DNA of 22,536 nucleotides from a virus. The notes below the pieces were generated by a model. That model ran no database searches and was not told the DNA's origin. It saw only the letters and a program-made list of their open reading frames with translations. This document shows, one piece after another, positions 1 to 22,536 of this stretch. Position 1 is the first letter of the stretch, and each line of letters begins with the position of its first letter. Made by a program: the position numbers and the translations under genes. The DNA lies in the IMG/VR virus record IMGVR_UViG_3300010354_000727, positions 1-22,536 of that record; one strand, written 5' to 3'.

Positions 1-492
1 CCTTTAGAAGGTTCAGCAGAACTACTAACTAAAGAATCTAATTTTACCAAAACAATTAGACTTGACGGAATTCCCGAAGGAAATGAAAAATTCGTTGGTC
101 GATTAAGGCAGTATAGTACCGACGGAACAATATTAGCTTCAACTGGTACAAAAAGAATAAATGATACTAGTCAAGCAGTAGCAGAACCTGGATATAATTT
201 GTCTGCTAGTTCACCCAAGGTCAATGAAGGTGAACAAGTGTTGATAACACTAACTACAGTCAATGTTCCGTTAAATACAACTGTACCTTATACTATCACA
301 GGTGTAACTAGTGCCGATATAGCCGGTGCGTCTTTAAGTGGAAATTTTTCGGTTGATTCTTTAGGAGTAAGTATAGCTACTCTTACTATCGGTGCCACAC
401 AAGATTCTACAGCAGAAGGAAGTGAAACTCTTACAGTAACATTAACGGGTATTACACCTACTGTAAATGTTTCCGTTGTTATTAGGGATTAA
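1..492 (+). CDS. Calx-beta/Ig-like virion structural protein, 3' end (partial)
   Basis: The frame is open from the first base to TAA at 490-492, giving 163 residues without an N-terminus. The visible part is Ser/Thr/Gly/Val-rich beta-sandwich sequence. The pattern 'VNEGEQVLITLTT' followed about 60 residues later by 'AEGSETLTVTLTG' is typical of Calx-beta-like repeats, and the preceding 55 residues look like the end of a similar module. In T4-like marine phages such repeats occur in long tail-fibre, baseplate or other exposed virion proteins, so a structural and possibly adhesive role is inferred. It is the only plus-strand gene, and its stop overlaps the stop of the converging minus-strand gene. 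The fold is fairly secure; the exact virion position is not known. Confidence 0.75.
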   Translation, partial: PLEGSAELLTKESNFTKTIRLDGIPEGNEKFVGRLRQYSTDGTILASTGTKRINDTSQAVAEPGYNLSASSPKVNEGEQVLITLTTVNVPLNTTVPYTITGVTSADIAGASLSGNFSVDSLGVSIATLTIGATQDSTAEGSETLTVTLTGITPTVNVSVVIRD

Positions 493-725
493 CCCCATCT
501 AAGACAGAAATATGTAGCGTCTTTTTCGCTTAGATCAGCAACAATTTTATAACGATAATACCAACTTTGAAAATTGTCGGATTTGCACCAGACTGGGTCA
601 GTCAAAGAATTTTGCATGACCCATTGGCCAGCTTCGGTTTGTTGCCATTTCCAAATTGGTTCCGCAGCATAAATTTCAGGATCGTCGACATCACCGATAC
701 TAAATTCGTAAACCACTACCTTCAT
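489..725 (-). CDS. Conserved small hypothetical protein, 78 aa
   Basis: The 78-residue protein starts at an ATG that overlaps the thyX stop (ATGA), so it is probably translated by coupling to thyX. It is rich in Trp and Tyr (IWKWQQ, SWYYRY, CLRWG) with two cysteines, and has no signal peptide or membrane segment. The aromatic, acidic composition suggests a small compact beta-type protein, but I do not recognise the family. It is the last gene of the minus-strand block, and its TAA overlaps the TAA of the converging structural gene, with no visible hairpin terminator between them. Confidence 0.7.
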   Translation of the reverse strand: MKVVVYEFSIGDVDDPEIYAAEPIWKWQQTEAGQWVMQNSLTDPVWCKSDNFQSWYYRYKIVADLSEKDATYFCLRWG

Positions 726-1405
726 TCTTGAACATACTCTTTAGCCATTGGAAAAATAGCACTAATGGCCTCTGCACAAGCTCTAGCAACTTCCATATGT
801 TCTTTTTGTGTACCGTTTCCGCTACGAAGTTCAATAAAATGAATCCAACTTCTTAGAGTTCCATTCATATACAAACGACTTTCAATTAAGCCTTCGGGCA
901 ATACTGCTCGTGCCTGTTCTTTAGCGATACCTTTACTGATAGCCCATTCGTATGCATTTTTAGCTTCTGAAATAACTCGTGTTTGCATCATTTCCCATTG
1001 ATAGGAAATCTGTCTTTCAGTGTCAATATTAAGATCTAAAGGAACACTATTTTGTCGATTTTTAGTGTCCTGTAAACGAGCTTCTCTAGTTGTGAACTTT
1101 AGATCTTTAACTGGATCGGCATACCGTTGACTGAATTCTTGAAAACTGAAACTACGATGGCGAAGAATTTGGCGAGCGATATCTCTAGTAGTTTCAATTT
1201 CCATACATGCTGATACCATTTCTAAAGGAGACCAATGTGCATGTTTAACTAGATATCGAATTAATTTTTCGCTAGTCTCGGTATTAAATTGATTACTGGG
1301 ATTACTAACACGAGCACAGTACGCGATCAATTCTTGTGCATCGTCGATACCTTTATTCAAAAAGTCTGAAGTAGGCTGTGAGTATGATACAAGTTTTACT
1401 TTCAT
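722..1405 (-). CDS. thyX: Flavin-dependent thymidylate synthase ThyX
   Basis: ThyX methylates dUMP to dTMP using methylenetetrahydrofolate, FAD and NADPH. The 227-residue length is normal for the family. The signature RHR-x7-S is present (R82 H83 R84 to S92), followed by QRY, as in the FAD- and dUMP-binding loop. The C-terminal part carries the expected helical segment with 'LPEGL' and 'NGTLRSWIHFIELR'. The start is the ATG overlapping the stop of the upstream gene (ATGA), and its own stop overlaps the next gene in the same way. Phage ThyX enzymes supply dTMP for genome replication. There is no sign of truncation. Confidence 0.97.
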   Translation of the reverse strand: MKVKLVSYSQPTSDFLNKGIDDAQELIAYCARVSNPSNQFNTETSEKLIRYLVKHAHWSPLEMVSACMEIETTRDIARQILRHRSFSFQEFSQRYADPVKDLKFTTREARLQDTKNRQNSVPLDLNIDTERQISYQWEMMQTRVISEAKNAYEWAISKGIAKEQARAVLPEGLIESRLYMNGTLRSWIHFIELRSGNGTQKEHMEVARACAEAISAIFPMAKEYVQE

Positions 1406-1743
1406 AAATCTTTTAAAATTTTATCAGTAATTGGTTGAATAACTTTAGCAACATTATCGATGTCAACATAAAAATCAATATCCTCAATGACTTGATCCAG
1501 TGATTTGAGTTTTATGTTCAACATCTCTTCGATTAATTCAGGGTCGTTACCTTCTGACAATAATTCTTTAATATTAACATTAACCATTGTTCCGTCGATT
1601 AAGTTAACTGTTATCGACTGTAATAATGTTATAGGGATCTCTTTCTTCTCAACTTCTTTAAGAATTTTACGCCATTGATCCTTAGCTGAAATATTAATCT
1701 TTTTGAGCTTTGACCGGGGTTTTTTTACTGGTTTTTCTTCCAT
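1402..1743 (-). CDS. Conserved phage hypothetical protein, 113 aa
   Basis: The N-terminus is Lys-rich (EEKPVKKPRSKLKK) and is followed by an alternating beta/helix region with many Ile, Leu, Val, Glu and Asp residues. No catalytic motif is visible. The gene begins inside the upstream gene (overlap 1694-1743) and ends in an ATGA overlap with thyX, so it belongs to the same transcript. The start has no convincing Shine-Dalgarno sequence, so it is probably translationally coupled. The long overlap leaves some doubt about the exact start. Function unknown. Confidence 0.65.
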   Translation of the reverse strand: MEEKPVKKPRSKLKKINISAKDQWRKILKEVEKKEIPITLLQSITVNLIDGTMVNVNIKELLSEGNDPELIEEMLNIKLKSLDQVIEDIDFYVDIDNVAKVIQPITDKILKDL

Positions 1744-2371
1744 TTGGTTTCAGTGAAGGATCAAGTTCAGCGGCTTCATTAATTAATCGCTGTACTTCTG
1801 ATAGCATAGATTCTGCTTGTTGTTTCATTGTTGATGCTTGTCGCAAAAGATTTGCTGCTAAGTCAGCATCGGTTAACACACCTGTGTCGTTACTAGTAGG
1901 AATAACTGCCGGATTGGCTCGACTATTAGTAGGAACACCTACTTCTTCGCCTTCTATGGATTTCTTCTTACCAGTTAAACCTTTATTGGCATCCAATTCA
2001 GCAAGACGCTTAACAGCCTCTTCACCTTTAGCCATTTCATTAAGAATACTATTCAATTCATCTAAACGAACTTGACTGGCCGGAGTCGGGGTAACGATAA
2101 TTTGATTAGTTGGTACTTTTTTGATTAGCCCATCTTTGTGCAGTGCTTCTAAACAGTTACGACCGTCTGGCATATAGTTTCTAAAGAGTGCATCTGAAAA
2201 ATTCTCAGCTTGTTGTCCTACTGGACTTTCTAATACTTTCATAACTGCATCATGATAGAGTCGAGGCAATAGGTCACTATAAGAAACCAAGCACATATGT
2301 TCTTCGCCGGGCACTTCTCGGAACAAAAGTACTACCTTCTTATCGTTATGTTTTCCAACATGTTTGTACAT
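1694..2371 (-). CDS. Conserved phage protein with helical C-terminal half, 225 aa
   Basis: The N-terminal 90 residues form a compact mixed domain (YKHVGKHNDKKVVLLFREVPG, then 'MPDGRNCLEALH'). A low-complexity linker rich in Pro, Thr, Asn and Ser (about 130-165) and a coiled-coil-like helix (about 170-205, 'LLRQASTMKQQAESMLSEVQ') follow, then a Lys-rich tail. An AAGGATA Shine-Dalgarno precedes the ATG at 2371. The N-terminal pattern resembles a protein I recall as widespread in T4-like marine phages with no assigned function. A structural or assembly role is possible but cannot be shown from sequence alone. Confidence 0.75.
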   Translation of the reverse strand: MYKHVGKHNDKKVVLLFREVPGEEHMCLVSYSDLLPRLYHDAVMKVLESPVGQQAENFSDALFRNYMPDGRNCLEALHKDGLIKKVPTNQIIVTPTPASQVRLDELNSILNEMAKGEEAVKRLAELDANKGLTGKKKSIEGEEVGVPTNSRANPAVIPTSNDTGVLTDADLAANLLRQASTMKQQAESMLSEVQRLINEAAELDPSLKPNGRKTSKKTPVKAQKD

Positions 2372-2389
2372 TGTAAATATCCTTTTTTA

Positions 2390-2611
2390 TCAAATCGATG
2401 AAGACTTTTCTTGAGACTGCTGATTAGCCATAGATAGAAATTTTGTAATACGATCATACAATGTACCCACACTTGAAAGTTCGTCTGGTTTCCACACGCC
2501 TCTTTGTGTTCCGGTTTCAATGATCTGAATCATTAAAGCTAAATCTTGTAGTGTCAAGGTGGTTCTTTTATCTTGTGATTCTTCTGGTTGACTATTCGAA
2601 ACATCCGACAT
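2390..2611 (-). CDS. Conserved small phage protein, 73 aa
   Basis: This is a short helical protein. A Gln/Ser/Glu-rich N-terminus (1-17) leads into 'LTLQDLALMIQIIETGTQRGVW' and 'VGTLYDRITKFLSM', and the tail is polar. A CGGAG Shine-Dalgarno lies about 10 bases before the ATG. The arrangement resembles small proteins of T4-like cyanophages without known role. It is co-directional with the 225-aa gene 18 bases downstream. A second overlapping frame of 62 codons over the same DNA has no Shine-Dalgarno and was discarded. Confidence 0.7.
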   Translation of the reverse strand: MSDVSNSQPEESQDKRTTLTLQDLALMIQIIETGTQRGVWKPDELSSVGTLYDRITKFLSMANQQSQEKSSSI

Positions 2612-2664
2612 TTTGTAAATCTCCGTGAAATTATATTTTATATTTAATGTTAGTTAGTAATGTG

Positions 2665-2946
2665 TCAAAATTTATTGAGCTCGTTTAGTACTAGAGCAAA
2701 ATAAGTGGCTTCGCTGTGAATTTCGAATGCAGCTCTTCTTTGTATATTAGTTAATGACTTTTGTTGATCATAGACAATCACTTCGCCAAAATAAAAACGA
2801 CCGGATAAATTTTCATATATCCAGTCTGAAATCTTTTTAGCACTACAGCTTAAATCAAAATCCACCACATAAAAATGTGGTGGGCAAAACTCTAGTACTC
2901 TTTGATTATGTACATTAAGAGGGTTGACTTGAAATGTCTTTATCAT
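2665..2946 (-). CDS. Hypothetical protein, 93 aa
   Basis: A single mixed alpha/beta domain without signal peptide or membrane helix; notable stretches are 'FCPPHFYVVDFDLSC' and 'GRFYFGEVIVYDQ'. The start lies inside the end of the upstream gene (overlap 2915-2946), which suggests coupled translation, since no clear Shine-Dalgarno precedes it. I do not recognise the family. The phrase 'FCPPH' also occurs in the 72-residue protein at 14911-15129 ('FCPPHGTWEV'), but this is too short to argue common descent. Confidence 0.65.
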   Translation of the reverse strand: MIKTFQVNPLNVHNQRVLEFCPPHFYVVDFDLSCSAKKISDWIYENLSGRFYFGEVIVYDQQKSLTNIQRRAAFEIHSEATYFALVLNELNKF

Positions 2947-3196
2947 CGGTTAGAATTTTAATTTTCATTGGTCCATTCTCTTGTTCTGGCATTTCTAATT
3001 TATCTTTTAGATATTCTTGAGCTGCTTCGGTAAAACTAGACAAGAGATGAAGTTGATTTGTAATTTGAACGATTTCGGCGCAGCGAGATAGATCCTCTAA
3101 GAGGATCTCACATCGCATCAATCGCACTTGAAGATCATCGACAACTTTTCGAGCATCTTTAGCTCGTCGGATAGTAGCAGTATCAATTACTTTCAT
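2915..3196 (-). CDS. Small helical/coiled-coil hypothetical protein, 93 aa
   Basis: Residues 5-65 are almost entirely helix-forming (RRAKDARKVVDDLQVRLMRC and 'LLEDLSRCAEIVQITNQLHL') with heptad-like Leu/Val spacing, so a coiled coil or helical hairpin is likely. The C-terminus is polar and acidic. It starts 15 bases after the stop of the metallopeptidase/VWA gene and so probably shares its transcript. The Shine-Dalgarno is weak. Function unknown; a small partner of the MoxR/VWA pair is conceivable from position only. Confidence 0.65.
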   Translation of the reverse strand: MKVIDTATIRRAKDARKVVDDLQVRLMRCEILLEDLSRCAEIVQITNQLHLLSSFTEAAQEYLKDKLEMPEQENGPMKIKILTDDKDISSQPS

Positions 3197-3211
3197 GATA
3201 AATTTTTTAAA

Positions 3212-4468
3212 TTATTTTTTAGCGTTTTCGTAATGTGCCCAGATTCCAAAAGGGGGAATAACTTTAACATTGCCTTTAATAATAAAAACAGTATCGCAGT
3301 AGTCGGGGTCGCCCCAGCTGCCATATGGCATACCGTCTGTGAACATAATAAATTTTTTCGGAACGATATCGTTTTCCTTCATGAAGCTCCAATTGGCCAT
3401 AAAATCAGTTCCGCCACCGCCTTGAGGTTCGTACTCCATAATAGACCTCATATTGTCTGCATTAAATTCTTGTAGATTGTATACCGAAGTATCAAAACTC
3501 CACACTTGAATACGATAGTCGTCGTAGCTTTCCATGATACCGTTAATCTCGCTCAAGAACACTTTCAATTCGTCTTGACCGATGCTACCTGAAGTATCAA
3601 TAGCAATACAAATATCAACAGTCTCTCCGGGTTTCATACCGGGAAGAATCGCATCCATGTGCCAGCTACGACGGTTAGGACGGCTCCAAGTAAAATCATT
3701 CTTAATAGTACTTTGAATCTGTTGAAGTAGAAGTTCTTTCCAATCAATGACACTAACAGTCATTTCTTTGATGAGCCTCTGTACACCCGAAGGCAGTTCT
3801 CCGGAGCCACAAGCTCTTGCCGCTTGTAAAATTGCATCTTTGATTTCGTCTCGGAGAGCTTTTTGATCTGCTTTACTGAGAGTAGGGCGACCCTTGCCGT
3901 CGGATTCTTCATTGCCGTTGCCGTTGGCATCGTCTTCCATGTCAAGGTGTTGATCCAACAATTGTTTGGTTAGATCATCAAGATTGATCTTTTGAGCATT
4001 TTTAAAAAGATCGTCGTAAACTTCTTCGTAACTCCAACCGCGATATTTTGAATCATACAAAATAGGCACCGTGGTAATTTTAGAACCAATACCTTGTTCG
4101 ATCAAATCTGCATTGACACAATAGTCGGCTGCAATATTACTGAGTACTGGGTGTCGTTCGTTACGACGACCTAGGTGATCATAGACTACATGAAGAACTT
4201 CATGTCCGAACAAGAATTCACATTCTTTTAGACTTAGACGATTAATAAATTGACTGTTATACCAAAAATGGCGACCGTCGGTGGCCGCAGTAGGACACCA
4301 ATCGTCGGCGTTAACTAGTTTAAGACGAGTAGCAAGATTTCCAAAGAAACCGGCGCGAAGAAGCAGCCCTACACGAGAGGTAATAAGTTTTTCTCTTGCA
4401 AGATTATCAATCTTAGGATCGGTGACTGTCTTGGTTTGTTCTTTAGTTGAAAGAGTAGTGTCAGTCAT
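3212..4468 (-). CDS. Putative metallopeptidase with C-terminal VWA-like domain (DUF2201 type)
   Basis: The 418-residue protein has two domains. Residues 30-130 contain the zinc-peptidase helix HEVLH (89-93) in 'FLFGHEVLHVVYDHLGRR', followed by 'NIAADYCVN', as in DUF2201 putative metallopeptidases. An acidic, Asn/Gly-rich linker (about 175-195) follows. The C-terminal VWA-like domain has a MIDAS motif DTSGS (291-295) and a later 'TDGMP' loop. Such proteins pair with MoxR ATPases, and the moxR-like gene lies immediately upstream in transcription. The family suggests metal-dependent remodelling or proteolysis of a target complex; the substrate is unknown. The ATG at 4468 is preferred over that at 4474 because the AGGA Shine-Dalgarno at 4476-4479 is 7 bases from the former and only 1 from the latter. 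Confidence 0.9.
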   Translation of the reverse strand: MTDTTLSTKEQTKTVTDPKIDNLAREKLITSRVGLLLRAGFFGNLATRLKLVNADDWCPTAATDGRHFWYNSQFINRLSLKECEFLFGHEVLHVVYDHLGRRNERHPVLSNIAADYCVNADLIEQGIGSKITTVPILYDSKYRGWSYEEVYDDLFKNAQKINLDDLTKQLLDQHLDMEDDANGNGNEESDGKGRPTLSKADQKALRDEIKDAILQAARACGSGELPSGVQRLIKEMTVSVIDWKELLLQQIQSTIKNDFTWSRPNRRSWHMDAILPGMKPGETVDICIAIDTSGSIGQDELKVFLSEINGIMESYDDYRIQVWSFDTSVYNLQEFNADNMRSIMEYEPQGGGGTDFMANWSFMKENDIVPKKFIMFTDGMPYGSWGDPDYCDTVFIIKGNVKVIPPFGIWAHYENAKK

Positions 4469-4495
4469 AATCATTTCCTGTTATTAAGTAGAACC

Positions 4496-4524
4496 ATTGT
4501 AGCATAAAACAACAAGGGGCACAA
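4496..4524 (-). promoter_or_regulatory. Sigma70-type promoter for the metallopeptidase/VWA gene
   Basis: On the minus strand, TTGTGC (4519-4524) is separated by 17 bases from TACAAT (4496-4501), with TGC directly before the -10 (extended -10). The -35 box lies in the loop and 3' arm of the terminator that ends the moxR unit. The first base transcribed should be about 4489, giving a 20-base leader with AGGA before the ATG at 4468. Confidence 0.7.
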
Positions 4525-4538
4525 GGCCCCTGTTGTTA
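4505..4538 (-). terminator. Intrinsic terminator after the moxR-like gene
   Basis: A stem with a GGGGC/GCCCC core (4516-4520 with 4526-4530, five-base loop) is extended by an AACAAC/GTTGTT arm with one bulge. On the minus strand it is followed by TTTTA. It overlaps the moxR stop codon (4536-4538) and holds the -35 box of the next promoter. Confidence 0.75.
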
Positions 4539-5642
4539 CTTGGCAACAGCCGCCACAACATACTTTCCAAATCGTTTATGGAACTCATCAAAGTGATTCA
4601 ATTTGGACGGAACGAACGGAATACCGTAGGTAGTAATAGCGATTCGACTAGCCATTACCACAAGCTCGGTGGTAAAATTATCCATAGTGAAACGGAAGAA
4701 ATTATCTGCCATTTTGTTCCACTCGTCGAGTTTTCCGTTGGCTTTTTCGTAAGCATCTTTAAGCTCATAGCAAAGACTGATACTCAGGGAGTACATGGCC
4801 GAGACTTCTTTGATTTTAAGCTCACTTACCTTACCGCTAAGAACATCACGCGGTTCAGGCATTTGACCTGACACTTTACGATGGGCATTGAATTTTACAG
4901 CCATTCCTTCACCAACAGCACCGGCGATAAGGTCAACGGTTCCGCTGTCGGTAGTGTCGTCGTGATCTTCAAGAAGCTCTGAAACAAAGGTCCACGAACG
5001 AGGAGTAGCGAACGATCGGGAACTTGAACGGGGATCAAAGTCAAAAAGATCTTGTTTAGCGAACGACAGATAACCAACAACATCTTTATGAATTTTATTA
5101 TTTACTGCCCACACTTGCCACGAATCGAAGTCGACTCGCATTTCCAAATGAATGAAACGATTGGATAGTGGAGCAGGCATGCGGAAAGTAACACCTTTGT
5201 CGCTTTCTCGATTGCCGGCAGCTACCAATACTACATTGTCAGGCAAACGATACTTGCCGATGCCTCGATTAAGAATCAATTGATAGGCAGCGGCTTGAAC
5301 AGCTGGAGCAGCAGAATTCAATTCGTCAAGAAACAAAAGAACAATGGGATACTTACTTGCAAGTTCCTCGTCGGGCAAATCAATAGGGGGTGCCCAATCC
5401 ATCTTGCCGAGGTCTTTATTATAGAACGGAATACCGCGAATGTCGGTGGGTTCCATCTGCGCCAAACGCACATCGATCATATGACCGTTGAGGTCTTTGG
5501 CAATACCGGCTACTAGTTCACTTTTACCAATACCCGGAGGGCCCCAAAGAAATACCGGGCGTTGTTTCTTAAAACAACGAATTAGACTACGACGAGCTTC
5601 GGCGGAAGTTACAGTGCGGTTTTCAGAAATAGTTGCTGACAT
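4536..5642 (-). CDS. MoxR-family AAA+ ATPase
   Basis: The 368-residue ATPase has Walker A GPPGIGKS (34-41), Walker B LLFLDE (102-107), a sensor-1 Asn in 'AAGNRESD' (N144) and an arginine-finger-like 'LSNRF' (R162). The long helical insert and C-terminal lid fit MoxR. MoxR ATPases act as chaperone-like motors that load or remodel complexes with VWA proteins; the VWA/metallopeptidase is the next gene. An AAAGGTG Shine-Dalgarno lies close before the ATG at 5642. It has its own promoter (5672-5700) and terminator (4505-4538), so it can be expressed separately from its partner. Cytoplasmic. The substrate in the phage cycle is unknown. Confidence 0.92.
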   Translation of the reverse strand: MSATISENRTVTSAEARRSLIRCFKKQRPVFLWGPPGIGKSELVAGIAKDLNGHMIDVRLAQMEPTDIRGIPFYNKDLGKMDWAPPIDLPDEELASKYPIVLLFLDELNSAAPAVQAAAYQLILNRGIGKYRLPDNVVLVAAGNRESDKGVTFRMPAPLSNRFIHLEMRVDFDSWQVWAVNNKIHKDVVGYLSFAKQDLFDFDPRSSSRSFATPRSWTFVSELLEDHDDTTDSGTVDLIAGAVGEGMAVKFNAHRKVSGQMPEPRDVLSGKVSELKIKEVSAMYSLSISLCYELKDAYEKANGKLDEWNKMADNFFRFTMDNFTTELVVMASRIAITTYGIPFVPSKLNHFDEFHKRFGKYVVAAVAK

Positions 5643-5671
5643 AGTTCACCTTTATTTAATTGAGTACATCT

Positions 5672-5700
5672 ATTGTATGAAAAAACATAAAAATGAGCAA
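5672..5700 (-). promoter_or_regulatory. Sigma70-type promoter for the moxR-like gene
   Basis: Minus strand TTGCTC (5695-5700), a 17-base spacer, then TACAAT (5672-5677). It begins just after the T-run of the upstream terminator. The expected leader to the ATG at 5642 is about 24 bases and contains AAAGGTG. Confidence 0.7.
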
Positions 5701-5703
5701 GAA

Positions 5704-5741
5704 GAAAAAATCTGTTGTAGTTTTCTTACAACAGATTTTTA
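5704..5741 (-). terminator. Strong intrinsic terminator
   Basis: A 14-bp perfect stem (5706-5719 with 5727-5740) with a 7-base loop is flanked by A/T runs, so it could act in both directions. On the minus strand it ends the unit holding the 127-aa and 94-aa genes. Confidence 0.85.
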
Positions 5742-5744
5742 ATG

Positions 5745-6029
5745 TTAGGCAAGTTCCAGCATATGAGCCGGCACCTTCCACATTCCCCGTGGGCTATCAA
5801 CAGTGACATATTTAATAGCCATCTTGACAACCTTTCCAGTGATAGTCGTATCATACTTGCGACTATGAAATTTAACTGTAGTGCCTACAGACAATTGTTG
5901 ATTAACTGCTCGAGTCATTAATCCCCGACGATATTTAACAGCCTGAATAATGCTATTCAATTCAGAATTCGAAAAATTACCAAAAGCAATAGCAGAATTG
6001 ATTTGTTCAATTTGAGTCGATGCGCTCAT
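5745..6029 (-). CDS. Conserved small phage protein with KOW-like C-terminal half, 94 aa
   Basis: The N-terminal half is helical ('IEQINSAIAFGNFSNSELNS', then a basic 'VKYRRGLMTR'). The C-terminal half looks like a small beta-barrel ('VGTTVKFHSRK', 'ITGKVVKMAIKYVTVDS', 'GMWKVPAHML'), reminiscent of KOW/SH3-type nucleic-acid-binding folds. The same layout occurs in small proteins of T4-like cyanophages, as I recall them. A nucleic-acid-binding role is inferred only from the basic beta-barrel look. It is the last gene of a two-gene unit bounded by the 6455-6483 promoter and the 5704-5741 terminator. Confidence 0.75.
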   Translation of the reverse strand: MSASTQIEQINSAIAFGNFSNSELNSIIQAVKYRRGLMTRAVNQQLSVGTTVKFHSRKYDTTITGKVVKMAIKYVTVDSPRGMWKVPAHMLELA

Positions 6030-6041
6030 TTTGATTCCTTA

Positions 6042-6425
6042 TTAAACTTCGAGATTAAATTGGCTACGGAGAACTTCTTTGCAGGCTTCGGCAGTTCGTT
6101 TGGTAACCACAACTCGGCCACCAAAGAATCCAACATAGAGATTACGATGTTCAACAAATTTTACTTCGCCATCTGCACCTTGGTGCTTTTGCCGTTTAGC
6201 AGTAACACGAACCACTTCTTTTTTAACAGCAGATTTGCGAGGTTTGACCTGCTTGAGAGTTTCTGTTACTTTCTCGGCAACAGCTGAATCCGTCGAGTCG
6301 AAACCATGCTTACGGTCATAGCGGGCGATTTGCTCCGGGGTGTTGCCCCAGGTAGAAATCAAACGTTGAACTTCGGTACCCGACAGTTGATTCCAGTTGA
6401 TGATTTTATCAGTCCAGTTTTTCAT
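6042..6425 (-). CDS. Basic hypothetical protein, 127 aa
   Basis: The N-terminal 40 residues ('WNQLSGTEVQRLISTWGNTP', 'IARYDRKHGF') look like a short helical domain. A strongly basic middle follows (KPRKSAVKKEVVRVTAKRQK, about 81-100), and the C-terminal domain contains 'HRNLYVGFFGGRVVVTK' and ends in a helix. The basic linker suggests binding to nucleic acid, but no named domain is recognised. An AAGG Shine-Dalgarno precedes the ATG at 6425. It is the first gene after a near-consensus promoter, so strong, probably early, expression is likely. Confidence 0.75.
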   Translation of the reverse strand: MKNWTDKIINWNQLSGTEVQRLISTWGNTPEQIARYDRKHGFDSTDSAVAEKVTETLKQVKPRKSAVKKEVVRVTAKRQKHQGADGEVKFVEHRNLYVGFFGGRVVVTKRTAEACKEVLRSQFNLEV

Positions 6426-6454
6426 TGTGAGCCTTTTTGTTAACGAACACTGCT

Positions 6455-6483
6455 ATTATAGCAAAACGGATAGAGTTGGTCAA
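6455..6483 (-). promoter_or_regulatory. Near-consensus sigma70 promoter, extended -10
   Basis: Minus strand TTGACC (6478-6483), a 17-base spacer ending in TTTTGC, then TATAAT (6455-6460). Five of six bases match the -35 consensus and all six match the -10. It drives the 127-aa and 94-aa genes. Confidence 0.88.
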
Positions 6484-6562
6484 CCGTTTTTTGTTAAAAA
6501 ATACAGAATTTTAGTGGGTTTTTTACTACAAAAAGTGACATTTTTAGCATTTTTTGTGGGTT
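6484..6562. other. A+T-rich gap with two GTGGGTTTT copies
   Basis: This short gap holds no gene. It has long A and T runs and two imperfect copies of a GTGGGTTTT element (around 6513-6522 and 6556-6565). I see no clear hairpin that would end the 93-aa gene, so termination here is unresolved. Confidence 0.3.
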
Positions 6563-6844
6563 TTAGACAGATCGATTTGCTAGTGTGTTAAGCACTGATA
6601 GTGGTATTTTTACAACAACATTTAGTGCATTAACACGAATGCGTAACTGCTCGGCAATTGCATAGACATTTTGTAGAGTAACGGTGTCTGGGTTAGTGTC
6701 TACTAACAAAAGGGCTTTATTTGCAGTAAAATTTTTATGTGTATGTGCAACGAGCCTGAAAGTATGTATTTTGTTACTGTAGGGCTTGCGGTGAAAATTT
6801 GCTTTGACATACAAAGTGCTGGAGGGCTTGCTATTGTATAGCAT
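6563..6844 (-). CDS. Hypothetical protein, 93 aa (start revised)
   Basis: The frame stays open upstream to a GTG at 6901, but a promoter (6873-6901) lies inside that extension and no Shine-Dalgarno precedes the GTG. The ATG at 6844 has CGGA seven bases ahead and falls about 22 bases after the predicted transcription start, so it is preferred. The 93 residues are basic, with Lys/His/Asn-rich segments ('VKANFHRKPYSNKIHTFRLV', 'AHTHKNFTANKALLL') and a helical C-terminal third. No family recognised. The region downstream (6484-6562) is very A+T-rich with no gene. Confidence 0.6.
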   Translation of the reverse strand: MLYNSKPSSTLYVKANFHRKPYSNKIHTFRLVAHTHKNFTANKALLLVDTNPDTVTLQNVYAIAEQLRIRVNALNVVVKIPLSVLNTLANRSV

Positions 6845-6872
6845 GTTTGATCCGTTTTCGCTGTAAAGTGTT

Positions 6873-6901
6873 ACTATAGCAAAAACGGGCCCAGTAGTCA
6901 C
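6873..6901 (-). promoter_or_regulatory. Sigma70-type promoter inside an inverted repeat
   Basis: Minus strand GTGACT (6896-6901), 17 bases, TATAGT (6873-6878), with an extended TGC before the -10. The two boxes sit in the loop and arm of the inverted repeat at 6873-6914. Confidence 0.55.
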
Positions 6902-6914
6902 TCGTTTTTATAGT
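6873..6914 (-). terminator. Inverted repeat, probable weak terminator
   Basis: The arms ACTATA-gc-AAAAACG (6873-6887) and CGTTTTT-ATAGT (6903-6914) can pair around a 15-base loop. On the minus strand the second arm contains five T. It directly follows, and overlaps, the stop of the 86-aa gene. It is A+T-rich with a long loop, so termination is less certain than at the other hairpins. Confidence 0.45.
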
Positions 6915-7168
6915 GTGTCTAAAAACTGTTGCAAATCTGCCACAGTTTTAAACACTTGATTTCCGTGAAGATTAGTACGCACTAACATAAAATTACGACT
7001 GTAAATTTCTACAGTAGCGTCTAGGGTTCGAGCACGACCGAAAGTTACAGAGAGATACGGGCGACCTTTACGACTAGTATGGGATCCAGAGAGAACACCA
7101 TATGGAGCAGTAAAATTTCGACCGCAAGCCCAATGATAAACTTGATCTTGTATTTGTTGACTATTCAT
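6908..7168 (-). CDS. Hypothetical protein, 86 aa
   Basis: The protein starts with a short helix ('SQQIQDQVYHWACG'). A basic beta-rich middle follows ('LSGSHTSRKGRPYLSVTFGR', 'LDATVEIYSRNFMLVRTNLH'), ending in a short helix. The strand-rich pattern could be a small nucleic-acid- or protein-binding domain, but no named family is recognised. It lies third in the unit driven by the 7550-7578 promoter, four bases after the 69-aa gene. Confidence 0.7.
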   Translation of the reverse strand: MNSQQIQDQVYHWACGRNFTAPYGVLSGSHTSRKGRPYLSVTFGRARTLDATVEIYSRNFMLVRTNLHGNQVFKTVADLQQFLDTL

Positions 7169-7171
7169 AGA

Positions 7172-7381
7172 TCAGTACCGGATTCCAAAACGAGAATTGT
7201 ATTGATTGTAAAATCCCATGATAAAGATTTCGACCAAATTCGTATCTAGGTCTACGGTATTATGTACATAGTCAGGGCGACCCAAAAAGAAAGCATATGC
7301 AGATCGGGGGCCGCCAAGATCGTGTACCATTTGTAGATGATCTAGCATTTGGTCATCAAATTTAGGAACTTCAAGATTCAT
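7172..7381 (-). CDS. Hypothetical protein, 69 aa
   Basis: Short acidic-to-neutral protein with 'FDDQMLDHLQMVHDLGGPRS' and an aromatic C-terminus ('FIMGFYNQYNSRFGIRY'). Its ATG overlaps the TGA of the upstream 41-aa membrane microprotein (ATGA at 7378-7381), so the two are translationally coupled. There are no catalytic motifs. A role linked to the membrane microprotein is possible from this coupling alone. Confidence 0.65.
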   Translation of the reverse strand: MNLEVPKFDDQMLDHLQMVHDLGGPRSAYAFFLGRPDYVHNTVDLDTNLVEIFIMGFYNQYNSRFGIRY

Positions 7382-7503
7382 TTTTGATCCCCGAGGTGAT
7401 TTTTACGGATTTCTTGGCAAATCTCGTAAGCTCGCCCTAATTGAAAAAGAGTAAAACAAAGACCAACAATACTAACAGCTTCAAGAATCATTTGTACATT
7501 CAT
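7378..7503 (-). CDS. Membrane microprotein, 41 aa
   Basis: The minus-strand frame from ATG at 7501-7503 to TGA at 7378-7380 encodes 41 residues. Residues 6-22 form a hydrophobic helix ('ILEAVSIVGLCFTLFQLG') and a charged tail follows ('CQEIRKNHLGDQK'). One membrane span with a cytoplasmic basic tail is likely. It is the first gene after a near-consensus promoter and is coupled by ATGA to the next gene. The Shine-Dalgarno is weak (AGAAAG). Reality is supported by promoter position, coupling and the coherent amphipathic sequence. Possible roles include a holin-like, superinfection-exclusion or host-membrane effector protein; none can be assigned. Confidence 0.65.
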   Translation of the reverse strand: MNVQMILEAVSIVGLCFTLFQLGRAYEICQEIRKNHLGDQK

Positions 7504-7549
7504 AATTTACTTTCTAATTTCAAACACAAAATTTATTCACTATGAACCT

Positions 7550-7578
7550 ATTATAGCACCGTTTTTTTGTTTGGTCAA
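7550..7578 (-). promoter_or_regulatory. Near-consensus sigma70 promoter, extended -10
   Basis: Minus strand TTGACC (7573-7578), a 17-base spacer ending GGTGC, then TATAAT (7550-7555). The boxes are the same as in the 6455-6483 promoter. The predicted leader to the 41-aa gene is about 40 bases. Confidence 0.88.
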
Positions 7579-7601
7579 CCGAAATTTTTGTTGTTTTTAG
7601 A

Positions 7602-7631
7602 CAACAAAAAAGGGTCCTAAGACCCTTTTGT
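7602..7631 (-). terminator. Strong, probably bidirectional intrinsic terminator
   Basis: A 9-bp stem AAAAGGGTC/GACCCTTTT (7608-7616 with 7621-7629, four-base loop) with A/T runs on both sides. A second A-T inverted repeat with an AACAATTGTT centre (around 7633-7660) lies between it and the upstream gene and may add to termination. Confidence 0.85.
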
Positions 7632-7650
7632 AGCAAAAAAACAACAATTG

Positions 7651-7917
7651 TTATTTTTTTGTCGCGTTCACGAAATTGTACATTTTTTCAGCAGTTTCGA
7701 GAACCTTATCCAGTCCAGGAAATTCCGGCATATCGACCTTGGTGATAATTTGACCGGTTTTTTCATCTCGTTTAGCACTAATTTCCCAGCTCTGAAATTT
7801 GACTTTATATTCGGTCTCGACCAAGTCTTTAGCCATTGCCAGAATATCTGTACGAATTTCATAACCGTTTTTATTGAATTTAACTTCGGGCAATTTCGGT
7901 GTTAGCATATCAGACAT
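7651..7917 (-). CDS. Conserved phage protein, 88 aa (start revised)
   Basis: The frame is open further upstream to 7983, but that extension overlaps the previous gene and lacks a ribosome-binding site. The ATG at 7917 has an excellent AAAGGAG seven bases ahead, giving MSDMLTPKLPEVKFNKNGYE. The protein has a conserved N-terminal segment, a helical region ('ILAMAKDLVETEY') and a C-terminal helix ('LDKVLETAEKMYNFVN'). The layout resembles small proteins of T4-like cyanophages without assigned function. A strong terminator follows the stop. Confidence 0.78.
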   Translation of the reverse strand: MSDMLTPKLPEVKFNKNGYEIRTDILAMAKDLVETEYKVKFQSWEISAKRDEKTGQIITKVDMPEFPGLDKVLETAEKMYNFVNATKK

Positions 7918-7948
7918 TTGTTTCTCCTTTAAGTGTGTATGTCTATGA

Positions 7949-8233
7949 TTAGACTTTTTTATTAACCTGGGCAGTCCACGCATCCCAGCCGGCTCTGAAC
8001 CAGTCGATACTGAAAGGATTTACAAGCCTTTCTACTTTAGTTTCCATCATTTCACGACCTAGTGTAGTAAACACTGTGGTTCCTGTTTTAATAGAAACGT
8101 GTAGAAAATCTGTTTGTGCATCGACATAGTTAGTCCATGCATCTTTAAGATTAGGGTTTGTGATATATTTGTTGATAAATTGTTTTTTGCCATTTTGAAT
8201 AGCATCAACGGTAAGTTCTGGTAAATTATACAT
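7949..8233 (-). CDS. Conserved small helical phage protein, 94 aa
   Basis: The mostly helical protein begins 'MYNLPELTVDAIQNGKKQF', carries helices through 'LKDAWTNYVDAQTDFLH' and ends 'WFRAGWDAWTAQVNKKV'. AAGGAG lies a few bases before the ATG at 8233. It forms a two-gene unit with the 88-aa gene, between promoter 8252-8281 and terminator 7602-7631. Related small helical proteins seem to occur in marine T4-like phages. The phasin-like helical look is only an impression. Function unknown. Confidence 0.75.
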   Translation of the reverse strand: MYNLPELTVDAIQNGKKQFINKYITNPNLKDAWTNYVDAQTDFLHVSIKTGTTVFTTLGREMMETKVERLVNPFSIDWFRAGWDAWTAQVNKKV

Positions 8234-8251
8234 GTCTGTCTCCTTGTGTGT

Positions 8252-8281
8252 ATTGTACAGTAACTTTTACTAAAAAATCAA
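8252..8281 (-). promoter_or_regulatory. Sigma70-type promoter for the 94-aa/88-aa unit
   Basis: Minus strand TTGATT (8276-8281), an 18-base spacer, TACAAT (8252-8257). The -35 box lies in the 3' arm of the terminator at 8272-8293. Confidence 0.6.
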
Positions 8282-8293
8282 TAGTTATTGATT
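8272..8293 (-). terminator. A+T-rich intrinsic terminator after the 39-aa gene
   Basis: The stem AATCAAT/ATTGATT (8276-8282 with 8287-8293, four-base loop) is followed on the minus strand by TTTT. It overlaps the stop of the 39-aa gene. The stem has only two G-C pairs, so efficiency is uncertain. Confidence 0.55.
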
Positions 8294-8411
8294 ATTTTAG
8301 TATAACTTTAGTAGCTTCGTCGTAGTGATGCAATTTCGCCAACGAACTAGCTGTTCTAGCCTTTGCTAAACTAGCAAAAAAACTAGTTAATAGATTTGCA
8401 ATTTTTTTCAT
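8292..8411 (-). CDS. Small amphipathic protein, 39 aa
   Basis: The frame from ATG at 8409-8411 to TAA at 8292-8294 encodes 39 residues starting 'MKKIANLLTSFFASLAKART' and ending 'HHYDEATKVILK'. The N-terminal 20 residues form a basic, hydrophobic amphipathic helix. The ATG overlaps the TGA of the 56-aa gene (ATGA) and has AAAGGA about 9 bases ahead. An in-frame ATG six bases earlier (8417) is possible but too close to the Shine-Dalgarno. The style, with a helix followed by a short 'ASSLAKLHHYDEA' segment, recalls very small proteins of proteobacterial chromosomes, so capture from a host is possible. Function unknown. Confidence 0.65.
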   Translation of the reverse strand: MKKIANLLTSFFASLAKARTASSLAKLHHYDEATKVILK

Positions 8412-8578
8412 AGCCATTTTCCTTTTGAGATTTTTTGGTTGTATTCTCTCGAATACTGATCGATATCAGATGTGCTTTGTGGGCGTCGTGATTCGATATA
8501 TTCCTCTAGATCTGATGCATAAGTTCTAGGGATAAAGATTCGGCGCAGAGCCGTTAGAACATTAGTGAATTCAAACAT
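8408..8578 (-). CDS. Small charged protein, 56 aa, host-like
   Basis: The frame runs from ATG at 8576-8578 to TGA at 8408-8410 (56 residues). A basic amphipathic start ('MFEFTNVLTALRRIFIPRTY') is followed by a polar helical part ('LEEYIESRRPQSTSDIDQYS'). AGAGGA lies five bases before the ATG. Short chromosomal proteins of proteobacteria have a similar layout (basic amphipathic N-terminus, then Asn/Arg-Pro-Gln-x-x-x-Asp); I cannot name the family with certainty. It is coupled to the 39-aa gene. Upstream lie a hairpin leader and a late-promoter-like box. Probably a membrane-peripheral effector; function unknown. Confidence 0.7.
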   Translation of the reverse strand: MFEFTNVLTALRRIFIPRTYASDLEEYIESRRPQSTSDIDQYSREYNQKISKGKWL

Positions 8579-8597
8579 GATGATCCTCTGTAAGTGT

Positions 8598-8623
8598 GTT
8601 AGAAACTCGTGGTTTCTACTAAC
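8598..8623 (-). other. Hairpin in the 5' leader of the 56-aa gene
   Basis: The arms GTTAGAAAC and GTTTCTA-c-TAAC can pair with one bulge around a TCGTG loop. There is no T-run on either side, so it is not a typical terminator. It lies at the expected start of the transcript and could stabilise or regulate the mRNA. Confidence 0.45.
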
Positions 8624-8631
8624 TATTTATC
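8624..8631 (-). promoter_or_regulatory. T4-late-like promoter box (GATAAATA)
   Basis: Seven of eight bases match the T4 late consensus TATAAATA on the minus strand. It sits just after the stop of the 126-aa gene, and the predicted start (about 8617) falls at the leader hairpin. A+T-rich DNA makes chance matches common. Confidence 0.35.
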
Positions 8632-8642
8632 ATAACGACGCA

Positions 8643-9023
8643 TCAATTTAATTCTTGTTCGTTATTCAAATAACTTTGTAAATTATCATTGTATAAGGTT
8701 AATACTAAACTGGTTCTTTCGTCGAAAATTAGAATAGTTTCTAGATCTTGCACAAAGTAAGGATACTCTAGTATCCTCTCAAGTTGAAGAAGGGTTTTTG
8801 GCATAATTCTGCTGTTTATTTTATGCTTATAATAATATATTTTGGCCTTTTCGATAGCAAAATTGACACCTATTTTAGTAAGCCTCATACTAGTTAAATT
8901 AATCGGATTGAACCACCAGATTTTTCTGAACCCTTCAACAGAATATTGTTCTAGGGAACCATGTGCAGCTTCTAAAAATTTTATAGTCCAACCAATTTGG
9001 TCAATTGGACTAGTTTTACTCAT
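8643..9023 (-). CDS. Hypothetical protein, 126 aa
   Basis: A predominantly helical basic protein with aromatic patches ('FRKIWWFNPINLTSMRLTK', 'KAKIYYYKHKINS'), then 'LLQLERILEYPYFVQDLETI' and an acidic C-terminus. The ATG overlaps the stop of the upstream 98-aa gene (ATGA), implying coupled translation. No named domain. It carries more Tyr, Ile and Asn than most neighbours, as expected for an A+T-rich accessory gene. Confidence 0.65.
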   Translation of the reverse strand: MSKTSPIDQIGWTIKFLEAAHGSLEQYSVEGFRKIWWFNPINLTSMRLTKIGVNFAIEKAKIYYYKHKINSRIMPKTLLQLERILEYPYFVQDLETILIFDERTSLVLTLYNDNLQSYLNNEQELN

Positions 9024-9316
9024 TGCACTTCTGGATAAATTATAGATCCATGGTTTAGTAAAACTACAGTAAATTTATCAGTTTTGAACTGATTATTAAG
9101 TTTTTTAGCTAAACTAATGGCATGTCCAGGATTACTAAAGCTGACTTTTCTATATTTAGGTCCAGGATAGCTAACTAGGATATTTTGCGTTTTTAAATTA
9201 ACTGGTTTCCCATTATAGTAAACCGCCCAAATCCCCTCGCTAGCCAGTACTTGGTCACATTTATAAGTGGTCTTATTGAGATTTTCTAATATTACAGTAG
9301 GTTTTGGTCTACTCAT
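9020..9316 (-). CDS. Conserved phage hypothetical protein, 98 aa
   Basis: A beta-rich protein with 'GIWAVYYNGKPVNLKT', 'YPGPKYRKVSFSNPGHAISL' and a C-terminal 'FTVVLLNHG'. The 'W-A-V-Y-x-N-G-x-P' and 'KY-R-K-x-x-F-x-N-x-G-H-A' pattern is one I associate with small proteins of T4-like marine phages lacking known function. A T4-late-like box (9349-9356) lies about 26 bases before its first transcribed base. Its stop overlaps the next start. Confidence 0.7.
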   Translation of the reverse strand: MSRPKPTVILENLNKTTYKCDQVLASEGIWAVYYNGKPVNLKTQNILVSYPGPKYRKVSFSNPGHAISLAKKLNNQFKTDKFTVVLLNHGSIIYPEVQ

Positions 9317-9348
9317 TGTGCGGTCCTTTACTTTCTTTCATGTAATTA

Positions 9349-9356
9349 TATTTATA
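9349..9356 (-). promoter_or_regulatory. T4-late-like promoter box (TATAAATA)
   Basis: Exact minus-strand match to the T4 late consensus, in the 46-base gap between the 148-aa and 98-aa genes. The predicted start is about 9342, 26 bases before the ATG at 9316. The site is intergenic and correctly oriented. Confidence 0.5.
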
Positions 9357-9362
9357 TGTAGT

Positions 9363-9809
9363 TTATGACAAAATTATATCTGCTGGATGTTTTTTATTCT
9401 TAAAAGGACCCAAATATTTGTGTCTTTGTAAAATAATTTTTTTCGGACAAAAAACATTAATCCAAGTACCTTCGATGTTAACAAGATAATATCCGGCACA
9501 ATGATAGCTTTTACTTTTTTTATCTTTAGTAAAAAGAGGTAATTTTGATTTTACTTCGTAGACTGAATTGTATGGTTTGCTATCACAAGGAAAGCCGTAA
9601 ATAACATTTTCTTTATTTGTAATATTTGAGTTCTTGGTAAATTTAATATTATGTTTATTAGCTAATATTTTAAGAGATGAGAATTTTTCTCTATTTTGGC
9701 CTTTGACTAACATAACTCCGTCTAATACAGCTTGAATAGTTCCAATTTGGTGACCATTTTCTTCTAATACCCAAAATTTATTTTTTACGATATTTTTCGC
9801 TTCGGCCAT
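9363..9809 (-). CDS. Hypothetical protein, 148 aa
   Basis: A Lys/Asn-rich, beta-strand-dominated protein. The N-terminal part reads 'NKFWVLEENGHQIGTIQAVL', the middle is 'IYGFPCDSKPYN', and the C-terminal part has 'YHCAGYYLVNIEGTWINVFC' and 'HKYLGPFKNK'. The spaced Cys and His residues (FPC, YHC, VFC) could bind metal but form no known motif. GAGGATAAT precedes the ATG at 9809. It follows the 75-aa gene closely. Not recognised with certainty; probably a conserved marine-phage protein. Confidence 0.7.
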   Translation of the reverse strand: MAEAKNIVKNKFWVLEENGHQIGTIQAVLDGVMLVKGQNREKFSSLKILANKHNIKFTKNSNITNKENVIYGFPCDSKPYNSVYEVKSKLPLFTKDKKSKSYHCAGYYLVNIEGTWINVFCPKKIILQRHKYLGPFKNKKHPADIILS

Positions 9810-9812
9810 GTA

Positions 9813-10040
9813 TTATCCTCGTAAAGCATTCCACATCATTTCGTGTTCGTAGACTGTAGCCACAGGCTTAAGCCAACCTTTTTGATAACAATGCTGAATA
9901 ATCCTCATGTATTCTCTGGGACAGTTATCTGTAATTTCGAACCCAGCACGATCGGCTATCATCGGACCGTCTACTAGAGTAAAATCGGGATCGCCTTTTT
10001 TAAGAGTTTTTAAATTAGATTGATGGGAATTAATATTCAT
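9813..10040 (-). CDS. Hypothetical protein, 75 aa
   Basis: The polar N-terminus is followed by 'DFTLVDGPMIADRAGFEITD', then a helical segment ('CPREYMRIIQHCYQKGWL') and 'VYEHEMMWNALRG'. An AAAGGGTAA Shine-Dalgarno precedes the ATG at 10040. It sits between the exonuclease gene, which stops six bases upstream, and the 148-aa gene, so it belongs to the exonuclease transcript. Short size and helical character fit a small accessory protein, but no function can be assigned. Confidence 0.7.
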   Translation of the reverse strand: MNINSHQSNLKTLKKGDPDFTLVDGPMIADRAGFEITDNCPREYMRIIQHCYQKGWLKPVATVYEHEMMWNALRG

Positions 10041-10045
10041 TTAAA

Positions 10046-11038
10046 TTACCCTTTAAATTCTGAACTAAAGATATCGGCAAAATCTTGTGCCTGCTCGCTG
10101 AGCTTAGTAAGCTCATGCTTACCACAGAATTTAAGAAAATGAGTTCCGATCATTGGTTTCTGTTTTGAAACACAATTGGACAGTACTGTTTCGGTAATCT
10201 TATTTTTAACTTCATTAGGTTGTGCACTAAGGTCTACTAGAATTCGATTTCTTTCATAATCATCTTTTACCCGATGTTCAACACCATTATGATCGACCCA
10301 CCTTTGTAACATTAGATTATTCCAATTGAATCCTTGTTTATCTCGATCAGCAAAAGCTTCTCGAAGACCGACTTTGTTTTTTGATCCTTTTTCCCTTACA
10401 CCAGGATAGGCACTAAACACATTATCACTGACATCGCCCCTCATACATTTTTCAAAAAGTGCCCATTGAGGATCCGGGGTCTGTTTAGGTTCCTTAGTTT
10501 TCTTATCAATTACTTGACGACCTTTACTATTAAAGACTCCTTCTAGAGAATAAAGTTCGTCAGTTACACCATTATATTGTTTAACATTATTGGCTAATAG
10601 TTGGTGGAAATCACTATCACTACTAATGATAATGTGTTGATCCCCAGGATGATTTTGAATCCACCCGGCGATCAAATCGTCTGCTTCGAGCTCGGGATGA
10701 TGCAATACTGTACAATTCGTGCGGTCTCGAAAAAAGTCTTTAAGCTGATCAAGACCTTCCCAGAATAAACGATCTTCTTCGGCTTCTTTTGGACTTAATG
10801 CCGCTCGTGCCTCGGCACGATTGGCTTTGTAGGGTTTATAAAAATCCTTACGCCAACTGCGTCCTTCAAGGCAAAAAATAACATGAGTGCCTTTTTGATC
10901 GCGCCAACATTTATTAATGCTAGCCAGCGTTACATGGATTGCAAAGGATACCTTTTCTTCACTAGAGTTTGCACGATGTGCAGCATGTCTAGCACGAAAA
11001 TAGGTATTCGTAAGATCAATAAGTAGATATGTATTCAT
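10046..11038 (-). CDS. 5'-3' exonuclease of the FEN/T4 RNase H superfamily
   Basis: The 330-residue protein has the acidic metal-site residues of the PIN-like FEN superfamily in order: D8 in 'LLIDLTN', E118/D120/D121 in 'ELEADDLI', D141/D143 in 'ISSDSDFHQLL' and D202/D205 in 'RGDVSDNVFSAYPGV'. The last resembles the 'GD-SDN-PG' helix-hairpin region. Phage members (T4 Rnh, T5 D15, T7 gp6) remove RNA primers and flaps in replication or degrade host DNA. T4 Rnh is about 305 residues, so the length fits. A promoter at 11045-11073 places the transcription start at or next to the ATG, and there is no Shine-Dalgarno, so a leaderless mRNA is likely. Confidence 0.9.
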   Translation of the reverse strand: MNTYLLIDLTNTYFRARHAAHRANSSEEKVSFAIHVTLASINKCWRDQKGTHVIFCLEGRSWRKDFYKPYKANRAEARAALSPKEAEEDRLFWEGLDQLKDFFRDRTNCTVLHHPELEADDLIAGWIQNHPGDQHIIISSDSDFHQLLANNVKQYNGVTDELYSLEGVFNSKGRQVIDKKTKEPKQTPDPQWALFEKCMRGDVSDNVFSAYPGVREKGSKNKVGLREAFADRDKQGFNWNNLMLQRWVDHNGVEHRVKDDYERNRILVDLSAQPNEVKNKITETVLSNCVSKQKPMIGTHFLKFCGKHELTKLSEQAQDFADIFSSEFKG

Positions 11039-11044
11039 GTTATT

Positions 11045-11073
11045 ATGTTAGCACATAATAACGATAGTGTCAA
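11045..11073 (-). promoter_or_regulatory. Sigma70-type promoter for the exonuclease gene
   Basis: Minus strand TTGACA (11068-11073, perfect), 17 bases ending TGTGC, TAACAT (11045-11050). The -35 box overlaps the stop of the 118-aa gene. The predicted +1 is 11038, the A of the exonuclease ATG. Confidence 0.65.
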
Positions 11074-11426
11074 CTAAATTCTGTTCGACCGCCTTCTAAC
11101 TTTCGGCTACGAGGTTGTCTTAGATCAGGATCCGCCATTTCTTGTTCGAAATTCTCTAAAATCACATTTCGACAAACTTCTTGAAACCATTGATCTACAA
11201 TTTGTTGATCGGTTTTTCCTTTGTACCCGGCCTTGACCAAATTAGCAATAAATTTATCATTCCAATCTAATTCAAATGCTCCGGATCCAATGTTATTAGG
11301 ATCAAGCTCGACATTTAAAATAGCAACATATGGTTCGCCTTTTTCTGTGGCTATTTCTTTTGGGGTTTTCTTAACTTTTGGTTCTTCTTTTGGAGTCTTG
11401 ATAACTTTTTTAAATAAATTAATCAT
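11070..11426 (-). CDS. Conserved phage hypothetical protein, 118 aa
   Basis: A basic N-terminus (INLFKKVIKTPKEEPKVKKT) is followed by 'EPYVAILNVELDPNNIGSGA' and 'FELDWNDKFIANLVKAGYKG', then an Arg-rich tail ('LRQPRSRKLEGGRTEFS'). The 'GSGAFELDWND-F' stretch is a pattern I recall from T4-like cyanophage proteins of unknown function. It starts within the last codons of the DUF2452-like gene (overlap 11419-11426), so it is coupled to it. No catalytic motif is visible. Confidence 0.72.
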   Translation of the reverse strand: MINLFKKVIKTPKEEPKVKKTPKEIATEKGEPYVAILNVELDPNNIGSGAFELDWNDKFIANLVKAGYKGKTDQQIVDQWFQEVCRNVILENFEQEMADPDLRQPRSRKLEGGRTEFS

Positions 11427-11889
11427 TCTTGATTTCCTTCCATGTGTAATCGCCTAACCATTGAACTTGTGTAATATACTTATAATAATCAGGTGATCCT
11501 GTAGACCAATCATTGGGTCCTAACATAGACAATAAAATTTCTTGTTGTCGTTGATCTTCTATCAACCAATAGATATTTCCATGCACCGGACGAAAGTTAT
11601 ATTTGGCTCGATATACTAAATCTGTAATATCTAATCTTCTAAGAATATTTTGGGCTTGTTCTTCAAGCACCTTAACCAAAGCCACAATCCTATCATATTC
11701 TTGTTGAGCATTCATTCGAGCCGTATTTAGCATCATATCTTTATGACTCTTAATAGGTACCGGCTCGAATTTAATACTTCCGACTTCAGTAGGATATTCT
11801 TGAATATTTCGATTAAAGAAAGGTATCAATATATTTCCGGTAGTAATATCAAAGCTATTTCTACCTTTGGCACTATTACTATCGGACAT
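11419..11889 (-). CDS. DUF2452-like protein, 156 aa
   Basis: The layout matches what I recall of DUF2452 proteins: an N-terminal 'GRNSFDITTGNILIPFFNR', a central long helix ('NTARMNAQQEYDRIVALVKV', 'QAQNILRRL'), then 'AKYNFRPVHGNIYWLIEDQ' and 'LLSMLGPNDWSTGSP'. Such proteins occur in bacteria and T4-like marine phages; no biochemical role is established to my knowledge. It follows queE by seven bases, so it is in the same transcript. The Shine-Dalgarno is poor. The family call rests on pattern memory. Confidence 0.75.
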   Translation of the reverse strand: MSDSNSAKGRNSFDITTGNILIPFFNRNIQEYPTEVGSIKFEPVPIKSHKDMMLNTARMNAQQEYDRIVALVKVLEEQAQNILRRLDITDLVYRAKYNFRPVHGNIYWLIEDQRQQEILLSMLGPNDWSTGSPDYYKYITQVQWLGDYTWKEIKND

Positions 11890-11896
11890 ATTATTT

Positions 11897-12736
11897 TCAA
11901 GTCCCCCAAGCGTTCTTAAACAAAGGAACCTGAAGACGATCGCTATATCTGTAACCTAATTTCATAGCCAAATCGGCCACTTGTCGATTGTGCATACTGT
12001 AGACATTTTCCACTCCGCCCACAGGCATTAAATAAACAGGGCCACGGAATCCCGAACTTCGATATGCAGCTACCGCATCTTGTATTTCTTCGGTGTCGCT
12101 ATCGCCGGTAACAACAAACTTAAGATAAGTGTAACCTACTAATTCATAGTCACAGATGATATCGGGTTTAATAGCATCTTCCCATCGCTCTCCGCTAACA
12201 CTTAATTTTGGACTGACACTGAATGTAATTTCGGTAATAGTAGTGTCATTGTGCAGATAATTAAAAAAGTCGTCGGTGAGATCTTGGGTACCATTGGTCT
12301 CAAAAGTTAACTCTTTAAGAGATCGCATTTTAGGATGATCAAGTAATTTTGGATAACTACGCTGCCATCCTAACAATGGCTCTCCTCCAGTAATAACTAG
12401 GTGTTCGTCTTGCCATTCTTTGTTTGGGAGGAGATCAACAATGGCTTCTGCAAGCCCGTCCGTTGTAATAACCGGTGAAAGGTCTTTAAACCTAGGATCC
12501 CAACTAGCGTAAGAATCGCAACCGGTACTAACAAGTGGTAAATCTTTATATTGCTTAAACTCTGAGATACGAGCAGCCACCAGGTCTCGTTCATTTGATA
12601 ATTCTCCTTTTGGCATTCCGAAGCCACTACAGGTAAAGTTACAACCAAAGGTGCGTAGAAATACACTGGGTACTCCCATATATCGACCTTCGCCTTGAAT
12701 TGAATAGAATAGTTCTGAAACTTTGATTTTGCTCAT
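11897..12736 (-). CDS. queE: Radical-SAM 7-carboxy-7-deazaguanine synthase QueE, with inserted cluster loop
   Basis: QueE converts 6-carboxytetrahydropterin to 7-carboxy-7-deazaguanine. Family marks are the N-terminal 'FYSIQGEGRYMGVPSVFLRT', the SAM-binding 'TGGEP' (116-120) and 'FETNGT'. The cluster loop is unusual. C32 and C36 are in the normal CxxxC, but position 39 is Phe. The segment that normally follows as 'CDS-aromatic-W-D' appears instead at C73 ('GCDSYASWDP'), giving CX3CX36C. The enzyme is about 279 residues, longer than many QueE proteins, because of this insert. The ATG at 12736 overlaps the stop of the 71-aa gene (ATGA). Together with FolE and QueD it covers most of preQ0 synthesis. 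Function is likely retained if C73 is the third ligand. Confidence 0.92.
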   Translation of the reverse strand: MSKIKVSELFYSIQGEGRYMGVPSVFLRTFGCNFTCSGFGMPKGELSNERDLVAARISEFKQYKDLPLVSTGCDSYASWDPRFKDLSPVITTDGLAEAIVDLLPNKEWQDEHLVITGGEPLLGWQRSYPKLLDHPKMRSLKELTFETNGTQDLTDDFFNYLHNDTTITEITFSVSPKLSVSGERWEDAIKPDIICDYELVGYTYLKFVVTGDSDTEEIQDAVAAYRSSGFRGPVYLMPVGGVENVYSMHNRQVADLAMKLGYRYSDRLQVPLFKNAWGT

Positions 12737-12948
12737 GGTGTTTTAAAATAACCAAAATATTTGTTTAGTACTTCTAACTTGTCTGAATATTCAGCAATAA
12801 TAGCTACTTCTTTCTCGATAGCATCCATGATATCTGAATGTTCGGGGATTGCAGTAGGATTATTTAACATAACCTCGATGTTGACTCGATGTTTTTCAAT
12901 ATGCGCTTCGTAATACGAACGACTAGCCGCTATTAGTTGAGTTCTCAT
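12733..12948 (-). CDS. Small helical conserved phage protein, 71 aa
   Basis: Nearly all helical: 'RTQLIAASRSYYEAHIEKHR', then 'AIPEHSDIMDAIEKEVAIIA' and 'YSDKLEVLNKYF'. The two helical blocks joined at 'NNPTAIPEHSD' suggest a helical hairpin. AAGGA lies six bases before the ATG at 12948, and the start lies inside the end of the mazG-like gene. Its stop overlaps the queE start. I recall similar helical-hairpin proteins in T4-like cyanophages, without assigned function. A link to QueE is suggested only by the coupling. Confidence 0.72.
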   Translation of the reverse strand: MRTQLIAASRSYYEAHIEKHRVNIEVMLNNPTAIPEHSDIMDAIEKEVAIIAEYSDKLEVLNKYFGYFKTP

Positions 12949-13231
12949 TTGATTTTCCTTGATTAAAAATATTTGACCACTGACGAAGTTTATCTAGTTT
13001 AGCTGCCATTGCTCGATTAAGATCGTTTTCAGTGATCAATCCTGAACTTTGACAAAGTTTAATCATTGCCATAAGATCGCCGAGCTCTTCGGCTAAATGT
13101 TCTCGATTAGTTTTAGGTTTTCCTGGTTTATATTGATCCAATCCGAATCTAAAACACTTACTAATAGCTTGTGTCACTTCGGCACATTCTTCTTGTGTAA
13201 TAAGAAGTATTTCTCTTTGTTGATCATTCAC
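12923..13231 (-). CDS. MazG-like nucleotide pyrophosphohydrolase (start revised)
   Basis: The protein shows the MazG/all-alpha NTP-PPase metal motifs: E-E-x-x-E in 'ITQEECAEVTQAI' (E14, E15, E18 from the GTG start) and E-x-x-D in 'LAEELGDLMAMI' (E49, D52). Such enzymes hydrolyse (d)NTPs to NMPs plus pyrophosphate; phage versions may tune host nucleotide or alarmone pools. The frame is open back to an ATG at 13336, but that part spans the upstream terminator and this gene's promoter, so the hydrophobic 'FVICIFLYFQLQY' stretch is not real. A GTG at 13231 has TGGA seven bases ahead and is preferred; a TTG at 13243 is also possible. About 102 residues, typical of the short MazG-like class. Confidence 0.85.
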   Translation of the reverse strand: MNDQQREILLITQEECAEVTQAISKCFRFGLDQYKPGKPKTNREHLAEELGDLMAMIKLCQSSGLITENDLNRAMAAKLDKLRQWSNIFNQGKSNENSTNSG

Positions 13232-13257
13232 AGCAGTATCCAATTGTTTGATAATAT

Positions 13258-13286
13258 ATTGTAATTGAAAATATAAAAAAATGCAA
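13258..13286 (-). promoter_or_regulatory. Sigma70-type promoter for the mazG-like/queE unit
   Basis: Minus strand TTGCAT (13281-13286), 17 bases, TACAAT (13258-13263). It begins directly after the terminator at 13290-13315. The predicted +1 is about 13251. Confidence 0.7.
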
Positions 13287-13289
13287 ATA

Positions 13290-13315
13290 ACAAAGGTGCC
13301 TGAGGGCACCTTTGT
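13290..13315 (-). terminator. Strong intrinsic terminator after yhhQ
   Basis: A perfect 11-bp stem ACAAAGGTGCC/GGCACCTTTGT (13290-13300 with 13305-13315, four-base loop), followed on the minus strand by TATTTGCATTTTTTT. It ends the galE-folE-queD-yhhQ block. Confidence 0.85.
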
Positions 13316-13332
13316 TTGCTCGAATATCAAAA

Positions 13333-13977
13333 TCAATTACTGGATTTAAGAATATTTTCGTTTTCGGTATTCTTTTGCAATCGCGATTGCAATCGATTTA
13401 GCAGTAGTCCATATGCCGGAAGAATAACTAGTAAACTAACTAGAATCTTGCTAATACTGTTGTTAGTAGCCACTATGTGCCAATTAGCAGCCATGAACTC
13501 ATTGGCACCTTTATAAAATGCAGTAAAGAAGAATGCATAGGTATCAATAAATGTACTAACAATAGCACTTAATCCTGGAGCTATCCACCAGGTGGCATAC
13601 TTTTCTCTTAGGTATTGAAACACATAAACATCAAGAAGGTTGCTAACAAAGTAAGCCACACCCGACCCTAGACCAATTCGAATAGCTACCGAATCTGGTG
13701 CACCCCCTAGCTTAACTACTAGCATACTAACTAGGATAGCTGGAATGAATGCTAGTGTGATAACTGCTCGTCCTGTTTCTTTCCCTAGTAGACGAACTGT
13801 AAGGTCGGTAAGAACAACTACCAACGGAAAAGTAAATGCTGCCAAAGCCAACGGGTGGCCAAAGATATTCATTTTAAATTGCACAAGATAATTGCTGACA
13901 GCAATGATAATAATGTGCATAATCATTAGTTTATACGCCGTTGACCGATCTACACCATTTAAGATTTTGCTTAACAT
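13333..13977 (-). CDS. yhhQ: YhhQ-type queuosine-precursor (preQ0/preQ1) transporter
   Basis: The 214-residue polytopic inner-membrane protein has about six hydrophobic segments. It matches the YhhQ/VUT family closely as I recall E. coli YhhQ: 'SNYLVQF..NIFGHPL..AAF', 'TFPLVVVLTDLTVRLLG', 'WWIAPGLSAIVSTFIDTYAF' (the Asp-Thr-x-Ala-Phe motif) and 'LVILPAYGLLLNRL'. The family imports preQ0 and preQ1 for queuosine salvage. AGGGAGAAAAAT precedes the ATG at 13977. It lies between queD (upstream) and queE (next unit), so the phage appears to combine import with de novo synthesis. No missing segment is visible. Confidence 0.93.
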   Translation of the reverse strand: MLSKILNGVDRSTAYKLMIMHIIIIAVSNYLVQFKMNIFGHPLALAAFTFPLVVVLTDLTVRLLGKETGRAVITLAFIPAILVSMLVVKLGGAPDSVAIRIGLGSGVAYFVSNLLDVYVFQYLREKYATWWIAPGLSAIVSTFIDTYAFFFTAFYKGANEFMAANWHIVATNNSISKILVSLLVILPAYGLLLNRLQSRLQKNTENENILKSSN

Positions 13978-14021
13978 ATTTTTCTCCCTAAGATTAAAGT
14001 TTGCAAAATAAACTACACAAA

Positions 14022-14534
14022 TTACTCGAATCCCTCAAAAAGGTCCTCGTTCCACTCTCTATGGCCCTCTCGGAAAGCCATATTGGATTGTGTTTCTCTG
14101 ACTTCTACTCTGAAGCACCAAAGACGAGCTGCCTCTCCGGGGCCCCACAGATCCGGAATATAAACTCCATTGACATACTTGTATAGCATATCGGCTAGAC
14201 TTTCACATCCCAGTCGAGGTAATATTGTAAGTTTGGCTAGTTTTCTTTTTTGTAGTTCCAAGAACATATCAAATTCCGGATCGTCTTCTGCTACTAACAG
14301 TGTATGATCGAATTTATCTTCAAGGAAATGTTTAAGTTCTTTAAGACCACCGTAGTCAGCAGCCCAATTTCGTACATCGAGATCATTAGTACCAAAATAA
14401 AATTTCATCGAAAAACTATAACCATGAATCATATTACAATGACTATCGGCACGCCACTGTCTGTATGCACACGGAAAAGCATCATGATATTCTTTGGTAC
14501 TGACATATTTGTAAGTTACTGGTTGATTCGCCAT
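14022..14534 (-). CDS. queD: 6-carboxy-tetrahydropterin synthase QueD (PTPS family)
   Basis: QueD converts dihydroneopterin triphosphate to 6-carboxytetrahydropterin. The 170-residue protein shows the catalytic Cys and zinc-site region C33-x3-H37 in 'HCNMIHGYSFSMKFYF' (the usual HGH is HGY here), an Asp-His pair D76-H77 in 'KFDHTLL' ahead of the usual Leu-x-Asn region, E111 in 'GCESLADMLYKYV' and the pterin-anchoring Glu in 'VEVRETQSNMAF' (E147). The 'RQWRADSHC..IHGYS' form resembles that of T4-like cyanophage QueD. AAAGGAGG lies about nine bases before the ATG at 14534. The adjacent downstream gene is the YhhQ transporter. Confidence 0.9.
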   Translation of the reverse strand: MANQPVTYKYVSTKEYHDAFPCAYRQWRADSHCNMIHGYSFSMKFYFGTNDLDVRNWAADYGGLKELKHFLEDKFDHTLLVAEDDPEFDMFLELQKRKLAKLTILPRLGCESLADMLYKYVNGVYIPDLWGPGEAARLWCFRVEVRETQSNMAFREGHREWNEDLFEGFE

Positions 14535-14624
14535 CTCTTGCCTCCTTTGTTTTAGCGAGTAAGTTTGATGACATGCAGAATTTATATAGCGGGTTGAATG
14601 CCTAAAGACCGCTTAGTGAAATAT
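14535..14624 (-). promoter_or_regulatory. queD leader with late-promoter-like box
   Basis: A 90-base gap. On the minus strand TATAAATT (14579-14586) matches seven of eight bases of the T4 late consensus and lies about 45 bases before the queD ATG. An imperfect GCGG/CCGC pairing (around 14589-14613) lies upstream. There is no clear -35/-10 pair and no deazaguanine-riboswitch structure that I can defend. Confidence 0.35.
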
Positions 14625-14930
14625 TTAGTTGAAATATTCTTGCCTGATATTATGTGTTTGTACATATTCTGCAAATTTCATAATAAAGAGTGTTGCTATA
14701 TTAGCATCTTCCTCGTTAAAGTGCAAGCGAACACCTTTTGTTCCATCTTTACGATGATGACAAAATTTTCCTTTTCCATAACCAACAGACCAGACAATGA
14801 TCGATTTACCTTGTTTATCAAAGAATTCGTCTTTAAGACATTTTCCTCCCATAGACATATACCAATCAACCATATCTTTAGTTAGATTTTCTATTTCGAT
14901 TACAATAGGTTTATGAGCTGTGTACCACAT
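14625..14930 (-). CDS. Hypothetical protein, 101 aa
   Basis: Mixed alpha/beta protein: 'HKPIVIEIENLTKDMVDWYM', a Gly/Lys-rich middle ('KGKFCHHRKDGTKGVRLHFN') and a C-terminal helix ('IATLFIMKFAEYVQTH'). The Cys-His-His with Arg/Lys around 'FCHHRKDG' is notable but not a known zinc motif. The start lies inside the preceding gene (overlap 14911-14930), suggesting coupling. Not recognised. Confidence 0.62.
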   Translation of the reverse strand: MWYTAHKPIVIEIENLTKDMVDWYMSMGGKCLKDEFFDKQGKSIIVWSVGYGKGKFCHHRKDGTKGVRLHFNEEDANIATLFIMKFAEYVQTHNIRQEYFN

Positions 14931-15129
14931 TTAATATTTCAACCACTTGTTCTAGAGATTCACTGACTTCCCAAGTACCATGGGGTGGACAAAAAATAAA
15001 AGTTTTATTTTCAATAATACCTGCATCGTTAGTAACAAATTGACTATGAATAGTGGCAATAAGATCTTTTTTGATAGCAATTTTACTGCCTCTAAAAGAG
15101 TCCACTGCATTAGTTAGTGTTATAAACAT
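14911..15129 (-). CDS. Hypothetical protein, 72 aa (start revised)
   Basis: An in-frame ATG at 15162 would add eleven residues that overlap the cupin gene more deeply. The ATG at 15129 has AAGGA five bases ahead and is preferred. The protein reads 'MFITLTNAVDSFRGSKIAIK', then strands ('NKTFIFCPPHGTWEV') and a C-terminal helix ('SLEQVVEILNVVH'). It lies between the cupin gene and the 101-aa gene, both overlapping it. No family recognised. Confidence 0.65.
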   Translation of the reverse strand: MFITLTNAVDSFRGSKIAIKKDLIATIHSQFVTNDAGIIENKTFIFCPPHGTWEVSESLEQVVEILNVVHSS

Positions 15130-15601
15130 TTGATTCCTTATTAAATTTTTTTGCTCGATCATCTAAATATTTTTCGTGTTGAATCCATCGATTCTCGACA
15201 AGAAATCCCCAATCTCTTTGCTGTGGTCCAGGAATAAACAGGGACCAGCATTCAACATCAGGATCAAGTTCAATACGATGAAAACTTTTTGCACTACAGG
15301 TTCGAAAACTTCCGGGACCTCTCCAAACACAAACTTCGTTGGTTTTTTCGCCGAGACTGTTAAATTGAGGAATCCATTCCCAGTAGCCTCCTTTAAGGAT
15401 TAGACTAGCGTATGGCCACGGATGATCATGAACATCGTCGGGGTCCGATTTTAAAAATTTATGCAAAAAAATATTAAAAGGAAACCATTTACGATCTTTA
15501 AGAAAGATATAATACCTTTCTAAATATGGCTCGTTGTTGACACGATCCATTACGATTCTTTTTCGACCAATCTTATCCAAGAAATTTAGAATTTTTTTCA
15601 T
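15110..15601 (-). CDS. Cupin-like protein, 163 aa
   Basis: The central region 'FNIFLHKFLKSDPDDVHDHP' followed by 'YASLILKGGYWEW' has the cupin layout: metal-type His residues (H58, H60) on one strand, a Gly-Gly turn and aromatic strands, then a second His in 'SAKSFHRIEL' (H108). The C-terminal part has 'WSLFIPGPQQRDWGF'. Cupins include metal-dependent oxygenases, isomerases and binding proteins; the substrate cannot be inferred. The helical N-terminus ('KKILNFLDKIGRKRIVMDR') is basic. It sits amid folE-queD genes, so a role on a pterin or nucleoside intermediate is possible but untested. Confidence 0.75.
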   Translation of the reverse strand: MKKILNFLDKIGRKRIVMDRVNNEPYLERYYIFLKDRKWFPFNIFLHKFLKSDPDDVHDHPWPYASLILKGGYWEWIPQFNSLGEKTNEVCVWRGPGSFRTCSAKSFHRIELDPDVECWSLFIPGPQQRDWGFLVENRWIQHEKYLDDRAKKFNKESNVYNTN

Positions 15602-15627
15602 TGATGATTATTCCGAATAAGAATTTA

Positions 15628-15882
15628 TTAAGATTGTTTAGTATCTTTACTAGACTTTTTTGATTTGGTTTTAACTGTTTTAGTGTTATCGGAACTATCT
15701 AATGCTGCTTTAACATCACGAGCAAGTGCATCCCAGTCAGTAACAAAATCAACACTTCCATCTTCGTATTCGGTACGAGTACTATGACTTCCTACAGTTA
15801 CTTTTGGCCAAATAGATTTTTTACTCTTAGTAGCTTTTTTTGTAGGTTGTGAATATTCGTCAATATTTTTTCGAATCAACAT
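15628..15882 (-). CDS. Lys/Ser-rich small protein, 84 aa
   Basis: Basic low-complexity ends (PTKKATKSKKSIWPK at the N-terminus and a KTKSKKSSKDTKQS tail) flank a short acidic core ('RTEYEDGSVDFVTDWDALAR'). AGAGGATTATT lies before the ATG at 15882. The alternation of basic tails and acidic core suggests nucleic-acid or membrane-surface contact, but there is no known domain. It follows the 132-aa gene by 15 bases. Confidence 0.68.
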   Translation of the reverse strand: MLIRKNIDEYSQPTKKATKSKKSIWPKVTVGSHSTRTEYEDGSVDFVTDWDALARDVKAALDSSDNTKTVKTKSKKSSKDTKQS

Positions 15883-15897
15883 AATAATCCTCTTGAT

Positions 15898-16296
15898 TTA
15901 TATAGCTTGAGTTAACGATAACGGACCTGAAATCCAATATTCTATTTTTGAATGATTCCAACCTTGGCTCTCTAAGGTTGAATAAAGTCCGACATCGATT
16001 AACTTTTGTATTGCAGTCTTTTCTTGCTCGGACATATCATCAGGAAAAATCCAAGTTACCCAAGGTCCATTAGGAATGGACTCTAATTGTGTAAGGCTCC
16101 ATGCATAAGGTGTACCGTTAATCAATTCAATGCCATTGGCATTAACAAGATCAATTTCGGGACGATGGTCGGTTTGGCATTCAAATGTTGCAGTAGCATA
16201 CAACTCTTTTCGAATCAGTGCTCTTGTACCTTTAGTCCAAAATTGATTCTCTGCTACCATATTTTTGACCTGAGGTACTAATTTCCATAATGACAT
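15898..16296 (-). CDS. Conserved phage hypothetical protein, 132 aa
   Basis: A basic N-terminal part ('FWTKGTRALIRKELYATATF') is followed by 'GTPYAWSLTQLESIPNGPWV', 'IFPDDMSEQEKTAIQKLIDV' and a Trp-rich end ('QGWNHSKIEYWISGP'). Mixed alpha/beta, soluble. AAAGGATATTAATT precedes the ATG at 16296. It lies 12 bases after the BI-1 gene. I do not recognise a named family. Confidence 0.7.
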   Translation of the reverse strand: MSLWKLVPQVKNMVAENQFWTKGTRALIRKELYATATFECQTDHRPEIDLVNANGIELINGTPYAWSLTQLESIPNGPWVTWIFPDDMSEQEKTAIQKLIDVGLYSTLESQGWNHSKIEYWISGPLSLTQAI

Positions 16297-16308
16297 AATT
16301 AATATCCT

Positions 16309-16986
16309 TTATTCTTTTTTGTCACCGAATAATTGCAAAAGACTCAAGAACAGATTAATGAAATCAAGATATAGAGATAATGCACCGGAAATTTCAGTTC
16401 CGGGGGTTAATCCTTCTTCCATAATTTGCTCTCGGATCTTTTGCGTGTCATAGGCAGTTAGTCCTAAAAACACAATAATAGCGATAGCACTAATAATCAT
16501 TTGTGCAAAGCTACTACCTACGAATACATTAATAATGCTAGCAATAACAATCGCTATTAAACCGATCAATAAATATTTCCCAAGGCTATCAAGACTTTGT
16601 TTTGTAAAGTACCCGTAACCACTCATCAAGATGAATAAAGTTGCTCCGCCCATGAAAGCACTAACAATGCTTCCAAATTTAAATACAGTAAAAATAGTAG
16701 CGAAACTTAAACCCATAAGAGCAGCGAAACCGTGTAAAAGTGCAACTGCAACACCTTTAGATGGATTAGAGTGAAGTGCAAAATTAATACCGAATACTGC
16801 CACTAAGGGTGCAAAAATAACTAACCATTTCATCCATCCGGTAAAGAAAAATGTCATTAAGTCGGGACTAGATCCAACAAACCAACTAACAATCATACTA
16901 GTTAAAATGGCCATTGCCATATGACCGTAAACACGGCTCATGGCACTATTAATTGCAGATGCAGTTTGATAAACTAAAGTTGTCAT
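16309..16986 (-). CDS. Bax inhibitor-1 (YccA/BI-1) family membrane protein
   Basis: The 225-residue protein has seven hydrophobic segments in the BI-1 pattern: an N-terminal 'MSRVYGHMAMAILTSMIVSW', a mid segment 'HGFAALMGLSFATIFTVF', 'AFMGGATLFILMSGYGYFTK', and the family C-terminus 'FLGLTAYDTQKIREQIM' ending 'ALSLYLDFINLFLSLLQLFG'. Bacterial BI-1 proteins (E. coli YccA, B. subtilis YetJ) act at the inner membrane, as an FtsH modulator or a pH-sensitive calcium leak. In a phage it might protect new membrane proteins from FtsH, tune ion balance or affect lysis timing; these are inferences. AGGAG lies eleven bases before the ATG. It follows folE by 21 bases. Confidence 0.92.
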   Translation of the reverse strand: MTTLVYQTASAINSAMSRVYGHMAMAILTSMIVSWFVGSSPDLMTFFFTGWMKWLVIFAPLVAVFGINFALHSNPSKGVAVALLHGFAALMGLSFATIFTVFKFGSIVSAFMGGATLFILMSGYGYFTKQSLDSLGKYLLIGLIAIVIASIINVFVGSSFAQMIISAIAIIVFLGLTAYDTQKIREQIMEEGLTPGTEISGALSLYLDFINLFLSLLQLFGDKKE

Positions 16987-17007
16987 AATATTATTAACTC
17001 CTATAAA

Positions 17008-17703
17008 TTAACGAGGTGCCCAATCTTGTTGCAATTTGATATTGTCAAAAAATTCTTTTTTAGTTCCTGGGTCGTTTTTAAAAGACCCTTTCAAAACTGT
17101 AGTTTGAGTTAAACTAGAATGTGCCATAATACCTCGATTTTCACAACAGCCGTGAGTGGCCTGAATGTAAACGCCAAGATCTTTGGCCCCGGTTGCATGT
17201 TGAATTTCTTTAGCAATATTATTTGCAAGCTCTTCTTGCAAAGTGCCTCGACGGGCACACCATTGCGCTATTCTAGTATATTTACTAAGTCCGATAAGTT
17301 TTTCTGCTGCAATAACACCAATATACGCAACACCATTGACAGGTTGGTGATGATGACTACAAACGCTATGTAATTCACTACGAACTACTAACATACCTTT
17401 ATAAGCATCTTTACTATCGTTTGGAAATGCGGTATTCGATGGCGGTGGATCATATCTTCCAGACATGATCTCATTGAAATACATTTTTGCTAGTCGTCTT
17501 GCTGTTCCTTGACTGTTGGGATCTGTTTTACGATCGATTAACAAAGTGTCTAATACTTTTTCAAATGCTTCAGTGGCTTCGTTGATTAATTTTTCTTTAT
17601 CTCCGGGTTCTAGATATTCACTGATGTTGTCATTAGCCCAAAACCTTTTACTAGTACTTTGCATTCTATCGCGAATTGCTTGTGATAAATGTTTTTCTGT
17701 CAT
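17008..17703 (-). CDS. folE: GTP cyclohydrolase I FolE
   Basis: FolE opens GTP to dihydroneopterin triphosphate, the first step to folate and 7-deazaguanines. The 231-residue protein has the core 'SVCSHHHQPVNGVAYIG' with zinc ligands C115 and H118 and catalytic-type H117, then 'KLIGLSKYTRIAQWCARR', 'LQEELANNIAKEI' and 'ATHGCCENRG' with H184 and C186, the second zinc Cys. The usual Glu after the first Cys (CEHH) is Ser here. GGAGAATAACA precedes the ATG at 17703. It heads, after galE, a run of genes leading to queD and yhhQ, so supply of QueD substrate is the likely job. Confidence 0.93.
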   Translation of the reverse strand: MTEKHLSQAIRDRMQSTSKRFWANDNISEYLEPGDKEKLINEATEAFEKVLDTLLIDRKTDPNSQGTARRLAKMYFNEIMSGRYDPPPSNTAFPNDSKDAYKGMLVVRSELHSVCSHHHQPVNGVAYIGVIAAEKLIGLSKYTRIAQWCARRGTLQEELANNIAKEIQHATGAKDLGVYIQATHGCCENRGIMAHSSLTQTTVLKGSFKNDPGTKKEFFDNIKLQQDWAPR

Positions 17704-17735
17704 TGTTATTCTCCGAGTTATAGACGAGGATGTCG

Positions 17736-18749
17736 TTAGTTGACTGTAACATATTTAGACCGAGTAGTCAAACCATTATGATTTTTTTCCCAAGTCCATG
17801 ATGTAGATATAATATTTCTAATGTCGCTATTAATTGGTCTCCAACTAGTGTGACTTTGAAATAAATCACTGTTAGCAACCAAATAGTCCGGATCTCCAAT
17901 TCTTCTTGATGCCACTACAAAATTAATTTTTTCTTCGGCGATATCGCCACAGGTTTCGATAATTTCTTTGTTACTATGCCCTTGGCCCGTTCCGAGATTA
18001 TAAGCCCGAAATTCTCCAGCATCCATAGTTTCGGCTAGACAAACTGCTTCTAAATGTGCCCGAGCAATATCGGTTACATGTAAATAATCTCTTATACAAG
18101 TTTGATCGGGTGTATTGTAATCATTGCCATAGAGTAAAAAACTCTCACCACGCCGATGTGCACTAAGAATCCTGGGAATTAAATGTGTATCGTCTTTTAC
18201 ATGACCTAAGGTTCCGTCTGGGTCGCACCCAGATGCATTAAAATACCTTAGGGCGATGCCTTTAAATTTATGTGCATGACAATGATCTTGAATAATTCTT
18301 TCGCAAAATAATTTACTTTGCCCATATGGACTAATCGGTGATTGCAAATCTGTTTCATACAATTGACGATTAGTATTTGGGATTCCGTAAGTTGCAGCAC
18401 TACTACTGAATATAAATTTTCCTTTCCAACCATTACGAAAAAGTTTTTCTAGTAGATCATTTGTTTTGCTAGAATTATTCCAATAATAGGTGTAAGGATC
18501 TTGAATACTAGGACCAACTAAACTAGTGCCAGCACAATGTATAATGGCATCTACTTTATTGACGATTGCAGCAACAGAAGTAATTTCTACAAAGTCGTCC
18601 ATGAACAATTGATCAATGTATTTTGCTGCTTGAGGTATAGTATCTTTGTGATCAACACCGATTACTTGATAATTCGCTTCTTTAAAAATTTTGGCGGTAT
18701 GACTACCAATAAAACCCATTGCGCCGGTAATAATAACTTGATTTTTCAT
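17736..18749 (-). CDS. galE: UDP-glucose 4-epimerase-like extended SDR (GalE)
   Basis: An extended short-chain dehydrogenase with the NAD-binding GxxGxxG ('ITGAMGFIGSHTA'), the catalytic Ser region 'FSSSAATYG', the catalytic Y-x3-K in 'SPYGQSKLFCERI', 'ALRYFNASGCDPDG' and 'CIRDYLHVTDIARAH', all as in GalE. It interconverts UDP-glucose and UDP-galactose (or the N-acetyl forms) and probably feeds the glycosyltransferase encoded upstream. The annotation is 337 residues from ATG at 18749; a TTG just before (18752) is less likely. A strong promoter (18756-18784) places +1 at or next to the A of the ATG, with no Shine-Dalgarno, so a leaderless mRNA is predicted. Confidence 0.93.
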   Translation of the reverse strand: MKNQVIITGAMGFIGSHTAKIFKEANYQVIGVDHKDTIPQAAKYIDQLFMDDFVEITSVAAIVNKVDAIIHCAGTSLVGPSIQDPYTYYWNNSSKTNDLLEKLFRNGWKGKFIFSSSAATYGIPNTNRQLYETDLQSPISPYGQSKLFCERIIQDHCHAHKFKGIALRYFNASGCDPDGTLGHVKDDTHLIPRILSAHRRGESFLLYGNDYNTPDQTCIRDYLHVTDIARAHLEAVCLAETMDAGEFRAYNLGTGQGHSNKEIIETCGDIAEEKINFVVASRRIGDPDYLVANSDLFQSHTSWRPINSDIRNIISTSWTWEKNHNGLTTRSKYVTVN

Positions 18750-18755
18750 CAAAGA

Positions 18756-18784
18756 AGTATAACGGAAGACAAATAAAAAAGCAA
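18756..18784 (-). promoter_or_regulatory. Sigma70-type promoter for galE
   Basis: Minus strand TTGCTT (18779-18784), 17 bases, TATACT (18756-18761). The -35 box is part of the 3' arm and T-run of the preceding terminator. The predicted +1 is about 18749, the first base of the galE ATG. Confidence 0.7.
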
Positions 18785-18797
18785 CCTTGCGGTTGCT
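18774..18797 (-). terminator. Strong intrinsic terminator after the His-rich protein gene
   Basis: A 7-bp stem AGCAACC/GGTTGCT (18780-18786 with 18791-18797) with a GCAA tetraloop on the minus strand, followed directly by a run of T. Textbook form. Confidence 0.9.
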
Positions 18798-18802
18798 CTA
18801 AA

Positions 18803-19114
18803 TTAATATTGTTGAATCCAACAATTTTGTTTTACTTCGTAAGGTCCATATCTAGAAGAATAAACTTGATATGTTTGACCACAAACGATCCTTTGATTTG
18901 GCTGTAGTACTATCATTCCTGAAGAATGGGGATAGTAAACAGGAGGAGGTGGAGCAGGTGGCAAGTGTTGTGTAATAGCATATGTAACTACTCCGCCTAC
19001 AATCATAGGAACCATCCAACTATGATTATGGTGATGATGATGCCGGTGTTGAGCTTGAATCGGCAACGAAACAGTTAATAGTAACGCTCCGATTGCCGAG
19101 TAAAGTTTATTCAT
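18803..19114 (-). CDS. Exported His-rich, Pro-rich protein, 103 aa
   Basis: The N-terminus is a signal peptide: K3, a hydrophobic core ('AIGALLLTVSLPI') and an A-x-A-like cleavage site at 'PIQA|Q' (A21). The mature start is a His cluster (H23, H25-H29, H31). A Gly/Val hydrophobic stretch (34-48, 'MVPMIVGGVVTYAI'), a Pro-rich segment (52-62) and a C-terminal domain with two Cys (C78, C98), possibly a disulfide, follow. Export to the periplasm with metal binding is a reasonable inference; the hydrophobic stretch may insert in a membrane. It is coupled by ATGA to the upstream 37-aa membrane microprotein. The role (lysis, metal capture, envelope change) is unknown. Confidence 0.82.
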   Translation of the reverse strand: MNKLYSAIGALLLTVSLPIQAQHRHHHHHNHSWMVPMIVGGVVTYAITQHLPPAPPPPVYYPHSSGMIVLQPNQRIVCGQTYQVYSSRYGPYEVKQNCWIQQY

Positions 19115-19224
19115 TTTTTAAATAATCCAACAACTTTATTTTGAATGGTTTTAGCGAATTCAGGTTGTGGAAAATTCCAACCGACAAATGCACCTAATAC
19201 AAACCAAAATAGTGTTTCAAGCAT
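19111..19224 (-). CDS. Single-span membrane microprotein, 37 aa
   Basis: The frame from ATG at 19222-19224 to TGA at 19111-19113 encodes MLETLFWFVLGAFVGWNFPQ followed by a basic tail ending 'VVGLFKK'. Residues 5-17 are strongly hydrophobic with a GxxxG spacing. CGGAG lies nine bases before the ATG, and its stop overlaps the start of the exported His-rich protein (ATGA). I recall very similar short proteins in T4-like cyanophages, so it is probably real and conserved. A small membrane-spanning partner of the exported protein is suggested by coupling. Confidence 0.72.
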   Translation of the reverse strand: MLETLFWFVLGAFVGWNFPQPEFAKTIQNKVVGLFKK

Positions 19225-19245
19225 GATATATTCTCCGACTAACTA

Positions 19246-20430
19246 TTAGTATTTAGCCGGGGCAGTATGTTTTCGGTAATCATTGCCTACTCTTAGCCAA
19301 TTTTCTCCTTTGCCTTCGAGTATGTCAACGATTCGATCAATAGTTCCATCGGTCCAATCGCTGATTTGTCCTAAATTAGGATGGGGTCCTGTTAACAAAG
19401 ACATCAATTTAGATAAGGCATCCTCGATACTCCAAGGAATATACAATCGTTTATGATCGTTTGCAAAAGTTTCAGGAAAACTGCGATAGGCAGGATAAAG
19501 CACATTACATCCAAGAGTATCAGCTTCGGAAACGGTATTAGAGACCCAATCTTGTAAAGCACAATTAAACAGTACACGAGTATCGTTGAGTAAAGAATAG
19601 TAATCGTTTTTATCAAGATCTTCGTAAATAACAAGTTTTCCTTCCTGTTGTAATCTACGAGTACGATTCATATAACTGTTATTATTAGATCGAAGTTTAC
19701 TACCGCTAAAAACAGCAAACTCAATTTTTCGGTAACCATTAGAGTAACGACGGAACCATTCCTCAATGAGATCCATAAAAAAGTCTGGTTGTTTTTCTTG
19801 ATCCCATCGTGCGGCGAATCCTACTCTCCATGCTCTATCAGAAAATGGTTTTAATTCGCCGGGAACTCGACTTCTAACTTCTTCCTTGCCAAATGCTAGT
19901 CCACTAATGTTATAAATAGGAGCTTGCCAACCGGCAACTTTCATGTGCATAACCATTTCTTCATTAGTAGCAAGGATACCGTCTACGAACGAGTCCACCA
20001 TTTTTTCATAGTGGCCCATCCACCGAGACATACCCCAAACATGAACAAAATCATCTGGATCAATGGTTTGAGCAAGACAACGAACAAACACCCGAGGACG
20101 ATAAGCAGGATCGACTTGATTGAGAATATAAGGAATGCTCTCGATTCCGGGCTGAAACATGTCTTCGAAATAGATAACATCTTCATTAGTAACCTGACCT
20201 TCTTTCATAAATCGAATCAAGTTCATGATTTGACTCATACCGAAATAACCGCGACCGTGTGCATCTAATACCTGACCAGTGCTGATTTGTTGATCAGTGG
20301 TCAGTGTAGTTCCAGGAACATCGATCCAGGTAATACCACGGCGTTCAAATACACGACGATTCCAATCAGTTAGTTGTAGAGTGTATCGAGCCTTGTAAGG
20401 CTCTAACCCCATATAAAATAGTTTACGCAT
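19246..20430 (-). CDS. Glycosyltransferase, family-1/GT-B-like, 394 aa
   Basis: The C-terminal half shows the GT-B donor-domain pattern: 'WRVGFAARWDQEKQPDFFMD' at the domain start, a conserved-type 'KLVIYEDLDKNDYYSLLNDT' loop, and 'WVSNTVSEADTLGCNVLYPA' in the place of the family 'E-x7-E' nucleotide-sugar region. The N-terminal half carries 'YFEDMFQPGIESIPYIL' and a linker with 'DGILATNEEMVMHMK'. It likely transfers a sugar to phage DNA, a virion protein or a host glycan; GalE may supply UDP-galactose. The ATG at 20430 overlaps the stop of the preceding gene. Similar enzymes are frequent in T4-like cyanophages. The acceptor is unknown. Confidence 0.85.
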   Translation of the reverse strand: MRKLFYMGLEPYKARYTLQLTDWNRRVFERRGITWIDVPGTTLTTDQQISTGQVLDAHGRGYFGMSQIMNLIRFMKEGQVTNEDVIYFEDMFQPGIESIPYILNQVDPAYRPRVFVRCLAQTIDPDDFVHVWGMSRWMGHYEKMVDSFVDGILATNEEMVMHMKVAGWQAPIYNISGLAFGKEEVRSRVPGELKPFSDRAWRVGFAARWDQEKQPDFFMDLIEEWFRRYSNGYRKIEFAVFSGSKLRSNNNSYMNRTRRLQQEGKLVIYEDLDKNDYYSLLNDTRVLFNCALQDWVSNTVSEADTLGCNVLYPAYRSFPETFANDHKRLYIPWSIEDALSKLMSLLTGPHPNLGQISDWTDGTIDRIVDILEGKGENWLRVGNDYRKHTAPAKY

Positions 20431-20668
20431 TACGATTGCCTGCGTCTTTGCGATTCATTTGTTTAATGGTCCAAGTCCAATTGTCCCGTGGATTTTTACC
20501 ATTTTGCCATCGTTTAAAATCATAGTACGGGCTATGATCGTCGCCAAGGTGTGCCTCATTGTAAGGATATCCAAACTCTACACAAAATTTCTTATATTGT
20601 TCGAGATCATCGAAAATTTTGGAAACTTCGGGTTTCATTACAAAATATTTTTTAAATTCTTTAGCCAT
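20423..20668 (-). CDS. Conserved small phage protein, 81 aa (start revised)
   Basis: The frame is open to an ATG at 20815, but that would overlap the PTPS-like gene by over 100 bases. The ATG at 20668, with AGGTAATTC ahead, gives 'MAKEFKKYFVMKPEVSKIFD', followed by an aromatic, acidic helical part ('QYKKFCVEFGYPYNEAHLGD') and a basic end. The N-terminal phrase is one I associate with small cyanophage proteins of unknown role. It overlaps the glycosyltransferase start by 8 bases, so they share a transcript. Confidence 0.75.
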   Translation of the reverse strand: MAKEFKKYFVMKPEVSKIFDDLEQYKKFCVEFGYPYNEAHLGDDHSPYYDFKRWQNGKNPRDNWTWTIKQMNRKDAGNRNA

Positions 20669-20681
20669 TGAATTACCTACT

Positions 20682-21143
20682 TTAGATTTTAAGTTGTTGA
20701 AGTGGTTTAGTGGTATTATAGTAAATTGTGGCGCCGTTCTCACCGTCTTCGGAAACAGTGATCTCAACATCACGATCTGGATAACGATTAGAGATTTGAT
20801 CGTATAGATCGTCACTAATCATTTCGCAGCTTTTATAATCTAACGACAAAACACCTTGTGCGCCAGAATACAATCCTTCGAGCCATCGTTTAAATTGAAT
20901 GAATTCGATGTCTCGATCATTATGCCAAACTTGAATAGCAACAGTGAAATGAAAAATATGCCTATGAGGGTAAGCCAAAAACGAAACATCATAAATGTCA
21001 CCTGTTTTAAGAGCCGGATCTTGATCGGCTGCTGGGTATTTATGAATACCCTCCTTCTCGAAGGTAATCCAGATCATTCGTTTGGCTTGATCCTTAATAC
21101 GAGATTGTTTTTCCATTAGTGCTTGATTGTGTTGTTCTATCAT
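20682..21143 (-). CDS. Divergent PTPS/QueD-like T-fold protein, 153 aa
   Basis: I read this as a remote 6-pyruvoyltetrahydropterin-synthase relative. The order matches the T-fold: 'ITFEKEGIHKYPA' (H34, like the first zinc His), 'LAYPHRHIFHFTVAIQV' (H60, H62, like HGH before the first long strand), 'DIEFIQFKRWLEGLY' (like 'vvDFgdLK'), 'CEMISDDLYDQI' (E107, like the 'sEnlA' helix) and 'VEITVSEDGENGATIYY' (E132, like the pterin-anchoring Glu). The catalytic Cys and the Asp-His pair of QueD are not seen, so it may bind a pterin without QueD chemistry. No Shine-Dalgarno precedes the ATG. The alternative is an unrelated conserved phage protein. The homology call is inference. Confidence 0.55.
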   Translation of the reverse strand: MIEQHNQALMEKQSRIKDQAKRMIWITFEKEGIHKYPAADQDPALKTGDIYDVSFLAYPHRHIFHFTVAIQVWHNDRDIEFIQFKRWLEGLYSGAQGVLSLDYKSCEMISDDLYDQISNRYPDRDVEITVSEDGENGATIYYNTTKPLQQLKI

Positions 21144-21188
21144 TTTAAATGTTAAAAATTAAGTTAAAGTTATTGATCTTAAAATTTA

Positions 21189-21698
21189 TTAAATTTCTCG
21201 ATCTTTGTCATAATCGTGCCAAGGAGTAAAGACCATATCTCTTTTCATTAATGTGTGTAAGCTATGACACCAAACCCCGGGGTTAGTACCTTTAAATTTT
21301 ATATCATCAAGTTTAATTGTAGCATTGTATCCTAACAGTTGTATATAGGGCAATTTTACCGATATCATTGGAATAAAATTATGAAATTCAGTTAAACCAC
21401 TTTCATGTAAACCTTCGACGCAATCAACCGGGATATCTAGAGTACATAGATATTCTCGTTCAAGAAAGTATATGATCATGTCTTCCCATTCCCGCCATCC
21501 TTTGGCATCGTTGGTTTCTAACTTAGGAAAACTCATATTTGCACCAAAATAGATATGTTCGGCACCATTTAATTTTGCTGAAATATCGTTTACATTTTGT
21601 ACTCCTACTACAAACAAAGTTTTAAGACCTTGTGCAGGGGAGCATTCTACTTCAACGCCGTTGAAGAATTGTAAACCGCTATTCGGATCTCTGTTCAT
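21189..21698 (-). CDS. Hypothetical protein, 169 aa
   Basis: A mixed alpha/beta soluble protein: 'LQFFNGVEVECSPAQGLKTL' at the N-terminus, 'AEHIYFGANMSFPKLETNDA' and 'REWEDMIIYFLEREYLCTLD' in the middle, then 'MISVKLPYIQLLGYNATIKL' and a polar tail. The first strand with 'GVEVECSPAQG' and the repeating strand-helix order suggest a compact enzyme-like domain, but no motif is secure. AGAGG precedes the ATG at 21698. It overlaps the preceding gene and lies 45 bases before the PTPS-like gene. Confidence 0.7.
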   Translation of the reverse strand: MNRDPNSGLQFFNGVEVECSPAQGLKTLFVVGVQNVNDISAKLNGAEHIYFGANMSFPKLETNDAKGWREWEDMIIYFLEREYLCTLDIPVDCVEGLHESGLTEFHNFIPMISVKLPYIQLLGYNATIKLDDIKFKGTNPGVWCHSLHTLMKRDMVFTPWHDYDKDREI

Positions 21699-22017
21699 TG
21701 CTAACCTCTAAAGTTATATCTCGTTGATTTTCTACATGATTGATCTGGCACCATCTCGTCCAAACAAATTCGGCATCTCGATGCCAAATTGATGGACCTG
21801 ATAATTTGTAAATCCTACCGCTTCGTGTAACACCTTGCATAGTATCTGGGTCAAAGTATTGAATTGCACTACTTACTCGTCCTTCGCCGTCGATATTCCA
21901 CCCTATAAAATGACGAGTCGCACCTTCCCAATATGGGCTTTGCGCTTCGAAAATTTTCCAATGTGTTAGAGTAATCTCGGGTACCTGATCAACAGGTTGT
22001 GTTATCCAAATACTCAT
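21679..22017 (-). CDS. Hypothetical protein, 112 aa
   Basis: Aromatic-rich protein with 'LTHWKIFEAQSPYWEGATRH', 'FIGWNIDGEGRVSSAIQYFD' and 'SGRIYKLSGPSIWHRDAEFV'. The last phrase, with Trp and His-Arg-Asp, is one I have seen in small bacterial proteins of unknown function, so cellular homologues may exist. An AAAAGGAGACTCA Shine-Dalgarno is excellent. Its start overlaps the preceding gene (ATGA-like, 22014-22017) and its end overlaps the 169-aa gene. Soluble; function unknown. Confidence 0.72.
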   Translation of the reverse strand: MSIWITQPVDQVPEITLTHWKIFEAQSPYWEGATRHFIGWNIDGEGRVSSAIQYFDPDTMQGVTRSGRIYKLSGPSIWHRDAEFVWTRWCQINHVENQRDITLEVSNEQRSE

Positions 22018-22536
22018 TGAGTCTCCTTTTCAAGGTTATCAAGACTGTTCTGGTCTAATTCTACAGTATCATCGTTACTGTTGTCAACGACTTCGAACAA
22101 TTGATTAAACATTGTGTTGGCATTCATAGTTTTCTTTCCTTTAAATCCTCGGGTGCCAACAATTTCCATCCAATAAGAACTATAAGAATCGATAAGTAAA
22201 TCTGATTTTACACGATCAGTTGTTGCAAAAATTTCTTCAACGATATCTTCAAAGAAAACATAATCACCTGTACTTCGTCGCATCATAGCTGGAAACGCAC
22301 CTGAGTCAAACATTCGATTGGCTTGTTGCACTGCCTCAATATGAGTCCATACATTATGACCCATTAGTAAAGCGTAACTGAAACTATCCCAGCTAGTATT
22401 ACCGACTTTACCTAATTTATTTAGGTCAGTTGGCCCATATTTACAAATATCATTAATTTTTAGGAGCCGACTAATAGGACTTTCGTCAAAGTGTCGCACG
22501 AAACCATCGTTAACAATAACATCCTTAAACGGTCGC
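22014..22536 (-). CDS. Hypothetical protein, 5'-truncated by the window edge
   Basis: The frame has a GTG at 22499 but no Shine-Dalgarno, and it stays open to the window edge, adding 'RPFKDVIVNDGFV' before 'RHFDESPISRL'. The real start therefore probably lies outside. At least 174 residues are visible: 'LMGHNVWTHIEAVQQANRMF', 'YVFFEDIVEEIFATTDRVKS' and an acidic C-terminus ('DNSNDDTVELDQNSLDNLEK'). Helical and acidic, without catalytic motif. It overlaps the next gene by four bases. Confidence 0.68.
   Translation of the reverse strand, partial: RPFKDVIVNDGFVRHFDESPISRLLKINDICKYGPTDLNKLGKVGNTSWDSFSYALLMGHNVWTHIEAVQQANRMFDSGAFPAMMRRSTGDYVFFEDIVEEIFATTDRVKSDLLIDSYSSYWMEIVGTRGFKGKKTMNANTMFNQLFEVVDNSNDDTVELDQNSLDNLEKETQ

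Follow-up and report, generated by a model that had tools for sequence, protein, structure and literature searches.

The window, that is, the whole analyzed stretch of 22,536 nucleotides of IMG/VR virus record IMGVR_UViG_3300010354_000727, encodes FolE, QueD and QueE, a DpdA-like transglycosylase truncated by the contig end, a predicted glycosyltransferase and, between the latter two, a protein of 153 amino acids that we denote the T-fold protein after its predicted fold (Table 1). Its ORF begins with ATG, and the boundaries coincide exactly with those given in an earlier interpretation made from the letters only (hereafter, the sequence-only reading). The neighborhoods of 221 T-fold genes, with limited flanks, were compared.

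Table 1. Features of the window, with counts among the 221 compared loci where available
Feature	Coordinates	Strand	Basis and occurrence
DpdA-like (TGT-fold) transglycosylase, C-terminal part, cut by contig end	22014..22535	-	HMM E 5.6e-58 to PA5oct-type DpdA family
ORF169, conserved neighbor of unknown function	21189..21698	-	121/221 loci
T-fold protein (QueD/PTPS paralog), 153 aa	20682..21143	-	invariant residues, AlphaFold2, Foldseek
Small conserved downstream ORF, 77 aa	20423..20656	-	148/221 loci, always <=1.5 kb downstream
GT-B-like glycosyltransferase (LEP/LE..RYT motif family)	19246..20430	-	194/221 loci; weak Pfam glycosyltransferase matches
Terminator-like hairpin, between T-fold/glycosyltransferase block and galE-folE	18778..18799	-	consensus match only
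GalE-like NAD-dependent nucleotide-sugar epimerase	17736..18752	-	Pfam Epimerase 9.7e-44; 65/221 loci
FolE, GTP cyclohydrolase I	17008..17703	-	Pfam 1e-38
Cysteine-dioxygenase/cupin-like protein	15110..15601	-	PHROG 4786; in 17 loci of the T-fold neighborhood
QueD, Cys33, Asp76-His77 and Glu147 kept	14022..14534	-	Pfam PTPS 9.8e-16, PHROG 2389, alignment A3
YhhQ/VUT-family transporter	13333..13977	-	Pfam Vut_1 1.4e-21
QueE, CDG synthase	11897..12736	-	PHROG 2076 4.4e-51
ThyX-like thymidylate synthase	722..1405	-	RHR...S.RY motif, by eye only

Two of the neighbors are of some note in themselves. ORF169 represents a family of about 170 aa with an NPGVWCHSLH motif, whose gene separates dpdA from the T-fold gene in 121 loci; in 46 of these, an MDR dehydrogenase gene is present as well. 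The VUT/YhhQ family is known for queuosine-precursor salvage; its gene was found in just 6 of the 221 T-fold loci, in a phage group that lacks QueC. The sequence-only reading had placed the T-fold gene about 6 kb from queD and in another transcript: the distance stands, the two genes are on the same strand, and the terminator-like hairpin lies between them.

The T-fold protein matches PHROG 17812, a family of unknown function (E=4.9e-34). Among the IMG/VR pattern matches listed, 598 of 599 encode relatives, and family members were detected in 26 isolated-phage records, which span Pseudomonas PA5oct-like jumbo phages, Sinorhizobium and Rhizobium phages, Acidovorax phage ACP17, Xanthomonas phage X1, and phages of Vibrio, Aeromonas, Synechococcus, Cellulophaga and Chryseobacterium. 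Thus, the ORF is not a chance one. One scan of a genome collection retrieved seven T-fold loci, all on contigs of metagenome bins, which we read as binned viral DNA; a cellular origin was therefore rejected, and the family appears to be viral and restricted to phages. No Pfam or NCBIfam match was obtained for the window protein at E<=1, and 3 of the 81 aligned homologs gave weak matches to PF01242 (PTPS; best E 0.041). Searches of PDB sequences with the single protein and with the family profile returned chance matches only, so that sequence alone does not place the T-fold protein.

Predicted fold and relation to QueD

The AlphaFold2 model of the protein (pLDDT 93.2) has the element order beta-beta-alpha-alpha-beta-beta, with strands at residues 23-34, 60-71, 126-132 and 136-142, and helices at 78-90 and 106-120. 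In the Foldseek search against PDB, the top matches were PTPS/QueD proteins (Pyrococcus horikoshii 2dj6, E 1.3e-4; Escherichia coli QueD 4ntk, E 5e-4; probability 1.00), and the others among the 50 listed were QueF-like proteins, dihydroneopterin aldolases (DHNA), GTP cyclohydrolases and one uncharacterized chain. The TM-scores of 0.5-0.7 are moderate, which is what a distant paralog with an additional N-terminal helix would be expected to give. The protein thus has the topology of the T-fold superfamily (PTPS/QueD/FolE/QueF/DHNA). The sequence-only reading had proposed kinship with PTPS and had called for structure prediction followed by a fold search; both bear out this kinship, with PTPS/QueD as the best solved matches.

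In alignment A1, which includes 81 T-fold sequences with identity to the window protein down to 33%, the invariant residues are E31, G32, H34, A39, F55, L56, H60, R61, H62 and F64 in the first half, and H74, R77, E80, S105, C106, E107, M108, L113, R124, E132, D133 and E135 in the second half. H34, H60 and H62, which the sequence-only reading had singled out as a possible His triad, are each present in 81/81 sequences and constitute a putative metal triad, with the HxH motif in register with the HGY/HGH motif of QueD. The Glu that had been likened to the pterin anchor, E132, is equally invariant (81/81) and, in the profile alignment, is in register with Glu147 of the phage QueD, as a pterin-anchoring Glu should be.

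Profile-profile comparison of the T-fold family with the phage QueD extends nearly end to end and in register (P=1.3e-4), such that S105-C106-E107 falls on G-C-E of QueD, and the strand with SEDGENGA falls on the QueD strand that carries the invariant Glu147. The P values for FolE (0.23) and QueF (0.029) are much worse, and kinship with either was rejected on these grounds. QueF and the QueF-like archaeosine synthase (5k0p/5jyx) share the T-fold and the pathway with the window protein and are among its structure matches, and QueF also has an invariant Cys. However, C106 is located in the second helix region rather than in the place of the QueF Cys; the QueF motif, E(S/L)K(S/A)hK(L/Y)(Y/F/W), is half matched; and these phages encode no QueC to supply preQ0.

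Phage QueD matches solved QueD proteins and retains the catalytic residues, with Cys33 and Asp76-His77 invariant in its alignment. In the T-fold family, by contrast, the position of the QueD catalytic Cys (four residues before H60; in the phage QueD, the Cys precedes His37) is occupied by Leu56 in 81/81 sequences, and the segment matching D76-H77 is short or missing in the profile alignment, in agreement with the sequence-only reading, which had noted the lack of both the Cys and the Asp-His pair. The protein therefore cannot use the QueD mechanism and, although it belongs to the same superfamily, was rejected as a QueD. Instead, it has another set of potential ligands and catalysts, all of them invariant, with H74, R77, E80 and C106 as extra residues compared to QueD/PTPS. 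As a side observation, the phage QueD subfamily (alignment A3) carries HGY where the canonical QueD motif is HGH; one Zn ligand of this subfamily seems to be replaced.

Genomic company of the T-fold gene

FolE, QueD and QueE make 7-carboxy-7-deazaguanine (CDG) (PMC6884629, PMC13329287). We analyzed 33 whole records with the T-fold gene (11 isolates and 22 contigs >=84 kb), and FolE and QueE are present in all 33; within the limited flanks of the 221 loci, FolE, QueE and QueD were detected in at least 143, 104 and 65 cases, respectively. A separate PTPS-family QueD, with the catalytic residues kept in the aligned examples, is encoded in 24 of the 33 records but was not found in the other 9, such as Vibrio phage D479, which has FolE, QueE and the T-fold protein; for such phages, the host may supply QueD. 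The co-occurrence with queD, which the sequence-only reading had suggested checking, is thus partial, and its proposal that the protein is a partner of QueD is, for an obligate partner, not supported in view of these nine records.

QueC takes CDG to preQ0. No full-length QueC was detected in any of the 33 T-fold records, while two QueC controls gave matches, and none was found in the flanks of the 221 loci. Partial QueC-like matches in T-fold records (32.8 bits in W07, 22.9 bits in G009, others weaker) were rejected because they cover only part of the model and because phage KVP40, which has a full QueC, gives an additional partial match of comparable strength (36 bits). Conversely, nine QueE-encoding phages of other clades (HVTV-1, Dp-1, immuto, phi38:2, KVP40, Peetri, 2.275.O, GR7B and Quesadilla) all yielded a QueC-family match above the cut-off, the weakest being those of immuto and Peetri, and none of the nine has the T-fold gene. 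Nor was the T-fold gene found in 47 virus contigs retrieved with two QueC queries, 44 of which encode QueE, whereas 3/3 positive controls were detected. In total, the T-fold gene is present in none of 56 QueC-bearing phage records (53 with QueE), a count in which lineages are phylogenetically linked and some contigs may be incomplete. The two genes are mutually exclusive in all records tested, with hosts as diverse as Pseudomonas, Bacteroidota and cyanobacteria, and the T-fold protein is the sole factor whose presence parallels the loss of QueC. By genome logic, the two proteins share the same pathway position, the fate of the QueE product, but the T-fold protein is unrelated in fold to QueC (PF06508).

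A transglycosylase family is represented in at least 188 of the 221 loci, in 138 of these within 1.5 kb of the T-fold gene. Among the 33 whole records, 24 encode the PA5oct type; other types that accompany the T-fold gene are the X1/ACP17/BUCT-ZZ01 type and the phiST/MA9V-3 type, the latter with kinship to the Dp-1 protein annotated as a queuine transferase. Altogether, some DpdA type was identified in 30/33 records, the exceptions being the isolates RHph_I1_18, Ahp1 and Bakedbeans. The PA5oct-type family, of which the window encodes the C-terminal part only, was modeled on a homolog (L053; pLDDT 88.7), and the top 20 PDB matches of this model in Foldseek are TGT. D110, D155 and D303 are invariant, and the DSGGFQ, LDIP and SFDCASPF motifs contain invariant Asp, so that the family combines a TGT-like TIM barrel with conserved Asp. 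The PA5oct member gave no Pfam or PHROG match and the family sequence no PDB match, and the family is placed by structure instead. Proteins of this type, such as that of PA5oct itself (L082, 6284-7906) and its relatives, are about 520 aa long and very common in large phages; they probably form an undescribed or unlisted DpdA subfamily. The FolE-QueD-QueE-transglycosylase logic resembles that of the DpdA phage systems of dG+/preQ0 DNA modification (Hutinet et al. 2019, PMC6884629), from which the T-fold phages differ in that QueC is absent, whereas the T-fold protein and a glycosyltransferase are added and the TGT family matches neither Pfam nor PHROG.

The glycosyltransferase is the most constant neighbor, present in at least 194 of the 221 loci with limited flanks, in 166 within 1.5 kb. 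It adjoins the T-fold gene in 27 of the 33 whole records compared to 0 of 9 QueC controls, but was not found in 6 of the 11 isolate records; among the isolates, PA5oct, ACP17 and X1 encode it, and Cellulophaga phage phiST does not. Its family sequence has no match in PDB. Clustering of neighbors showed that this block also includes GalE (59 loci), a DegT-like aminotransferase (20), a cytidylyltransferase-like protein (65) and a phosphoribosyltransferase (60). An MDR dehydrogenase and a Gfo/Idh/MocA-type dehydrogenase occur as a pair in 50 of 51 cases, with the pair located between dpdA and the T-fold gene in 50 of the 221 loci (e.g., L107, 5500-7283, and L130, 5120-6917). This pair suggests that phages of this subset make unusual sugar nucleotides.

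A putative step in place of QueC

Because FolE and QueE are present in all 33 records, full-length QueC in none, and the gene accompanies several divergent DpdA types, the most likely role of the T-fold protein is to take over from QueC, with the QueE product, CDG, as its substrate, in a step that precedes DpdA. Our best guess at the reaction is decarboxylation of CDG to 7-deazaguanine, and we put at about 0.5 the probability that the protein stands in for QueC when the phage makes its 7-deazaguanine, probably through this decarboxylation. No ATP or NADPH motif was recognized in the small stand-alone domain, so that a cofactor-light reaction fits, and decarboxylation is the simplest of these.

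Under this scheme, FolE, QueD and QueE would produce CDG, which a phage without QueC could not take to preQ0. The T-fold protein, a rewired paralog of the phage's own QueD, would bind CDG instead. E107 and E132 would hold the guanine-like face, as in other T-fold enzymes, whereas a metal bound by H34, H60 and H62, together with H74 and R77, would hold the 7-carboxylate and O6. An acid, possibly C106, E80 or H74, would then protonate C7, and CO2 would leave, yielding 7-deazaguanine, which DpdA would exchange for guanine in the phage DNA.

The gene neighborhoods also admit a different product. The protein could turn CDG or a related intermediate into a C7-functionalized compound, to which the neighboring glycosyltransferase would add a sugar, giving glycosylated 7-deazaguanine DNA. 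The near-constant glycosyltransferase, absent from the nine QueC controls, speaks for this course and against decarboxylation, given that a product with a functional group fits better with it than plain 7-deazaguanine; at C7, the latter offers no evident O or N to which a sugar could be attached. The recurrence in the block of GalE, the aminotransferase, the cytidylyltransferase-like protein and the paired dehydrogenases points the same way, as does a BFVD structure match (TM 0.81, 37% identity) to a phage protein of 459 aa that carries an alcohol dehydrogenase annotation, which suggests a natural fusion. Yet, the six isolate records without this glycosyltransferase indicate that the T-fold step does not need it and that the sugar step would be an add-on, and the sugar could sit on another base. 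We regard a sugar-accepting product as possible but less probable than decarboxylation.

Kinship leaves room for an unlikely third course, in which the protein is a second QueD-type enzyme that acts on dihydroneopterin triphosphate or CPH4, providing an alternative CPH4 route or another pterin step. QueD/PTPS are its closest relatives by profile and structure, and the phages without a detectable QueD would have a place for such a role, which counts against decarboxylation. However, the invariant Leu in place of the catalytic Cys and the missing Asp-His segment argue otherwise, most of the records have a separate QueD, and redundancy with QueD would leave the exclusion of QueC unexplained. Slightly less likely again is a role without catalysis, in which the protein would bind the base and either carry CDG to DpdA or regulate the pathway, as might be imagined for a small single-domain protein encoded next to dpdA in most loci. 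The association of the T-fold gene with several divergent DpdA types speaks for a base-making step and against a protein dedicated to a single transglycosylase; the invariant His triad, along with C106, E107, E80 and R77, looks catalytic; and a carrier would not obviously replace QueC. Of the three functions that the sequence-only reading had considered, a mere pterin-binding regulator is disfavored by the same set of potentially catalytic residues, and the option of a new enzymatic reaction within the deazaguanine pathway is clearly favored by the strict company of FolE and QueE, the exclusion of QueC and the adjoining DpdA.

Cui et al. (NAR 2023) reportedly detected 7-deazaguanine and CDG in the DNA of phages and gave the name DpdL to a predicted CDG decarboxylase. 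The role predicted for DpdL, conversion of CDG to 7-deazaguanine, fits the QueC-less context described here, in which FolE and QueE are joined by a DpdA type in 30 of the 33 records. DpdL may be the T-fold family, which we consider more probable than the contrary. The study of Cui et al. (2023) is cited in PMC12783734. With CDG decarboxylation, or another conversion of CDG, as its predicted activity, PHROG 17812, a very common unannotated phage family, gains a predicted function based on structure and genome context, namely, the step that takes the place of QueC in deazaguanine phages devoid of it. In the isolates phiST, PA5oct, ACP17 and X1, the predicted base should be directly accessible to mass spectrometry of nucleosides.

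The neighboring genes further suggest that many T-fold phages decorate the new base, or something made with it, with sugar, and sugar-decorated deazaguanine DNA is predicted accordingly for these phages. The full sequence of steps, a QueC-independent branch in which the T-fold enzyme, derived from QueD, makes a new base from CDG, a divergent DpdA inserts this base, and the glycosyltransferase adds a phage-made sugar to yield sugar-hypermodified 7-deazaguanine in DNA, is tentative and somewhat more doubtful than a sugar-accepting product as such. If the link to the glycosyltransferase is real, the DNA of these phages would contain a sugar-modified guanine of a new class, which may shield them from restriction.

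Several family members occur in longer proteins. The T-fold genes of MA9V-3 (L086, 8431-9312) and Bakedbeans (L090, 8251-9402) have long N-terminal extensions, with an HNH-like part in the former and of no recognized kind in the latter. In BFVD, T-fold domains of this family are found within longer phage proteins annotated as alcohol dehydrogenase or AAA domain (A0A6J5LEZ6 and A0A8S5V119), which are possible natural fusions.
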